DNA of 64,000 nt. It comes from Eubacteriales bacterium. Its GTDB lineage: Bacteria; Bacillota; Clostridia; Lachnospirales; Lachnospiraceae. A program made the position numbers and the translations under genes. Of the stretch, positions 1-64,000 are shown one piece after another; positions within the stretch are counted from its first letter, which is position 1; the number at the start of each line of letters is the position of its first letter. The notes beneath the pieces are model-generated. The model was given only the letters and a program-made list of their open reading frames with translations, was not told the DNA's origin and searched no databases. The stretch is taken from the NCBI GenBank assembly GCA_030524545.1, contig JAUNGM010000013.1, positions 1 to 64,000 on the forward strand. Reading direction: 5' to 3'.

Positions 1-1
1 T

Positions 2-217
2 CCGAAAAGTGGAAATTTGGGAAAGGGGCGTGTCCACTTTATGGGATACATTTTACAGAGCGGAATTCGTGAAGGAAAGATTGAAGGAAAAAAGGAAGGA
101 ATAAAAGAAGGCAAAATCGAGCTGACCGTCAGTTTGATCCGTGACGGCCTGTTAAGCATTTCCGAAGGTGCCAAACGCCTTGACATGGAAGAAGAGGAAC
201 TTAAGAAGTATTTGTAG
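2..217 (+). CDS. C-terminal part of an Rpn-family nuclease/transposase-like protein (partial)
   Basis: The frame is open to the left edge of the window, so only the last ~70 residues are visible. They show an EGK/EGKKEG-type charged repeat (around codons 20-35) followed by a short helix ending in EEELKKYL, which is the usual tail of recombination-promoting nuclease/putative transposase proteins (PD-(D/E)XK superfamily) common in Lachnospiraceae. The catalytic domain would lie outside the window, so it cannot be told whether the gene is intact or a remnant. A bidirectional hairpin terminator follows it. Family assignment is from the tail pattern only. Confidence 0.5.
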   Translation, partial: PKSGNLGKGRVHFMGYILQSGIREGKIEGKKEGIKEGKIELTVSLIRDGLLSISEGAKRLDMEEEELKKYL

Positions 218-275
218 ACCGCACTCCCTACAAGGGATATAGGAACGGCTGCTGTTTTGGAAAATGAATACTGTA

Positions 276-312
276 GGAAAAGCCGGCTGTACAACATCTC
301 AGCCGGCTTTTC
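276..312. terminator. Bidirectional intrinsic terminator
   Basis: A 9-bp perfect stem (AGCCGGCTG at 281-289 with CAGCCGGCT at 300-308) has T-rich tracts on both strands. It lies between the convergent ends of the Rpn-like fragment and the sortase gene. Confidence 0.8.
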
Positions 313-380
313 GTCTTATGTGCTTTATGGTTAGGTATTTTATAAACAGTGTCGTGTAAAACTTCCGCTCACGAAATCCA

Positions 381-1232
381 TTATTTCTTTTTCTTCCTGT
401 CGTGGCGGCGTTTCAGCAGAATTGCAAGGATAATCACGCCTTCCACAGCCACGACACCTGCCATCATGAGCAGGAACCAGGGCCATACATCAATGAGACG
501 GCGGGCCATGGCAGCAGGCTGAAGCTGAGAAACAGTCTTTGCTTTCTCTTCCCCTGTATATTCGGTTCTGTGTCCGCGTACCAAAAGGCGATGGGTATTG
601 ATAGAATACGGAGTACACGTAACAAGAGTCACATAGTCTTCTCCCTTCACGATCTGCAGATCATCCGTATTATCCGGGTCTACGACTTTAATCTGATCCA
701 CTTCATATGCCAGCACCTCATCCAGAATATGAAGGAAAAATAAATCTCCCTCGGAAACCTTATCCATATTGGTAAACAGTTCTGCACTTGGCAGGCCGCG
801 GTGGCCGGTGAGGACACAGTGAGTGCTTTCGCCGCCGAGAGGAAATGAAGTCTCTTCTATGTAACCGACACCTTTCTGCAAAACGTCTGCGCTGGTGCCA
901 TAGTAAATAGGCAGGTTTACATCAATGACAGGGACCGTCAGGTAGCCAATGATTTCTCCCACATTAAGCATATCTACGTGGCTGACGCTTTCTGCTGCTT
1001 CTTCTGCTGCTTCCTGAATCACAGCATGTCCAAGCTGCTCATTGTACTGCTTCATGGCTTCCTTTGCCGCGTCAATGGATTCCTGATTCATATCGTTTAT
1101 CTCATCATTATAATTAACGATTGCCTGTGAAGCGTTCTTCTGCGCCAGAATATTGCTGACGATCGGATATGCAGCCAGGCCAATACCGGACAGAATCAGC
1201 ATTAAACTGAAAACTGTGGTGAGTTTTTTCAT
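381..1232 (-). CDS. Class C (pilin-polymerising) sortase
   Basis: This 283-aa membrane protein has the pilus sortase layout: an N-terminal membrane segment (about residues 5-28), an extracellular catalytic domain, and a C-terminal membrane segment (about 248-273) ending in a basic tail. The catalytic triad is visible as His in LTGHRG (about residue 141), Cys in TLVTC (about 205) and Arg in HRLLVRG. Class C sortases join pilin subunits through LPXTG-to-lysine isopeptide bonds. It is the last gene of the operon adhesin - major pilin - sortase, so its likely substrates are those two proteins. The Asp-Pro-aromatic lid motif typical of streptococcal class C enzymes is not present before the catalytic domain. 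A second paralogous sortase lies at 14128-14964. Confidence 0.93.
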   Translation of the reverse strand: MKKLTTVFSLMLILSGIGLAAYPIVSNILAQKNASQAIVNYNDEINDMNQESIDAAKEAMKQYNEQLGHAVIQEAAEEAAESVSHVDMLNVGEIIGYLTVPVIDVNLPIYYGTSADVLQKGVGYIEETSFPLGGESTHCVLTGHRGLPSAELFTNMDKVSEGDLFFLHILDEVLAYEVDQIKVVDPDNTDDLQIVKGEDYVTLVTCTPYSINTHRLLVRGHRTEYTGEEKAKTVSQLQPAAMARRLIDVWPWFLLMMAGVVAVEGVIILAILLKRRHDRKKKK

Positions 1233-1292
1233 ATGTCTCCGTCCCTTTCTTTATAGAATTCCGATAAAATATACTTCAGGATTTTGAGGCTC

Positions 1293-1366
1293 TTATACAG
1301 GATGCGGCACTGAAAAAAATCAGAGCCGCATCCTGTATAAAAGTCTCAGGCGGCGGAAACGCCGCC
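1293..1366 (-). promoter_or_regulatory. Two stem-loops between major pilin and sortase genes
   Basis: Reading the minus strand, a GC-rich 7-bp hairpin (1349-1366) is followed by a perfect 16-bp inverted repeat (arms 1293-1308 and 1325-1340). Neither is followed directly by a clean U-tract. They sit inside the pilus operon after the major pilin stop. Such hairpins could protect the pilin mRNA 3' end or act as a leaky terminator that keeps sortase lower than pilin; this is inference. Confidence 0.6.
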
Positions 1367-1452
1367 CTCGCCTTTTTGTTGCTGTTTATTTATTTTACTA
1401 TATTCTTAAAGGAGGTTTAAAGTTATTCGTTGTTTATTGATGTTTCTCATAT

Positions 1453-3582
1453 TTATGCAGTTTTCTTCCTGGAAGCCATAATAATCATCACACCTGCCAG
1501 CGCAAGAGCGATACCGCCAAAGGTGAAGATAATCGTACCCATGCCACCAGTGCTGGGAAGTTCAAATCCCTTGTTATTTTTTATCGTGGTCTTAATGATG
1601 CCATTATTACTAGTACCACCAGTAAATGTATCTGTTGTTACTGAAGTTGTTGTAACTTTTCCATTTGCATCTATACTAGTAGTAGTTGTTGTCTTTGTTG
1701 TAAACGTAACTGCAAGCTCGACTTCTACCGGATCCTTTAACAGATTATAACCTTCGTTTGTCTTAGTCTCTACGAGGTAATATTTACCCTCTTCCAATCC
1801 ATTTACTGTTATATTACCATTCTCATCTGTGGTCAAGACAGCACTACCATTTGCATCAACTTTATATACACCTACTGTTCCACTGGTAACTTCCGCAATC
1901 GGAATAATTTTTCCATCATCAGCCAGATCACTCTCTGTGATATCAGACGTTTTAGAACCACTATATTTATACAAATCAAATGTTACATCTGCTAATTTAG
2001 TACTTTCATTTTTTCCATCTATTTTTTCAACACCAATACCAAAGGTATATACTGTTGCCTGATCTTCAATTGTTTCTTTTGTTGGTTCTTTTGGCTGATT
2101 TGGATATAATTCATTTGTTGGAACTATATTATTTGAATAAAGAAGCCCTGCTGTGTTAAGGTTTCCAGCTTTACCATCATTTGCTATTTTTGCATCTTCA
2201 TTTAATCGCGTCTTAAATGTTACTGTAAGAAGAGTTGCCTCACCTTTTGCAAGTTTAGTTTTACCTGTCTTCGTAAATGTAATTGTCCAAATTCCACCTT
2301 TTGTATTCACTTTCGGAGCAACAACTGTATAATCGTCATTTTCTACTAAGTCTATATTCTTATCTGCACTTACAGTCAAATCTGCATTAGCCGGTTCATA
2401 AGTCAGCCCTGCGCTCATAGTATCTTTCAATTCATAAACGCTCATTTCACCAATCTTTGAAGGAACACTTGCCTCGACTTTCCATTCTACAAGTTCACCA
2501 ATACTTGCACTTGTTTCATTGTCATATGTAGCGCCATCCTTAACAGTCTTTTCCAGAGTTGGCTTTTCATTCATTACTTCGATTGTATAACCTAATGAGT
2601 CCTTTTCCTGATTGTCCTTATCAACTCCCTGGTCTTCTTTCTCCCCATCTCCATTTGTGTCATACCAGATATGAGATTTACCAGAAGGAGCAATTCTAAT
2701 TTCAAATTCATATGCTGAGGCAGCATCAAGAATATATCCTGCATTAGATCCTAAGCTTTTCTCAATAAACCTATATGTACCAGGCTCAAGATCTTCTACT
2801 GAAAAAGTACCGTTTGCATCAGTTATAAATAAACTTTTGCCGTTTGAATCGTTTTTCTCAATTACTTCCCATGTAGCATCTGATTTCTTATGCTGCAGAA
2901 CAAACTCTACGCCAGCAAGAGAAGCAGTTGTTGTATAATTTCCTGTTTTGCCTGCTTTGTGAAGAGTAATTCCTCCTCTGGAAACCGCATTTTTAGGATT
3001 TGCAGTCACATCATAAATCCACTTGTCCCCTGTTGAATCCGTCATCGGAATCGATACAATAAAATTAGCCGATTTAGATACAACATAGGTAGGTGCAGCA
3101 ATTTCTCTTACAGCATAAATACCAAGCGCAACATTAGAAAATGTAGCTATGCCTTTGTCGTTAGTTACTGCAGTCTTTGTAGGCGCTAAACCGCCATCTC
3201 CATCTGTTTCCTGAAACTTTATTTTTGCTGCTAAAGCATTATATTCCTCACTTGAAGTTGTTGCCTGTGCAATCTCCTCCAAATCCCCTTTGGTAAAGGA
3301 TGCCTCATCAACTGTAGGGATGTCTTCTACCGGTGTAACCTGTGTATCCACTACACCACTCGTTACACTCTGAGTAATATCAGCAATTTTATATATTGCA
3401 AATCTAACATCTTTAATTGCAGCCCCATCCGAATCTGTTTCCTGTTTACGGATTGTCAAACTTCCTGTTGTTGGTGTGGATGCTATTGTATCCGGTTCCT
3501 CTGCCAGCACCGGCACTGCCATCGTTGTAAATACCATAGCTGCGCTAAGTAATGCGGCAGCCAGTTTCTTAAGCTTTCTCAT
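1453..3582 (-). CDS. LPXTG-anchored major pilin (SpaH/EbpB/FimA type)
   Basis: This is the pilus shaft subunit, exported and polymerised by a class C sortase. The start was set at the ATG at 3582 because GAGAGG lies 7 bases upstream; a longer frame from 3612 has no such site. The protein (about 709 aa) starts with a signal peptide (KLKKLAAALLSAAMVF, cleavage near VLAEE). A pilin-type motif with the candidate acceptor lysine, VTANPKN, is near residue 194. Several Cna-B/SpaA-like beta domains carry E-box sequences: YAVREIAAPTY (~157), YRFIEK (~274) and YYLVETKTNEGY (~604), the last being the most canonical. The sorting signal FELPSTGG is near 674, followed by a membrane segment and RKKTA. Isopeptide self-crosslinking of the domains is expected from the family, not proven here. 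Base composition is more AT-rich than the neighbours. Confidence 0.94.
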   Translation of the reverse strand: MRKLKKLAAALLSAAMVFTTMAVPVLAEEPDTIASTPTTGSLTIRKQETDSDGAAIKDVRFAIYKIADITQSVTSGVVDTQVTPVEDIPTVDEASFTKGDLEEIAQATTSSEEYNALAAKIKFQETDGDGGLAPTKTAVTNDKGIATFSNVALGIYAVREIAAPTYVVSKSANFIVSIPMTDSTGDKWIYDVTANPKNAVSRGGITLHKAGKTGNYTTTASLAGVEFVLQHKKSDATWEVIEKNDSNGKSLFITDANGTFSVEDLEPGTYRFIEKSLGSNAGYILDAASAYEFEIRIAPSGKSHIWYDTNGDGEKEDQGVDKDNQEKDSLGYTIEVMNEKPTLEKTVKDGATYDNETSASIGELVEWKVEASVPSKIGEMSVYELKDTMSAGLTYEPANADLTVSADKNIDLVENDDYTVVAPKVNTKGGIWTITFTKTGKTKLAKGEATLLTVTFKTRLNEDAKIANDGKAGNLNTAGLLYSNNIVPTNELYPNQPKEPTKETIEDQATVYTFGIGVEKIDGKNESTKLADVTFDLYKYSGSKTSDITESDLADDGKIIPIAEVTSGTVGVYKVDANGSAVLTTDENGNITVNGLEEGKYYLVETKTNEGYNLLKDPVEVELAVTFTTKTTTTTSIDANGKVTTTSVTTDTFTGGTSNNGIIKTTIKNNKGFELPSTGGMGTIIFTFGGIALALAGVMIIMASRKKTA

Positions 3583-3687
3583 ACTCATTCCTCTCTTTCT
3601 TTTTTCATGCAATTCTAATGCTGCACCGCATGGGAGTATTAGTTTCTTTTTGATGCTATACTTTTGATTTATCTGTAAAATCTGCGC

Positions 3688-6600
3688 TCAGGAAGTTTTT
3701 CCCTCCCTTCTTCGCTTTTGTAACAGATACATAATAATTGCCAGCCCTGCCAGAATTGCTCCGGCGAGACTTATGATATATCGGCTCCAGCTTCCTGTCG
3801 CCGGAATATCAAACTTCTTCTGGTTTGTTATGGTGATAGAGATGGTGTTGTCCGTAACCACAACATTCTCACCATCCACCGTACATCCATTAGTTCGGTC
3901 AATCACAACTGTAATTGGATCCTTCAGCAGGCTGTAGCCTTCTGCTGTCTTTGTCTCTGTCAATCGATAGGTACCATCTGTCAGATTTTCAAAAACTGCC
4001 AAACCAAATGTTGGTTCATTTGTGACACCTGTTGTCTCCGTTACCGGAACACCTATTACCTCCCTGCTTGAATCCAGTTTTTCTAACTTAAATTCAACAC
4101 CGCCTAACAATTCATTTTTAACATTTACTTTTGTAATTTTAAGAATTGTCTTCGGACTGTAAGTATTCGTTATCGTAGTGGCAAAAGAACCAATTTGTAT
4201 ATCGTCAGCAACAGTTTCGGTTGTCTCTATCGTAACTTTATACGGTTCTATAAATCCGCCATTTTCCACCGGTTGATCGTTTGCGTCCAATTCTACAAAA
4301 CGGTATTCATATTTATTCCGTGTTTCCTGATTCTGAAAATTATCATATTCATCCAGGCCTTCAATGGAATAAATATAATCTTTCCACTTTCCTTCAAGAT
4401 ACCCCGGAGAAATAGTAATCTTTTCATATCCTGAAACCGTCTCATATTGCTGGTCTTCTCCATTTATTATTATTCTCCGCTGGAGTCGTACGTTAATAGA
4501 ATCCGGTGTATCTGTCATCTCTGTTCCATCAGCATTTTTCCAAACCTTTTTTACATTCACATTTACTACTGGCTTTTTTACATTGGTGAAAACAGTCTTG
4601 ACGATAACCTCTGCCGAGTTTCCCTCCTCATAACTAATCGTTCCTGTTGCAGTCTTTTCTGACAGACTCTGCTCTACACCATTGACCGTAATCTTTGAAA
4701 GAACTGACCCATCTGACGGCTGCTTTTCTTTAACAGAGAAATAGGTTCCTAACGGAATGCCATTAATGACAATCTCTTCTCCTGCTTTTAATGTAACTGC
4801 CGTTGTAATAGGTGCGTTTTCTAATGCCATACCTCCAATATCACTGAAGGAAACTTCAAATTCATATTCTCCGGTTAAATTTTCCGAACCAGTCTCCTGC
4901 TCTTTTCTTATAACCAGACTTCCTGTGTTTACTTTGTTGGTATAGACCACTTTAAGGTTTACCATATTGGTTGTATTGTCCGGTTCAAAATAGGAACGGA
5001 ATACAAAAGTGCTGTCTTCCGGTTTTTCCCCCTTATAAGCATTCTCTATTGTCTGTCCATCGTTGCTTCCTGTTATATACTTCTCAGTCCTCCCATCATC
5101 AACAGCATAATCTGGCACATTTACAAGTGCAGTAGCCTTTCTGCTTGTAACTGTATTTGAATCTTCCAGAATATACATAACTGCACTTTCATTTTCATAC
5201 ATAGTCCAGCTTGTAGAAAACAGCCTCTTAAATTCTTCAGTTACCGCCTTTTCCTCAAGCGCTATATAGCTTCCCCGTCTGAACTGATCATGGAAGGTGA
5301 CCGTCTCCCCGTTTTTCAGCACAAATTCTCCACTTGTACCGATTTCATAATTATTTCCGTTTGAAGAAGAATACTGGGCGCCCACCGGCGCTTTTAATAC
5401 ACTGTCCACTGCTGTTCCGTAATCCGGAATTTCATATTGCTTTGTAACAAAACCTGTCGAACCTGACATCAGCAAAGTGGAGGGGTAAAAGGTAAAGTCA
5501 CTGAGATAGATATCCCTTCCCCAGTTATAACCAAACTTGATCGCAGCCACCTGGCTATTAAATCCTCTGTCAGACTGTAGTTTACTTAAGTCTATTTTTA
5601 CAGTTACCCATTGATCATGGCTCATACTGGAAGTCCCATACACCTTACCGGACAGATAATCCGTTTTATTTCCCATTATATTGCCGGCGGTGTCTACCAA
5701 TTGCAGATACATATGCTGCAGGCCAGGGGTGTCATTATACCGGTAATAAAAACGGAATTCCAGATACTGCATATCGCTGATATCAATCGCTGAATTCAGT
5801 GTCATTGTGCCATACCGCTTATCACGATTGGTTCCTGTACTGTCATCCAGCCCGGCAGACCAGTGAACCGTATTCGTTTTTTCTCCGATCAGGTTCGGCT
5901 CCAGTTTGAATGTATTTCCCGGTGTAGGAGTATATGACACTCCGCTTGTAAGACTGATTGAAACCGGCTCCACCGGATTTGTCACAGCATCCTTTGTTCC
6001 ATAATGAGTAGCCAGATTCCGGATTCCAAAAGTAAAGATTGAAAGATTATCAAAAGCCTTTTTGAAGAGATCATTTACTTCTGTCTTATCAACTACTTTT
6101 TCAATCTGCAGTTTGTTTTCATCCGGAAAATTGAAGGTAATCTCCATATTGGATTCCCAAAGCCCGCGTTCCATGTAAAACATGGTCAGCGTATGATCTT
6201 TTTCGTAGATTCCATTTTTCAGGCTCTCTGGAAAGGCTGTTGTTACATTATCTTTATATCCGCCTGATGTATTATTATTTTTTACCTTGCTTACCCAGGC
6301 CGTTAAATCCTGGAAATTAATCCTTCCGGAAACAACACCATGGCCTCCTCCTACATCCAAAACCAGCTCATCATCGATATAAACCCAGACATCATCATCA
6401 CCGGAAAAATTAAACTCAATAGGGACTTTTTCATTATTGGTTGTCATAACCGTTCCATCCTTTGTCAGCCGGAACGTAAATTCAATCTTCTGTCCAAATC
6501 CATAATTTAACTGTGCTGCCTTTCCTGATTGACCGGTTGTATTAAACGGAAAATAATTTCCATTTTCAGTTGCAGGATACCCCGTATTTGCGGTTTGGCC

Positions 6601-9600
6601 TTTTACGCCTTCTGGCATTGACTTTAGAAAATATTCCTGTTGCGAATCATACTGAAGCTGAAGGTTTCTATTCTTTGTAGTGCTTTCATTATCCGCACTG
6701 TTAAAATACCAATATTCAACGGTTCCAGTCGCACTTGGTGAAGAGCCGCTTGTCATTGATTTTTTAATAAAAGGAAAAGAAACATCATGATAAACTTTTC
6801 CTAATACCGTATTTTTCGAATTTGACCCATTTAAGAAACTTTCGTTGAAAAATGGTGCTGCAAACACACTTCCATCGGAGCTTGACAGCGCAATATTCCC
6901 ATTCAAGAGACTCTTTGCAGCCAGACCCTGGGTGGCATTTTGGCCAGCCTGTGTAATTTCGGCACCGTTTCTTCCCCACATGGAGTTATTCTCATAGAAA
7001 AACTTCTTATATAAATCTGAGCTGCCGTTTTTATCAAATCCATACAGCCCTAATGTATCAGATATTTCTGTGAAATGAGATCCTTTGTAATTCTGGAAAT
7101 TCCCCCAATATAATGGATATTCCGCATTCACGCTGCTATAATAATCACTCAATGCCTGATTCAGTTGACGAAATGGCTGGTAAATTCTATGTGAGCCAAC
7201 TGTTGCCGCCGCATTATAATCATCCCTGTTATTACCATTCAGTTCATAATCTGTATAGTAATCATAAAGCGTTGTATTAAGATACAAAATATTGCTCTCT
7301 CTTGTAAATGACCCGTTTGGAACATCTACTACGGGTTTACCTTTTCCTGCTTCTGCATCTCTGACAGAGTAAACCTCATCCCAATATCCACCTCTGTTTC
7401 CACCTGTATATATTGCATCATCGCTGCTGTCACCATAAAAGCATGGGGCCACTAGATTGGTAGGGATATCCAGCATTGCTGTACCATCACCATTTTGTGC
7501 AGCAGTCTCATTTGAAGGATCTTTCCATCCTGTAAAACGAATTCTTGTATATCCTTCCGGCAGGTCAACTGCATATACATCTTTCCAGCTATCCTTTTCT
7601 GCCTTTGCCATGGCACCACTTATTGGCTCCTTACCTGTACCAGTTGCATAATAGTACACGACATCATCTGGATATGGGATACCATATTTACTTCCCTTGG
7701 CATCTTCAGTTCCAACATAGCTCAGTTTTGATAATGTGGCATCATAATATACTGTTCTTCCTCCGATTGTACCCCATGTAGAATCATCTGCAGTGCTTAC
7801 ATAGTGATAGCTGCACATAGAAGATTCATTATAAATGAAGCTTTCTACTCCGGTTTCACCTTCTCCCTGTCCGTAAAAATTAGAATAGGTATCACCCAGG
7901 ATCCTGCCATTTGCATCACAAAACTGAACATAAGAACATGCTTCGGTAGGAATGACAACTGAATATCTGTTATTTCCTGCTGAGGTCATTGTAATCTTAG
8001 AAACTTCGGCTAAATTATTGTCTTGTTTCTCATAAAAAATTGCTGTTATATTTTCTGTAAGACTCTCTGATCCTCTGTTTTCGAAGTAAATAGTCTTGTC
8101 TTGGAAAAACGTATGATCATCTGGATTAAAGGGAATATATTCCTCCCAACTTTCTGTTGCCGAATTGTATATTTTCCCACTAAACGAAGACGTTTTTGCC
8201 CAGTTCTTATTACTATCTGTATATATTTTCTCTAATGCATTATATTCTGCTACCCACTTCTCATTTTCAAAAGCCTGAAAAAGCATTCTTGAAAAACCGC
8301 CATATGGGCATTCCGAACTTGTAAAAGATACCGTATATACCTTTAATCCATTATAAGTTTGTCCAGTATATACCATATTCTTTAACTGATTATATGTATC
8401 AGAATCAGACTGAGGCTTTATAAATACTTTAACCTCATATCCATTTTTCGCCCATTCCTCTGGCTGTGCAAAGTATACAGTTACATCATCACTCACAGTC
8501 TGCGCCGCCGCACTCCACGTCATCGTCAGCATCTGGGCTCCGGCCAGGACGTCTACAGTCTTAACGCCTTGGACATTATTCTGGGTTTCATCCTCAGAAT
8601 CTGTCTCAGAAAGTTCTTCCGCTGCATCAGACTGCAGGAATTCTTCTATATCTTCAACCTGCTCGATGGGGGTATCTCCAAGTCCCACCAACTCCGTGCA
8701 GGCAATATTTACCGGTGCAGACAGGAGCTCCTGGGCTGCATCTGTGGGGGCAGATGATTCATCGGCCAAAAGCTCCGATTGAGAGGTATCATCGGCGGTG
8801 TTTTGATTGGGGTTGGGATCCGCCGCAGTGTCTGCATCATCGGAAACTGAGGGTTCTGCAGTTTCCTCTATTGGAACATACTGAACAGCTTTTACATCTA
8901 AAATAAGCTGTTTGTTGTAGTCCGCTTCTTCAGTGGTGTACGTAAGGCCCAGATAAAAGTCTGCGCTGCTTCCTGCCGGGAGAGTAAACTGCAGATAATC
9001 ATCTGTTACGGTACTCTCACCAGTTTCGGTATCGGCAGTTTCCTGCATTCTGGTAACCTTTAAGTTTTGTACACCTGCCGGGGTCTGTACGGCCTCCGGC
9101 AGTTCGGTTTCGAAAGCGGCCTCGGAGGCAAGTGCCGCTTCTTTTGAGAGACAGACTGCAGTTGCCACATCAGTGGCTGGCAGGCCAGTGGCAAGGTCTG
9201 TCAAGTGGATGGTAACTACAGAATCATACTTCGCCTCCGGCTGCAGATCCTGCGCCTGTACATGTACAGCGTAGGTTTGCCCGGAAACGGCAGTCTCTTC
9301 TATACGCTCTGTAGTATCTGTATCAGATTCCTGGAAAACCTCAGCACCCTCTTCCTTCGTTTCTTCAGATGCTTCCGGTTCATTTGTCATCATCTCTTCC
9401 GGGCCTTCACCCAGCTCTTTTGTCATGGTAACAAGGATGCGGGATGTATTCTCTTCCTGCTCAGACATATCGGCCTTTGAAATGTCTGCTTCCGTATCCT
9501 CGGTTTCTGTATTGTCTGTTTCTATATCTTCTGTTTCCTGATCTTCTTCATCATCAGTCGGGTTTTCTTCCTCATCGGTTCCGGATTTTTCTGAGTCATC

Positions 9601-10803
9601 CTCTTCCTTCGAACCACCTATTTCTTCTATACTTCCCTCTTCTTCTGAAGCTCCCGGTTCTTCTAAACTACTCTCTTCTTCTAAACTATCCTTTTCTTCT
9701 GAACCAGCCGTTTCTTCCGAACTGTCCGGTTCCTCTGAATTACCCGTCTCTTCCGCGGGATTTTCGTCTTCCGAAATCTCTTCATCCGCAGTTTCCTCTG
9801 CGGCGTTTCCGCCTTCCTGACCGGACTCAGATTCTTCTCCGTCTGCAAAAATCTGACTTGCGGAATCCTCTGTTTCCTGACCTTCTTCATCGGAAATTTC
9901 CGGTTCTGCGGCTTGCTCTTCCGGAGCGTTTTCCGCTGCTGCCGTCTCCGGATTTGTCCATCCGACAGTCGTCTCTGCGGCCTCATTCCAGTTCAGGACA
10001 CTTCTCCATGCTCCGTTTACTTTCTGCAGCACTTCCGTATTCAAAAGTGCATCATAGGAATAAACTTCTTCAACATTCCGATATAGTAAAGCCGCATAAA
10101 AATCAGCTGTTTTTCCTGCCGGAAGAGTAAATTCCAGATAGTCATCTGTTACGATCTGCTCTCCATTTTCGTCAAGAAGAATGGTTCCGTTTTCATCCTG
10201 CTGATATATCTGTTTCCGGGAAACAGTCAGCTCTTCCGCACCATTCAGGGCACGTTCCAAAACTACCGGCGGAAGCACTGCTGTTTCCGGAATTTTTTCC
10301 TGTTTTTCCGTAAAAAGCAACACCTCCAGGTCATCAGCCGGGCTTCTGTCAGCGTTATCATACAGATGAATTCTGACGCGTGATTCTCCTTCTGATGCCA
10401 GGGAAGCATCCTCAGCATGGATCTGTATCCACTGGGCTTCCCCCTGCGCTTTTTTATCCTGTATTTCACCGGTTAATGTTACATTGACCTGCATAGGTTC
10501 GGATGTCGTTTCCTCAGCATTTTCTGCCGTATCCGGCACCATCTGTACAGGGCTGTTGTTCTCACCGCCGCTGCTGAATAGATCGCCGTCCTCGCCGGAG
10601 CTCCACACATCTGCTTCAGAATACTGGCTTAAAACCCGGGCTTCCTGCGCCTGCATTTCACCGTCAGAAAATGCTCCTTCAGGGCTGGATTCCGCACGTA
10701 CAAAATGGCTTGTTTCCACCAGATTCTCTACACCTGGTAGTGTACATACCATCATTACTCCAGCAAGCAGGGCCACTGCTTTTTGCCATTTTCGTCTTTT
10801 CAT
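3688..10803 (-). CDS. Giant pilus-tip adhesin with fibro-slime and Cna-B domains, LPXTG-type anchor
   Basis: This 2371-aa surface protein begins with a signal peptide (MKRRKWQKAVALLAG..., cleavage near VRAESS) and an AGGAGG-type site 6 bases before the ATG. Two related N-terminal modules share the core VTDDYLxFTLPAG (around residues 220 and 600). Between them lies a very acidic Glu/Ser-rich spacer (about 300-480) that contains ten tandem hexapeptides. A fibro-slime/PA14-like signature, GDDDVWVYIDDELVLDVGG, lies near 1470-1490. At least three Cna-B-like domains follow (starting near 1957, 2077 and 2221), the last with the E-box YRLTETKTAEGY (~2277). The sorting signal is FDIPATGS, then a membrane segment and RRREGKTS. 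It is the first gene of the operon with the major pilin and sortase, so a tip adhesin role is likely. Its ligand is unknown. Confidence 0.92.
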   Translation of the reverse strand: MKRRKWQKAVALLAGVMMVCTLPGVENLVETSHFVRAESSPEGAFSDGEMQAQEARVLSQYSEADVWSSGEDGDLFSSGGENNSPVQMVPDTAENAEETTSEPMQVNVTLTGEIQDKKAQGEAQWIQIHAEDASLASEGESRVRIHLYDNADRSPADDLEVLLFTEKQEKIPETAVLPPVVLERALNGAEELTVSRKQIYQQDENGTILLDENGEQIVTDDYLEFTLPAGKTADFYAALLYRNVEEVYSYDALLNTEVLQKVNGAWRSVLNWNEAAETTVGWTNPETAAAENAPEEQAAEPEISDEEGQETEDSASQIFADGEESESGQEGGNAAEETADEEISEDENPAEETGNSEEPDSSEETAGSEEKDSLEEESSLEEPGASEEEGSIEEIGGSKEEDDSEKSGTDEEENPTDDEEDQETEDIETDNTETEDTEADISKADMSEQEENTSRILVTMTKELGEGPEEMMTNEPEASEETKEEGAEVFQESDTDTTERIEETAVSGQTYAVHVQAQDLQPEAKYDSVVTIHLTDLATGLPATDVATAVCLSKEAALASEAAFETELPEAVQTPAGVQNLKVTRMQETADTETGESTVTDDYLQFTLPAGSSADFYLGLTYTTEEADYNKQLILDVKAVQYVPIEETAEPSVSDDADTAADPNPNQNTADDTSQSELLADESSAPTDAAQELLSAPVNIACTELVGLGDTPIEQVEDIEEFLQSDAAEELSETDSEDETQNNVQGVKTVDVLAGAQMLTMTWSAAAQTVSDDVTVYFAQPEEWAKNGYEVKVFIKPQSDSDTYNQLKNMVYTGQTYNGLKVYTVSFTSSECPYGGFSRMLFQAFENEKWVAEYNALEKIYTDSNKNWAKTSSFSGKIYNSATESWEEYIPFNPDDHTFFQDKTIYFENRGSESLTENITAIFYEKQDNNLAEVSKITMTSAGNNRYSVVIPTEACSYVQFCDANGRILGDTYSNFYGQGEGETGVESFIYNESSMCSYHYVSTADDSTWGTIGGRTVYYDATLSKLSYVGTEDAKGSKYGIPYPDDVVYYYATGTGKEPISGAMAKAEKDSWKDVYAVDLPEGYTRIRFTGWKDPSNETAAQNGDGTAMLDIPTNLVAPCFYGDSSDDAIYTGGNRGGYWDEVYSVRDAEAGKGKPVVDVPNGSFTRESNILYLNTTLYDYYTDYELNGNNRDDYNAAATVGSHRIYQPFRQLNQALSDYYSSVNAEYPLYWGNFQNYKGSHFTEISDTLGLYGFDKNGSSDLYKKFFYENNSMWGRNGAEITQAGQNATQGLAAKSLLNGNIALSSSDGSVFAAPFFNESFLNGSNSKNTVLGKVYHDVSFPFIKKSMTSGSSPSATGTVEYWYFNSADNESTTKNRNLQLQYDSQQEYFLKSMPEGVKGQTANTGYPATENGNYFPFNTTGQSGKAAQLNYGFGQKIEFTFRLTKDGTVMTTNNEKVPIEFNFSGDDDVWVYIDDELVLDVGGGHGVVSGRINFQDLTAWVSKVKNNNTSGGYKDNVTTAFPESLKNGIYEKDHTLTMFYMERGLWESNMEITFNFPDENKLQIEKVVDKTEVNDLFKKAFDNLSIFTFGIRNLATHYGTKDAVTNPVEPVSISLTSGVSYTPTPGNTFKLEPNLIGEKTNTVHWSAGLDDSTGTNRDKRYGTMTLNSAIDISDMQYLEFRFYYRYNDTPGLQHMYLQLVDTAGNIMGNKTDYLSGKVYGTSSMSHDQWVTVKIDLSKLQSDRGFNSQVAAIKFGYNWGRDIYLSDFTFYPSTLLMSGSTGFVTKQYEIPDYGTAVDSVLKAPVGAQYSSSNGNNYEIGTSGEFVLKNGETVTFHDQFRRGSYIALEEKAVTEEFKRLFSTSWTMYENESAVMYILEDSNTVTSRKATALVNVPDYAVDDGRTEKYITGSNDGQTIENAYKGEKPEDSTFVFRSYFEPDNTTNMVNLKVVYTNKVNTGSLVIRKEQETGSENLTGEYEFEVSFSDIGGMALENAPITTAVTLKAGEEIVINGIPLGTYFSVKEKQPSDGSVLSKITVNGVEQSLSEKTATGTISYEEGNSAEVIVKTVFTNVKKPVVNVNVKKVWKNADGTEMTDTPDSINVRLQRRIIINGEDQQYETVSGYEKITISPGYLEGKWKDYIYSIEGLDEYDNFQNQETRNKYEYRFVELDANDQPVENGGFIEPYKVTIETTETVADDIQIGSFATTITNTYSPKTILKITKVNVKNELLGGVEFKLEKLDSSREVIGVPVTETTGVTNEPTFGLAVFENLTDGTYRLTETKTAEGYSLLKDPITVVIDRTNGCTVDGENVVVTDNTISITITNQKKFDIPATGSWSRYIISLAGAILAGLAIIMYLLQKRRREGKTS
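9577..9756 (-). repeat. Ten tandem 18-bp units encoding acidic hexapeptides
   Basis: Inside the adhesin the protein reads AEETGN, SEEPDS, SEETAG, SEEKDS, LEEESS, LEEPGA, SEEEGS, IEEIGG, SKEEDD and SEKSGT in direct succession. That is exactly ten hexads with consensus (S/L/I)EExxx, encoded by degenerate 18-bp units. The flanking sequence is also acidic but loses the six-residue register. Confidence 0.85.
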
Positions 10804-10892
10804 GCTGCTCCTCCCTTTCCTTTTTTCCTGCCTTTATCTGCCACGATTTTTATCGTTTTTCATTGCTTTTTTCATTCCCTTAAGTAGTTTTT

Positions 10893-10939
10893 ATTATAAA
10901 AGAGGTGCTCTTCCGTCGATATATAATTTTTCCACGAAA
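10893..10939 (-). promoter_or_regulatory. Candidate pilus operon promoter with activator-site palindrome
   Basis: On the minus strand a consensus -10 TATAAT (10893-10898) lies ~90 bases before the adhesin start but has no recognisable -35 (TATCGA at 17-bp spacing). A perfect TTTC-N3-GAAA palindrome, TTTCGTGGAAA, lies at 10929-10939, centred about 38 bp upstream of the -10, roughly position -48. The same 11 bases occur in the tandem repeats upstream of the response regulator gene. Together this looks like an activator-dependent promoter. Confidence 0.5.
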
Positions 10940-11009
10940 CATATAACTTTTATTTTTTTTACATAGATTTGTCACATTACAATTGCAGCTTTTATTTAAA
11001 ACAATATTT

Positions 11010-11064
11010 CCGAAAAAAAAACAGCCAGACGCGGCATATCTGATGATATTGCCGCGCCTGACTG
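11010..11064 (-). terminator. Strong intrinsic terminator of the response regulator gene
   Basis: A 15-bp near-perfect stem (11022-11036 with 11050-11064) is followed on the minus strand by nine U (11013-11021). It ends the response regulator transcript and separates it from the adhesin operon. A smaller CCGGGA/TCCCGG hairpin precedes it at about 11072-11091. Confidence 0.92.
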
Positions 11065-11163
11065 CGCTTGTCCGGGATTTTTCTTTCCCGGAATTTCTAT
11101 TTATGAATCTTTTTCTCCGCGTTTTTTCTTCCCGGATCTTTCCTTTCAGAAGGTTTCCTTTCT

Positions 11164-12687
11164 TTAATTTTCCTCTCCTGAATTTACACCCCGCCGGAAT
11201 TTCTCTGGACTGCACCCGTAGTATTCACGGAAGCTTTTGCAGAAATAGGAGGAGTTGGTAAACCCCGTTTCTTTGCAGATCTGAACGATCTTTTTATTGG
11301 TATTCTGGAGAAGTTCCCTGGCTTTTTCCAGGCGGTAGACACGGATAAAACGGCTCAGTCCTTCCCCCGTCTCCTTCTTAAATATGTGGCTCATATAACC
11401 TGGTGACAGAAATACCCCCCCCCCGAGAATTTCCACACTTAATTCCTCCGCATAATGTTCATATATGTAGCTTTTCACCTTTTCTACATCGCTTCTGGCG
11501 TTGCTCTGATTGGCAAAAACCGTCTCTTCATAAACACGGATATTCTCTTCCAGGATATCCGTAAGTTCCTGCATACTTGTACACTGGTACAGTGCATCCA
11601 CCGTCTGGTTACATTTCTCCTGCGACAGATGCATACTTTTATACAATTCCTTAATAATACCAAAACAGGAAAACTTAATATAAATATGGGATACCTGTCC
11701 CACTGCCTTTCCCTGTGCGTCAAATTTTCTGAAATGTTCCCACAAATGGGAAATATCCTGCAGGCGGATATCTTCTTCCATCTTTTCCAGAAGTTCTCCG
11801 ATGATCTCCTGGTTATTTTTCCCTTCCGTCGCCATATCAGGAAGGAAAACTCTGTTTTCGTGGTGATAGAAACGGTTTTCCATAAGGAGCTCCACTTCAC
11901 GGAACGCCTCCGGCATCTGCATCCCATCCTCTATACGGCTGCTGACCGCCACATAACATTCCGCCTGCAGCCGTTCGGCCATATACTCATAAATGTGCTT
12001 TCCCATTATGGGAAAATCCACTTTCACACGTTCACCAAAAAGGAGCAGGGAACGGTGTTCATCCAGGTTCAGATAATAAAACGGCAATTGCAGCTCGCCT
12101 TCCAGAAGCTCATGAAAATTCTCTTTTAATTCTTCAAAAAAGTTGTCCTCTGTCTCAATGAGAACCAGCCTGCGTACATTACTCCACCAGGAAATATCCA
12201 GCATCCCTTCTGCTTCTTTTACAATATCCTGCTTTCCTGTATGCAGATATTTCTGCAGGAAATACTCCTCTAAAAAGTCCTGGTTTTTGCGGAAAATGAT
12301 GGTCTTCTGCTCATGCTCTTCCACCCAGTCCAGCGTCTTATTCAGGACTTTTGAAAATTCATCCGGGTCGATCGGTTTCAAAATATAATCCAATGCCCCG
12401 TTTTTGATTGCCTCTCTTGCATATTCAAAGTCACTGTAACCACTAAAAAGAACAATCGCTATTTTTTCAGATAATTCCCGTGTTTTATTGACCAGTTCAA
12501 TCCCTGACATAAAAGGCATTTTAATATCAGTAAACAGGATATCCGGCTTTTTTTTCCTGACCAGCTCGTATGCATCCTTTCCGTTCTTTGCCTCCAGGAT
12601 CTCTACTTCGAGATTCTCCCGCTCGATCAGGCTGATAATTCCCTGACGTTCGATTTTTTCATCATCTGCGATTAAAATCGTTCTCAA
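11164..12687 (-). CDS. YesN-like response regulator, REC plus AraC-type HTH (orphan, in pilus locus)
   Basis: This 507-aa protein has a receiver domain with phospho-acceptor Asp54 (ILFTDIKMP), acidic pair DD at 8-9 and Lys in LKPID, a long middle region, and a C-terminal AraC double HTH (about 400-500, ending GCSPEKFRRG). The start is TTG at 12687, chosen for GGAGG seven bases upstream. No histidine kinase gene adjoins it. The closest relative in the window is the regulator at 20870-22408, alike through the middle domain as well (YFLQKYLHTG against YFLQNYLYTG). In the first HTH the paralogue has LAEKV where this protein has LGGGV, encoded by ten consecutive G. Lying between the two pilus gene groups, it probably controls them. 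Confidence 0.92.
   Translation of the reverse strand: MRTILIADDEKIERQGIISLIERENLEVEILEAKNGKDAYELVRKKKPDILFTDIKMPFMSGIELVNKTRELSEKIAIVLFSGYSDFEYAREAIKNGALDYILKPIDPDEFSKVLNKTLDWVEEHEQKTIIFRKNQDFLEEYFLQKYLHTGKQDIVKEAEGMLDISWWSNVRRLVLIETEDNFFEELKENFHELLEGELQLPFYYLNLDEHRSLLLFGERVKVDFPIMGKHIYEYMAERLQAECYVAVSSRIEDGMQMPEAFREVELLMENRFYHHENRVFLPDMATEGKNNQEIIGELLEKMEEDIRLQDISHLWEHFRKFDAQGKAVGQVSHIYIKFSCFGIIKELYKSMHLSQEKCNQTVDALYQCTSMQELTDILEENIRVYEETVFANQSNARSDVEKVKSYIYEHYAEELSVEILGGGVFLSPGYMSHIFKKETGEGLSRFIRVYRLEKARELLQNTNKKIVQICKETGFTNSSYFCKSFREYYGCSPEKFRRGVNSGEEN
11415..11424 (-). repeat. G10 homopolymer tract inside the HTH of the response regulator
   Basis: Ten consecutive C on the plus strand read as ten G in the coding strand. 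They encode Gly-Gly-Gly plus the first base of Val at about residues 422-425. The frame is intact at this length; gain or loss of one G would remove most of the DNA-binding domain. Confidence 0.95.
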
Positions 12688-12737
12688 TTTCCTTCCTCCC
12701 TGGCAATTATTTACATTTCTTTGTATATGTAAACAAC

Positions 12738-12766
12738 ATTATAGTCATTATTCATCCAATAGACAA
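12738..12766 (-). promoter_or_regulatory. Promoter of the pilus-locus response regulator
   Basis: TTGTCT (12761-12766), a 17-bp spacer and TATAAT (12738-12743) lie about 50 bases upstream of the TTG start on the minus strand. Confidence 0.7.
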
Positions 12767-12801
12767 GTATCAAATATGGTAATTTTGCCAATATTTTTTA
12801 G

Positions 12802-12839
12802 CGAAAACAGCCCGTTTCCACGAAAACCGTCTGTTTCCA
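12802..12839 (-). promoter_or_regulatory. Two tandem 19-bp repeats, candidate AraC-type operator
   Basis: On the minus strand TGGAAACAGACGGTTTTCG is followed at once by TGGAAACGGGCTGTTTTCG (three mismatches). Each copy is a GGAAAC-N-GTTTTC dyad. The junction creates the palindrome TTTCGTGGAAA (12815-12825), also found upstream of the adhesin. The array ends about 36 bp upstream of the -35 of the regulator promoter, so autoregulation is plausible. Confidence 0.6.
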
Positions 12840-12850
12840 TAAACGCCTTT

Positions 12851-12881
12851 AGCCGCATCAACTATTCCTGTTGATGCGGCT
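12851..12881 (-). terminator. Stem-loop after the minor pilin gene
   Basis: A perfect 12-bp stem (12851-12862 with 12870-12881) with a 7-base loop lies 10 bases after the minor pilin stop. No U-tract follows on the minus strand, so termination efficiency is doubtful. Confidence 0.5.
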
Positions 12882-12891
12882 TTGAACCAGG

Positions 12892-14121
12892 CTATCTTAA
12901 TTTTTCTTTAATGATTGAATAGATAGGAAGTGAAATTGCCACAATTGCCAGAATCAGCAATACAATATACATTCCAATCGGTGTATTGTCGCCCGTCTTG
13001 ACCGGCGTTCCCTGTGAGGAACCGCCTGATGTATTCGGTGTACCGGATGAAGATCCGCCAGACGGAGTATTGCCGCCCGGTGTTGGTGTGATACTTTCTT
13101 CCGGTTCCGGCGTTATTGTTACTTCCGGTGTCGGTGTTACCGTTTTCTCCGGTTCCGGTGTTACTGTTACTTCCTGAGTTGGCGTTATATCCGGTGTCGC
13201 CGATGCTTCCGGTGTGGGCGTGATTTCCGGTGTCGGTGTTGCTTCCGGATAGTTTATAACCGTAAGTTTCTGAACTTCCCCTGATACAGCAGTGTAAACA
13301 CCTTCCACCTTCTGTACCTCTCCGATTTTTTCTATGGTAAATTCTGCAGGCTGTTCTGAAAGAACATATCCATCAGGTGCTTTTACCTCTACAAACCGGT
13401 AAGTTCCCACCGGCAGGTTGCTGACTGCAAACTGTCCGTTCTCGTTTGTCACAAGGCTTGTCTCCAGCTCCGCCCAGTAGAAAACACCTTTTTCATCATA
13501 ATCGATTTCCGTTCCTTCCGGAACAGTCTCTCCGCTTTCCAGGTATCGCTTTTCCTCAAGAGCAAAGATCGCGTATGGGAGCAGCTCTCCGTTTTCATTC
13601 TCTTTGGAAACAATGACTGCTCCGCCGGGGAAAGAATATTTCAGATCCACTACAGCGTCATAGGTTTCTTCTGAGGTTCCTGCTTTCGTATACGGGATGG
13701 GAATCAGTGCAGCCTGCACCTTCAAAAACTCTTCTCCTGCTGTCTGGGCTGCCAGGTACAGTGCGGGAGGCAGACGTTTCAATACTGCATTTCCGTCCTC
13801 GTTTACCTTTGCCGTCAGGCCTGATACCTGATGCTCCGCAGCGTACTCGGCCAGCGCTGCCGCCGCTTCCCCCGCTGCCTGGGAATCTCCCATATCTTCA
13901 ACTGTGATCCCGCAGTCCCGGAATTCTTCACAGTAAATAAATCCTCCATCCTGAAGCTCAGCCACGGTATACAATGTGATTTCCACGCCCGCGGCATCCG
14001 GTGAAAGCCGGAGCGTAACACTGCCCGTATCCGCTGCCCCTACCTGCAGGCCGGTGAGAATCACCAGTGCCGCCAGTGCCAGCCATAAGACAAGGCTCTT
14101 TATGATTTTCTTTCCCTTCAT
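12892..14121 (-). CDS. Minor pilin / pilus base subunit with TPTPE stalk and PVKTG sorting signal
   Basis: This 409-aa secreted protein has an N-terminal signal peptide (LVLWLALAALVILTG, cleavage near GAADTG) and an N-terminal beta region. A SpaA/Cna-B domain follows with the E-box YRFVEVKAPDGY (~240). A Thr/Pro/Glu repeat stalk (about 290-365, TPTPE and TPEPE units) and a Gly/Ser linker lead to a wall-sorting signal PVKTGD (~373), a membrane segment and the charged tail KEKLR. The stalk suggests a protein that spans the cell wall, as basal pilins do. The gene follows the second sortase with a 6-base gap. The sorting motif differs from LPSTG and IPATG of the other two pilus proteins, so a different sortase may anchor it. 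Confidence 0.85.
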   Translation of the reverse strand: MKGKKIIKSLVLWLALAALVILTGLQVGAADTGSVTLRLSPDAAGVEITLYTVAELQDGGFIYCEEFRDCGITVEDMGDSQAAGEAAAALAEYAAEHQVSGLTAKVNEDGNAVLKRLPPALYLAAQTAGEEFLKVQAALIPIPYTKAGTSEETYDAVVDLKYSFPGGAVIVSKENENGELLPYAIFALEEKRYLESGETVPEGTEIDYDEKGVFYWAELETSLVTNENGQFAVSNLPVGTYRFVEVKAPDGYVLSEQPAEFTIEKIGEVQKVEGVYTAVSGEVQKLTVINYPEATPTPEITPTPEASATPDITPTQEVTVTPEPEKTVTPTPEVTITPEPEESITPTPGGNTPSGGSSSGTPNTSGGSSQGTPVKTGDNTPIGMYIVLLILAIVAISLPIYSIIKEKLR

Positions 14122-14127
14122 ACTAAA

Positions 14128-14964
14128 TCAATCCTCTTTCTTTTTCAGCTTCTTCCCTGCTGTATGGCGTCTGCGTACAACAATCATGATGATTACAATT
14201 ATGACAACTGCTGCAGCGCCGCCGATGATCATGCTAAGCGGAATCCTCTTTTCTTCAGGCTCCTTTTCCGAAGCCCGAAGGGAAATTGTTTCCGGGTTAT
14301 ATTCCGTTCTCTCTCCCCGCACCAGGAGCCTGTGGGTATTGGCCCCATAAGGTACACAGGTAACAAGTGTTACTAAGTCTTTTCCCTCTTCAATCTGAAT
14401 ATCCTTTGTATCCTCAGGAAGGACTGTCAGAATCTGATCTACTTTATACGCCAGTGTCTCATCCAGAACATGTAAGAAAAACAAATCTCCCTCTTCCATC
14501 TTGTCCAGATTTGTAAAGATCTTTGCCGTGGGCAGCCCGGTATGCCCGGAAAGTACACAATGTGTAGATGGGCCTCCTACAGGCAGGGAGGTCTGGGGCA
14601 TATGCCCCACACCTCGCCTCAGCGCCCGTTCTTCCACGCTGTGATAGATGGGAAGGTAAATATCCAGCTTCGGAATCTCCAGAAATCCAATGGAGTCCGT
14701 TATGGCAAGCATATCCTCATAATCTGCTTCTGAAACTCCCTCATCACTGTTCAGGAGCCGGTTGTATTTCTCAGCCTCTGACTTCATATCCGAGAGGGAT
14801 TCCGCATCCTCATCCTTCACTGTCGATCTGTAATCTAAGATCACTTCTTCCGCCTCATATTCGCTGATCCAATTGCTCACATACGGATATCCGACAACAC
14901 ACCCTCCTCCCAGTACAAACAAAACACCTACCAGGAGGAAAAATTTTCTGATCTTGTTTTTCAT
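14128..14964 (-). CDS. Class C sortase (second copy)
   Basis: This 278-aa paralogue of the sortase at 381-1232 has the same topology: an N-terminal membrane segment (about 8-27) and a C-terminal one (about 243-263) followed by a basic tail. Catalytic residues are His in LSGHTG (~138), Cys in TLVTC (~202) and Arg in HRLLVRG. No Asp-Pro-aromatic lid motif is present. The ATG overlaps the stop of glycogen phosphorylase in an ATGA arrangement and lacks a strong ribosome binding site of its own, so it is probably translationally coupled to it. The gene downstream encodes the PVKTG minor pilin, a likely substrate. Two class C sortases in one pilus locus may divide shaft polymerisation and base attachment. 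Confidence 0.92.
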
Positions 14965-17225
14965 AATTTCCAGATATCGCGGTTATACTCAGCAATGGTG
15001 CGGTCAGAGGAGAAGAATCCTGCCTTAGCGGTATTTACAAGCATCTTTCCGGCCCATTCCTTCCTGTTCTCGTATGCTGCAAAGATTTCTTCTTTTTTCT
15101 CTATGTAATCGTTGATATCCAGAAGTGTCATGAACCAGTCTTTGTTTACCAGGTTCTCATGCAGGCGTTTCAGGCTTTCTTCATCACCAATGCTTAAAAG
15201 CTTTTCGCTTACGATAAAGTCCAGTATTTCTCTGATATGTGCATCATTCTCATAATACTCTCCTGCCTTGTATCCGGATGTCGCATACAGGTCAATCACC
15301 TCTGCGCTGGATTTGCCAAAGATATAAATGTTCTCCGCACCCACCAGGTCGCTGATCTCCACATTGGCGCCGTCCATGGTTCCAAGCGTTACTGCACCGT
15401 TCAGCATAAATTTCATATTTCCGGTTCCGGAAGCCTCCTTGGATGCCAGGGAGATCTGTTCGGAAACATCACATGCAGGAATCAGTTTTCCTGCTTTTGT
15501 TACATTGTAGTTCTCCACCATAACGATCTTTAAGTACGGGCTTACCTCCGGGTCATGGTCAATCAGCTCCTGAAGGCAGAGGATCAGGTGGATAATATCC
15601 TTTGCGATCACATATGCAGGCGCTGCCTTTGCTCCGAAGATCATGGTGATCGGTGTTTTCGGCAGCCTGCCGGCTTTGATCTCCATGTACTTATGAATGA
15701 TATACAGCGTATTCATCTGCTGGCGTTTATACTCGTGAAGACGTTTAACCTGGATGTCAAAGATGGAATGTTCGTCCACCTCAATGCCCTCTTTCTCTTT
15801 CAGATATGCTTTCAGGCAAAGCTTATTGTCTTCCTTGATCTTCAGCATCCGCTCCAGGACTGCCTCATCCCCGCGGTAATCCATCAGCTTTTCAAGTTCT
15901 GCTGCGTCCTTTTTCCAGCCCTCTCCGATCAATTCGGTAATATAATCCGATAATTCCCCATTGCAGTGCATCAGCCATCTGCGGAAGGTAATTCCGTTTG
16001 TCTTATTGTTAAATTTTTCCGGGTACAGATCATAAAACGGTTTCAGCTCGGAGTCCTTAAGGATTTCCGTGTGAAGTGCTGCCACGCCGTTCACACTGAA
16101 TCCGTAATGGATATCCATATTTGCCATATGCACACGGTTTTCCTTGTCGATCACTGCCACTGCAGGATCTTCATATTTTGCCTTTGCCCGTTTGTCAAGC
16201 TCACGGATGATCGGCATAATGGAGGGCGCTACCTCCTCCAGATATTCCACAGGCCATTTTTCCAACGCTTCCGCCAGAATGGTGTGGTTCGTATAGGCGC
16301 ATGTCCTGGATACGATCTCAATGGATTCGTCCATGGAAATTCCCCTTGCAGTCAGGAGACGGATCAGTTCCGGAATGACCATGGAAGGATGTGTATCATT
16401 GATCTGCACTACCGCATGTTCATAAAGCCTGTGCAGGTCATACCCCTTATCCTCCATTTCCTTCAAAATAAGCTGTGCTGCGTTGCTTACCATAAAATAC
16501 TGCTGGTAAACGCGCAGAAGGTGTCCGGCACGGTCGCTGTCATCCGGATACAAAAACAGCGTCAGGTTTCTGGCAATATCGCCCTTATCAAAGGAAATGC
16601 CCTCTTCTACCATGGTCTCATCAATCGTATTTACATCAAAAAGGTGAAGCTTGTTTACAGCCGTCTGTCCGTAGCCTGGTACATCAATGTCATACAGCAC
16701 GGACTGCAGGGTAAAATGCCCGAAGATGACGTCAAACCGGATTCCCGTATCTTTCAGCCAGCTTTCCTTTGTGATCCACGGGTCTTTCACCTCTTTTTGC
16801 TTGTTCTCTTCAAATACCTGGCGGAACAGGCCGAAATGATAGTTCAGCCCGATTCCCGCGCCATTCAGCCCAAGGGTTGCAATGGAATCCAGGAAACATG
16901 CTGCAAGACGTCCCAGGCCGCCGTTTCCAAGGGATGGTTCCGGTTCTGCTTCCTCCACGGCTTCCAGGCTCTTACCGTTTTTCGCAAGGATTTCCTTTAC
17001 CTCGTCATAAATCCCAAGATTGATCATATTATTCGAAAGCAGCTTGCCAATCAGGAATTCAGCGGAAATATAGTAGATTTTTTTGCTTCCCTCATTTGCA
17101 GGTCTGGCGTCACATTCTTCCTTCACCAGAGCAAGCAGTGCATAGTAAAGCTGCTGTTCGTCTGCGTCTGACACCCTCGTTCCCAGCAGTTTCTCAATCC
17201 TCTGTTCTAAATTCTTTTTTTCCAT
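14961..17225 (-). CDS. glgP: Glycogen/maltodextrin phosphorylase
   Basis: This 754-aa cytosolic enzyme releases glucose 1-phosphate from alpha-1,4-glucans by phosphorolysis. Family hallmarks are the N-terminal [12 protein letters not shown] and [16 protein letters not shown], and the pyridoxal-phosphate site [10 protein letters not shown] (Lys near 604) followed by [13 protein letters not shown]. The start was set at the ATG at 17225 because GGAGG lies five bases upstream; the in-frame ATG at 17237 has no site. The length is slightly below the usual 790-850 aa of the family. It is the first gene of a transcript that continues into a pilus sortase and minor pilin, with a 4-base overlap, which is an unexpected partnership. 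Confidence 0.96.
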
Positions 17226-17266
17226 AGCATCCTCCATGATTTTCTGCTTTTCAGTTATCTGTCGTC

Positions 17267-17295
17267 AGTATAAAATATCAAGAGGTTGTTGAAAA
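17267..17295 (-). promoter_or_regulatory. Probable promoter of the glgP-sortase-pilin operon
   Basis: TTTTCA (17290-17295), a 17-bp spacer and TATACT (17267-17272) lie about 40 bases upstream of the glgP start on the minus strand. Confidence 0.5.
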
Positions 17296-17385
17296 TATAA
17301 AAAATCTACGAAAAATATAACGAAATCCATTTAATTATAAAATATATCCAAAAGATTCCTCGAATTATTTCCCCTTCCCGGCAGC

Positions 17386-17424
17386 AAAACAGCCTCCCAA
17401 TCTGTCTTCCGATCGGGAGGCTGC
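17386..17424 (-). terminator. Intrinsic terminator of the two-component/LplA operon
   Basis: A 13-bp stem (17391-17403 with 17412-17424) is followed by TTTTG on the minus strand, 17 bases after the lipoprotein stop. Confidence 0.8.
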
Positions 17425-17441
17425 TGCCTTTCCTTTTAAAT

Positions 17442-19205
17442 TTATGGTTCTGCTGCTTCTGCCGTATCATGTGCTGTCTGCACGCGTTCCAGCAATTCTT
17501 CCCCGCCCTGGCTGTACCATTCATCCACAAACGTGTCAAAATAAGCCATAGGCTGTTTGCCCAGAATAATCTGGATAAATGCATTCTTCTCCAGGGTCTG
17601 CAGGTTCTGCGGTACCTCATTATCCGTCATCTCCAGATATTCCCGGATAGGCGGCTGATAATTACCGTCCACCAGAAGTCCCACCGCTGAAATCCTGGAC
17701 TTATATGCAGCCCATTCTTCACTGCTGTTCTGCCTTCCATTCAGGTAATTCCGGCAGGCATCATAATAAGACTCTTCAATTGCGCTCAGCTTCTCTTTTG
17801 ACATATCTCCCGCCAAAGCCCTGCGTATATTCTCTGTCACCGTATAAGTTGCTTCGTTATAATCCACATTGATCACAAGCGGCCTTGCCGTAGGATCCAC
17901 ATTCAGCGCAAAATAATCATTCACCTCATCTGCATCCTCTGCTTCATACCTTGTATAATCAAAAAGGACGCTGATGATCTTCATAACAATTTCCGGATGC
18001 TCATATCCTTTGCGCACTACCACATATTTATTGTCACGAAAAGAGGCATAGGTGTGTACCTCCCTGCTGCTTTTGAAATAATATGGTTCCCATTCTGCTG
18101 TGGGATCCTGCTCATACTGATCCATCAGGGGATTGTTCGGTGTCCACCACAGTCCGAAAAAAGCACCGCATTTGCCTTCCACTACAAGGTCCCGGATATT
18201 ATTCTGGGTGCGCAGGGCAAAATTCTGGTCCAGAACTCCCTTCGCATAAAGCTGACGCAGCCGGTAAAGTCCCTTCTGTGTCTCTTCTGTGAGAGAACCG
18301 TAAATGATCTTACCATCTTTTTCAATCCATTTCTGCGGCTCCGCTCCATAATACTGGAAAATCGGCTCCACAGAATAACTGCTGCTGGTAGTTCCGATCA
18401 GCGCAGTGTCGCACACAAGGCCGATGGGTTCCTCGCCTTCTTCCGCGCCCATCCTGTTTTCCACAAAGGATTCTACAATTCCAAAGGCCTCCTCCAGTGT
18501 CTCAGGCTCCTGCAGTCCCAACTCGTCCATCCAGTCCTTCCGAAGCCACATAAGCCTTGGCCCATGGTCGATTACCGTCTCCGGAACAGCCATCAGCCTT
18601 CCGTCAAAGACTCCCGCCTCCAGAAGCTGCCCTCCATAGCTGTCATACATCTCTTTAATCCTGTCTGTAGTACAACTCTCAAATACCTCTGTCAGATCTT
18701 CTACAAGATCGTTTTCCACCAGTTCCTTGAGCATCTCTCTGTCAGACAGTACCAAAACATCCGGCAGGGTTCTGTCTTTTACGAGCACATTGATAAATTC
18801 ATCATACTTATCTTCTGCCTCAAGATAAATACTCCGATTCTGGATATTCAGCATTTTTCGCAGATATCTGGTGTATGCATTGTTCTCATAGGTATCTCCA
18901 TCCGGAAGATTGGAATTATTGGCACCGCTCATCTGACCCAGAGTATAAGTCACAAGTTCCGGATATTTCCCATAAGGAGTTTCCTCTGCTGCCTGCCATT
19001 CCTCTGCTTCGGTTTCTTTCTGCTGCACAGGAGCAGGCATGACATTTTCTGCCTCTGTCTCACCCTGTCCGCATCCGGACAGAATTCCGACACCAAGCAT
19101 TCCAAGACCCAAAAGCAGCATTTCTCTATTGCCGATGCCGGGTTTCCGGCGCACCCGCCGCGCCAGTGACGGTATGCCTTTAATGGTACAGAATCTGCTT
19201 CCCAT
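17442..19205 (-). CDS. LplA-like extracellular solute-binding lipoprotein
   Basis: This 587-aa protein has a lipobox LSGC with the lipidated Cys at residue 45, after an unusually long basic N-region (28 residues). It belongs to the large type I solute-binding proteins (LplA-like, 500-600 aa) found beside YesMN systems. Its start overlaps the stop of the upstream histidine kinase by 26 bases, with a GGGGGG-AAG stretch as ribosome binding site. Ligand is unknown; an oligosaccharide is likely from family and context. Being co-transcribed with the kinase rather than with the importer suggests it may act as a co-sensor or feed the nearby permeases. Confidence 0.82.
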   Translation of the reverse strand: MGSRFCTIKGIPSLARRVRRKPGIGNREMLLLGLGMLGVGILSGCGQGETEAENVMPAPVQQKETEAEEWQAAEETPYGKYPELVTYTLGQMSGANNSNLPDGDTYENNAYTRYLRKMLNIQNRSIYLEAEDKYDEFINVLVKDRTLPDVLVLSDREMLKELVENDLVEDLTEVFESCTTDRIKEMYDSYGGQLLEAGVFDGRLMAVPETVIDHGPRLMWLRKDWMDELGLQEPETLEEAFGIVESFVENRMGAEEGEEPIGLVCDTALIGTTSSSYSVEPIFQYYGAEPQKWIEKDGKIIYGSLTEETQKGLYRLRQLYAKGVLDQNFALRTQNNIRDLVVEGKCGAFFGLWWTPNNPLMDQYEQDPTAEWEPYYFKSSREVHTYASFRDNKYVVVRKGYEHPEIVMKIISVLFDYTRYEAEDADEVNDYFALNVDPTARPLVINVDYNEATYTVTENIRRALAGDMSKEKLSAIEESYYDACRNYLNGRQNSSEEWAAYKSRISAVGLLVDGNYQPPIREYLEMTDNEVPQNLQTLEKNAFIQIILGKQPMAYFDTFVDEWYSQGGEELLERVQTAHDTAEAAEP

Positions 19206-20895
19206 ACTCGCTTCCCCCCTTCGGAGTTCTGATTTCTACACGGGTACCTTTCCCCACACTGCTTCTGATCCTGATTGCGTACTCTTCACCATAAAGAAGG
19301 CGGATACGATCATTAACATTTTTCAATCCGTATCCTTTTGCCTGATAGGTTACCAGGGATTCTGCCTTTTCCTGTTCCATTCCAAGACCATTGTCCTCTA
19401 CTACAATCAAAACCTTGTCTTCTTCTTCCACAAAGGAGAGCTTCAGAACCTTTTCTCCTTCTTCCTTCAAATCCAGGCCGTGTTCCAGGGCATTTTCCAC
19501 CACAGGCTGAAGAATGAGTTTAGGAACTTTCTCATTTTTAATTTCAGGATCTATATTCCATTCAATCCGGAAGTCATGATCATGCATTACAAGCTGTATT
19601 TCCAGATAGGCCTCAATATTTTTGATACAGTTCTCTACCGTTACCATATCCTCGCCCCTGCTTAAAGCAGTCCTGTAAAAAGTAGAAAGGGCAAGTGTGA
19701 CCCTGCTGATTTCCTTCTGGTCGCTGCGGATGGCCATCCAGTTGATGATAGAAAGAGAATTGTACAGGAAATGGGGATTGATCTGTGCCTGCAGGGCTTT
19801 CAGTTCAAATTCCTTCAGCTCAAGCTTATTCTCGTAAACTTCATTAATCAGGCGGTTAATCTCGTTCATCATCCTTCGGAAACTACGTATGAGAACACCA
19901 ATCTCATCTTCCGAATCACTGTTGACCGTAACCTCCCTGCTTCCCTGATTGACCCGGTTCATATTCTCCGTCAATTGCTCAATCCCTTTGGTGAGCATCT
20001 TCGAAAGAATCGGGCCAAGCACCAATATAACTGCCAGACAGAGAAACACCAGCGGAATTTCACTGATCAGTACCTGCGCTACGGACTTCGTAATATCCGT
20101 CTGCGGCCTGTAAAGATAATAGATCCAGCCGTTTGCCTGACTTTCGCTGCTGACGTAGACACATTTTTGGCGAATATCCCGGAGGATTTCTCCTGCATTC
20201 TGCGAAAAATCCAGGTCAAATGTAAGACCTTCTCCGTGAAAAAGGATATCCCCCTGTGCATCCGCTATGATACCGCCTACCTCTTCAGAAGAGATATTCC
20301 GGAAAGGCTGAAATACTTTATCATAATCCAGGATTACACACAGCATGGCCTCTGCCGCATAATCCTGATGGATCCTCCTTACTGCGGCAATTTCCTTTTT
20401 TTCCCAGTTTACTCTCCACTGCACCGTAACCGCATCCGACAAACTGCCGTACCACCACGCTTCTTCCGCGTCACGCAGCGGGATCAGTGTGTAATCATGC
20501 TGAACCTGTATGTTATCCGCATAAAGCTGGACTTGAAGAATCGCATCATGATAAGACTTTGGAACAGACAGCAAAGGATCAGCCACCTGAGTATACATTT
20601 CATAGGTGTCATAGACATCTCTGTCCTTATTTTCTATCAGATCCTTAATATCCGGAGAATACGTCAGATAATTAATCAGGCTGGTATATACCTGTACCTG
20701 ACTGTCTATGGTATTCCTTGTCTGATCCAGGATTGAATTCATTTCTTCCACTTCATTAGTCCGCACCAGGCTGCTCATCCGCACATAGCTGTACATTGCC
20801 AGCACCAACATAGGAACTAAGCTGACAACCAAAAGAATAATTGTCAGCTTATAACGGTATTTCATATTCTTAATTTTCAGGTGAATGTTCTCCAT
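19180..20895 (-). CDS. YesM-like sensor histidine kinase
   Basis: A membrane sensor kinase of about 571 aa. It has a membrane segment near the N-terminus (YRYKLTIILLVVSLVPMLVLA), an extracellular sensor of about 260 residues, a second membrane segment, a HAMP linker, a His_kinase domain with the phospho-acceptor in QINPHFLYNSL (~373), and an HATPase_c domain with VVENALEHG and EDNGLGM. The start at 20895 was chosen because AAAGGA precedes it; it overlaps the response regulator end by 26 bases. Longer frames start deep inside that gene. It should phosphorylate the adjacent regulator and could also serve the orphan regulator of the pilus locus. Confidence 0.92.
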   Translation of the reverse strand: MENIHLKIKNMKYRYKLTIILLVVSLVPMLVLAMYSYVRMSSLVRTNEVEEMNSILDQTRNTIDSQVQVYTSLINYLTYSPDIKDLIENKDRDVYDTYEMYTQVADPLLSVPKSYHDAILQVQLYADNIQVQHDYTLIPLRDAEEAWWYGSLSDAVTVQWRVNWEKKEIAAVRRIHQDYAAEAMLCVILDYDKVFQPFRNISSEEVGGIIADAQGDILFHGEGLTFDLDFSQNAGEILRDIRQKCVYVSSESQANGWIYYLYRPQTDITKSVAQVLISEIPLVFLCLAVILVLGPILSKMLTKGIEQLTENMNRVNQGSREVTVNSDSEDEIGVLIRSFRRMMNEINRLINEVYENKLELKEFELKALQAQINPHFLYNSLSIINWMAIRSDQKEISRVTLALSTFYRTALSRGEDMVTVENCIKNIEAYLEIQLVMHDHDFRIEWNIDPEIKNEKVPKLILQPVVENALEHGLDLKEEGEKVLKLSFVEEEDKVLIVVEDNGLGMEQEKAESLVTYQAKGYGLKNVNDRIRLLYGEEYAIRIRSSVGKGTRVEIRTPKGGSEYGKQILYH

Positions 20896-22408
20896 CCTCA
20901 CTTGTTCCTTTCCGGTAAGATTCCGGGCTTTTTCCATAATACTCCCGGAAACTCCTGCAAAAATATGATACATTTGCAAAGCCCACTTTTTCACTGATCT
21001 GGGCTACCTTCATACCGGTTCCGCACAAAAGCTCCTTTGCTTTTTCCATACGGAAAACACGGATAAATCGGTTCAGGTTCATCCCTGTTTCCTTTTTAAA
21101 AATAAAACTTAAATACCCGGAAGACAGGTATACTTTTTCTGCCAGCATCTCCAGATTCAGATCTTCATCATAATGCTGGTAAATATAATTCTTTACAGCA
21201 GCGACCTCTTCTCTCGATTCACTCATGGAACGCTTCACGAATTTCTCAAATTCCCGGATACTTTCTTCCGTCACATCCAGAATCTGAAGGATATCCTGGC
21301 AGCTATACAGCCGGTCTACTTCCTTTTCCAGGCGCTTTTCTCCGGCGAATTGATTTTCCTGATAAAGCTCCTGAATCACATTGGAAAAGACAAACTTGAT
21401 ATACATAGCGGAAAACTGCGTATTCTGCTGATATTTTTCCTTCAGACAGCCAAAATGCTTCCAGAGATTCTCCACATCCTTGCGCGTGATGTCCTCGGAA
21501 ATAATCTGCATGAGATGGGCATCCTGCACTTCTTTCCCTGCCAGCTTCCAGTCATCCTCTTCACAGGAAAACACATGCTTCTCCGGATGATAAAATCTTT
21601 CTTCCATCTGCCGTTCCAACTGGTTCATAATATCCGGCAGGCACTCACATCCCTCGAATTTCCGGCTCACTGCAAGATGGAAACTAATTGGATAATTTCT
21701 TTTTAAAAACTGATAAATATGGTTGGCCACCAACTGATAATCACAGTATACATCCTGAAACAGCAGCAGAGACTGTCTTGCATTCAGATTCAGATAGAAA
21801 AATACCCTGCGCAGTTCCTTTTGGATTTCTTCCGCCAGTGTCTCTTCTGCTGAATCAAAAAATGTATCGCCGGATTCAATCAGAATCCCGCAATGCCATC
21901 CGTTCCACTTTTCCAGATCAATCATTTTTTCTGCTCTGTTCAGAATCTCTTTCTGACCTGTGTAGAGATAGTTCTGGAGAAAATACTGCTGAAGAAAATT
22001 CTGGCCCTGAAGATCATGGGATTCTTTTTCTTTCATTTTTGAGATTTCACTTTGGGCTCTGCTTATGACCTTATGGAAATCTTCCGGATCTACAGGCTTC
22101 AGCACATAATCTTTTACTCCATACCGAATAGCCTCCTGGGCAAAAGTAAAATCATTATAGCCGCTGAAAATTACCACATGGAGACGTTCGTCTTCATCCT
22201 TAGCCCTTCTCACAAGTTCAAGGCCATCCATATGCGGCATTTTGATATCGGTCAGAAGCAGATCTACTTTCTGAGTACGCAAAATCTGCAAAGCCTGTTT
22301 TCCATTTGAGGCCTCGCAGATCTCACTTACGCCGTCTTCCCGGGAAAGCAGATATTTCAGGCCTTCCCGTTCGATTTTCTCATCATCAACAACTAATATT
22401 CTAATCAT
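20870..22408 (-). CDS. YesN-like response regulator, REC plus AraC-type HTH
   Basis: This 512-aa regulator has a receiver domain (DD at 8-9, Asp54 in LLLTDIKMP, LKPVD), a helical middle region and a C-terminal AraC double HTH (KSPESYRKG at the end). The start at 22408 was preferred because GGGGA lies ten bases upstream and the protein then begins MIRILVVDD like its family; the ATG at 22429 has no site. It is followed by its kinase and an LplA-like lipoprotein, and lies directly downstream of a sugar ABC importer operon, its probable target. It is a close paralogue of the regulator at 11164-12687. Confidence 0.93.
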   Translation of the reverse strand: MIRILVVDDEKIEREGLKYLLSREDGVSEICEASNGKQALQILRTQKVDLLLTDIKMPHMDGLELVRRAKDEDERLHVVIFSGYNDFTFAQEAIRYGVKDYVLKPVDPEDFHKVISRAQSEISKMKEKESHDLQGQNFLQQYFLQNYLYTGQKEILNRAEKMIDLEKWNGWHCGILIESGDTFFDSAEETLAEEIQKELRRVFFYLNLNARQSLLLFQDVYCDYQLVANHIYQFLKRNYPISFHLAVSRKFEGCECLPDIMNQLERQMEERFYHPEKHVFSCEEDDWKLAGKEVQDAHLMQIISEDITRKDVENLWKHFGCLKEKYQQNTQFSAMYIKFVFSNVIQELYQENQFAGEKRLEKEVDRLYSCQDILQILDVTEESIREFEKFVKRSMSESREEVAAVKNYIYQHYDEDLNLEMLAEKVYLSSGYLSFIFKKETGMNLNRFIRVFRMEKAKELLCGTGMKVAQISEKVGFANVSYFCRSFREYYGKSPESYRKGTSEDGEHSPEN

Positions 22409-22512
22409 TCTGCATTTGTCCCCAATCATTCTATTACTTATTTGATTTTATCATTTTCTGCTGTTTTTGTGAAGAGAAATTCTTTTTTCAGATGCAGTCC
22501 TTTATCCTTTTT

Positions 22513-22544
22513 AAGGCTGCTGTCCCTTCCGGCACAGCAGCCTT
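22513..22544 (-). terminator. Stem-loop after the ABC importer operon
   Basis: An 11-bp perfect stem (22513-22523 with 22534-22544) lies shortly after the second permease. It lacks a U-tract on the minus strand, so some read-through into the two-component genes is possible. Confidence 0.5.
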
Positions 22545-22558
22545 TATGTTCCGTAAAA

Positions 22559-23398
22559 TCAACCTTTGACAGCGCCTGCAACAACACCCTCGATGATGTA
22601 TTTCTGGCATACCAGATAGAATACAATGATCGGGATGATAGAAAGCACCAGTACGGCCATCATGGCCCCCATATCAACAGAACCATATCCGCCTTTCAGA
22701 TACTGAACTGCCATAGGGATTGTTTTATATTTTTTCTGATCCAGAACAAGGGACGGCAGAAGATAGTCATTCCAGATCCACATTGCCTGCAGAATCATAA
22801 CTGTAATACAGGTAGGTTTCATAATCGGAAGAACTACCTGGAAATAGGTCTGCAGCGGTGTACAGCCGTCGATCATGGCCGCCTCTTCAATTTCCAGCGG
22901 GATGGATTTGACAAAACCGGTAAACATAAACACAGAAAGCCCGGCTCCGAAACCCACATAAACCAGAATGATACCCACCGGATTTCCCAGATGCAGCACA
23001 TTGGCTGTTTTGGACAGTGTGTACATTACCATCTGGAAAGGAACGATCATAGCAAACAGGCACAGATAATAAATCGCCGTAGTGAAAGCATCTTTCACAC
23101 GCATAATATACCATGCTGTCATAGAGCAGAACAGGATGATCGCTGCTACGGAAAATACCGTAATAAACAGGGATGTCCAGAATGCATCAAAAAATCCGGT
23201 TCTCTCAATACCTTTAAAATAGTTTTCCAGGCCTACAAACATTTTATCCGTAGGGATTTCAAACGGTTTTCTGGTGATATATGCTTTTTTCTTAAAAGAG
23301 TTAATGATAACCAGTACAATGGGAAATACCCACAGCAGGGAAATTAACGTAAAAATCACGGTCAACAGTCCGCTGTGTTTCGCTTTTCTTGCATCCAT
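22559..23398 (-). CDS. Carbohydrate ABC transporter permease (MalG-like)
   Basis: This 279-aa integral membrane protein has six predicted membrane segments and the cytoplasmic EAA loop (EEAAMIDGCTPLQTYFQVVLP, about residues 178-197) that docks the ATPase. It belongs to the MalG half of CUT1 sugar importers. Its ATG overlaps the stop of the MalF-like gene by one base (TAATG), so the two are coupled. No ATPase gene is in this operon; a shared MsmK-type ATPase elsewhere is expected from what is known of Firmicute CUT1 systems. Confidence 0.95.
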   Translation of the reverse strand: MDARKAKHSGLLTVIFTLISLLWVFPIVLVIINSFKKKAYITRKPFEIPTDKMFVGLENYFKGIERTGFFDAFWTSLFITVFSVAAIILFCSMTAWYIMRVKDAFTTAIYYLCLFAMIVPFQMVMYTLSKTANVLHLGNPVGIILVYVGFGAGLSVFMFTGFVKSIPLEIEEAAMIDGCTPLQTYFQVVLPIMKPTCITVMILQAMWIWNDYLLPSLVLDQKKYKTIPMAVQYLKGGYGSVDMGAMMAVLVLSIIPIIVFYLVCQKYIIEGVVAGAVKG

Positions 23399-24243
23399 TA
23401 CTGCTGCACCTCCTTAGATCTTGTAAGCCTGGTCTGGATAATCGCGATCAGCGCTACCAGGATAAAGAATACTACGGCCTTCGCCTGTCCAACACCTTCC
23501 CAACCATTTCTGGTATAGAATGTATTGTAAATATTCAGGGCAAGCATTTCCGACATCTTAGACGGCTCTCCTGCTGTCAAAGCCAGGTTCTGGTCAAACA
23601 GTTTGAAGGAGTTGGTCAGTGTCAGGAAGGTACACACGGTAATGGAAGGCATTACCATAGGGATCGTTACATAGCGGAGAACCTGAGCGGAAGTTGCACC
23701 GTCAATCTTGGCTGCCTCCACCAGTTCTCCCGGAATATTGTTAATACCGGAAATGTAGATGATCATCATATAGCCGATCTGCTGCCAGCACATGAGGATC
23801 ACCAGTCCCCAGAAGCCATATGTACCGGAATAGGTAAGTGTACGGTTCACATAGAGCAGAATACCATTCAGCAGAAGGTTCCAGATATAACCAAGGATAA
23901 TACCGCCGATCAGGTTCGGCATAAAAAATACCGTTCGGAAAATATTGGTTCCTCTGATTTTCTTTGTAAGAAGCAGTGCAATGGCAAATCCCAGAACATT
24001 GATCAGCAATACTGTCACAATGGTGAACAGCGCCGTATACCACAGGGAATGCACGAAGGAAGCATCCCCCCAGATTTTTACATAATTTTTCAGTCCAACC
24101 CATTTTGCATCTACCACTGTAGTGAACTCGCAAAACGAGAGGTAGATGCCAAGGATAAACGGCACAATGAATCCAATCGTAAATGCGATCAGAGTCGGTG
24201 CCAGAAAAAATGGAGAATATTTTCTCATTGTTTTCGTGTTCAT
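23398..24243 (-). CDS. Carbohydrate ABC transporter permease (MalF-like)
   Basis: This 281-aa protein has six membrane segments and the EAA motif ELVEAAKIDGATSAQVLRY (about 187-205), typical of the MalF-type partner in CUT1 importers. A GAGGG site precedes the ATG. It lies between the binding protein gene upstream (77-base gap with an attenuator hairpin) and the MalG-like gene downstream. The substrate is probably a di- or oligosaccharide processed by the GH3 enzyme encoded at the head of the cluster. Confidence 0.95.
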   Translation of the reverse strand: MNTKTMRKYSPFFLAPTLIAFTIGFIVPFILGIYLSFCEFTTVVDAKWVGLKNYVKIWGDASFVHSLWYTALFTIVTVLLINVLGFAIALLLTKKIRGTNIFRTVFFMPNLIGGIILGYIWNLLLNGILLYVNRTLTYSGTYGFWGLVILMCWQQIGYMMIIYISGINNIPGELVEAAKIDGATSAQVLRYVTIPMVMPSITVCTFLTLTNSFKLFDQNLALTAGEPSKMSEMLALNIYNTFYTRNGWEGVGQAKAVVFFILVALIAIIQTRLTRSKEVQQ

Positions 24244-24271
24244 ACCATCCCTCTTTTCTCAAAACTGCTTT

Positions 24272-24312
24272 TTAAAAAAAGGATGAGCGAAGCATCGCTC
24301 ACCCTCCTTTTT
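24272..24312 (-). terminator. Attenuator-type hairpin between binding protein and permease genes
   Basis: On the minus strand a hairpin with the core TGAGCGA-TGCT-TCGCTCA is followed by seven T (24274-24280). A terminator at this place in ABC importer operons usually lets only part of transcription pass to the permeases, giving excess binding protein. Confidence 0.75.
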
Positions 24313-24320
24313 GCATAATC

Positions 24321-25637
24321 TTAGTTGTTTGTAGCTGCGTATTCAGCTGCCCATCCGTCAACAAATGCGGTTTCTACAGCACTCCAGTCGCCAGTTCCCT
24401 GTGCATACTCAAGAAGTGCGGAACCAACACCGTTCTTCCACTCTTCAGACGGCATTGTCGGGAAGCACCATGCAACTGCTGTATGTCCTGCTGCGATGTC
24501 TTCTTCTGCGCACTTAACAAGAGGGTTCTCCGGCAGATATTCATCACCGATTGTGTTAAAGGTTGTTACAAAGCCCATTTCCTGTGTCAGAGCTTCTTTA
24601 CCAGCGTCATCTGTGATCACCCATTTCAGGAAATCGATAGTTGCCTGGATGTCTTCTTCCGGAGCGTTTTTGTTGATGCACCAGTAGTTCTCTGTACCTG
24701 TGCAGAGACCCTGATTTTCTTCGCCTTCTACGCCAATATAGATTGGGAGCATTCCAAGATCTTCATCTGCAACATCGTTGTCTTTGATATCGCCGTAAGC
24801 CCATGTTCCGTTCTGATAGAATACTGCTTCGCCAAGTGCAAATTCAGCGGCAGCATCTTCACCTGTTTTGCTGGAAAGCAATGTCGGTTCACAGGTGGAG
24901 TCTGTCAGATACAGATCCCAGATGTTCTTGTAGTTTTCAAGGTATGTACCTTTGATTGCGTCTGTAGTTCCGATTCCGTCTGCCTGATACTCATAGTAGA
25001 TCGGAAGGTTTGCCAGATGTGTTTTGAATCTCCAGTCAGAGGAGGAATCCATACCGGCAGAAGTAAATGCACCTAAAACGCCGAGGTCATCTTTTTTAGC
25101 CTGGATGTCATCTGCTACGGCTTTCAGAGTTTCAAAGTTGTTGATCTCGGAAACATCGGAGATCACTGCGCCGTCCATTGCAATGTAGTCATTCAGAAGT
25201 GCTTTGTTGTAGATGATACCATAAGTTTCTACTGCAAATGCTACGCCGAGAACCTGATCTCCGTCTTTCAGTGCGAAGTCTTCGCTCTTCAGTTCTTTGT
25301 AAATGTCTGTGTCAGATAAATCTCTGCAGTAATCTTTCCATGTAGCAAGACCTACAGGTCCGTTTACGTGGAACAGGGTCGGAACTTCGTCTTTTGCCAT
25401 CTCTGCTTTCAGAGTGGATTCATAGGTTCCTGATGCTGCAGTTACAACGTTTACTTCTACGCCGGTCTCTTCTGTGTATTTCTCTGCAAGTGCTGTCCAC
25501 TGATCTGCCGCTTCCGGTTTGAACTGCAGATAGTATACGGATCCCTGTGCTTCTTCAGCCATGACCGGAACTGCCGGAATCATGGATGCAGTCATCATTG
25601 CTGCAAGTCCTAATGCGGTCACTTTTCTCATCTTCAT
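24321..25637 (-). CDS. Sugar ABC transporter substrate-binding protein without lipobox
   Basis: This 438-aa type I binding protein captures a sugar for the two permeases encoded next. AGGAGAGG precedes the ATG. It carries a classical signal peptide (VTALGLAAMMTASMIP, cleavage near VMAEEA) but no cysteine at the cleavage site, so it is not a standard lipoprotein. The rest is typical of family 1 binding proteins (LATWKDYCRDLSD, ALGEAVFYQNGTWA, NKNAPEE). In a Gram-positive cell it must be held by the transporter or be released. The GH3 glycosidase gene lies 98 bases upstream. Confidence 0.92.
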   Translation of the reverse strand: MKMRKVTALGLAAMMTASMIPAVPVMAEEAQGSVYYLQFKPEAADQWTALAEKYTEETGVEVNVVTAASGTYESTLKAEMAKDEVPTLFHVNGPVGLATWKDYCRDLSDTDIYKELKSEDFALKDGDQVLGVAFAVETYGIIYNKALLNDYIAMDGAVISDVSEINNFETLKAVADDIQAKKDDLGVLGAFTSAGMDSSSDWRFKTHLANLPIYYEYQADGIGTTDAIKGTYLENYKNIWDLYLTDSTCEPTLLSSKTGEDAAAEFALGEAVFYQNGTWAYGDIKDNDVADEDLGMLPIYIGVEGEENQGLCTGTENYWCINKNAPEEDIQATIDFLKWVITDDAGKEALTQEMGFVTTFNTIGDEYLPENPLVKCAEEDIAAGHTAVAWCFPTMPSEEWKNGVGSALLEYAQGTGDWSAVETAFVDGWAAEYAATNN

Positions 25638-25735
25638 TATTTCCCTCTCCTTTTCTTTTTAGGATGTCGTGTTTTGATGCTTCCATTTTAGTCTCAGGAG
25701 AGTTTTTTCACCATATTAAAAAATCAAGAAACATG

Positions 25736-28519
25736 TTACTTTTTCAAGAAATTCTCCTCCAGCAGCTCCACAGTAATCGTATCTATCTGCATTCCGCTTT
25801 GGGCAAAGAACAGTCTTATGAAATTATTAGGACCGACAAAACGGCCGAGTGTCTGCCGGATCTCTATCCATTCTCCATTCGTTCCGTTTAATGTAACGGT
25901 TCCTGCTATCGTTCCATTCGAATAGATCGTGACCGGAACCTGAGAAAGTCCGGAGGCATCAACTTTTACTTTCATACAAATGGCATACGTCCCAATCTTT
26001 TCCGCCTGAATTCCGTATAGCTGGGTTTTTCCCTTGGAAGTATCCACATCTTTGGCATCTAAGATCAGTTTATCTTTGATCGGATGAAATTCTATGTCAA
26101 AATCCACCTTGTCGTCTTCCGCCATACTTTCACAGGCATCCAGTTCCTCACGGCTCATCCTTCCAAGGCTGCGCTCCATGACCGGGGAACGCATCAGCAT
26201 TTTCAAAATGTTCACTGCGCTTCTCTGAAGAAGGCCGCGCGTTAATGTTCCATTTTCAATACTCTCTGCAAGATTATCGTGATTGCTGTTGCTTTCCGGA
26301 TTCTGGCACACCATATATACATCATTCTGACCCCGTACCATGGCTGCCGCATTCCGGCCTGATGCAGGCTTCCCTTCTTCATTCATCTTTGCCCACCAGT
26401 CAGTCATGACCATACCGTCATACTTCCATTCTCCCCGAAGAATCGTGGTAAGAAGATCATAATTGCCGGCTGTCCATAGGCCATTGATTGCCCCATAGGT
26501 AGTCATGACAGAATAGGCTCCGCCTTCCTTCACCGCAATTTCAAAGCCCTTCAGGTAAATCTCACGAAGCGCCCGCTCAGACACTACAGAATTGTATTCA
26601 CTCCTGTGGTGTTCCTGATTATTCGCGGCAAAGTGCTTAATCGTACCGGTAACTCCGTACGCATTCATTCCCCTGAGCTGCGCAGATGCCATCCGCCCGG
26701 TCAGCAGGGGATCTTCGGAAAAATACTCAAAATTTCTTCCATTCAGAGGATTTCTGTGAATGTTCATGCCTGGTCCCAGAAGAGTATCAATACGGTTTTT
26801 GCGAAGCTCCGCACCTTCCATCTGATAAAGCTCTTCTATTAACGCTTCATTAAAGGAGCAGGCCAGGCAGGTTCCGTTGGGAAGGCTGAATGCATAGGTT
26901 CCGCAGTCCATACGGATCCCGGACGGACCATCTGCACAGCATCCGCAGGGGATTCCCAGCTTTTTCAGGGATTCACTCACACCGCCGAATGCTGCCGCTG
27001 TACCGGGAGTCACTTTTGGTGAACACATTCCCTCTCCCCGGACAATGCAGCATAAATCTTCCGCACTCATCTGCGCCAAAAATTCCTCCATGGAAATGGT
27101 TCCGTCATAGACATCCCCCAGCACATATCCCCTGTTTCCCGTATAAGCAATTTCAGGAACCTTCTGTGCATTCATGCGTTCTGCCATGGAGCAGGTACAA
27201 AGCGGCGTATCCTCCCACGACAGAAGAACCTTTCCCTCTGCATCTTCTTCCGGTTTCATTCTCCGGAAAGCCTCCACAGGTGCCAGCGCTTCCGTACACT
27301 GCTCAAGGATCATCACTTCTTCCGCTTCAAAGCTGCCTGCCAGCGCTGCACTTCTTACATCTGTTCCAATGTAAAATTCATAGGTTCCCGCTTCCAGGAC
27401 ATAGCAGGATTTGTGTCCGGTCACACCGCTGTCATCATAAGAGGCAAACAGGTAATCCTGCACTTCCAGCTCCAGTTCCTGCTCCTCCCCCGGCTGCAGA
27501 CTCCGGGTTTTGGCAAATGCAGCGAGACTCCGGGCTGGTTTGCCAAGAGCGCCCAGAGGAGCTTTTACATAAATCTGAACGGTCTCTTTACCCGCGTATT
27601 TTCCTGTATTCTTTACACGCACACGGAACACACATGTATCAGCCGTATATTCCGCACCTGTACATTCCACCTCAAATGTCGTATAAGAAAGACCATATCC
27701 AAATGGATAAAGCACCCTGTCTTTTGCAAAGGTTTCAAAATAGCGGTACCCCACATAGATGTCTTCCGCATAAAAATCACCGTTCTCTCCTCCGAAGTAA
27801 GCCGTGGAAGGATAATCCTCAATAGACTTCGCAATGGTATCGGAAAGTTTGCCGCAGGGAACCACGCGTCCCATCAGCACATCTGCTGCTGCATGGCCGC
27901 CCTCCATACCGCCCTGCCATGTGTAAAGAACCGCATCCGGATGGTAAACTTCTACCCAGCTCATGTCAATTATATTGCCCACATTGAGGAGCACAATTAC
28001 TCTGTCAAATGCCGAGCGCACCTTCGCAAGCATGTCCTTTTCTGCTTCTGTCAAAAGATAGCTGCCAGGCGCATTTTCCGCATCCCTGTCTTCCCCTGCA
28101 GTTCTCCCGATGATCACCAGAGCAGCATCGGAAACCGCGGCCGCCTGCTCCGCCGCAGACATTTCCAGCGGCATCTCCTCCTGGCTCCAGGGATCCTGCG
28201 CCCAGCCTGACCCATAGTCATAAGGATGGGCTGCGATCCAGTCTCTGTATGCCTGTTCCAGCTCCTTATTCAGGGAAATTTCTGTTTCTTCTTTTAATGC
28301 ATCCAGGATCCCCACCACATATCTGGTGTTTACCATGCCGCCGGAACCTGTCCCGCTTTTATAATAATCAAACTGAATCCTCCCGAATACGGAAATTCTG
28401 TCGTTTTTCCTGAACGGAAGCGCTTCATTCTCATTCTGTAAAAGTACAGCGCCCTCTGCAGCAGCCATTCTCGCAAGCTGCGCATATTTGTCCCAATTGA
28501 TGATGTATTTATTTTCCAT
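25736..28519 (-). CDS. GH3 beta-glycosidase with permuted domain order
   Basis: A 927-aa cytoplasmic glycoside hydrolase (no signal peptide). The start at 28519 follows AGGAGG by seven bases; an upstream in-frame ATG lacks a site. The domain order is inverted relative to common GH3 enzymes. The C-type alpha/beta domain comes first (AAAEGAVLLQNENEALPF; VIIGRTAGEDRD), then a fibronectin III-like domain (~290-390), then the catalytic TIM barrel with GPSGIRMD, GPGMNIHRNPLNGRNFEY, KHFAANNQE and the nucleophile Asp in MVMTDWW (~705). A ~150-residue beta-rich tail resembling a carbohydrate-binding module ends the protein. It heads the ABC importer cluster, so it probably cleaves the imported beta-glycoside. 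Confidence 0.92.
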   Translation of the reverse strand: MENKYIINWDKYAQLARMAAAEGAVLLQNENEALPFRKNDRISVFGRIQFDYYKSGTGSGGMVNTRYVVGILDALKEETEISLNKELEQAYRDWIAAHPYDYGSGWAQDPWSQEEMPLEMSAAEQAAAVSDAALVIIGRTAGEDRDAENAPGSYLLTEAEKDMLAKVRSAFDRVIVLLNVGNIIDMSWVEVYHPDAVLYTWQGGMEGGHAAADVLMGRVVPCGKLSDTIAKSIEDYPSTAYFGGENGDFYAEDIYVGYRYFETFAKDRVLYPFGYGLSYTTFEVECTGAEYTADTCVFRVRVKNTGKYAGKETVQIYVKAPLGALGKPARSLAAFAKTRSLQPGEEQELELEVQDYLFASYDDSGVTGHKSCYVLEAGTYEFYIGTDVRSAALAGSFEAEEVMILEQCTEALAPVEAFRRMKPEEDAEGKVLLSWEDTPLCTCSMAERMNAQKVPEIAYTGNRGYVLGDVYDGTISMEEFLAQMSAEDLCCIVRGEGMCSPKVTPGTAAAFGGVSESLKKLGIPCGCCADGPSGIRMDCGTYAFSLPNGTCLACSFNEALIEELYQMEGAELRKNRIDTLLGPGMNIHRNPLNGRNFEYFSEDPLLTGRMASAQLRGMNAYGVTGTIKHFAANNQEHHRSEYNSVVSERALREIYLKGFEIAVKEGGAYSVMTTYGAINGLWTAGNYDLLTTILRGEWKYDGMVMTDWWAKMNEEGKPASGRNAAAMVRGQNDVYMVCQNPESNSNHDNLAESIENGTLTRGLLQRSAVNILKMLMRSPVMERSLGRMSREELDACESMAEDDKVDFDIEFHPIKDKLILDAKDVDTSKGKTQLYGIQAEKIGTYAICMKVKVDASGLSQVPVTIYSNGTIAGTVTLNGTNGEWIEIRQTLGRFVGPNNFIRLFFAQSGMQIDTITVELLEENFLKK

Positions 28520-28636
28520 GCCTTCCTCCTGCGCATTATATACTAATAGAGCATATTTTACCATCTGTACCTGCTGTCCTGCAATCGGATTTCGGCTTTT
28601 TTCTTCGGCCTTGAAGTGATTTCTTATGATTCATGA

Positions 28637-29947
28637 TTATTCATCAAAAATCGTAACGATCTCTCCGTCTAAAATACGGTTCGTGTTCTTCACCGCACAG
28701 AAATTCCCGCACATGCTGCAGGTGTCTTCTTTTTCCGGCTTTGCTTCCGCACGGTAGCGCCTTGCTTTCTCCGGATCCATGCTGAGACGGAACATCTCCT
28801 CCCAATCCAGCCGCTTCCTGGCTTCGCTCATCTTATAATCCCAGTCTGCCGCTCCCGGAATACCTTTGGCAATATCTGCTGCGTGGGCTGCGATCTTGGC
28901 AGCGATAATTCCCTCTTTTACATCTGCTGCATTCGGCAGGCGGAGGTGTTCCGCCGGAGTGACATAGCACAGAAAAGCCGCACCAGAAGCTGCTGCGATG
29001 GCGCCGCCGATGGCAGACGTAATATGGTCATATCCCGGAGCCACATCTGTCACCAGAGGCCCTAAAACATAGAAAGGTGCTCCATGGCAAAGTGTTTTCT
29101 GGATTTCCATATTGGCTGCGATCTGGTTCATCGGCATATGTCCCGGCCCCTCGATCATGACCTGTACATCCTTCTCCCATGCCCGTTTTGTCAACTCTCC
29201 AAGAGTGATCAGCTCCTCAATCTGCGCCGTATCCGTGGCATCCGCAATACATCCCGGACGGCAGGCATCGCCAAGGCTCATGGTGATGTCATACTCCCTG
29301 CATATATCCAGAATCTCATCGTAATGCTCATAAAACGGATTTTCTTTTCCGGTCATTTCCATCCACGCAAACATGATGGAACCTCCTCTGGAAACAATGT
29401 TCATCAGGCGTTTATTCTTTTTAAAGCGTTCTGCTGTCGCACGGTTCATCCCGCAGTGGATCGTCATAAAATCCACGCCGTCTTCCGCATGCATACGCAC
29501 AATGTCGATCCACTCCTCTGACGTGATCTTGCCCAGAGCTTTGTGGTAATACACAACTGCATCATAGATGGGAACCGTTCCGATCATGGCAGGACATTCG
29601 GCTGTCAGCTTGCGGCGGAAGCTTCTTGTATCTCCATAGGAGCTTAGATCCATAATGGCTTCTGCTCCCATTTCCACTGCTGAGTGCACCTTTTCGTACT
29701 CCATGTCCACATCTTTCCAGTCGCGGGATACCCCCAGATTGACATTGATCTTTGTCGTCAGTTTTGCTCCTACACCGCTGGGGCTTAAGGATTTGTGGTT
29801 TTTATTGCACGGGATGATCACCTCACCTTTCGCGATCAGTTTCCGTAATTCTTCCGCATCCCAGTGCTCCTTTTCTGCTACGATTTTCATCTGTGGAGTA
29901 ATGATTCCCTGTTTTGCGGCGCCCATTTGTGTTGTGTAATTTGACAT
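28637..29947 (-). CDS. thiC: Phosphomethylpyrimidine synthase ThiC
   Basis: This radical SAM enzyme converts aminoimidazole ribotide to the HMP-P pyrimidine of thiamine. The 436-aa protein shows the family pattern: [56 protein letters not shown] and the C-terminal cluster motif CSMCGNFC (CX2CX4C) binding the 4Fe-4S centre. The start at 29947 has GGAGG seven bases upstream; the longer frame (30016) runs into the leader. Expression is governed by the TPP riboswitch and terminator upstream. No other thi genes are in the window. Confidence 0.97.
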
Positions 29948-30136
29948 TGTTTGTCCTCCTTTAATCTCCGGCAGAAGGTGGTGCCCCCAATCTGCCATAT
30001 CTTTTTTAATACGCATCGGCGTACTTACTGCGCCAATACTGGTATGCCCGGCAGGGTCTGCCTATTCTTAAACGGGAAATCGAAAGATGGAAAAGAATGC
30101 TTTTTATTCCGATTGATTCTAATAGAATTTTCTGTG

Positions 30137-30175
30137 AAATAAAAAACTGCAATATGCCAAAATACATACTGCAGT
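30137..30175 (-). terminator. Riboswitch-controlled terminator in the thiC leader
   Basis: An 11-bp stem with one G-U pair (30146-30156 with 30165-30175) is followed by TTTTTTATTT on the minus strand. It lies 15 bases after the TPP aptamer and about 190 bases before thiC. TPP binding is expected to favour this terminator. Confidence 0.88.
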
Positions 30176-30189
30176 CAATGAGATCAATA

Positions 30190-30280
30190 TTATCTCCCTA
30201 CGTTGGCATTATCCAAATCAGGTTCTGGGTCAAAGCGATACAGCTTACTCTCAGCCTGCTTCCGCAAGCTCCCCGTTTCT
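30190..30280 (-). ncRNA. TPP (THI-box) riboswitch aptamer
   Basis: The minus strand carries the conserved blocks in order: GGGGAGC, GCTGAGAG, GACCC, GAACCTGATTTGGATAATGC and GTAGGGA. These match the thiamine pyrophosphate riboswitch. It lies upstream of thiC. Confidence 0.97.
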
Positions 30281-30292
30281 TGAATTAGACCT

Positions 30293-30321
30293 ATTCTACC
30301 ACTCCGGGAGGATCAAGTCAA
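30293..30321 (-). promoter_or_regulatory. thiC promoter
   Basis: TTGACT (30316-30321), a 17-bp spacer and TAGAAT (30293-30298) lie directly before the TPP aptamer on the minus strand. Confidence 0.85.
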
Positions 30322-30360
30322 CATGGTTCTTTCCTTTTTCAAAATCTGTTTCAGCATTTT

Positions 30361-31101
30361 TTACCGCAAAAATACATATTCATCAGGAGAGGACAATTCC
30401 TCACAGAAGTGATAGTCCAAACGATCAAATTTCTTTATTTCCTCCGGCTTTTCCAGACAGTTCTCCGCCATATAGCGTACCATCTCTCCCCTGGCCATCT
30501 TTGCCTGGGTTCCTTTCTGGATGACCTTTCCGTCCTTTTTCTCTCCAAAAACACAGGTAATATATGTATCCTCCGGCTTCAAAAACTTTTCTATACATTT
30601 AGAGTATTCTTTGGACGCAAGATTGACAATGATTCTGTCCTGGTCTGTCACTTCATGATAAAGGGTATCTCCCCAGAAATCATACAGATTTTTTGCCCCA
30701 TGGACACAGGCCTTTGCCTGCATCTCCAGCCGGTACGGCGTAACTCCGTCAAATGGCTTCAGCACACCGTAAAAGCCGGAAAGTATCCTGAGATGCTCCT
30801 GTACATAGTCCCATTCCTTCTCCGTAAACACAGAAGGGGCCATGTACTGATACTGGATTCCTTCATAGGAAATCAGCGCAGGAGTCAGAGCCTTTCTCAG
30901 ATCCATCCCGCAGAAACGGCGGAAATTCAATTCCGCAATTTTATCATTACATGCCCATAATTTCTTCGCCTCAACAAAGGAAAGTGTCTTAACCCAGTTC
31001 ATGAGAATTTCCGTTTTTTCCAGAAAAGCAGGGAGTGCAGTACAGGCAAATGTATCTGTATCGACGTTCATCTTTTTGGCAGGTGAAATAATGATCTTCA
31101 T
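30361..31101 (-). CDS. yaaA: Peroxide stress protein YaaA
   Basis: This 246-aa protein starts MKIIISPAKKM, the signature of the YaaA/UPF0246 family, with further conserved FNGVTPYRL-like (FDGVTPYRLEMQ), NLASKEYSK and KFDRLDYHF blocks. In Escherichia coli YaaA lowers intracellular free iron under hydrogen peroxide stress and binds DNA. Here it follows bcp by 11 bases in the same direction, so the two form a peroxide defence operon. Confidence 0.94.
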   Translation of the reverse strand: MKIIISPAKKMNVDTDTFACTALPAFLEKTEILMNWVKTLSFVEAKKLWACNDKIAELNFRRFCGMDLRKALTPALISYEGIQYQYMAPSVFTEKEWDYVQEHLRILSGFYGVLKPFDGVTPYRLEMQAKACVHGAKNLYDFWGDTLYHEVTDQDRIIVNLASKEYSKCIEKFLKPEDTYITCVFGEKKDGKVIQKGTQAKMARGEMVRYMAENCLEKPEEIKKFDRLDYHFCEELSSPDEYVFLR

Positions 31102-31112
31102 CCATCTGCCTC

Positions 31113-31565
31113 TTACAGAAGTTCCAGCATCTGCTGCGGATTCTCTGCTGCTTTTACTTTTCCGAATGCTTTTACGATCATGCCTTCCTCATCGATCAGA
31201 TAGGTCGTACGCACAACGCCCATGGTCTTTTTGCCATACATATTTTTCTCTTTCCAGACATCATATGCCTGGATTGCTGACAGCTCCGTGTCTGAAAGAA
31301 GAGTGAAAGGAAGGCCGTATTTTTCCTCAAATTTCTTATGGGAGGCAACGCTGTCCTTGCTAATGCCAAGGACAACTGCGCCCTTTTCCTGAAACTGTGG
31401 ATACAGTTCTCCAAAGCCGCAGGCCTGCTTTGTACAGCCGGGTGTATTATCTCTCGGATAAAAATACAGGATAACTTTTTTGCCTTTATATTCTTCCAGG
31501 GTATGCATCTGCCCGTTCTGATCCGGAAGGGCGAAATCCGGTGCTTTTGTGTTCAATTCTAACAT
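31113..31565 (-). CDS. bcp: Thioredoxin-dependent thiol peroxidase (Bcp/PrxQ)
   Basis: This 150-aa peroxiredoxin reduces hydroperoxides using thioredoxin. The active site is PRDNTPGCTKQAC, with peroxidatic Cys44 and resolving Cys49 five residues later, the atypical 2-Cys arrangement of the PrxQ group. The GISKDSVASHKKF and LLSD blocks are also typical. CCGGAGG precedes the ATG. It is the first gene of the bcp-yaaA operon. Confidence 0.96.
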   Translation of the reverse strand: MLELNTKAPDFALPDQNGQMHTLEEYKGKKVILYFYPRDNTPGCTKQACGFGELYPQFQEKGAVVLGISKDSVASHKKFEEKYGLPFTLLSDTELSAIQAYDVWKEKNMYGKKTMGVVRTTYLIDEEGMIVKAFGKVKAAENPQQMLELL

Positions 31566-31697
31566 GGTATATTCCTCCGGTTCGATTACTTTTCTGCGTG
31601 CTGCTCCCCGCAGATCTTCTTGTTTCTCTTAATCTTCTATACTTCTCCTGATCTTTTACACTTCTCTATATAGAGTTATCACATTTTTATGAAATTT

Positions 31698-32573
31698 TCA
31701 ATTATTTTTTGTATTGCCGGACTTCAGCAAAAGCCCGCCGCCTATCACGATTCCTTTGGAGTCCTGTCCATGTCCGATCTGGAATGTTTTTATGATCGGC
31801 ATATTTTCAGGAATATATTCTTTGACCAGGCTGATGATATCAGGAATACAGTTCTCCTGTTCCATGACAGTAAATGTGCCAAGCATGATGCCGCGTATCT
31901 GCCGGAAAACTCCAATCTGCCAAAGCTGGCTGAGATAAGCGGTCATCTGCGGCACCCTGCCGCTCCTTGCTTCCAGCAGGAGGATCTTATCCTGCATATC
32001 CGGCCAGTATCCGGTTCCGGCAAGCTTTAACAGACATCTGATATTCCCGCCGACCACTACGCCTTCAAGGGAACTTCCCTGCACAAATTCATAGCTGAAA
32101 TCAAACAGGCGCTCGGTTTCTCCGCGTATCGTACCGGAAAAGTCGTTAATCTGTCTTTCGGAATCCGATCCGATCAGATTTCTTATCTGATAGAGTACAG
32201 AGCGTTTACCCGTTTTCGCGTAAATGGCATTGATGACTGCGGTCAGGTCACTATAGCCCCAAAATTCTTTCTCACTCTTTGTAATGAGGTCAAAATCCAG
32301 ATACGGAAGGATCTGATTTGCCACATCTCCGCCGGAAATGTCAAATATCACCTTAATTTCCTGATCTTTATAAAAGTCCATCAGGGCTTCCGCCCGCTCT
32401 TTCCCCGTGCCGCAAAAAACTCCGTCGTCTGCATAAATACAGTCACTTAAGACCGGCTCAAGGCCGAGCTCTGTTAATGTATCACATAGTTTCTGAAGCC
32501 TGCCGCCGTTTGTACGCGGCTGCCCGTTGGAGCAGCATACAACGCCTGCTTTGCCTAATTTTTGTATTGCCAT
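31698..32573 (-). CDS. S66-family LD-carboxypeptidase-like protein
   Basis: This 291-aa protein resembles the S66 peptidases (muropeptide LD-carboxypeptidase LdcA, microcin C immunity MccF). The nucleophile is Ser in WGYSDLT (about residue 108), preceded by FDISGGD. The glycine-rich VVVGGNIRCL and the C-terminal GHGQDSKGIVIGGG fit the Glu-His part of the triad. Most LdcA enzymes are cytoplasmic and trim recycled peptidoglycan tetrapeptides. It is the last gene of an operon with a WYL regulator and a GyrI-like protein (10-base gap), which would also suit a detoxifying MccF-like role; the sequence does not decide between them. Confidence 0.82.
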   Translation of the reverse strand: MAIQKLGKAGVVCCSNGQPRTNGGRLQKLCDTLTELGLEPVLSDCIYADDGVFCGTGKERAEALMDFYKDQEIKVIFDISGGDVANQILPYLDFDLITKSEKEFWGYSDLTAVINAIYAKTGKRSVLYQIRNLIGSDSERQINDFSGTIRGETERLFDFSYEFVQGSSLEGVVVGGNIRCLLKLAGTGYWPDMQDKILLLEARSGRVPQMTAYLSQLWQIGVFRQIRGIMLGTFTVMEQENCIPDIISLVKEYIPENMPIIKTFQIGHGQDSKGIVIGGGLLLKSGNTKNN

Positions 32574-32583
32574 AAAACCTTCC

Positions 32584-33255
32584 TTATACCTTCCTCACCG
32601 GATGCCGTACAACGGTTTTGCATCTCTCCGGGGCGGTTCTTCTCGGATCACTCAGATAAATTTCATGATGATGCCGCTTCTCTGTAATATCAATTTCATA
32701 TCCCATCTCTTTTGCGAAGCTGTCCATTGCCTGAATAGTTGCCGGTTCCTCATCATATGGGCCGACATGCATACACTGGACACATTCACCTTCATCATAA
32801 GTTAGAAACTCCACTTTGGAATAATCGGTCTTCTTTTTGGCCGCAGCTTCTGCGACTGCCCAGTCAAACACCTCTCTGGTAACAAAATCCGGCAGGCGGA
32901 TCATGGATATCCACTGAAAATCTTCTTTATGCGCATAATCAAGCCCCCGGACATACTCCCGGCATCCTTCAGATTCAGCGGAACCTTTTCTCGCCAATTG
33001 CCACCACAGCCCCTCCAGCGGCGGCACTACATACGCAAAATATCCGTCAATCTTATGGCTCCCCTTATAACTCATCTTGATGGTAAATGCAATTCCATAC
33101 AGCAGGCTCATGGACTGCTTATATTCCCCATTTTCTTCGTTCGGATCGCCTTTTCCTCTCACTGCAACGAAATTCATTGCAGGAATTTTGATGATTTCCG
33201 GTCTCTTCGGCGGCATATAAAATTCTTTATACTCTTTTTTATAGTCAAATGCCAT
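32584..33255 (-). CDS. GyrI-like small-molecule-binding protein
   Basis: A 223-aa soluble protein related to the GyrI/SbmC ligand-binding fold (AraC effector-binding domain family). Typical pieces are the start PKRPEIIKIPAMNFVAVRGKGDPN, the tandem halves with IKMSYKG and EGLWW, and CMHVGPYDEEPATI. The start at 33255 has GGAGAAGGAG directly upstream and overlaps the end of the regulator gene by 11 bases, so translation is coupled. Members bind or hydrolyse small, often cationic or toxic, compounds. Its role here is probably to bind a compound sensed by the operon. Confidence 0.8.
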   Translation of the reverse strand: MAFDYKKEYKEFYMPPKRPEIIKIPAMNFVAVRGKGDPNEENGEYKQSMSLLYGIAFTIKMSYKGSHKIDGYFAYVVPPLEGLWWQLARKGSAESEGCREYVRGLDYAHKEDFQWISMIRLPDFVTREVFDWAVAEAAAKKKTDYSKVEFLTYDEGECVQCMHVGPYDEEPATIQAMDSFAKEMGYEIDITEKRHHHEIYLSDPRRTAPERCKTVVRHPVRKV

Positions 33256-34171
33256 ACTCCTTCTCCTTCTGATATTTCTTCCACATTGCTTTTCCGATCT
33301 GCGCAAGCTCTTTGCGTAATTCTTTTGGCTCCAGCAGTTCTCCCTTTTCTCCGAAGGTCAGTATCCAGCTAAATATCTGCTCTTGATCCGTAAAGCCAAA
33401 AGAAAACAGCAGCGTGCCATCCTCCTGCGTGATAAAACTGTCTGCACCGTACTCTTCGATCAGGCGCCATTTGCATTCCGGCTGAAAAACCGCTTTTACC
33501 TGATATTTGGGCGGGAACACTTTTTCCGGTGTAAAATCGGGCAGAGGTGCCTGCCGCTTTTGAAATTTCTCTCCGGTTAATCGCAGTTCAGACATTCTGC
33601 TGAGCTTAAACAGACGGAAATCCTCCCGTTCCATACACCAGCCCCACACATACCAGCTTGACCATTGAAACACCAGATGGTAAGGCTCGATTCTCCGCAG
33701 GGTCTCTCCCCTTGGCGAAAAGTACAAAAAACAGATTCGTTCCGTTTCCGAAATGGCAGTATGAATCAGTTCGATCCTCGGAGCCAGGATTCCCCTGTAC
33801 CAGGAGGAAAGGTCTATCAGCATGTACTCATCACCGGTCATCATACCGGAAGAACCTGCCGACAGCTTTTCCATTAACTGCCCGTAACGGTTGGTTCCGC
33901 TTACGCTGTCCAGGCTGCGAAGCCCTGCAAGAACAGCCTGCATATCGGAGGAAGTGAGCAGAGTACGGTCAATCGCATATCCGTCCATAATGGAGATTCC
34001 GCCGTTGATGCCCTGGCTGGTGATTATCGGGATCCCGGCCTTGCACAGATCCTCAACATCCCGGTTAATGGTTCGCCTGGACACCTCAAATTTTTCCGCC
34101 AGATAAGGGGCTGTCACTTTTTCCTGCTGCAACAGTATAGAAAGAATTCCAATTAATCGATCAATTTTCAT
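33245..34171 (-). CDS. HTH/WYL-domain transcriptional regulator
   Basis: This 308-aa DNA-binding protein has an N-terminal winged HTH (YLAEKFEVSRRTINRDVEDL, about 23-42) and a WYL domain (about 140-230) with WSSWYVWGWC, then the WCX tail. WYL domains are thought to sense nucleotides or other small ligands. GAGGAAAACAAG precedes the ATG. It is the first gene of the operon with the GyrI-like and S66 proteins. A long dyad overlaps its promoter, so autoregulation is likely. Confidence 0.93.
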   Translation of the reverse strand: MKIDRLIGILSILLQQEKVTAPYLAEKFEVSRRTINRDVEDLCKAGIPIITSQGINGGISIMDGYAIDRTLLTSSDMQAVLAGLRSLDSVSGTNRYGQLMEKLSAGSSGMMTGDEYMLIDLSSWYRGILAPRIELIHTAISETERICFLYFSPRGETLRRIEPYHLVFQWSSWYVWGWCMEREDFRLFKLSRMSELRLTGEKFQKRQAPLPDFTPEKVFPPKYQVKAVFQPECKWRLIEEYGADSFITQEDGTLLFSFGFTDQEQIFSWILTFGEKGELLEPKELRKELAQIGKAMWKKYQKEKEYGI

Positions 34172-34223
34172 CTTGTTTTCCTCATTAAAATGGAACGGCC
34201 GCTTTTTCTTTACTTGCTGTCTT

Positions 34224-34262
34224 AGTATAGCTTACAAAACATGTCATCTGTATGGCATGTTT
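34224..34262 (-). promoter_or_regulatory. WYL operon promoter with 26-bp operator dyad
   Basis: The arms AAACATG (34237-34243) and CATGTTT (34256-34262) enclose 12 bases that continue the symmetry (CAT and ATG). A -10 TATACT lies at 34224-34229 on the minus strand. The dyad covers the -35 and part of the spacer, where a repressor would block RNA polymerase. Confidence 0.7.
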
Positions 34263-34294
34263 ATGCAATAATTATGGAAAATCCGCCTTCTGAT

Positions 34295-35191
34295 TCATGC
34301 TACACCTGTCCGGCTGCTGCGCATCAGCATCATTTTTTCGTAAACAGTAAATCCGATACCAACCCAGATGATCAGAAATGCAATAAAACGGTTGCGGTCC
34401 ATGTCTTCCCGGAAATAAAAAATCCCCATAAAGAACTGCAATGTCGGGTTGATATACATCAGGATTCCGGATACATAGTATGGAATCTTTTTGACTCCAA
34501 TATTGAACATCAGCAATGGAATGGAAGTCACCACGCCGCAGGCTGGCAAAAGCAGAAGCCTTGCTCCCTGCAGCACTCCTGACGCACCCATTCCGTGAGT
34601 ATCCGCGTAGATTGCAAATATCAGGGCAAGGGGCGTAATGCACAGTGTTTCCATAAAAAGAGAATGTTCCGGGCTGATCTTCAGGTTCTTCTTTACAGCG
34701 CCATATACCGCAAAGGATCCGGCAATCAATATTGCCAGAATCGGAAAGGTTCTCGTCATGACCACCATATAGGCCAGCCCTGCCACAGAACAGACAAACG
34801 TGATTTTTTCAAATTTGCTCAGCTTCTCACGGAAAATCAGCATCCCGATACACGTTACCAGGATCGGCTCAATAAAGTATCCCAGGCTGGCATCCAGCAC
34901 ATGCCCGCTGTTCACCGCATAAATATAAACGCCCCAGTTAATTGTGACCAGTACACCCGCCACAGCGCAGGTAATCAGCTTTTTGGAATCCCGCAGGATT
35001 TCATGTACCTGTCCCCACTTATGGATCACCAGCAGATAAACAGCCATAAAAGCCATGGACCAGATCAGCCGCTGGGACAGGATATAAACCGAATTGACAT
35101 CCCCCAGCAGATTCCAGAAAACCGTCAGAAGTCCCCAGCATACATACGCAAAAGAGGTACTCAGACAGCCTTTCATATTCTCGTTTTTCAT
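34295..35191 (-). CDS. rarD: RarD-type EamA/DMT transporter
   Basis: This 298-aa membrane protein has ten predicted membrane segments and the two EamA halves of the drug/metabolite transporter superfamily. RarD landmarks are AYVCWGLLTVFWN near the start, NWGVYIYAVNSGHVLDASLGYFI in the middle and MYINPTLQF in the second half. AGGAGAAAG precedes the ATG. The physiological substrate of RarD proteins is not settled. It is monocistronic, in the same direction as the following WYL operon but separated from it by that operon's own promoter. Confidence 0.92.
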   Translation of the reverse strand: MKNENMKGCLSTSFAYVCWGLLTVFWNLLGDVNSVYILSQRLIWSMAFMAVYLLVIHKWGQVHEILRDSKKLITCAVAGVLVTINWGVYIYAVNSGHVLDASLGYFIEPILVTCIGMLIFREKLSKFEKITFVCSVAGLAYMVVMTRTFPILAILIAGSFAVYGAVKKNLKISPEHSLFMETLCITPLALIFAIYADTHGMGASGVLQGARLLLLPACGVVTSIPLLMFNIGVKKIPYYVSGILMYINPTLQFFMGIFYFREDMDRNRFIAFLIIWVGIGFTVYEKMMLMRSSRTGVA

Positions 35192-35275
35192 AATAATCTT
35201 TCTCCTTTGTGCATTTCATTGATTCATTATAAGAAGATACGCATAAAAGAGCAAGCGAAAATAAGATTTTTTATT

Positions 35276-35324
35276 CAAAAAAAGCTGTATAGTATGTATT
35301 AAAATACAATACTCTATACAGCTT
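35276..35324 (-). terminator. Intrinsic terminator
   Basis: An 11-bp perfect outer stem (35282-35292 with 35314-35324), extended inward by TGTATT/AATACA pairing, is followed by seven T on the minus strand. It lies upstream of rarD and would end a transcript arriving from 35.3-35.6 kb. Confidence 0.8.
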
Positions 35325-35651
35325 TCCTTGTTGCTTTAACCCGCACCCTGTAAATAAAACAAGGGTCTTTAGTGCTTCCAGATATATGACTTCTCTGCTG
35401 TTCTTTTTTTCTAACATCTTCCGTATCTTATCAATACCATTTCTGTATTCTGTTTCTTTAAATAATTCCTCCGGACTGTTTCTCGGCTTCATTCTCTCTT
35501 CGTATCTCGCAAATTCAGCCTCCAGGCTGACGTTCTCTTTTGTATAAATAATATACCACAAATTCCCCTTATTTGCATCCAGTTACAAACTGATTGACAG
35601 TTCTCGAATCATCACCATTTACCTCACAATAATTTCAGTCTCCCCGAGCCA
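35325..35651. other. Intergenic stretch without a supportable gene
   Basis: About 330 bases lie between two terminators. One minus-strand frame (35271-35561, TTG start) stays open and encodes a charged sequence with RNSPEELFKETEYRNGIDKI, but it reads straight through the terminator stem at 35276-35324 and its start has no ribosome binding site. It may be a decayed gene. No family was recognised. Confidence 0.4.
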
Positions 35652-35684
35652 CTAAACAAAATACACCGGTCTCCCGGTGTATTT
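35652..35684 (-). terminator. Intrinsic terminator of the XRE regulator gene
   Basis: An 11-bp perfect stem (35659-35669 with 35674-35684) with a 4-base loop is followed by TGTTT on the minus strand, 8 bases after the stop codon. Confidence 0.75.
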
Positions 35685-35691
35685 GAATTAT

Positions 35692-35973
35692 CTATGCGCT
35701 TTTCTTTAACTCCTTATCAAAATGCAGAAGATTATCTGGTTCTTCTGTACCAGAGGGCACGATCATTGCCTCCATGGATACTCCCAGCAGCCTGGATAAC
35801 GCATAGAAGTTATCCAGGGAAGGCATTGTTTTCCCGCCAAACCAGTTGTATATGGACTGCACATTACTGAAATTCATATATTCCTGAATGTTTTTTGCGG
35901 ATATTCCCCTGCTGCGGCAAAGTTCCTTCATAGTCTTTCCGGTTGCTTTTACATCGATCACAGGATACTGCAT
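35692..35973 (-). CDS. Small XRE-family HTH regulator
   Basis: This ~93-aa protein is almost entirely a Cro/C1-type helix-turn-helix: KTMKELCRSRGISAKNIQEYM, SIYNWFGGKTMPSLDNFYALSRLLG. It probably binds DNA as a dimer. The start is uncertain: ATG codons at 36000, 35976 and 35973 are all possible and none has a strong ribosome binding site; the last gives the usual short N-terminus. It lies downstream of the DUF5808-like membrane protein gene with an 83-base gap. Target genes are unknown. Confidence 0.82.
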   Translation of the reverse strand: MQYPVIDVKATGKTMKELCRSRGISAKNIQEYMNFSNVQSIYNWFGGKTMPSLDNFYALSRLLGVSMEAMIVPSGTEEPDNLLHFDKELKKSA

Positions 35974-36056
35974 CATAATCACTTCTTTCTGAACGGACAT
36001 GTCTGCTTACCGCTAATCACCAATTGTGAAAGTCAGATAACTTCGCACTACGCTCA

Positions 36057-37526
36057 TCAGGCTGCGGATATATTGGATATACTAAGTATGCTGGCTATAC
36101 CGCCTGATATCCTGTTTCCGGCATTCTCCCGGATTGCTTCATACCAGCTCTCCACTTCTCCGTCCTTCTCACTGTTTACAAAAACCACCTTATCCGGCAG
36201 CGTGATCTTAAGGATCGGCGTATAACCAGTTCGCAGAAACATCATGCACTTTCCTGATTTACTTCCCCGAAAATGCCCGATATCATAATCCTCTGTCGCG
36301 CCTCCGTTGATCTTTGCAAACTTCTCTTCCGGAAGCTGCTCAATAAGCTCCGCCTGCTCCACGTCTTCCAACGCAAAACTGCACTGATATCCCGCTGCCT
36401 CAAACTGTGCTTCTGTTCCCTCCAGAGAAAATACCACCTCCGCATTATGGAAACTCACCAATACGATTCCCAGCCATAATAAGGTTCCCGCAAGCAGCAC
36501 GACAGTTGCACCGTAGATCACCCAGGAAGCCGGGTGTGCCATATTAAAGGAAAAATTCATGCCGCACAGCCTGTCCTGCACCATAAGATGCGAATCATGA
36601 GGGTTGTTATACCAGCCGTTTTTCCAATATTCATCATCATCCACATAGATCGGCTCCGTATCCTGCGCAAGGATCCTCTGCTTCTTTTTATGGATAAACA
36701 AAACAGGAAGAAGGAACCCGCCTGCCGCCATCATCTGAAGGAAGGTATAAACCACATAGTCTGTCCCGCTGATCCAGTGATTTCCCCAAAGCCGGACCAC
36801 CAGAAACATCCAGGAAATGCAGTTTAAATAATCTGCTGCCAGAAATCCCCCGGTCCATGCCCTTTTTACAGCCTGATTGACCGCAAAATTGACCTCCGTA
36901 TTCTGGCTGTACACAATATTCCTCCTGCCGGCGAACCACAGATGGAATACCAAAAATATCAGGGTAATCCCCAATGCAGCAGCCAATAAGATCCATCCCG
37001 TATTATCCTGAACAAACCAGGTTCCGGACCGGACAAGCATCACCCCCGATGCCAGAATCATGGCAGCCGCAGGAAGATGCCACTTCCAGTTATACACCAT
37101 CTTTCCTGACATCGCCGCAAGCTCCGTATCAATACATACCTTATGCATAGATCCTGTATTCACCCAGTGATTACGCATCTTCACCTGATACATCTGTCTG
37201 TGGGGAAGGATTACCAGATAATACGTCACAGCTAAGTAGACAAGCAGCCATATCATCCATACGAGCACAAACACTTCCAGTCCATAAAAACAAAGCCCGC
37301 ACACCAGGCACCCCAGAGCCAGGTTCACCCGGTGAAACCTGTTCCAGACCTTCCGGCTCTCACGGCATATCTTCTGAACCTCTTCATTATTCACTTCCTC
37401 TGCCGGGATATGTACGCCCATGATCATCCCTTCCGCATATTGATCCCTTTTGGCATAGGCATATTTACAGATCAGAACGGTAAAAAGATCCGTAAGCAGA
37501 AAAATCACAAACATCACGATTCCCAT
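36057..37526 (-). CDS. Multispanning membrane protein with DUF5808-like motif
   Basis: This 489-aa protein has about ten membrane segments in two blocks and a soluble C-terminal part (~395-489). Between the blocks is a conserved cytoplasmic stretch, DDDEYWKNGWYNNPHDS...FNMAHPASW, that resembles the DUF5808 motif (D-x-x-W-x-x-G-x-x-Y-x-N-P). Proteins of this group often accompany small GntR regulators, and here one lies four bases upstream. SdpI/DUF1648-like proteins with this architecture take part in toxin immunity or envelope stress sensing, but no function is shown for this one. Confidence 0.7.
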   Translation of the reverse strand: MGIVMFVIFLLTDLFTVLICKYAYAKRDQYAEGMIMGVHIPAEEVNNEEVQKICRESRKVWNRFHRVNLALGCLVCGLCFYGLEVFVLVWMIWLLVYLAVTYYLVILPHRQMYQVKMRNHWVNTGSMHKVCIDTELAAMSGKMVYNWKWHLPAAAMILASGVMLVRSGTWFVQDNTGWILLAAALGITLIFLVFHLWFAGRRNIVYSQNTEVNFAVNQAVKRAWTGGFLAADYLNCISWMFLVVRLWGNHWISGTDYVVYTFLQMMAAGGFLLPVLFIHKKKQRILAQDTEPIYVDDDEYWKNGWYNNPHDSHLMVQDRLCGMNFSFNMAHPASWVIYGATVVLLAGTLLWLGIVLVSFHNAEVVFSLEGTEAQFEAAGYQCSFALEDVEQAELIEQLPEEKFAKINGGATEDYDIGHFRGSKSGKCMMFLRTGYTPILKITLPDKVVFVNSEKDGEVESWYEAIRENAGNRISGGIASILSISNISAA

Positions 37527-37530
37527 AAGG

Positions 37531-37920
37531 TTACACCTCCGCCGCCTCCGGCTTCATGCAGGAAAACATCCTGTCGCATATGTTCAGAAACTCCTCTCTG
37601 TCAATGCCCTTCAGACATGCCTCCGCAGACAAAAGCTCCAGCTCTGATTCCAGCTTCTCTTTAAAAACAGCATCCCTCTTCTGCACTCTGCAGACCGTCG
37701 CGCCCCTGCGCCTGTCAATCTCAATAAATCCCTCTGCCTTTAAAATCTGATAGGTTTTATTTACGGTCATTGTATTCACGCCTGCATCCTGCGCCAACTG
37801 CCGCACAGTGGGAAGGTTCTCCCCTGCCTTCAGCTCCCCCCGTCCGATACCGGTCACGATCTGGTTGCGGAGCTGCACATAAATAGGAACACTGCTGCCC
37901 GTATCCAGTGAAATAATCAT
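37531..37920 (-). CDS. GntR-family regulator (YtrA subfamily)
   Basis: This 129-aa repressor has the short YtrA layout: a winged HTH (LPTVRQLAQDAGVNTMTVNKTY, about 40-61) preceded by VPIYVQLRNQIVTGIGRGELKAGE, and a short helical C-terminus for dimerisation. YtrA-type repressors control small membrane or ABC operons that respond to cell-wall antibiotics. It is co-transcribed with the DUF5808-like membrane protein. A perfect 15-bp inverted repeat lies in its promoter. Confidence 0.94.
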   Translation of the reverse strand: MIISLDTGSSVPIYVQLRNQIVTGIGRGELKAGENLPTVRQLAQDAGVNTMTVNKTYQILKAEGFIEIDRRRGATVCRVQKRDAVFKEKLESELELLSAEACLKGIDREEFLNICDRMFSCMKPEAAEV

Positions 37921-37999
37921 TGGAATCCTCTCCTTCCCTTTATCCTAAGTTTCCTTTGTACCCTGTATACTCTTTATGATCTTATCACTCTTTTCATCC

Positions 38000-38046
38000 G
38001 TATCATTTGTATTATTTATAGTAATACAAATGATACTTACTGTCAA
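38000..38046 (-). promoter_or_regulatory. gntR promoter with perfect 15-bp operator dyad
   Basis: GTATCATTTGTATTA (38000-38014) and its exact inverse complement (38022-38036) are separated by 7 bases. On the minus strand TTGACA (38041-38046), a 17-bp spacer and TACTAT (38018-38023) overlap the dyad, so repressor binding would exclude RNA polymerase. Confidence 0.85.
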
Positions 38047-38139
38047 CAAGATCTTAAAAAAATTTCCCGGCGTTATTTAAGGATTATTTCATAATTTCCA
38101 TGCTATAGTAAAAGCACAACAAAGGAAGGGAGCAGCTAC

Positions 38140-40491
38140 ATGTATTTTCGAATATTAAAAAAAGACCTGAAACGAAAGAAGACAATGAATATCATCCTGC
38201 TGATCTTTATCATACTGGCAGCCACATTTATTGCAAGCAGTGTCAATAACATGGTATCTGTTTTTACAGCATTAGACACCTATTTTGATAAAGCAGAGAT
38301 ACCGGGCTACTGGCTCTGCCTTACCAGTCCCGGGGACGTAGAAAAATTCCGAAGCTTTGCAGAAGATGAAACGCTGGAGTACAGACAACAGGAAGTTTTC
38401 CAGATCGACCCCAAAGAGGTAAGCATCAATGGAAAGGGATTTGATTATTCCAACACTGTCGCTCTTTCCACACTGGAAAACACCACAAACATCTTCAATG
38501 AAGATAATCAGAGGATTACACAAATAGAAGAAGGAGAAATCTATCTTTCCAGCGATCTTTTCTATTCCTCCAAATATCATTTCAAAAAGGGGGATTCCAT
38601 AAAGATCACTGCCGGCGGCAGGACAAAGACCTTCACCCTGGCCGGAAGTGCCAAGGATGCTCTCTTTGGTTCCTCCATGATGGGAATCACCCGGTTTCTC
38701 ATCAGTCCGGAGAATTATGAATATCTTAGTTCCGATGATGCCTCCTGCATCTATTCACTGCTGGTTTACAGCAATGACAGTAATTTTATGGACTCCTTCA
38801 ATGAGCTGTCTCTGAATGTCATTACAAACGCAAGCCGCAGTCAGATCAAAACCATGTACATTATGGACATGATCACGGCAGGGGTTTTGATGATCGTCAG
38901 TGTATGCCTGATCCTGATCTCCATGGTCATCCTCCGCTTTACCATCAATTTTACCATGAGCGAAGAATTCCGGGAAATCGGAGTTATGAAAGCAATCGGT
39001 CTGAAAAACCACAGTATCCGGAGACTTTATATATCCAAATATCTTGCCGTTTCCGCCCTGGGTTCCATTATCGGCCTTGCCCTGAGCAAACTCTTCAGCG
39101 AACTGATGCTGGGCAATTTATCCAGAAAAATCATGCTCTCCGGCGGCAGATACTTTTTCCTTAACATCCTCTGCGCGGTTTCCGTAGCAGCAGTCGTTGT
39201 ACTCTTCTGCTACTTCTGCACACGGAAGATCAGAACTTTTTCTCCGATTGATGCCATACGAAACGGTGAAAACGGCAGGCGCTACAGAAGAAAGAGCCTG
39301 ATCTCTCTGAGCAGTTCGGGGCTTCCTCCCGTGCCCTTTATGGCAGTCAATGATATTTTCAGCGATTTCCGGAGATTTGCATCCATGATCCTGATTTTTA
39401 CCATTGGAATCCTGCTGATCATCATTCCGGTAAATACCATTAACACCGTGCAATCCAATCAGTTGATCACCTGCTTCAGCATGGCCAGCTGCGATCATGT
39501 TTTAAGCAGAGAACAGCTCTTCAATTCCGGCAGCAACAATAAAAAAATCGCAGAGGACAGCTTAACTGATATCAAAAACACCCTTACCGCAAACAATATA
39601 GATGCAGATGTTTCTCAGGAGATCATGTTCCGCATGAACATTACTTATCATGGAAAAAGGAGATCCTCTCTTGCTTTCCAGGGAATCGGAGATTCATCCG
39701 CCGATATGTACGAATATCTGGAAGGCACTCCTCCTCAAAACAGGAATGAAGTAGGGATTTCCTATGTTGTAGCAGATTCTATCGGCGCATCGATTGGTGA
39801 TACCATAGAAATTAAAGATGGAGAACAAACAAAGGAATATCTGGTTACCGCTATCTTTCAGACAATGAATAATTTTGGAGAGGGCATCCGTTTTCATCCG
39901 GACGAACAGTTGGATTATGCTTACGCAGCCGGATCTTTCGGCATCCAGATCCTCTACAGGGATCACCCGGACAGCACTCAGCTCAGGGAGAGAAAGGAAC
40001 TTTTAAAAGAGCTTTTTACAGACTGCAAAGTCTTTACTGCGGGGGAATACGTCAACCATATGATCGGTGATGTAGCAGGGCAGATTCAGGGAATCAAATA
40101 CCTGATCCTGGCTGTCGTTCTCTGCATCAATGTCCTCGTCACCGTACTGATGATTAAGAGTTTTCTCACAAAGGAAAAGGGAGAAATCGCAATACTAAAA
40201 GCAATCGGATTCAAAAATTCTTCCCTGATCCGGTGGCAGACGCTGCGGATCGGCATTGTACTCTCCCTTTCCGTCATCATCGGCACACTGCTGTCCACAC
40301 CGCTCTCGGAGCTGTCCTCCGGTCAGATCTTTCATTTAATGGGCGCATACAGCATTCAATTCGATATCGTGCCGCTGGAAGTATATGTGATTTATCCGCT
40401 GATCGTTCTCAGCGTAACGATCCTTGCAGGTATGCTCGCAGCACTGCAGCTTAGAAAAATCCCTGCATCCGAAACCGCAAATGCAGAATAA
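38140..40491 (+). CDS. FtsX-type ABC transporter permease (antimicrobial peptide/MacB-like)
   Basis: This 783-aa membrane protein has one N-terminal membrane segment, an extracellular domain of about 200 residues, three membrane segments of the first FtsX domain (ITAGVLMIVSVCLILISMVILRF; EFREIGVMKAIGLK), a second extracellular domain (~440-640), and a second FtsX domain (GEIAILKAIGFKNSSLIRWQ). AAGGAAGGGAG precedes the ATG. Such permeases with an ATPase and a linked two-component system commonly confer resistance to peptide antibiotics. Next in the operon come the ATPase (20-base gap), response regulator and kinase. A weak -10 (TATAGT) lies at about 38104-38109. Confidence 0.93.
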   Translation: MYFRILKKDLKRKKTMNIILLIFIILAATFIASSVNNMVSVFTALDTYFDKAEIPGYWLCLTSPGDVEKFRSFAEDETLEYRQQEVFQIDPKEVSINGKGFDYSNTVALSTLENTTNIFNEDNQRITQIEEGEIYLSSDLFYSSKYHFKKGDSIKITAGGRTKTFTLAGSAKDALFGSSMMGITRFLISPENYEYLSSDDASCIYSLLVYSNDSNFMDSFNELSLNVITNASRSQIKTMYIMDMITAGVLMIVSVCLILISMVILRFTINFTMSEEFREIGVMKAIGLKNHSIRRLYISKYLAVSALGSIIGLALSKLFSELMLGNLSRKIMLSGGRYFFLNILCAVSVAAVVVLFCYFCTRKIRTFSPIDAIRNGENGRRYRRKSLISLSSSGLPPVPFMAVNDIFSDFRRFASMILIFTIGILLIIIPVNTINTVQSNQLITCFSMASCDHVLSREQLFNSGSNNKKIAEDSLTDIKNTLTANNIDADVSQEIMFRMNITYHGKRRSSLAFQGIGDSSADMYEYLEGTPPQNRNEVGISYVVADSIGASIGDTIEIKDGEQTKEYLVTAIFQTMNNFGEGIRFHPDEQLDYAYAAGSFGIQILYRDHPDSTQLRERKELLKELFTDCKVFTAGEYVNHMIGDVAGQIQGIKYLILAVVLCINVLVTVLMIKSFLTKEKGEIAILKAIGFKNSSLIRWQTLRIGIVLSLSVIIGTLLSTPLSELSSGQIFHLMGAYSIQFDIVPLEVYVIYPLIVLSVTILAGMLAALQLRKIPASETANAE

Positions 40492-40511
40492 AACCGAATA
40501 GGAGATTTCCC

Positions 40512-41279
40512 ATGGAACAGATTTTAATTGTAAAAAATTTATGCAAAACATATATCGTAAACAAACGTCAGAACAACGTATTAAAAAACATAAACTTCAC
40601 TGTTTCCGGCGGTGAAATGGTTGCCGTCATGGGCCCGTCCGGTTCCGGAAAATCCACGCTCTTATACGCAGTTTCCGGCATGGACAGCATCACTGCAGGA
40701 GAAGTCCTCTTCTGCGGTAGGAACCTTTCCTCCCTGTCTCAAAAGGAACTTGCCGACCTGCGCCTTAATGAAATGGGCTTTATCTTTCAGCAGATGTATA
40801 TGCTGAAAAACCTCACCATTCTTGACAACATCGTCCTTCCTGCCTTCCAGTCCAAAAAGAACACCGCAGGCAGAAAAGAAAAGGTACAGACCGGCCAGGA
40901 CCTGATGCGAAAACTGGGAATAATCGAAATTGCCGACAATGATATTAATGAAGTATCCGGCGGCCAGCTTCAGCGTGCCTGCATCTGCCGGAGCATGATC
41001 AACAGGCCCAAAATAATCTTCGCCGACGAGCCTACCGGAGCCCTCAACCGCACCTCTTCCGATGAGGTCATGGAGGAGATTTCCAGGCTGAACAGCGAGG
41101 GAACCACCGTCATGCTGGTCACACATGACGTCAAGGTTGCAGCAAAATGCACAAGAGTTCTTTATATAGTTGATGGAAACATCCGGGGAGAGTATAATTT
41201 AGGAAAGCCTTCCCAGTCCTCCCGGCTTCGGGAGCGCGAGCGCACACTGAATAACTGGCTGATGGAGATGGGCTGGTAA
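40512..41279 (+). CDS. ABC transporter ATP-binding protein (MacB/LolD-like)
   Basis: This 255-aa ATPase powers the FtsX-type permease encoded upstream. Walker A is GPSGSGKST (about 42-50), the Q-loop is FIFQQMYML, the signature is VSGGQLQRA, Walker B is IIFADEPTG with the catalytic Glu, and the H-loop is LVTHD. The C-terminal tail (SSRLRERERTLNNWLMEMGW) is an amphipathic helix of unknown role. AGGAG lies upstream of the ATG. It is the second gene of the four-gene ABC/two-component operon. Confidence 0.96.
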   Translation: MEQILIVKNLCKTYIVNKRQNNVLKNINFTVSGGEMVAVMGPSGSGKSTLLYAVSGMDSITAGEVLFCGRNLSSLSQKELADLRLNEMGFIFQQMYMLKNLTILDNIVLPAFQSKKNTAGRKEKVQTGQDLMRKLGIIEIADNDINEVSGGQLQRACICRSMINRPKIIFADEPTGALNRTSSDEVMEEISRLNSEGTTVMLVTHDVKVAAKCTRVLYIVDGNIRGEYNLGKPSQSSRLRERERTLNNWLMEMGW

Positions 41280-41310
41280 AGCAGGAGAAGGTTAAGTAAA
41301 GGAGCATCAT

Positions 41311-41973
41311 ATGACAGATATTTTAATCGTAGAGGATAATAAAGAGCTTGCAGAACTTCTGCGTGATTTTCTTCAGGCAGAAAACTACAGCACTGCCATT
41401 GTGGAAAATGGCGAAAAAGCCCTGCAGTTTTATGAAGAACACGAAGCCAGGCTTATGATCCTGGATATCATGCTCCCCGGCATCGATGGCTTTGCTGTCT
41501 GCCAAAAAATCCGCGAGACCTGCAGCACACCCATCCTGATCGTCAGTGCCAAAACAACAAAAGACGATAAACTAAACGGCCTTCTCCTGGGTGCGGATGA
41601 TTACATTGAAAAACCATATGACATTGACATCATGCTTGCCAAGATCAACGGCATCTTCAAGCGCAGGTATGGCATTGATGAGATTACTGACGGAAATCTC
41701 CGGCTGAATCTCATCAGAAAAACCGTGTACAAAGATGACCTTCCTCTGGAAATGACCGCCAAAGAATTTGACCTTCTTCTCCTCCTCATTCAAAACAAAG
41801 GCAAGGTGCTGAACAAAGACTATATCTTCCGTCAGGTATGGGGTATAGACAGCTTTTCCGAACCTCAAACCCTGACTGTACACATCAAACGCCTGAGACA
41901 AAAAATCGAAGAAAACCCCAAAAATCCAAAGAGAATCTCTACGGTCTGGGGTGTGGGGTATCAGTTTTTATGA
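41311..41973 (+). CDS. OmpR-family response regulator of the FtsX-type ABC module
   Basis: This 220-aa regulator has a receiver domain with phospho-acceptor Asp52 (MILDIMLPG), Thr/Lys switch residues (SAKTT; EKPYD) and a C-terminal winged HTH of OmpR type ending TVWGVGYQFL. AAAGGAGC precedes the ATG. Its stop overlaps the kinase start (ATGA). It presumably activates the transporter genes upstream in response to a peptide or envelope signal. Confidence 0.95.
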   Translation: MTDILIVEDNKELAELLRDFLQAENYSTAIVENGEKALQFYEEHEARLMILDIMLPGIDGFAVCQKIRETCSTPILIVSAKTTKDDKLNGLLLGADDYIEKPYDIDIMLAKINGIFKRRYGIDEITDGNLRLNLIRKTVYKDDLPLEMTAKEFDLLLLLIQNKGKVLNKDYIFRQVWGIDSFSEPQTLTVHIKRLRQKIEENPKNPKRISTVWGVGYQFL

Positions 41974-43262
41974 GAAATTTTTATAAGATCTTTGCTGCCG
42001 TTTTCCTCTCCATCCTTCTGATTTTCACAGGTGCAAACCTGCTCCTCATCACGGCCCTGAAGGATACGGAAGGACGGCCATATAAAGTAGAAATCAACAG
42101 AATCACCCGGGAAATCGAGGAAAACGGCCTGAATAGCGTAAACCTTTCCGATTATACATGCATTACCAATATAGAACAGAAAACCGGCAGCAGCAATACC
42201 TTTTTTCAAATAGATAGTGATAACGGTGGTCAGACAGACAGCAATCTCTTTTTTCAGCCGGACAGCGATTACGCTATCCGGCTGATCAATGGCAAAATCT
42301 ACCGTTTCGACTATACCGTCCAGACAGGATCTGCAAATAGAAAGCTGTTCCTCATATGTAACCTGAGTCTTGCCATTATGGCACTGTTAACCATCGGAAT
42401 CCTGCTGTTTGCCGATACAAAAATCCTGAAACCCTTTCACACGCTCCGCAATGTACCTTACGAGCTTTCCAAAGGGAATCTGACCGTCCCCATGAAAGAA
42501 AGCAAGAACCGGTTTTTCGGAAGATTTATCTGGGGTGTAGACATGCTGCGGGAAAATATGGAACAGCAAAAACAGCGGGAGCTTCAGCTTCAGCGTGACA
42601 AAAAGACCCTGCTCCTGTCCATTTCCCATGACATCAAGACGCCCCTTTCTGCCATAAAGCTTTATTCCCAGGCCCTCTCAAAAGGGCTTTATAAGAGTGC
42701 TGATAAACAGACGGAAATAGCCCGCAATATCAATGCAAAAGCAGATGAGATCGAGGCATTTGTTTCCCAGATCATACAGGCATCCAACGAAGATTTTCTG
42801 AACCTGGAGGTTGTGCCGGGAGAGTTTTATCTCTCCCATTTAATCAACAATATTTCCGTATACTATAAGGAAAAACTTTCCCTCATACGGGTTGCATTCT
42901 CCGTAAGCAGTTTTTCTGACTGCATCCTGAAAGGTGACCCGGACAGAAGTGTTGAGGTTCTTCAGAACATCATTGAAAATGCAGTCAAATATGGTAATGG
43001 ACACTCCGTTGAAATCCGCTTTGCAGAGGAAGAAGACTGCCAGCTTATCACCATCATAAATGAGGGATGTACTCTGCCCGAGTCTGAACTCCCCCATATT
43101 TTTGACAGCTTCTGGCGCGGTTCTAATGCCGGAAGCAGCAGCGGCAGCGGCCTTGGCCTGTACATCTGCCGCCAGCTCATGCACAAAATGGGCGGCGAAA
43201 TTTTTGCCGAAATCCGGGATAGCTGTATGCACATGACTGCTGTTTTTCCAAAGGCAGTATAA
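41970..43262 (+). CDS. Sensor histidine kinase of the FtsX-type ABC module
   Basis: This 430-aa kinase begins at the ATGA overlap with the regulator (MRNFYKIFAAVF). It has two membrane segments (about 9-30 and 125-148) around a ~95-residue extracellular sensor, a HAMP-like linker, the H-box SISHDIKTPLSAIK (His ~216), the N-box ENAVKYG and the G-box GSGLGLYI. The sensor contains an imperfect duplication (TFFQIDSD and LFFQPDSD). Unlike BceS kinases, which have almost no extracellular loop, this one could sense directly. Confidence 0.94.
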   Translation: MRNFYKIFAAVFLSILLIFTGANLLLITALKDTEGRPYKVEINRITREIEENGLNSVNLSDYTCITNIEQKTGSSNTFFQIDSDNGGQTDSNLFFQPDSDYAIRLINGKIYRFDYTVQTGSANRKLFLICNLSLAIMALLTIGILLFADTKILKPFHTLRNVPYELSKGNLTVPMKESKNRFFGRFIWGVDMLRENMEQQKQRELQLQRDKKTLLLSISHDIKTPLSAIKLYSQALSKGLYKSADKQTEIARNINAKADEIEAFVSQIIQASNEDFLNLEVVPGEFYLSHLINNISVYYKEKLSLIRVAFSVSSFSDCILKGDPDRSVEVLQNIIENAVKYGNGHSVEIRFAEEEDCQLITIINEGCTLPESELPHIFDSFWRGSNAGSSSGSGLGLYICRQLMHKMGGEIFAEIRDSCMHMTAVFPKAV

Positions 43263-43320
43263 CCAGCGGCAAAGCAGTAAAACCGCTTAAGAATTACAAA
43301 AAAGGCGGTATCGGCATGGC

Positions 43321-44505
43321 TCAGTCAAACCATGCTTTCATGGTATCAAAAATCTTCACCAGATCCTCTTCCCCAATCACATACGGAACCATGGAATACA
43401 TATATTTCAGGAATGGGCGGCTGAATACGCCTCTCTCATAGGCAAACTGCCGGAATCCTTCAAGCGTTTCGGAATCATGAACCTCAATGCAGGTACAGCC
43501 TCCCATAATCCGCACTTCCTTAATACGCGGGTCAGAAAAGCCATCCATTTCCCTGTGGGAAATCTCTTCAATACGCTTGATCTTACTCATGTAATCTTCC
43601 CGCTCAAATATCTCAATTCCTTTCAGCGCCACTGCGCAGGCCAGAGCATTACCCATAAAAGTCGGCCCGTGCATCAGGGCATGACGGTCGTCATCACTGT
43701 AAAATGCCTGGAACACTTTATGATTGGCAACCGTGACCGCATGTCCGATATAACCGCCCGTCAGGGCCTTCCCAAGCACCAGAATATCCGGCAGCACCAG
43801 ATCCGCCACAAAGCGGTTTCCTGTCCGTCCAAACCCGGTTGCAACCTCGTCAAAGATCAGCAGCACATCATACCGGTCGCACAGCTCTCTCGCCCTTTCC
43901 AAAAAGGAAACATCATACATCCGCATACCTCCTGCTCCCTGAAGCAAAGGCTCCACAATAAAGCAGTTCAGCTTGTCATGATATTTTTCAAAGGCTTCCT
44001 CCAGAGCCGGAATCTCCGTCGGGATATGGACAACTCCTTCTTTTTTATCAAATGCAAAATGATAATCTTCGTCGTCACCGACCTCCATTGCCTTAAAGGT
44101 ATCCCCGTGATAAGCGTGTTCCAGCGCCAGCACCAGAGGACGTTTCCGCCCCATATTGGTGTTGTATTGCAGTGCCATTTTCAAAGAAACCTCAACACCC
44201 ACGCTTCCGGAATCAGAAAAGAAGCAGTAATCCAGATCCCCGGGCAGAAATTCCCGAAGCTTTTTAGAAAGCTTCTGCACAGGCTCATGGGTCAGGCCGC
44301 CCAGCATCACATGGCAGAAATGATCTGCCTGTTCCTTAATCGCAGCCGTCAGTTCCGGATGCTTATAACCGTGTATCATACACCACCAGGAAGAAACAGA
44401 ATCAATCAGCTTCTGGTCTTTTGTATAAAGGTACACGCCCTCCGCATCCAGAATCTGATACGGCTCCCGCATGGTTTTCATCTGTTCATATGGATACCAG
44501 ATCAT
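43321..44505 (-). CDS. bioA: Adenosylmethionine-8-amino-7-oxononanoate aminotransferase
   Basis: This pyridoxal-phosphate enzyme converts KAPA to DAPA in biotin synthesis, using S-adenosylmethionine as amino donor. The 394-aa protein shows WYPYEQM, SVSSWWCMIHGY, FSDSGSVGVEVSLKMA, LEHAYHGDT, LIFDEVATGFGRTG and the Schiff-base Lys in LGKALTGG. It is the last gene of the bio operon, and its ATG overlaps the bioD stop (ATGA). The length is a little under the usual 420-430 aa. Confidence 0.96.
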   Translation of the reverse strand: MIWYPYEQMKTMREPYQILDAEGVYLYTKDQKLIDSVSSWWCMIHGYKHPELTAAIKEQADHFCHVMLGGLTHEPVQKLSKKLREFLPGDLDYCFFSDSGSVGVEVSLKMALQYNTNMGRKRPLVLALEHAYHGDTFKAMEVGDDEDYHFAFDKKEGVVHIPTEIPALEEAFEKYHDKLNCFIVEPLLQGAGGMRMYDVSFLERARELCDRYDVLLIFDEVATGFGRTGNRFVADLVLPDILVLGKALTGGYIGHAVTVANHKVFQAFYSDDDRHALMHGPTFMGNALACAVALKGIEIFEREDYMSKIKRIEEISHREMDGFSDPRIKEVRIMGGCTCIEVHDSETLEGFRQFAYERGVFSRPFLKYMYSMVPYVIGEEDLVKIFDTMKAWFD

Positions 44506-45266
44506 CTTTTTTCTCCTTTTCCTGCAGAACTATCCCCTGCACAGGGTATGCCTTCCGTACGGCAGTTCCTTTGAATGCCCGATGGCTCATAAAGTCCTGC
44601 CAGCACGTCAATATCAATGTCCAAATCCGTATCTCCGTCCTTCACTTTTGCCAGTGCAGGAAGCCCGGTCATATATTCGCACATAAAAATATTATCCTCC
44701 TCCATGACATTTCCCGGGTGGAAATGATTAAAAATAACCCCTTTGACAGGCAGCTTTTTTGTCTTCATATACTCCACCGTCAACACCACACTGTTGATGG
44801 TTCCAAGACCTGCATCAGCAATGATAATGGAAGAAAGGTTCAGCTCCTGCACAACGTCCTCCAACCGGATTCTGGCTTCATCAAAACAAATCGGGCATAG
44901 GATTCCTCCGCTTCCCTCCACAGTCACATAATCATACTTTCCGCAGACTTCCAGAAAGCCCTGCTTTACCACATCCATCACCACTGGATTTCCCTCGATC
45001 CGCGATGCCAGATGGGGAGAATACGCATTTTCATAAACATAGGGACACATTTCTTCCAAAGGCTGTGCAATGCCGGCTGTCTGCTGCACAAACAATGCAT
45101 CCCCCGGGATCAGGCTTCCGTCCGCACGGCGTTCATTTCCGCTCATAGCAGCCTTATAATAACCCGGATTTTTGCCGCACTGCGCCAGTTTTTTGACGAT
45201 CAATCCTGCAACATAAGTCTTTCCAATATCGGTTCCGGTACCTGTTATAAATAAATTACGGCTCAT
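44502..45266 (-). CDS. bioD: Dethiobiotin synthetase
   Basis: This ATP-dependent carboxylase closes the ureido ring of dethiobiotin from DAPA and CO2. The P-loop is FITGTGTDIGKT near the N-terminus; TVEGSGGILCP is the second family motif. The start was placed at 45266, one base after the bioB stop, with GGAAGG nine bases upstream; an ATG at 45275 overlaps bioB and has no proper spacing. It has about 254 aa. The position between bioB and bioA fits. Confidence 0.95.
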   Translation of the reverse strand: MSRNLFITGTGTDIGKTYVAGLIVKKLAQCGKNPGYYKAAMSGNERRADGSLIPGDALFVQQTAGIAQPLEEMCPYVYENAYSPHLASRIEGNPVVMDVVKQGFLEVCGKYDYVTVEGSGGILCPICFDEARIRLEDVVQELNLSSIIIADAGLGTINSVVLTVEYMKTKKLPVKGVIFNHFHPGNVMEEDNIFMCEYMTGLPALAKVKDGDTDLDIDIDVLAGLYEPSGIQRNCRTEGIPCAGDSSAGKGEKR

Positions 45267-45267
45267 T

Positions 45268-46251
45268 TCACTCATCCTTCCAGTATTCCGGCGTTACATC
45301 CCTTCCAAGCTCTTCCAGCATCTTCCTGTCGCTGCGGATCGTGGCACAGGCTGCGGTTGTCAGCATGTTGCCGGTAATCGTTGCAGACGCACCTGCCTGA
45401 AATGCAGTCTCACCATCGTTTGTCAAAAGCGCCCTTCCTGCTGCCAGCCGGATATTTGCATCCGGATTTATATAACGGAAAAACGCAACAGTCCGCAAAA
45501 TTTCCTCCTCTGTCAGCCGCGGCAGATGTTCCAGCGGAGTCCCCGGAATCGGCATCAGCGCATTGAGCGGGATAGAATCAATCCCCAATTCCGCAAGGCT
45601 GACCGCCATATCCAGCCTGTCTTCCCACGTTTCTCCCATGCCGATAATCCCCCCTGAACAGGCACACATACCTTCCGCTTTGACCTTTTTCAGGGTTTCA
45701 ATCTTCTGATCATACGTATGTGTCGTGCAGATATTTGGAAAATTACGTTTAGAAGTTTCAATATTATGATGATAACTGGTCACTCCTGCCTTATGAAGAC
45801 GATGAAGCTGTTCTTCGCTTAAAAATCCCATAGAAGCGCAAAGATCAATCTTACATTCCCGGTTCATCCGCTCATAAACATGGATCGCCTTGTCAAATTC
45901 CTCTCCGGTCAGCGCCCTTCCTGCCGTTACGATGGAAAATCGATCCACTCCCTCGCTTTCGTTCAGCTTACAGGCCTCTACAATGGTTTCTTCCGGCAAA
46001 AAATCATAGACTTCGCACTCTGTATGATAATGTGCGGACTGGGCACAATATTTGCAGTCTTCCGGGCAGCGGCCGCTTCGTCCGTTGATAATAGAGCACA
46101 GATCCACTTTCTCTCCCACAAAATGGGCACGGATACGATCCGCACCCTCACATAAATCTTTCAGATCACAGCTCAGAAAAAATGACAGATCATCTTCTCT
46201 CGTGATTCTTCTGCCGTCAATGATCTCCTGCGCCAGTGTCAATGCATCCAT
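45268..46251 (-). CDS. bioB: Biotin synthase
   Basis: This radical SAM enzyme inserts sulfur into dethiobiotin. The 327-aa protein carries the CX3CX2C cluster GRCPEDCKYCAQS (Cys62, 66, 69) for the 4Fe-4S centre, and YHHNIETSKRNFP, GGIIGMGE and IPLNALMPIPGTPLE blocks typical of BioB. It follows bioY by 21 bases and precedes bioD. The window shows no bioF or bioW, so pimeloyl/KAPA supply must come from elsewhere. Confidence 0.97.
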   Translation of the reverse strand: MDALTLAQEIIDGRRITREDDLSFFLSCDLKDLCEGADRIRAHFVGEKVDLCSIINGRSGRCPEDCKYCAQSAHYHTECEVYDFLPEETIVEACKLNESEGVDRFSIVTAGRALTGEEFDKAIHVYERMNRECKIDLCASMGFLSEEQLHRLHKAGVTSYHHNIETSKRNFPNICTTHTYDQKIETLKKVKAEGMCACSGGIIGMGETWEDRLDMAVSLAELGIDSIPLNALMPIPGTPLEHLPRLTEEEILRTVAFFRYINPDANIRLAAGRALLTNDGETAFQAGASATITGNMLTTAACATIRSDRKMLEELGRDVTPEYWKDE

Positions 46252-46272
46252 TTTAAATTCCCCCTTTCGTTA

Positions 46273-46833
46273 TCAGCCTTCTGCTCTGCGGAGCTGAAGA
46301 TTCAGAACCGGTTTGACCTGCTTTACCAAAACTGCCGCAAGGATACACAGGCAGATATCTCCCGGTACTGCCAGAATAAAGCAGTACAGAAACAGCGGCC
46401 ACACTCCGATCGGTGTATTGATCACATAGTTGCAGATGATGTAATAGTAAAGCATCCCAACCCCATAAACGATCAGCAGTCCGGTAAAATTCGCAGCCAG
46501 ATAATGAAGCATGGTTTTCTTCTTCATCCTTTCTGCCATTAGTCCTGTCACATAGGTGCCGATGGCAAAGCCGATGATATAGCCAAAGCTTGGCTTGAAG
46601 ATATACCATATACCGCCGCCCTCCGCAAAGATCGGAAGTCCTGCCAGGCCAAGAAGCATATAGGCGACCACACAGACAGCCCCTCTTTTGGAACCAAGCA
46701 GCAGTCCGGCCAGCATCGTAAACAGGAACTGCAGCGTAAACGGAACTACCGGTACAGGAATTTTGATAAAAGCACCTACTGCGATCAGTGCAGTAAACAG
46801 ACTGCAGTAAATTAAAGTTTGTGTTCTGGACAT
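46273..46833 (-). CDS. bioY: Biotin ECF transporter S component BioY
   Basis: This 186-aa membrane protein with six segments binds biotin for energy-coupling-factor uptake. BioY hallmarks are VPFTLQFLFTMLAGLLLGSKRG, YMLLGLAGLPIF and the GGIWYIFKPSFGYIIGF stretch. The start at 46833 has GAGAGG seven bases upstream; an ATG at 46848 is too close to its site. It is the first gene of the bio operon, so uptake and synthesis are jointly controlled. The ECF energising module is not in the window. Confidence 0.95.
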   Translation of the reverse strand: MSRTQTLIYCSLFTALIAVGAFIKIPVPVVPFTLQFLFTMLAGLLLGSKRGAVCVVAYMLLGLAGLPIFAEGGGIWYIFKPSFGYIIGFAIGTYVTGLMAERMKKKTMLHYLAANFTGLLIVYGVGMLYYYIICNYVINTPIGVWPLFLYCFILAVPGDICLCILAAVLVKQVKPVLNLQLRRAEG

Positions 46834-46853
46834 TTGTAAACCTCTCATTCCTT

Positions 46854-46902
46854 TTAGTTGACAATAGTATAGTATAGCAGAGGAAAGCCAGTTGTCAACT
46901 AA
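46854..46902 (-). promoter_or_regulatory. bio operon promoter with biotin-repressor-like dyad
   Basis: TTAGTTGACAA (46854-46864) and its exact inverse complement (46892-46902) are separated by 27 bases. On the minus strand TTGACA (46893-46898), a 16-bp spacer and TATACT (46871-46876) lie within the dyad, so the arms cover the -35 and the start region. The arms resemble BirA half-sites (TTGTNAAC), but their order is inverted relative to the Bacillus site as I recall it. Confidence 0.65.
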
Positions 46903-46913
46903 TATTTATTTTC

Positions 46914-46984
46914 AAGTTTACATTCTATATTGATTCTAAGTTTTATATTGAATTTACATCTTATATTGAGTTTACATCTGTTTT
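46914..46984 (-). repeat. Four imperfect 18-bp tandem repeats upstream of the bio promoter
   Basis: On the minus strand units such as CAATATAAGATGTAAATT, CAATATAAAACTTAGAAT and CAATATAGAATGTAAACT follow one another with an 18-bp period, preceded by a weaker copy. They are AT-rich and lie directly upstream of the operator. A short open frame across them is not a credible gene. Confidence 0.6.
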
Positions 46985-47036
46985 GAGAAATTAATGAAGA
47001 AGGGGCACCACCGGGGATTCCTTTCGCATAAACAGA

Positions 47037-47097
47037 AAAAATCCTCTTCCTGAAAAGCAGGCAATTTCTCGTAACCTGCCTCAGGAAAGAGGATTTT
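47037..47097 (-). terminator. Intrinsic terminator of the YccF operon
   Basis: A long stem (AAAATCCTCT paired with AGGATTTT, extended by CCTGA/TCAGG) encloses an inner GCAGG/CCTGC hairpin. TTTTTTCTGTTT follows on the minus strand. Confidence 0.88.
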
Positions 47098-47136
47098 AAA
47101 GACAACTCAGCGTTCTTTCATTACTATTATACAGCT

Positions 47137-47496
47137 TTAATATACTTCTGAACCAAAGGGCATCAGCGCCAGTTTTGCCAGCTTGAACTGCTGCAGGCCA
47201 AAGGGAATTCCGATCACTGTAATACACAGCGCGGCTCCTAAAACCGCATGCTCAATTGCCAGTGGCAGACCGGATACAACCAGCCAGATGATATTCAGAA
47301 GGAGCGAACCTGCCCCTCCGCCGTAACGCACTTCCTTCCCAAACGGAAAGAAGCTGAGAGAGGCAAACTTAAAGCACTGCATCCCCACAGGGATTCCCAC
47401 AACTGTAATGCACCAGAGGCAGCCTGCAAGACACCAGCTCAAACCACTGACTGCACCGCCGAAAATAAACCATAAAAGATTTCCCAAACAACCCAT
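47137..47496 (-). CDS. YccF-domain membrane protein
   Basis: This 119-aa protein consists of two repeated YccF modules: GNLLWFIFGGAVSGLSWCLAG with ITVVGIPVGMQCFK, and LNIIWLVVSGLPLAIEH with ITVIGIPFGLQQFKLAKL. YccF domains form inner-membrane proteins of unknown biochemical role. It is the second gene of a two-gene operon whose leader is a yybP-ykoY Mn2+ riboswitch, which points to a link with manganese, possibly efflux or its control. A strong terminator follows. Confidence 0.9.
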   Translation of the reverse strand: MGCLGNLLWFIFGGAVSGLSWCLAGCLWCITVVGIPVGMQCFKFASLSFFPFGKEVRYGGGAGSLLLNIIWLVVSGLPLAIEHAVLGAALCITVIGIPFGLQQFKLAKLALMPFGSEVY

Positions 47497-47525
47497 GTGC
47501 CAAACCTCCTTAATTAAAGTTAATA

Positions 47526-47951
47526 TTAACCGTTTACCTGTTTCAATTCTTCCAGCAGCCCTTCTACCCGGTAAATTGCATCACTTACCTGCTCCCGGGC
47601 GTCCGCGATCCTGGTCTGTACCAGGTAGTCCGCAACCAGGCCGTCAAAGAAAAAGTCCGCAAATGAAAGGAAGCCGCCGACTTCTATGTTAAGATCTCTG
47701 ATTACCCGGACATCTCTCAATTCCCTCTGGAAAACCAGCAGGTCTCTTTTTGCGCTTTCCACATAGGAAGCTGCATCGTTCATCTTGGAGTGCTTAATCA
47801 TGTCTGTCACAAAGCCGCCTCCAAGCATATCAAAAATTCCCCAGTTTCTGGCGCTGTTCAGCTTCTCCTGTGCTGCCCGAAGGCTTCCGAGAGCCCTTTC
47901 ACCTGCAGTGATCGCTTCCTGAATTTCCATTCTCATCATTTCGTTACTCAT
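47526..47951 (-). CDS. Uncharacterised helical protein co-transcribed with YccF
   Basis: This 141-aa soluble protein was not assigned to a named family. It is almost all helix: an N-terminal helix EIQEAITAGERALGSLRAAQEKL, a glycine-rich GIFDMLGGGFVTDMIKHSKM turn, and two long charged helices (ASYVESAKRDLLVFQRELRDV and TRIADAREQVSDAIYRVEGLLEELK) that could form a coiled coil. GAGAGGAG precedes the ATG. It is the first gene after the Mn2+ riboswitch, 29 bases upstream of the YccF gene, so the pair should share a function. Confidence 0.85.
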   Translation of the reverse strand: MSNEMMRMEIQEAITAGERALGSLRAAQEKLNSARNWGIFDMLGGGFVTDMIKHSKMNDAASYVESAKRDLLVFQRELRDVRVIRDLNIEVGGFLSFADFFFDGLVADYLVQTRIADAREQVSDAIYRVEGLLEELKQVNG

Positions 47952-48003
47952 ACTTTTCTCCTCTCTTATGCAAGCCTATGCAGCAGTCTGCCATATGTTT
48001 AAG

Positions 48004-48050
48004 AAATAAAAAAAGACTCCTATTATGACATCTGCCACAATAAAAGTCTT
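48004..48050 (-). terminator. Terminator overlapping the 3' edge of the Mn2+ riboswitch
   Basis: On the minus strand AAGACT (48045-48050) pairs with AGTCTT (48013-48018), extended by TTATTGTG with CATAATA, and TTTTTTT follows. The 5' arm reuses the conserved GCAAGACTTTT end of the aptamer, so ligand-folded aptamer and terminator are mutually exclusive: Mn2+ should switch the operon on. Confidence 0.8.
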
Positions 48051-48137
48051 GCCATCTCATTTGATACGGATGCCTCTCGGCATCGGGTGACGGTTTCAAA
48101 CCCACTCATTTCTGAGTGTTCAGCTACTCCCCTTCCA
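48041..48137 (-). ncRNA. yybP-ykoY manganese riboswitch
   Basis: The minus strand shows the conserved order GGGGAGTAGC, hairpin CACTCA-GAAA-TGAGTG, the CGTCA loop (ACCGTCACCC), hairpin GATGCC-GAGA-GGCATC, and GGCAAGACTTTT. These are the landmarks of the yybP-ykoY family, which senses Mn2+. The riboswitch precedes the helical protein/YccF operon and has its own promoter. Confidence 0.87.
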
Positions 48138-48149
48138 TTGCTTGTGAAA

Positions 48150-48178
48150 AACATATCACTTTCCTGCATATTTGTCAA
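48150..48178 (-). promoter_or_regulatory. Promoter of the Mn2+ riboswitch operon
   Basis: TTGACA (48173-48178), a 17-bp spacer and TATGTT (48150-48155) lie just upstream of the aptamer on the minus strand. Confidence 0.8.
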
Positions 48179-48276
48179 GAAAAAACTTACAAATTCCCCC
48201 GATAAAAATTTTCCGGTGTACATGTCACCTGTATGTTATGATCATGTGAAAAAAAATCTCCATTTTCCGACATAAG

Positions 48277-48285
48277 TGATATAAT
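48277..48285 (+). promoter_or_regulatory. Extended -10 promoter of the BcrAB-type module
   Basis: TGATATAAT (TG-N-TATAAT) lies 45 bases before the response regulator start. No consensus -35 is present at 17-18 bp, which fits control by an activator such as the encoded regulator. Confidence 0.6.
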
Positions 48286-48330
48286 AGGCAGTACAAAAAT
48301 TCATAAAATACGACCTGAAAAGGAGACGCA

Positions 48331-49011
48331 ATGTCACAGAATATTTTAATTGTAGAAGATGACGCCCATATTAACAATCTTCTGAAAGAAGCACTGGAAA
48401 AAGAAAACTTTGTCTGTGAGCAGGCATTTTCCGGTTCGGAAGCAAAGCTGCTGGTTGAGATGAAATCCTATAGCCTTATCCTTCTGGATCTCATGCTTCC
48501 CGGAATCAGCGGCGAAGAGGTATTATCCGTGATCCGCAGCAAAAGCCGTACCCCCGTCATCGTACTTACAGCCAAAGACAGTCTTGACGAAAAGGTGGAT
48601 ATCCTCGTAAACGGCGCTGACGACTACATTACCAAACCGTTTGAAATAAAAGAAGTCCTTGCGCGCATCGGTGTTCAGCTAAGACATTCTGCCTCAGGCC
48701 AGCCGGAAAATAGCAGCGTCATCACCTGCAGCGACCTGATGCTTGACAGGCAGAATTTTACCGTTACTGTAAATAATACTCTGCTGCCCAAAATAACCAG
48801 ACAGGAATTTGCTATTCTGGAACTTCTCGCCAGACACCCCAAACGTGTCTTCAGCAAAGAGGAGATTTTTGAATATGCATGGGATGAGCCTTATATGGGC
48901 GAAACAAAAACTCTCGACGTACATATCAGCAATATCCGTAAAAAAATCAAAAAGGTGACCGACCGGGAATATATCGAAACGGTCTGGGGCATCGGATATA
49001 AACTTTACTAA
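48331..49011 (+). CDS. OmpR-family response regulator of the BcrAB-type module
   Basis: This 226-aa regulator has a receiver domain (phospho-acceptor Asp53 in LILLDLMLPG, DD at 10-11, TAKDS, TKPFE) and an OmpR winged HTH ending ETVWGIGYKLY. AAGGAG precedes the ATG. It heads an operon with an ABC ATPase, an ABC-2 permease and a histidine kinase, the arrangement of lantibiotic or bacitracin resistance loci. It is not closely similar to the regulator at 41311-41973, so the two modules are not recent duplicates. Confidence 0.95.
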   Translation: MSQNILIVEDDAHINNLLKEALEKENFVCEQAFSGSEAKLLVEMKSYSLILLDLMLPGISGEEVLSVIRSKSRTPVIVLTAKDSLDEKVDILVNGADDYITKPFEIKEVLARIGVQLRHSASGQPENSSVITCSDLMLDRQNFTVTVNNTLLPKITRQEFAILELLARHPKRVFSKEEIFEYAWDEPYMGETKTLDVHISNIRKKIKKVTDREYIETVWGIGYKLY

Positions 49012-49101
49012 TTATTTACTTTTGCTTTGCGTTTTTTTAGGTACTGCCCTCTATCATGAAACATGAAGCAACACCAATAAAACGTGAAGGAGCAAGATGA
49101 T

Positions 49102-50019
49102 ATGAGTGAATATCTGCTGAGTACCAACCGGCTTACCAAAGAATTCAAGCATCATAAAGCTGTCAATGAAGTAAACCTGCATATAAAAAAGGGCGCCGTT
49201 TACGGCTTTATCGGGCGCAACGGAGCAGGGAAGACCACCTTTATGAAAATGATCAGCGGCCTGTCCGCACCCACAAGCGGAGATATCTGCTTTTTCGGGT
49301 ACACAGGCACGGATCTGAAAAAAGTCCGCAACCGCATAGGCTGCCTTATCGAGGAACCCGGCCTTTATCCTAACATGAACGCCTACGATAACATCAAATT
49401 AAAATGTCTTGCAAAGGGCTTATACAAAAAGGAATACGTACAGGAACTGCTTGAAACAGCAGGACTTCAGGATACCGGCAATAAAAAAGTCAAAAAATTT
49501 TCCCTTGGCATGAAGCAAAGGCTTGGAATCGCCCTTGCACTTGTAGGCGAACCGGATCTCCTTGTTCTGGACGAACCGATCAACGGCCTTGACCCTCAGG
49601 GCATTGCCGAGGTAAGAGAAACCATCCAAAAACTGAACGCAGAACATCATATGACATTAATCATTTCCAGTCATATCTTAGGTGAGCTTTCCAAACTGGC
49701 TACTGACTACGGCATTATCCATAACGGCGTATTGATTCAGGAGGTCACTGCCGAGGAACTGCGCCAGCAATGCCAGGAACGAATCGAAGTAACTCTAAAA
49801 AACCCCAAAATGGCTCTGCCCGTTCTGGATGAGCTTGGAATCACCAGATACAATGTCGTTGATAAAGAGCATATCCATATTTACGAACATGTCCACGACA
49901 GTGCACATATCAATGCCGCACTGGTAAACGCAGGAAATATAATATCTGAAATACGAATCAGAAACGAGGAACTGGAGAATTACTATTTCGAACTTACGGG
50001 AGGTATAGGAAATGATTAA
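49102..50019 (+). CDS. BcrA/LanF-type ABC transporter ATP-binding protein
   Basis: This 305-aa ATPase has Walker A GRNGAGKTT (about 38-46), the Q-loop region CLIEEPGLYP, the signature FSLGMKQRLGIA, Walker B LLVLDEPINGLDP and H-loop ISSHILGEL. The E-loop-like CLIEEPG (in place of the usual Gln) is a known feature of lantibiotic immunity ATPases (LanF). A C-terminal domain of about 90 residues follows. The ATG at 49102 was chosen with GGAG nine bases upstream. It overlaps the permease gene by 8 bases. Confidence 0.93.
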   Translation: MSEYLLSTNRLTKEFKHHKAVNEVNLHIKKGAVYGFIGRNGAGKTTFMKMISGLSAPTSGDICFFGYTGTDLKKVRNRIGCLIEEPGLYPNMNAYDNIKLKCLAKGLYKKEYVQELLETAGLQDTGNKKVKKFSLGMKQRLGIALALVGEPDLLVLDEPINGLDPQGIAEVRETIQKLNAEHHMTLIISSHILGELSKLATDYGIIHNGVLIQEVTAEELRQQCQERIEVTLKNPKMALPVLDELGITRYNVVDKEHIHIYEHVHDSAHINAALVNAGNIISEIRIRNEELENYYFELTGGIGND

Positions 50020-50938
50020 CATGATCAAGATGGAGATGTTCCGCCTGTTTAAGACAAAAAGCCTGTATGTCATTCTGGCCATCATGGCTGCAATTACTGT
50101 TTTTTTCACCTATATGGTAAAAGATACTCTCAACCAGATGAATGAGGCGGAAACCACACAGGCTGAGCATAATTCGGGGGCCGGCTACAGTGAGTTTGCC
50201 GACGGATTTGAAGCTGGCGTTCAAGAAAACGGAGAAACGGACTCCCGGGAAGCTGATGCGAGATCCTCCGCCCTGGTCACTGTCGAGTCGTCAACCATAG
50301 AGGATACTTCTATCGATGATGTAACGCTTTTGACAATGCTGTACGATTCTGCAAGCGGAATGATGCTTGGATTATTCCTCGTCATTTTCGCCGTACTATT
50401 TGCAACCGCAGATACAACCTGTGGATTTATCAAGAACATCGGAGGCCAGGTTTCCTCCCGCAATATCCTCATTCTGTCAAAAGCCTTTGGTCTATTGGTT
50501 TATACAGTCGTACTCTTTGCTTCATATATCGTGGTTCAGGGGATTTCCACACAGATTTTCTTTGGATATATCAAACCCGGTGATGCAGGCGAGCTGGCAT
50601 CCTATCTGGCTCTTCAGATTTTACTGCACTTTGCGCTTGCCCTCTTCTGTATGATGCTTGCTCTCCTGATCAAAAACAATGTGGTTACTATCATCATCGT
50701 TGTTTTACTGTGTGCTGACATTCCCGCACTCCTGTTTCGTATCATCAACCAGTTGATCGGAAAACTGGGAATCGAGAATTTTGATATTTCCAAATATTCT
50801 CTTACAAACACCATTTCCGTCCTGGAAACATCCGCAGCCAAATCAGAGGTGGTGAGCGCCGTCTGCATCGGAATCTGTTTCGCTGCTTTTGCCGTATTAT
50901 TAAGCTGTTTTATTTTTAAGAAAAGGGATATCGCATAA
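50012..50938 (+). CDS. ABC-2 type permease of the BcrAB/LanFEG-type module
   Basis: This 308-aa membrane protein has one N-terminal membrane segment (about 18-36), an extracellular loop of some 70 residues rich in Glu and Ser, then five further membrane segments. This layout is usual for BcrB/LanE-type permeases, though the first loop is long. GGGAGG precedes the ATG. With the ATPase it probably expels or removes a peptide antibiotic from the membrane. The stop TAA abuts the ATG of the kinase. Confidence 0.88.
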   Translation: MINMIKMEMFRLFKTKSLYVILAIMAAITVFFTYMVKDTLNQMNEAETTQAEHNSGAGYSEFADGFEAGVQENGETDSREADARSSALVTVESSTIEDTSIDDVTLLTMLYDSASGMMLGLFLVIFAVLFATADTTCGFIKNIGGQVSSRNILILSKAFGLLVYTVVLFASYIVVQGISTQIFFGYIKPGDAGELASYLALQILLHFALALFCMMLALLIKNNVVTIIIVVLLCADIPALLFRIINQLIGKLGIENFDISKYSLTNTISVLETSAAKSEVVSAVCIGICFAAFAVLLSCFIFKKRDIA

Positions 50939-51835
50939 ATGCTGATTTTTGTCATTCTTCTTTTGATCATTATTTTCATACTTATCTTTCTTCTGCTGCA
51001 TTTTCAGAAGCAGATTAAAAGTATCAGCACCCAGTTGATGTTTCTCCGTGAGCACGACAGCAATATGCTCATTTCAAGCGAAACAGAACTGGGCTGTATC
51101 GGCCTGCTGAAGGACAACATCAATGAGCTTCTGAAACAGAACCGGCAGCAGAATAAACAGTATATGGAAAAAGAAAGACATATTGCTCAAACATATACCA
51201 ATCTTTCTCATGATATCCGCACACCTCTCACATCATTGGATGGTTATTTTCAACTGCTTCAGGACAGTAAAAATGAGGACGACAAACAGCGGTATATCGG
51301 GATTATCAAAGAAAGAATCGACAGTCTGAACGATATGCTGGAAGAACTTTTTACATTTACAAAACTGAAGAATGATTCCTATAAAATTGAATTATCACAA
51401 TGTAATATCAACAGCATCCTGGTACAAACCGTCCTGTCCTATTACCAGGACTGGACGTCCAGGGGCATCTCCCCCTCCCTGGATATCATGGACAAACCTC
51501 TGTATATCGAAGGCAATCCCCAGGCCCTCCGCAGAGTCATCCAGAATATCCTGAAAAACGTCCTGGAACACGGACATGAAGAGATTAAAATAAAGCTTAA
51601 AGACATTGACGGAAAGGTCATCTTAAAAGTCAGCAATAAAGTCCGAAACCCGGACGAGATTGATGCAGACCGGGTATTTGAACGGTTCTATAAAGCCGAC
51701 GAAGCGAGAGGAAAAACATCCACGGGGCTTGGCCTCTCCATTGCTTATGAGCTTGTAAAAAGGATGAATGGGGATATACGGGCAGAGTTGGAGGAAAATA
51801 TGTTTTCTGTCATTGTAACTTTTCGTACGCTCTAG
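50939..51835 (+). CDS. Sensor histidine kinase with a single membrane segment
   Basis: This 298-aa kinase begins with one membrane helix (about 2-22, LIFVILLLIIIFILIFLLL) and no extracellular domain. The H-box is NLSHDIRTPLTSL (His ~90), the N-box ILKNVLEHG and the G-box TSTGLGLSIAYEL. Lacking a sensor, it probably detects the peptide through the ABC transporter, as known for BceS and LanK-like kinases. It is translationally adjacent to the permease. It faces the MATE gene tail to tail. Confidence 0.94.
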   Translation: MLIFVILLLIIIFILIFLLLHFQKQIKSISTQLMFLREHDSNMLISSETELGCIGLLKDNINELLKQNRQQNKQYMEKERHIAQTYTNLSHDIRTPLTSLDGYFQLLQDSKNEDDKQRYIGIIKERIDSLNDMLEELFTFTKLKNDSYKIELSQCNINSILVQTVLSYYQDWTSRGISPSLDIMDKPLYIEGNPQALRRVIQNILKNVLEHGHEEIKIKLKDIDGKVILKVSNKVRNPDEIDADRVFERFYKADEARGKTSTGLGLSIAYELVKRMNGDIRAELEENMFSVIVTFRTL

Positions 51836-51842
51836 GACTCTC

Positions 51843-53186
51843 CTACGCTTTCAGGCTCTGCATCCATTTTCTTCTTTTAAATACCACGAAAGAGATTCCC
51901 AGACGCACGCATTCTTCCAGCGATAATATAAAATACACCATATGTATGGGCATGTCCCAGACAAACGCAGATAAAAATCCAAGAGGAACCCCGAAAATCC
52001 ATGTGCCGATCAGGTCTATATACATCACATATTTTGTTTTTCCACCGCTTCGGATAATTCCTCCTCCCAGGATCATATTCTGTACCTTGACCGGAGAAAT
52101 CAACGCAAAAATAAACAGAACCTTTCCGGCCATCAGCCGCACACTGTCTTCTACCCGGAAGATCAGTACATAATATCTGCTGAAAATGATCAATCCGGCC
52201 GACAGGATCAGGGATCCGGCCAGTCCGTAAAGCATCAGCTTCCTGGAATCACGGTATGCCTTTTCATATTCTTTTGCTCCAAGAGATTTGCCGATCATTA
52301 TCCCGGCCGCCTGAGATACACCGCTCAGGGCTCCGATCATCAGTCCCTGAATAGGATTGGTCAGTGTCATCGCCGCATAAGCCTGTGTTCCGATATGTCC
52401 GTAAATTGCTGCATATATATTTTCTCCCAGGCTCCAGAAAAACTCACAGATCAAAATTGGCATGATAATTCCGGCGTACTGCATCCAACCGGATTTTTTC
52501 GCAATCAATGCAAAAGGCAGGTTCCATGATTTCCGGCGATATATCCAAAGAAACAGAAGATAAAGCAGTACGCAGCCGCCAACCTGCGCAATGACGGAAG
52601 CCCAGGCTGCACCATTGACTCCCATTGCCGGACAGCCCCATTTTCCAAAAATCATCACATAATTCAGTACGGTATTCATCACAGCAGACGCAATGCTGGT
52701 ATACAGCGGCATCACGGCAGCCCCCATACACCGCAGATATGCAGAAAGCAGAGAGTTGACTGCTGCAGGTATACAGGACAGCGAGAAAATCTTCAGATAT
52801 CCCGCTGCGATTCTCACTGTTTCTTCATCAGCGGAATAGAGATACATGATCCTGACAGGAAACAGCAGGCAAATGCCGGTAAAAGCCGCTGCCAGCAAAC
52901 ACGCTAAAATGAAATTTGTAAAAAAACTTCTTCCTACTTCCCGGATATCTTTTTTGCCAACATACTGAGCGATCATAATTCCGGCTGCAGCCGAAATTGC
53001 GGAAACCAGCACCGTAAACAGGGAAATAAATTTACTCCCCATTCCGATGCCTGCAATGCTTCCGCTTCCGAGCTGGCCTGTCATAATCTGGTCAATTACG
53101 CCAAAGGATGATTGAAGCAGGCACTGCAAAGTTACCGGAATTGCAATCCTGAAAAGCTCTTTTCGAAATAATTGATTTTCATTCAC
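51843..53186 (-). CDS. MATE-family efflux transporter
   Basis: A membrane protein of ~447 aa with 12 predicted segments and MATE-family features: RIAIPVTLQCLLQSSFGVIDQIMTGQLG, AAAGIMIAQYVGKKD, and the second-half MTLTNPIQGLMIGALSGVSQAAGIMIGKSLG. Such pumps expel cationic drugs or metabolites using Na+ or H+. The start was set at a GTG (53186) with GAGGAGAG upstream; the ATG at 53228 would add 14 residues but has no ribosome binding site. A GGGTTA dyad lies about 100 bases upstream. Confidence 0.93.
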   Translation of the reverse strand: MNENQLFRKELFRIAIPVTLQCLLQSSFGVIDQIMTGQLGSGSIAGIGMGSKFISLFTVLVSAISAAAGIMIAQYVGKKDIREVGRSFFTNFILACLLAAAFTGICLLFPVRIMYLYSADEETVRIAAGYLKIFSLSCIPAAVNSLLSAYLRCMGAAVMPLYTSIASAVMNTVLNYVMIFGKWGCPAMGVNGAAWASVIAQVGGCVLLYLLFLWIYRRKSWNLPFALIAKKSGWMQYAGIIMPILICEFFWSLGENIYAAIYGHIGTQAYAAMTLTNPIQGLMIGALSGVSQAAGIMIGKSLGAKEYEKAYRDSRKLMLYGLAGSLILSAGLIIFSRYYVLIFRVEDSVRLMAGKVLFIFALISPVKVQNMILGGGIIRSGGKTKYVMYIDLIGTWIFGVPLGFLSAFVWDMPIHMVYFILSLEECVRLGISFVVFKRRKWMQSLKA

Positions 53187-53289
53187 AACAAAGTTCTCTC
53201 CTCTCAAATGTATGAAGTCTTTTTTCATAAATACATTTATTTTCTTAAATACATTTAAAAGGATAAATCCATTTTACCGAAACGGCAAT

Positions 53290-53307
53290 GGGTTAAACGC
53301 GTAACCC
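53290..53307. promoter_or_regulatory. GGGTTA-N6-TAACCC dyad upstream of the MATE gene
   Basis: A perfect 6-bp inverted repeat with 6-base spacer (itself CG-rich) stands in the 200-base gap between the LacI-type regulator stop and the MATE start. It may be an operator; no convincing promoter was identified beside it. Confidence 0.4.
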
Positions 53308-53386
53308 GTCACAAAATTGCAGTTCAGAATTTGTACATTATGCAAAAAAATCATTCATCCTCACTTTCTTTTACGAAATACCTCAT

Positions 53387-54388
53387 TCAAATAATCGCCT
53401 TCACACTGGCTCTTTCCACTAAAGAAACTTTTATTTTTATCGTATCCCCGCAGTTCTGTCCATGTTTTAGTTTTGCAAGCATTTTCAGAGCCTCCCGCGC
53501 CCGTTCATGGCTGTCCTGACGGATAGTCGTAAGGGCAGGCTGAACCATTTTCCCCAGCTCCGTATCATCAAATCCTACTATGGAAATGTCTTCCGGAATC
53601 TGAATTTGCTGCGACTTCAGGAAGTTCATCATATCCACAGCATAATAGTCCGAAACAGCAAAAATTGCAGAAAACTTCCTGATCATTTCCAGATGAGACA
53701 GGTAAAAATCCTCACGTTCTTCTTTCTGCATGGGAATGATCATCAGCTCTGCTTTTGGCAGGATTTTTTTCAATCCCTGGTACCTTTCCAGATCTGTACA
53801 AACATCGTTATCAGAAATGCACAATACGCTCTGGTGTCCTTTGCCAATCAGATACCTTCCTACCAGTTCTCCTCCGCTCCTGCTGTCCACAACTATATTC
53901 GCCATTTTGCCCTGTTCGTCAAGAAAACCGTCATAGATCACAAACGGAATGTGCATATTCTCCCGGAGTTTTTTATAGTCACTGTCACAAAATCCAATGA
54001 GAACCAGCCCATCCATGTTCCACATGGATGCGAAACGGGGGATTTCATTCCATTCCCTCGTTGTCTTTACCATCATGAAATAACCGTTTCGATCAATTTC
54101 TTCTGACAAAGAATTGAGACATGATGCAATAAAACCATCCTCCAGCACACGCCCCTCGTATTTTTCATGGTTATTGATCACCACCCCGATAATTCTCGAA
54201 TCATTCTGCGCTAAAAGAATCCCCGCCATACTGGGAATATACTGCTTCTCTTCCAGCAGCTCCTGCACACGTTTCACAGTCTCATCCGAAATCTTCTTTG
54301 TTTTCCCATGGATCACATTTGAAACTGTAGCCGTACTTAAACCAAGCGCCTCGGCAATATCCACGATTCTTACTCTTTTATCGTTCAT
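53387..54388 (-). CDS. LacI-family transcriptional regulator
   Basis: This 333-aa repressor has the LacI HTH (VRIVDIAEALGLSTATVSNVIHGK, about 6-29) and a periplasmic-binding-like effector domain (IIGVVINNHE, GFDDTELGKMVQPALTTIRQD). Members usually respond to sugars or nucleosides. No sugar genes adjoin it: the MATE gene lies downstream and a methyltransferase upstream (14-base gap). The short gap suggests it may be transcribed with the methyltransferase. The effector is unknown. Confidence 0.94.
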   Translation of the reverse strand: MNDKRVRIVDIAEALGLSTATVSNVIHGKTKKISDETVKRVQELLEEKQYIPSMAGILLAQNDSRIIGVVINNHEKYEGRVLEDGFIASCLNSLSEEIDRNGYFMMVKTTREWNEIPRFASMWNMDGLVLIGFCDSDYKKLRENMHIPFVIYDGFLDEQGKMANIVVDSRSGGELVGRYLIGKGHQSVLCISDNDVCTDLERYQGLKKILPKAELMIIPMQKEEREDFYLSHLEMIRKFSAIFAVSDYYAVDMMNFLKSQQIQIPEDISIVGFDDTELGKMVQPALTTIRQDSHERAREALKMLAKLKHGQNCGDTIKIKVSLVERASVKAII

Positions 54389-54402
54389 TTACAAGTTCCT
54401 CT

Positions 54403-55200
54403 TTACATCTTCCTGCCAATGATCATTACATGATTGCTTGTCCCAAGAATGGATGCCTCCCTGCAAATACCGTAATGAAAATCACACCATATCCGGAACT
54501 CCTCCTCGTTCCACTGATCTACCTTATCCGCAAACATCGGAGTCAGGCCATCCTGGGCAAAATGATCAATCATCTCAATTCCGTTCTCTCTGTATATCCG
54601 CTCCATTTCCTCTTTTGTAGAATAATAAGTATCTGTCCAAAAACACTTCTCATCTTCCTGCCGCAATACTCCAGTCTCAATCAATTGCCTTGACAGTCTT
54701 TCATCTAAATACTTTTTATCTGTCAGTGCTGCAAGCTGAAATACATAATATCTTGGAATATATGTAGTTACGATCAGACCTCCTCTTTTTACAACTCTTA
54801 ATGTCTCTGACAGGCATTTCATTCTCTCTTTTTCCGTAAGCAAATGATAAAATGGTCCCATGTTTAAAACAACATCAAATATTTCATCTGCAAAAATGTT
54901 CATATCTACCGCATTCAAAACTGCGGCATCCATTTTGTAATTTTTGCTCTTTAACGTATCTTTGATAATTTCTATATGTCTTGGTGTGATATCAGTCGCA
55001 GTTACCTGATGTCCTTTATCCGCAAGATAGAATGCATACACCCCTGTTCCTGCTGCACAATCCAGGATATTTAAAGATTTGTCAAACAAATCATCTAAAA
55101 CTCTTACCGTCGTAAGAAATTCAATTTTCCTTGCATTATTAGTTGTCAGCCTATCCTCTTCCCGATAGTTTTCATAACTTTCTACAACATAATTTTTCAT
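54403..55200 (-). CDS. Class I SAM-dependent methyltransferase under T-box control
   Basis: This 265-aa protein has the Rossmann-type SAM site ILDCAAGTGVYAFYLADKG (about 46-64), the acidic motif ATDITPRHIE, AAVLNAVDM and LNMGPFYHL, with a C-terminal substrate cap (FWTDTYYSTKEEMERIYRENG). It looks like a ubiE/small-molecule methyltransferase; the acceptor cannot be inferred. A T-box leader with its own promoter lies directly upstream, so expression should rise when a particular tRNA is uncharged. The LacI-type gene follows 14 bases after the stop. Confidence 0.9.
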   Translation of the reverse strand: MKNYVVESYENYREEDRLTTNNARKIEFLTTVRVLDDLFDKSLNILDCAAGTGVYAFYLADKGHQVTATDITPRHIEIIKDTLKSKNYKMDAAVLNAVDMNIFADEIFDVVLNMGPFYHLLTEKERMKCLSETLRVVKRGGLIVTTYIPRYYVFQLAALTDKKYLDERLSRQLIETGVLRQEDEKCFWTDTYYSTKEEMERIYRENGIEMIDHFAQDGLTPMFADKVDQWNEEEFRIWCDFHYGICREASILGTSNHVMIIGRKM

Positions 55201-55231
55201 TCAAATTCCTCCATAACGAAAAGTATGAAAT

Positions 55232-55516
55232 ATAATAAAAAGCGCCCTCCTTCCCCGAATATTTCAAGGACGAGAGCGCAATGCTTCGTGTTACCACCTT
55301 AATTCACTTACCTTTCGCAAAGTAAGTCTCAACAAGTACAAATCTGCTCAATACTCTAACGCTGTAATGGGCGCACCCAGTGTAGCCTATACAAAAGTAG
55401 TCGGTACACAGCTCCAAGACCGGTTCGGCATTTTTTCAACAAAGTTTTTCACCAGGCAACTTCTCTCTGCAGTATCCGAAATGCTTACTATCTCTTTTCA
55501 CAGCCTTTTATTATTT
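55232..55516 (-). ncRNA. T-box leader (probable Arg CGG specifier)
   Basis: On the minus strand stem I starts GGCTGTGAAAAGAGATAGTA and includes the GGTG apical motif (CTGGTGAAA). The specifier strand reads CGAACCGGTCTTGGAGC: aligned as GAA-N-codon, the specifier is CGG (55420-55422), Arg. The T-box sequence AAGGTGGTAACACG lies at 55287-55300, and a terminator (GCGCTCTCG...GGGCGC, 55242-55279) followed by TTTTTATTAT ends the leader. UGGU would pair with a tRNA ending ACCA. The amino acid call is less certain than the T-box call. Confidence 0.88.
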
Positions 55517-55521
55517 TGAAA

Positions 55522-55550
55522 AGTGTACATGAGAATTTATTGAATGTCAA
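55522..55550 (-). promoter_or_regulatory. Promoter of the T-box leader
   Basis: TTGACA (55545-55550), a 17-bp spacer and TACACT (55522-55527) stand just before the T-box stem I on the minus strand. Confidence 0.85.
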
Positions 55551-55649
55551 TATCTTTTTTCGATAGTCCCCAAATCCATTTCCATTCCAATATTTGGGGT
55601 CTACGGCATCTGCCGACACCGCATTTCTACTTTAAATTTTATCCAGTGA

Positions 55650-55769
55650 CTATCCAAAATCATTATGGTAAATCATCTGCTTCGTCATCCCGCCGTCAAT
55701 GCAGATATTTTCACTGCAGGCGTCCCCTGTAAAATATGCCAAATGCAATGGAATACCCTTTCCTTTCAT
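55650..55769 (-). pseudogene. C-terminal remnant of a short-chain dehydrogenase
   Basis: A 39-codon frame ends with ENICIDGGMTKQMIYHNDFG, matching the C-terminal end of classical SDR oxidoreductases (the IxxDGG motif). The preceding residues still resemble the family (GKGIPLHLAYFTGDAC), but nothing upstream encodes the Rossmann fold or the YxxxK active site. It lies between the T-box promoter and the alkyltransferase-like gene and is not expected to be functional. Confidence 0.7.
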
Positions 55770-55783
55770 GATCTGCTAAATGT

Positions 55784-56149
55784 CTAAATACCAGCCTTCT
55801 CGTAAATTCTCCGTAATTCTTCCGCATCCTGGAGTGTATTTTTCCAGGCGTACTCTTTTAAAGAAATCTTCCAGCCCACATCCGTCCATGCGACTGCTAC
55901 CCCTTCCTCCTCCAGAAGCAGTTTCTGCATTTCCGGATATTCAAAGGAAGCTGCTCCGCTTAAAATCCCGCTGGAATTTACGATCCGATGGGCCGGAACC
56001 TGCTCTCCTGCCAATTCGCAGCGAAGTCCATACCCCACCTGCCTTGCATTCCCGGGCTTTCCGCATAAAAGAGCGATCTGACCGTAGGTTGCCACTTTGC
56101 CATAAGGGATTCTGGCACATACATACTGCATTCGCTTATAAAAATCCAT
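55784..56149 (-). CDS. Alkyltransferase-like protein (MGMT homologue without active-site Cys)
   Basis: This 121-aa protein is the DNA-binding domain of the O6-alkylguanine-DNA alkyltransferase family. VCARIPYGKVATYGQIALLCGKPGNARQVGYGL contains the winged-helix HTH and the arginine finger (Arg36). The catalytic PCHR is replaced by PAHR (Ala53), so it cannot accept the alkyl group and resembles ATL proteins that flag O6-alkylguanine for nucleotide excision repair. The start at 56149 has AGAGG eight bases upstream; longer frames do not. Confidence 0.9.
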   Translation of the reverse strand: MDFYKRMQYVCARIPYGKVATYGQIALLCGKPGNARQVGYGLRCELAGEQVPAHRIVNSSGILSGAASFEYPEMQKLLLEEEGVAVAWTDVGWKISLKEYAWKNTLQDAEELRRIYEKAGI

Positions 56150-56214
56150 AAATACGACCTCTTTCAAACTGGATTCCATACCATGCCGCACATCGCAGGC
56201 TCCCCAACAATGAA

Positions 56215-57003
56215 TTATTCTGCTCTTTTTCCCACCGGAGCGGCATACAATGCAAACTCACAGTCTGCCCCGGAAGAAGGCCCGACTGCAAATCCCAGAA
56301 GCTCATCCAATCGCTCCTGATCATATGCGCCGATTCCGCATGTACCGCATCCGATTGCTTCGCTGGCCAGGTACAGATTTTCACATACATGCCCTGCATC
56401 GATCATCATGTATTTATGAGACTTCAGTCCGTATCTCCACTCCGTGCGGTACGGAATCACACTCCAAACAAAAGTCACCGGTGCAGATGCAGCAAATTTC
56501 TGCCCGCACAGGGCATCTGTCAATTCTTCCTGATAATCCGGATTCTTTTCCCATAGTTCCAGAGAATGTCCGGAAGGAAGATAATGATAAATCCCCGGTT
56601 CTATTCCCTCAACCTGACTGATGAACAGATATGTTTCCAGCGGATGCCTGGAACCTGCAGAAGGAACATTTCGAAATGTAACCTGCTTCATTTTTCCGGC
56701 AAAATGCCGTATCCCCTGGGTTGCCCACAGTAAAAAAGAAAGTTCTTTCTGTGTCAGCTTCTCATCCTTATAGGTCCGGAGACTTTCCCGTTCTTTTATT
56801 AATGTAAACAGATTTTTATCCTGTACAACATCTTCAAAATCCAATGGAAGCGGAATCGTTTCTGAACTTTTCTCCGGCTTTACAGGCAACGGAAACGGCA
56901 GCTTCTGCTGCTGGTCTGTCGGTTCAGCACCTGCATCCGACGCAGTATAGGCCTTCATCACTTCCCGGTGTCTGAGGATTTCGTATTTTGTTTTATCATT
57001 CAT
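56215..57003 (-). CDS. SagB/ThcOx-type nitroreductase-fold oxidoreductase
   Basis: This 262-aa flavoenzyme shows the SagB pattern: LFTLIKERESLRTYKDEKLTQKELSFLLWATQG, VPSAGSRHPLETYLF, GIYHYLP, and CENLYLASEAIGCGTCGIGAY. SagB enzymes oxidise azolines to azoles in thiazole/oxazole-modified microcins, but no YcaO, SagC or precursor peptide gene is nearby. A stand-alone role in small-molecule oxidation is more likely. Its start overlaps the peptidase gene upstream by 8 bases, so the two are coupled. Confidence 0.88.
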   Translation of the reverse strand: MNDKTKYEILRHREVMKAYTASDAGAEPTDQQQKLPFPLPVKPEKSSETIPLPLDFEDVVQDKNLFTLIKERESLRTYKDEKLTQKELSFLLWATQGIRHFAGKMKQVTFRNVPSAGSRHPLETYLFISQVEGIEPGIYHYLPSGHSLELWEKNPDYQEELTDALCGQKFAASAPVTFVWSVIPYRTEWRYGLKSHKYMMIDAGHVCENLYLASEAIGCGTCGIGAYDQERLDELLGFAVGPSSGADCEFALYAAPVGKRAE

Positions 57004-57742
57004 AAGTTATCCCTCCGTCTCTCTGTCTTCCTTCTTCACAAATCTGACGTATACATCCGTCGGTGATCTCATATGCCTCTCCCCAGACAGTCTCTTTTCC
57101 ATCTGCGATCAAAAGATAGCTTCCGTCCGGCAGCGCCAGAAATTTCTTCCCATAACTGTCCCCGTAAGTAATGTCTTCTATTACTTTTTTTCCGTCCAGT
57201 TCGTAGTTCTTTATCATCTGATAATGGGGAAGGATCATCGTTTTGGTCAGATTCAGGCCGGAAAGATAACGTTCATATGACGGATCTTCAGACTCACCGG
57301 GAAGTTCCGGCTGTGCATAAACAACATCTGCACTGTTCATAGTACCCGCACTGATTCCTATAACAATCCCCTCAAAGTCCTGAATGCTTTTTCTTAAACA
57401 GATTTTCCGGAAAAATGCATTCTGAGTCGGCACATGGCCGCCTCCCAGAAAGATCACATCATAAGAATGCAGGCTTTCCCTCGAATAATCCTCTGTTCTT
57501 CCATCCCACAGATCAAATGCACTGACAGAAAGCCCTGCTGCTGCCACAGCGCTGCTGAAAAATTCCGTCATCTCTTCATTTCCTTCATAGGACTCCGGAG
57601 ATGCTGTTATCATCAGGCATCTGGCATCTGTTTTCCAATATTTTTTTAAATTCTCAACAAAGCTGTTCATTTCATCCAATCCGTCTACCACTCTGCTTCT
57701 GTCCAGCGGGCCGGTTGGGCTGCTCGTCAAAAATATAATCAT
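56996..57742 (-). CDS. Peptidase E-like (S51) hydrolase
   Basis: This 248-aa cytoplasmic protein is related to dipeptidase E and cyanophycinase. FLGGGHVPTQNAFF precedes the nucleophile Ser in GISAGTMNSA, and LPHYQMIKN supplies the His region. Family S51 enzymes cleave Asp-X dipeptides or related isopeptides. It is the first gene of a pair with the SagB-like oxidoreductase. What the two do together is unknown. Confidence 0.87.
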   Translation of the reverse strand: MIIFLTSSPTGPLDRSRVVDGLDEMNSFVENLKKYWKTDARCLMITASPESYEGNEEMTEFFSSAVAAAGLSVSAFDLWDGRTEDYSRESLHSYDVIFLGGGHVPTQNAFFRKICLRKSIQDFEGIVIGISAGTMNSADVVYAQPELPGESEDPSYERYLSGLNLTKTMILPHYQMIKNYELDGKKVIEDITYGDSYGKKFLALPDGSYLLIADGKETVWGEAYEITDGCIRQICEEGRQRDGGITYE

Positions 57743-57797
57743 TTGCTTTCTCCTCTCCTTTGTACAACATAAATTCCTTCATTGCCAATACATTGCT

Positions 57798-58805
57798 TCA
57801 GGCAGACCGCAGCATTTCACGGATATACCGGTTCAGCCCTTCCTCCGTACCAATTCCATACATCCGGTTCACTTTATCGAAATATACCCTGATCGTTTCC
57901 TTCGGCACCTCTTCTCTGGATAACGCATTCTCCACAAGTCCTTCCCTTGCGGTCCTCCACGGGTCTTCTCTATGCGTGATCTTCTCTAAAACTTTACCGC
58001 CGTATATTCCGAACGTATTAACAACCAGATCAGCAGCGTGTCTCTCTGCTTCTGTCAGTTCGCACGACCTGCCTTTCAGCAGCACAAAGCGGTCATCTTC
58101 AATAGGATTATATTTAAAATCTTTAAAAAGGTCATAGACCTTCCGATATACCGGTCCATGCACCCATGCTTCACAATCCTCCGCAAAAATCGGACTCCCG
58201 TACAGTGTATAATAAACCCCCTGGATAAAATACAATAACTTCTGCAGCATAAGCGGGGTTACCTCTTCCAGGCTCTCAAACACATAGGAAATCACCATAA
58301 GCATCTTTTGGGATACCGTAAACAGGTTCCTCAGCTCTTCGATTGCGGCAGCCGCTTTTTTATAAGCGCTGTCTGCAATCTTACTGCGGTTCTCTTCCAG
58401 CATTTCCTTCATAAAATCAGGAGAAGCCAATGCCTTCTTCATGATATCCGAATATTCCCCCGAGGGCATCTGTCCTGCCAGATACCTGGAGATTGTAACC
58501 TCACCAAACCCCAATGCCAGTGAAAGCGGAGCCTTACCGATATGATAAATCTTCATCAGCTTCTCAATATCTTCAATCGTAATAATCTCTTCAGCAGCAC
58601 GGTACTGTTCATCGATTTCCTTTATATTTCTGTCTGTCAAACCCGGAATATCCATCTCACTGCCGCATTCCCTGCATAAGGCTGCGGTAATTTCAAACTT
58701 ATATTCATGGTCTCTGATCGTCTGCATGATACATTTCTTCTGAAACACATATTCCGTATCCTTTCTGCATTCCACGCAGAAATCCACTCTTCCTTTCTTT
58801 GCCAT
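57798..58805 (-). CDS. Antitoxin with Zn-ribbon, HTH and Panacea (SocA/DUF4065) domain
   Basis: This 335-aa protein has an N-terminal MqsA-like zinc site (CVEC at 10-13 and CREC near 44-47), a helix-turn-helix (LSLALGFGEVTISRYLAG, ~92-109) and a C-terminal Panacea domain (about 185-320: TPLMLQKLLYFIQGVYYTLYGSPIF, EAWVHGPVYRKVY). Panacea domains neutralise diverse toxins. The start at 58805 has AGGAGG nine bases upstream. It is encoded 41 bases after the toxin gene, and the HTH should let it repress the pair's promoter. Confidence 0.9.
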   Translation of the reverse strand: MAKKGRVDFCVECRKDTEYVFQKKCIMQTIRDHEYKFEITAALCRECGSEMDIPGLTDRNIKEIDEQYRAAEEIITIEDIEKLMKIYHIGKAPLSLALGFGEVTISRYLAGQMPSGEYSDIMKKALASPDFMKEMLEENRSKIADSAYKKAAAAIEELRNLFTVSQKMLMVISYVFESLEEVTPLMLQKLLYFIQGVYYTLYGSPIFAEDCEAWVHGPVYRKVYDLFKDFKYNPIEDDRFVLLKGRSCELTEAERHAADLVVNTFGIYGGKVLEKITHREDPWRTAREGLVENALSREEVPKETIRVYFDKVNRMYGIGTEEGLNRYIREMLRSA

Positions 58806-58846
58806 TTGTCTCTGCCTCCTAATCATTTTTTATGATTCTCTTCGAT

Positions 58847-59233
58847 TTATTTAAAATAATATGTCAGCGGATGCTTCTGCTCATGGAAAGAAATAACAAT
58901 AACGATTTTGCTGTCCAGCTTATTAAATTTTATGTACAAGGGAACCTTCTTTATTCGGCTGCCGAATCTCTCCATAAGCATTACATCCTTGCCAAATATA
59001 TATAACTGCTCATGTTCGTACCCGGCATGCTCATTCTGCACAACATCTGAAAAATCCTGAGCGGTAAGGCTCATCAGGATTTCTTTCGTCTTCTGTTCAT
59101 CTATCACATAATTTATGAATAAATCTCTGTTCTTCTTCCTCCTGAAATTCCTTTCAAGACGATAACGGCCCTCATAAACTGCGTTTTTGGCTTCTGTAAG
59201 ATAAGCTTCGATATCTGTTTCCTGAAGCTGCAA
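58847..59233 (-). CDS. Putative MqsR/RelE-fold toxin
   Basis: This 128-aa protein begins at a TTG with GGAGG nine bases upstream. It resembles the MqsR-like group of ribonuclease toxins: an N-terminal helix IEAYLTEAKNAVYEGRYRL, a middle ILMSLTAQDFSDVVQNEH, and beta strands YIFGKDVML, VPLYIKFNKL and VIVISFHEQKHPLTYYF. The partner downstream carries MqsA-like and Panacea domains, which supports the assignment. The catalytic residues were not identified, and the exact toxin family remains open. Confidence 0.75.
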   Translation of the reverse strand: MQLQETDIEAYLTEAKNAVYEGRYRLERNFRRKKNRDLFINYVIDEQKTKEILMSLTAQDFSDVVQNEHAGYEHEQLYIFGKDVMLMERFGSRIKKVPLYIKFNKLDSKIVIVISFHEQKHPLTYYFK

Positions 59234-59294
59234 TCTTTCTTCCCTCCCCGGGTATATTTATGATGGTCTTTTTTATTTTTCCTATCATTATATT

Positions 59295-59318
59295 AATCCA
59301 ATGATCGGATTTTGTCAA
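59295..59318 (-). promoter_or_regulatory. Promoter and operator of the toxin-antitoxin pair
   Basis: On the minus strand TTGACA (59313-59318) is followed at 17 bp by TAATAT (59290-59295, running on into TATAAT). The spacer holds the dyad AATCC-N7-GGATT (59295-59311), where the HTH-containing antitoxin could bind. ATTGGAT occurs a second time just upstream. Confidence 0.6.
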
Positions 59319-59343
59319 TATCCAATCACGAAAAATATCAGGA

Positions 59344-59389
59344 CAAAAAAAAGCTATACACAAACCGAAGACCGGTTCATGTACAGCTC
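59344..59389 (-). terminator. Intrinsic terminator of the DUF2798 gene
   Basis: A long stem (AGCTGTACA...TGTATAGCT with inner ACCGG/TCGGT pairing, 59352-59388) is followed by eight T on the minus strand. Confidence 0.85.
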
Positions 59390-59418
59390 CTTTACATTTT
59401 TTCTCTCCCTCATTCACG

Positions 59419-60012
59419 TCAACATTTTTCCATTGCGGGTTCAGTTTTATCCCTGACGTACTTTCCTCTGTTCATATCCCTTCTGAACAAAATCCCAAAA
59501 ACAGTTCTGATCAGCGGCTGGATAAAGAACAACTGTGTAAAGAATGCAAACGGAAAGTTCAAACATACCAGCTTCAGCCAATTCGCAAGCAAAGTTGCAG
59601 GATGGAATCCTGCGTAATAAGGATAATAAAGCCACGCTGCAATAAAGCTCATTGCCGGACACATCAGGCCCACTGTAGCACAGATAATGGTAGACTCAAA
59701 CTGAACCGGATGGGTATTCCCCGGATTAAAGACTTTAGATGCCAGCTTAAATGAGCAGGGGCTTCCCATCAGAACTTCCAGAAGGTAAGCCAGACAGAAT
59801 TCCACAAGAATAACTGCCCAGATCGGAACAAATCTGCCGCACATATAAACACCGCCCTGCTGCCTGATTGCCCCCAGTACGCTGGAAGCGCCCGTAACGG
59901 ACATTAAGATGTTTCCGTTTACCACATACAGGCTGTAAAATACATAAGCATGTACAGTAACGACTACGGTGAGGAATGCAAATACCATCCTCTGAAATTG
60001 ATTTCTTGGCAT
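59419..60012 (-). CDS. DUF2798-family membrane protein
   Basis: This 197-aa protein has four membrane segments arranged as two DUF2798 halves. The N-terminus MPRNQFQRMVFAFLTVVVTVHAYVFYSLYV and the later GLMCPAMSFIAAWLYYPY and FPFAFFTQLFFIQPLIR are typical. The start at 60012 has GGGAGAG eight bases upstream. The family has no known function. The gene stands alone between its terminator and a structured leader RNA of about 100 nt, which suggests control by an RNA-sensed signal. Confidence 0.88.
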   Translation of the reverse strand: MPRNQFQRMVFAFLTVVVTVHAYVFYSLYVVNGNILMSVTGASSVLGAIRQQGGVYMCGRFVPIWAVILVEFCLAYLLEVLMGSPCSFKLASKVFNPGNTHPVQFESTIICATVGLMCPAMSFIAAWLYYPYYAGFHPATLLANWLKLVCLNFPFAFFTQLFFIQPLIRTVFGILFRRDMNRGKYVRDKTEPAMEKC

Positions 60013-60051
60013 AATAACCACTCTCCCTGATAAATTATTATTTTATACGCA

Positions 60052-60147
60052 AAACGACACATGCCATACCCAAAGTATATAACTCTGACCGAGCTCTTAC
60101 GTCCCGTGATCAGATTTACATACCTCAAGGTAATACATGTGTCGTTT
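60052..60147 (-). ncRNA. Structured 5' leader of the DUF2798 gene, unassigned riboswitch candidate
   Basis: On the minus strand AAACGACACATG (60136-60147) and its exact inverse complement (60052-60063) form a 12-bp closing stem. Inside are three hairpins: TACC-TTGA-GGTA, CTGAT-CA-CGGG...CTCG-GTCAG (60085-60113, with a two-base CA bulge) and ATAC...GTAT. This makes a four-way junction. It begins a few bases after the predicted transcription start and ends 39 bases before the start codon. I could not match it to a known riboswitch class. Confidence 0.6.
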
Positions 60148-60158
60148 ACGATTTTGTT

Positions 60159-60188
60159 ATTTTAACAAATCAGGGTTCATTTTGTCAA
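60159..60188 (-). promoter_or_regulatory. Promoter of the DUF2798 gene leader
   Basis: TTGACA (60183-60188), an 18-bp spacer and TAAAAT (60159-60164) place the transcript start immediately before the structured leader on the minus strand. Confidence 0.8.
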
Positions 60189-60228
60189 AGATTATTTTTC
60201 CCAGTCGGAAATTTTTTCTCGTCGGAAT

Positions 60229-60486
60229 TTATAAATTGTTCTTTAAGAAATCCTCAAACAGCTTTGCCGCAGCTTCCTCGTCTTCCCCTTCCACTTTTAC
60301 TTCAATCTTATCGCCCTGCTTTACAGCCAGTCCCATAAGTGCCATCAGTTTAGAAGCATCTGCTTCTTTTTCGCCTTTTCGGACGATGATTCTGCTCTGG
60401 CATTTTTTTGCCTCTTTTACCAGGGTTCCGGCGGGTCTTGCATGAATTCCAAGAGGATCAGTAATTACATATTCAAATGTCTTCAT
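60229..60486 (-). CDS. HPr phosphocarrier protein
   Basis: This 85-aa protein carries phosphate from enzyme I to PTS EIIA domains through His15 (LGIHARPAG). At the regulatory site the sequence is ADASKLMALMGL, that is Ser45-Lys46 instead of the usual Lys45-Ser46, so phosphorylation by HPr kinase at position 46 is not possible as in Bacillus. It is the third gene of the beta-glucoside PTS operon, 35 bases after the glycosidase. It could be a dedicated HPr for that uptake system. Confidence 0.94.
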   Translation of the reverse strand: MKTFEYVITDPLGIHARPAGTLVKEAKKCQSRIIVRKGEKEADASKLMALMGLAVKQGDKIEVKVEGEDEEAAAKLFEDFLKNNL

Positions 60487-60521
60487 AATGTTTATCTCCT
60501 TTTTTGTCTTTCATCCTTAAA

Positions 60522-63874
<3,353 letters not shown>

Positions 63875-63924
63875 GCCAGCTACCCCTTTCCACTTTTTTC
63901 AGCACCGGTTGCTTTGTGATTATT

Positions 63925-63930
63925 ATTATA
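63925..63930 (-). promoter_or_regulatory. -10 element of the beta-glucoside PTS operon
   Basis: TATAAT lies about 50 bases upstream of the PTS start on the minus strand, directly after the terminator hairpin at 63939-63974. No good -35 is seen (TAGGAA at 17 bp), so an activator may be needed. Confidence 0.45.
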
Positions 63931-63938
63931 CTGATTCT

Positions 63939-63974
63939 GAAAAAAATTCCTAGTGTTTCGGCGCCTTTAGGAAT
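63939..63974 (-). terminator. Intrinsic terminator upstream of the PTS operon
   Basis: A 7-bp stem (63946-63952 with 63968-63974) is followed by seven T on the minus strand. It ends a transcript entering from beyond the window, or serves as an attenuator of the PTS operon. Confidence 0.6.
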
Positions 63975-64000
63975 ATGTGCGATGGGAAAAAACATGTTTC

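Follow-up and report, generated by a model that had tools for sequence, protein, structure and literature searches.

A divergent yybP-ykoY-type leader RNA without P4, probably a metal-sensing ON switch, precedes genes for an unnamed 141-aa protein and a YccF protein in Lachnospiraceae

The window, by which we mean the whole 64-kb stretch of DNA that was analyzed, carries on its minus strand a structured leader RNA followed by two genes. A promoter scan found the sigma-70-type promoter-like sequence TTGACA-17 nt-TATGTT at 48178-48150 (minus strand), where the preliminary description had claimed a promoter, and TTGACA with an AT-rich, −10-like box 17 nt on was seen by eye in loci L002 and L004-L007. 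The first gene (47951-47526, minus strand) is an ORF for a 141-aa protein, helical as read from its sequence. In line with the earlier statement that it belongs to no recognized family, it gave no significant match in Pfam, NCBIfam or PHROGs; across 55 members of its unnamed family, Pfam and NCBIfam matched nothing consistently, a PDB sequence search gave no relative below E 0.4, and a PADLOC search returned nothing informative. Kinship with PspA/ESCRT-III was considered and dropped for want of profile support, and the listed families, 25 of 55 and 25 of 27, include no PspA or SPFH model. Five matches to the 141-aa family in other families of the order lie inside open frames of 315-320 aa. Relatives occur in two plasmid records and three phage records; the contigs MT836322.1, MT836271.1 and MT839844.1, labeled bacteriophage, encode such relatives. 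The second gene (47496-47137, minus strand) encodes a 119-aa membrane protein with two YccF stretches (PF03733 and NF008740), and the match to PF03733 (E 7.8e-39, 132.5 bits against a gathering threshold of 27) bears out the YccF assignment made earlier. It resembles the family in matching above the cut-off with two such stretches and differs in lying in a riboswitch-type operon. We know of no established function for the YccF family, and no title on a riboswitch was among the YccF titles that we found.

A probable operon-end terminator, AAATCCTCTTTCCTGA...TCAGGAAGAGGATTTT (47041..47096, minus strand), was read from the sequence; it is missing from our simple scan, whose loop limit is 8 nt. 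Behind it lies a probable biotin cluster (46848-43321, minus strand) with BioY, radical SAM/BATS and AAA_26 proteins, of which the minus-strand neighbor is BioY by Pfam, and with an aminotransferase-like ORF recognized by eye. Divergent from the RNA operon, a plus-strand set at 48331-51835 comprises a response regulator (ORF 48331-49011), an ABC ATPase, a permease-like ORF without a Pfam match and a histidine kinase. Rfam also places a TPP riboswitch (30285-30178, minus strand) and a T-box leader (55510-55263, minus strand) in the window, both above gathering.

The structured leader extends over 48143-48038 (minus strand) by the limits of our covariance models R1 and R2 and by covariation, and we describe it as a divergent yybP-ykoY-type aptamer. 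In the covariation alignment, the P1 switch helix (48042..48135) pairs 48135-48131 with 48046-48042. The L1 loop, GGAGUAGC, occupies 48123..48130, and GGGAGUAR is present in 101/101 distinct leaders, a motif that the retrieving model itself contains. The P2 hairpin (48103..48118) shows changes on both sides in 4/5 pairs. P3a (48059..48101; 48101-48096 with 48064-48059) has both-side changes in 4/6 pairs and encloses L3 and the P3b hairpin (48069..48084), where 5/6 pairs are changed on both sides. The UCA of L3 (48088..48090) was fitted by eye to the Mn2+ site of L. lactis; we take it to be U39-C40-A41, a register derived from the L. lactis sequence and from the CGUCA of the RF00080 consensus. 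All of these elements are on the minus strand. In the fold of the window leader the P4 hairpin is absent, and a 12-nt linker joins P3a to P1.

The covariation was assessed on 37 distinct homologous leaders, which are those of the 141-aa class out of the 101 distinct leaders, one of them, L030, being known from a contig end alone. Across them 93.2% of the cells paired, and changes on both sides were found in 13/25 pairs (86 cells, against a shuffled mean of 24.4). This score was equaled by 0/500 shuffles, and slid-structure controls paired at 35-50%. An earlier alignment of six leaders from the window's genus had given seven pairs with changes on both sides. P2, P3a and P3b bear the covariation; in P1, 87.5% of cells pair in the 37 leaders with no pair changed on both sides, and the helix is weak outside its inner five pairs, the pairs of columns 7 and 8 being broken in 16/37 leaders each. 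The leader is a real, covarying RNA with a yybP-ykoY core, namely a GGGAGUAGC loop, a CGUCA loop, a GCAAGAC strand and a terminator that shares a P1 strand. Compared with the RF00080 consensus, the core of L1 GGGAGUAG and L3 CGUCA is present, the placement of the metal site being by eye. The order GGGAGUAGC, CGUCA is that of RF00080, and the GCAAGAC that follows can be compared with GCgaGaC of SSRC10 (RF02617), whose consensus has GGGAG, CGUC, CCG and GCgaGaC in the same order as the leader. The preliminary description had spoken of a full yybP-ykoY aptamer. A covarying leader of this type is what we found; the word "full" was wrong, since there is no fourth helix and RF00080 is blind to the leader at thresholds up to E 10.

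An RF00080 scan had been set beforehand as a refuting test for the preliminary claim and, taken literally, the claim fails: the model matches nowhere in the 64-kb window at gathering (45 bits), a search of the surrounding 401 bases at E ≤ 10 was likewise empty, and so was one of the window's whole genome at E ≤ 0.001. The same whole-genome search matched 5/14 control genomes, including E. coli and B. subtilis. We attribute the lack of a match to the reach of the Rfam model and not to the absence of the RNA, and we rule out the equation of no RF00080 match with no riboswitch, on the grounds of the covariation, the matches of R2 and the gene contexts. R1 was built from six sequences and R2 from 80 R1 matches, both sets including the window site, so that the scores of this site (114.5 bits with R1, 90.2 bits with R2) are not independent. 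The independent evidence for the RNA is the covariation together with the cross-detections by R2. R2 matched 3/3 leaders of mntP (MntP, PF02659) at 29.5-39.9 bits, none of them in its training set; RF00080 gives these leaders 21-28 bits, below gathering, and R1 matched 0/3. R2 also matched 10/10 retrieved RF02617 loci, seven of which lie outside its training set (28.2-53.3 bits); the other three, L299, L301 and L306, coincide with L060, L076 and L080 respectively, already in that set. Conversely, the streptococcal RF02617 model independently picks four R1-found places, two in L299 and one each in L301 and L306, which is itself a link between the RNAs. From these cross-detections, the leader branch, the mntP leaders and the SSRC10 relatives look like one superfamily. 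As controls, R2 had a single match at E ≤ 10 in the 64-kb window, which is this site; 31 loci with 141-aa or YccF genes that had been chosen as RNA-less yielded one match, of 13.7 bits (E 0.44), and the 32nd source (L154) was already known to carry the RNA.

R1 and R2 cover the RF00080 branch poorly, as the three mntP leaders missed by R1 illustrate. RF02617 matches nothing in the window's genome. When two sets of loci with the RNA (20 and 15) were scanned with Rfam, RF00080 matched a single one, weakly (L054, 24.1 bits), and SSRC10 matched two below cut-off (L076 and L080). At E ≤ 0.001, R2 matched 128/250 Lachnospiraceae genomes, taken one per genus; in 150 genomes of the family RF00080 matched three, none above cut-off, and R2 matched 81 of the same 150. 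This indicates that most of a riboswitch branch that is abundant in a major gut family escapes the standard Rfam model.

Downstream of the aptamer, scanning and folding identified an intrinsic terminator of 17 bp followed by a T tract (48050-48013, minus strand). The terminator-bearing 48-nt stretch folds at −19.9 kcal/mol (z −7.7) and the terminator contains the whole 5-nt P1 3′ strand of the drawn fold, so the overlap claimed in the preliminary description holds. At −38.4 kcal/mol, the terminator form greatly exceeds the drawn aptamer (−19.0 kcal/mol) in stability, which implies that the default should be OFF and that a ligand must act during transcription. For the same transcript the free optimum is −29.9 kcal/mol, again versus −19.0 kcal/mol, so the energy model favors another fold, and the leader without the terminator barely beats its shuffles (z −0.95, with 33/200 shuffles as good). 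That free-energy folding does not choose the aptamer counts against the drawn fold; metal-dependent docking lies outside the energy model. According to the accessible text of two papers, the Mn2+ riboswitch follows an ON logic of P1.1 against terminator (PMC9190785, PMC6754395); one review, in its available part, instead names Mn2+ riboswitches OFF switches (PMC11477304). With RF00080 representatives such as L. lactis yoaB, as far as the available sources describe them, the leader shares GGGGAGUAGC and GCGUCA as in the consensus, the P1-terminator overlap and the ON logic, whereas it has no P4, no RF00080 score and a different L3 strand and precedes the 141-aa/YccF pair. We infer the switching from this arrangement, and the leader is probably an ON-type, metal-sensing riboswitch-type RNA. 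Without ligand, the strong terminator would take the P1 3′ strand and transcription would end; on a rise in Mn2+, or possibly Ca2+, L1 and L3 would dock around the metal and hold P1, the terminator would be blocked, and the 141-aa protein and YccF would be produced. To this extent, the preliminary picture of a yybP-ykoY-type leader with predicted ON logic before a pair without defined function is retained.

To place the pair in a wider context, we surveyed the best 80 named loci of at least 556 confirmed 141-aa loci, from Blautia, Schaedlerella, Anaerostipes, Lactonifactor and others. Of these 80 loci, 33 carry the RNA, namely 27/29 with YccF downstream and 6/51 without it, figures that do not amount to a probability since the loci are related. 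One of the six RNA-bearing loci without YccF is cut 190 nt past the gene, and two loci with both genes (L144 and L165) have no RNA. The association of RNA and pair is no accident of one genome; L125 of Blautia schinkii DSM 10518, for example, has the operon. The idea that the RNA regulates YccF as such was rejected, since most of the examined YccF loci of the genus lack it: among 13 loci examined of 35 matches, nine have neither 141-aa gene nor RNA, one is split by an insertion and three have both.

The window's genome contains four copies of the RNA (R2, E 1.7e-5 or better). Besides the pair, they precede a P-type ATPase (contig C45), a Na+/Ca2+ exchanger (C60) and an HflK-like Band 7 protein, behind which lies another of HflC-like type (C56). 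Across 92 R2 loci, made up of the top-scoring matches in the family plus the three further copies of this genome and including the nearly identical L222-L224, a recognized gene lies within 1.7 kb in 85 and seven are unclassified. Cation-transport-type genes account for 53: 36 P-type ATPases, nine Na+/Ca2+ exchangers and eight OAD-beta genes, two of the latter about 1.4 kb from the RNA. A further 31 loci have the 141-aa family (20), SPFH proteins (10) or YccF alone (1), and one has CitMHS; the 141-aa class is favored in this sample because it was favored in the seed. OAD-beta sodium-pump subunits stand directly under the RNA at L063, L066, L072, L076, L077, L080 and others (L063 called by Pfam, the rest by similarity or eye), and are an unexpected target for a manganese switch. 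Single cases have the RNA before a phosphofructokinase (L036) and before a penicillin-binding-like protein (L207), an AI-2E-like transporter (L277) and a Na/Pi-like transporter (L261), the last three assigned by eye. The failure of RF00080, the missing P4 and the shortened L3 would fit an RNA that does not sense metal at all, some other cis-regulatory structure having converged on the same loop sequences. We hold this to be very improbable, since R2 cross-detects the mntP leaders and SSRC10 relatives and more than half of the sampled loci precede cation-transport-type genes.

The gene company also bears on the proposal, made in the preliminary description, that the pair is a manganese efflux or manganese stress system. 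An RNA common to the pair and to probable exporters, and the membrane nature of YccF, would suit a pair that itself exports manganese. Against this, two apparent exporters already stand under the same RNA in this genome, and the P-type ATPase and Na+/Ca2+ exchanger are suggested to be more plausible exporters than the pair; YccF occurs apart from both RNA and 141-aa gene at most of the examined loci of the genus, the 141-aa gene stands under the RNA without YccF at six loci, and the partners found elsewhere are SPFH, EcsC and PspC proteins. We therefore no longer regard the efflux proposal as probable, and consider export by the pair unlikely.

These partners recur in several arrangements. At L126 the operon reads RNA, flotillin-like gene, 141-aa gene, YccF, the RNA lying 2.2 kb ahead of the 141-aa gene; L201 has RNA, 141-aa gene and PspC (PF04024), L195 and L221 have RNA, 141-aa gene and a small membrane protein, and EcsC (PF12787) is the third gene at several loci. 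At L161 (3200-4000) about 800 nt of extra sequence, inverted-repeat-like by eye, separates RNA and 141-aa gene. The company of flotillin/Band 7, EcsC, PspC and small membrane proteins suggests a role of the pair in membrane stress. The pspA-ydjGHI operon of B. subtilis would work alike, as a stress operon that combines an SPFH protein with small partners, the SPFH protein linking PspA to the membrane according to the available text (PMC8581546); it differs in being under sigma-W and not a riboswitch, and PspA and the 141-aa protein have no demonstrated homology. Accordingly, the reading that we favor, with some confidence, is of a P4-less, three-way-junction branch of the yybP-ykoY RNAs that acts as an ON switch for Mn2+ (possibly Ca2+) and induces a membrane-stress module and not an efflux pump. 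The pair, the P-type ATPase, the Na+/Ca2+ exchanger and the Band 7/HflK-like protein would answer metal overload as one RNA regulon, in which the pumps would clear the ion and the 141-aa/YccF pair would work at the membrane to limit damage, as would the partners found elsewhere (flotillin, EcsC and PspC).

The ligand is likely to be Mn2+. The Mn2+ site of L. lactis is made up of G9, U39, C40, A41, U44 and C45 in the accessible portion of PMC9190785. UCA occupies the L3 site in 89/98 parsable leaders (of 101 distinct), although the search pattern itself demands CA. Ca2+ is a live alternative because, in the available part of a review, the pneumococcal three-way-junction relative, the mgtA Mn2+/Ca2+ riboswitch, binds both ions (PMC9495176). 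This RNA has a three-way junction like that of the leader. The SSRC10 transcript of S. pyogenes precedes a putative calcium transporter in the excerpt available (PMC3675131), and SSRC10 would be the S. pyogenes counterpart of the mgtA switch; both precede a cation transporter, and the genes downstream of the window leader differ. A branch that senses another ion, most likely Ca2+, with the regulon as a calcium or general divalent response, therefore deserves weight, although we judge it rather unlikely. In its favor, the downstream genes include P2A ATPases with the Ca2+ type TIGR01522 as best model (below cut-off), Na+/Ca2+ exchangers (PF01699) lie downstream, the mgtA aptamer is described as binding Ca2+ more tightly than Mn2+ (PMC9495176, available part), and its switch is termed Mn/Ca2+-sensing in the accessible text of PMC11434433; Sherlock and Breaker likewise state, in the portion available, that some yybP variants probably changed ligand (PMC7266159). 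The same review nevertheless reports stronger mgtA transcription activation with Mn2+ (PMC9495176), a switch-controlled P-type ATPase guards L. lactis against Mn2+ in the accessible part of PMC11477304, and the prevalence of UCA at L3 speaks for the manganese site. Our literature searches brought up no experimental work on either protein or on whether this branch binds metal, and no paper joining the riboswitch with OAD, flotillin, Lachnospiraceae or calcium.

The L3 loop varies in a manner that may be relevant to the ligand. Compared with the flotillin and Band 7 groups and with most of the others, the window's L3 strand is short by 1 nt, so that the metal site may differ in this leader. Using gene classes assigned by hand (L054, L055, L058 and L061 by eye from the DNA, and L045, L048 and L050 counted with the P-type ATPases despite broken or displaced ORFs), we found 2 nt between the L3 adenosine and the next CG in 27/28 distinct leaders of the 141-aa+YccF class; the remaining one, L154, is unparsable, with UC lost. 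The gap is 3 nt in the leaders of the L126 operon, flotillin and Band 7 and 3-5 nt in P-type ATPase leaders, and 2 nt again in one phosphofructokinase leader, two OAD-beta leaders and four of the seven leaders that precede the 141-aa gene alone. Within the window's genome the gap is unequal among the four copies (2, 4, 3 and 3 nt). As a speculation, the L3 gap could tune affinity or specificity, and such natural variants, four of them in one genome, bear on the published idea of changed ion specificity among yybP RNAs. More tentatively than for the locus itself, and at somewhat less than even chances, we propose that in about half of the Lachnospiraceae genera sampled an excess of divalent ions (Mn2+ or Ca2+) is sensed by a P4-less branch that is invisible to Rfam at cut-off and has a retuned L3, driving a regulon of pumps and membrane protection (141-aa protein, YccF, EcsC, PspC, flotillin and HflK/HflC) in which L3 length varies by gene class within one genome. 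The 141-aa family, YccF and EcsC would thereby gain a shared and testable cue, metal excess.

The plus-strand neighbors of the window operon were compared across loci as well. The response regulator, ABC, permease and kinase set also lies beside the RNA operon in L122 and L298; L127 has ABC, permease and kinase with its start cut, and L298, probably the same contig given its equal length of 48191, has all four. As a constant partner of the RNA, the response regulator-ABC-kinase set was rejected: regulator and ABC are both present in 2/33 RNA loci and 0/47 others, one of the two, L194, at 36% identity.

In four genomes, from the window's own genus and three other genera, L295-L298 (L298 being G210:C105:20000-39500) share stretches of 11.4-19.4 kb at 99.4-99.9% identity. 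These stretches hold RNA, 141-aa gene, YccF and EcsC beside the response regulator-ABC-kinase set, and L298 also encodes an SSB protein and a TraG-type ATPase; by its content and identity, the stretch is probably a recently transferred conjugative element. Genome G029 has transposase-like ORFs between the 141-aa gene and YccF (L003 and L119), and another of its contig ends, L030, carries an RNA of the same class known from that contig end alone. At L134 (Roseburia faecis) EcsC follows the 141-aa gene at once, with YccF missing and no RNA; pieces of this locus are 96-98% identical to the mobile copy, and a transposase-like ORF was seen upstream by eye.
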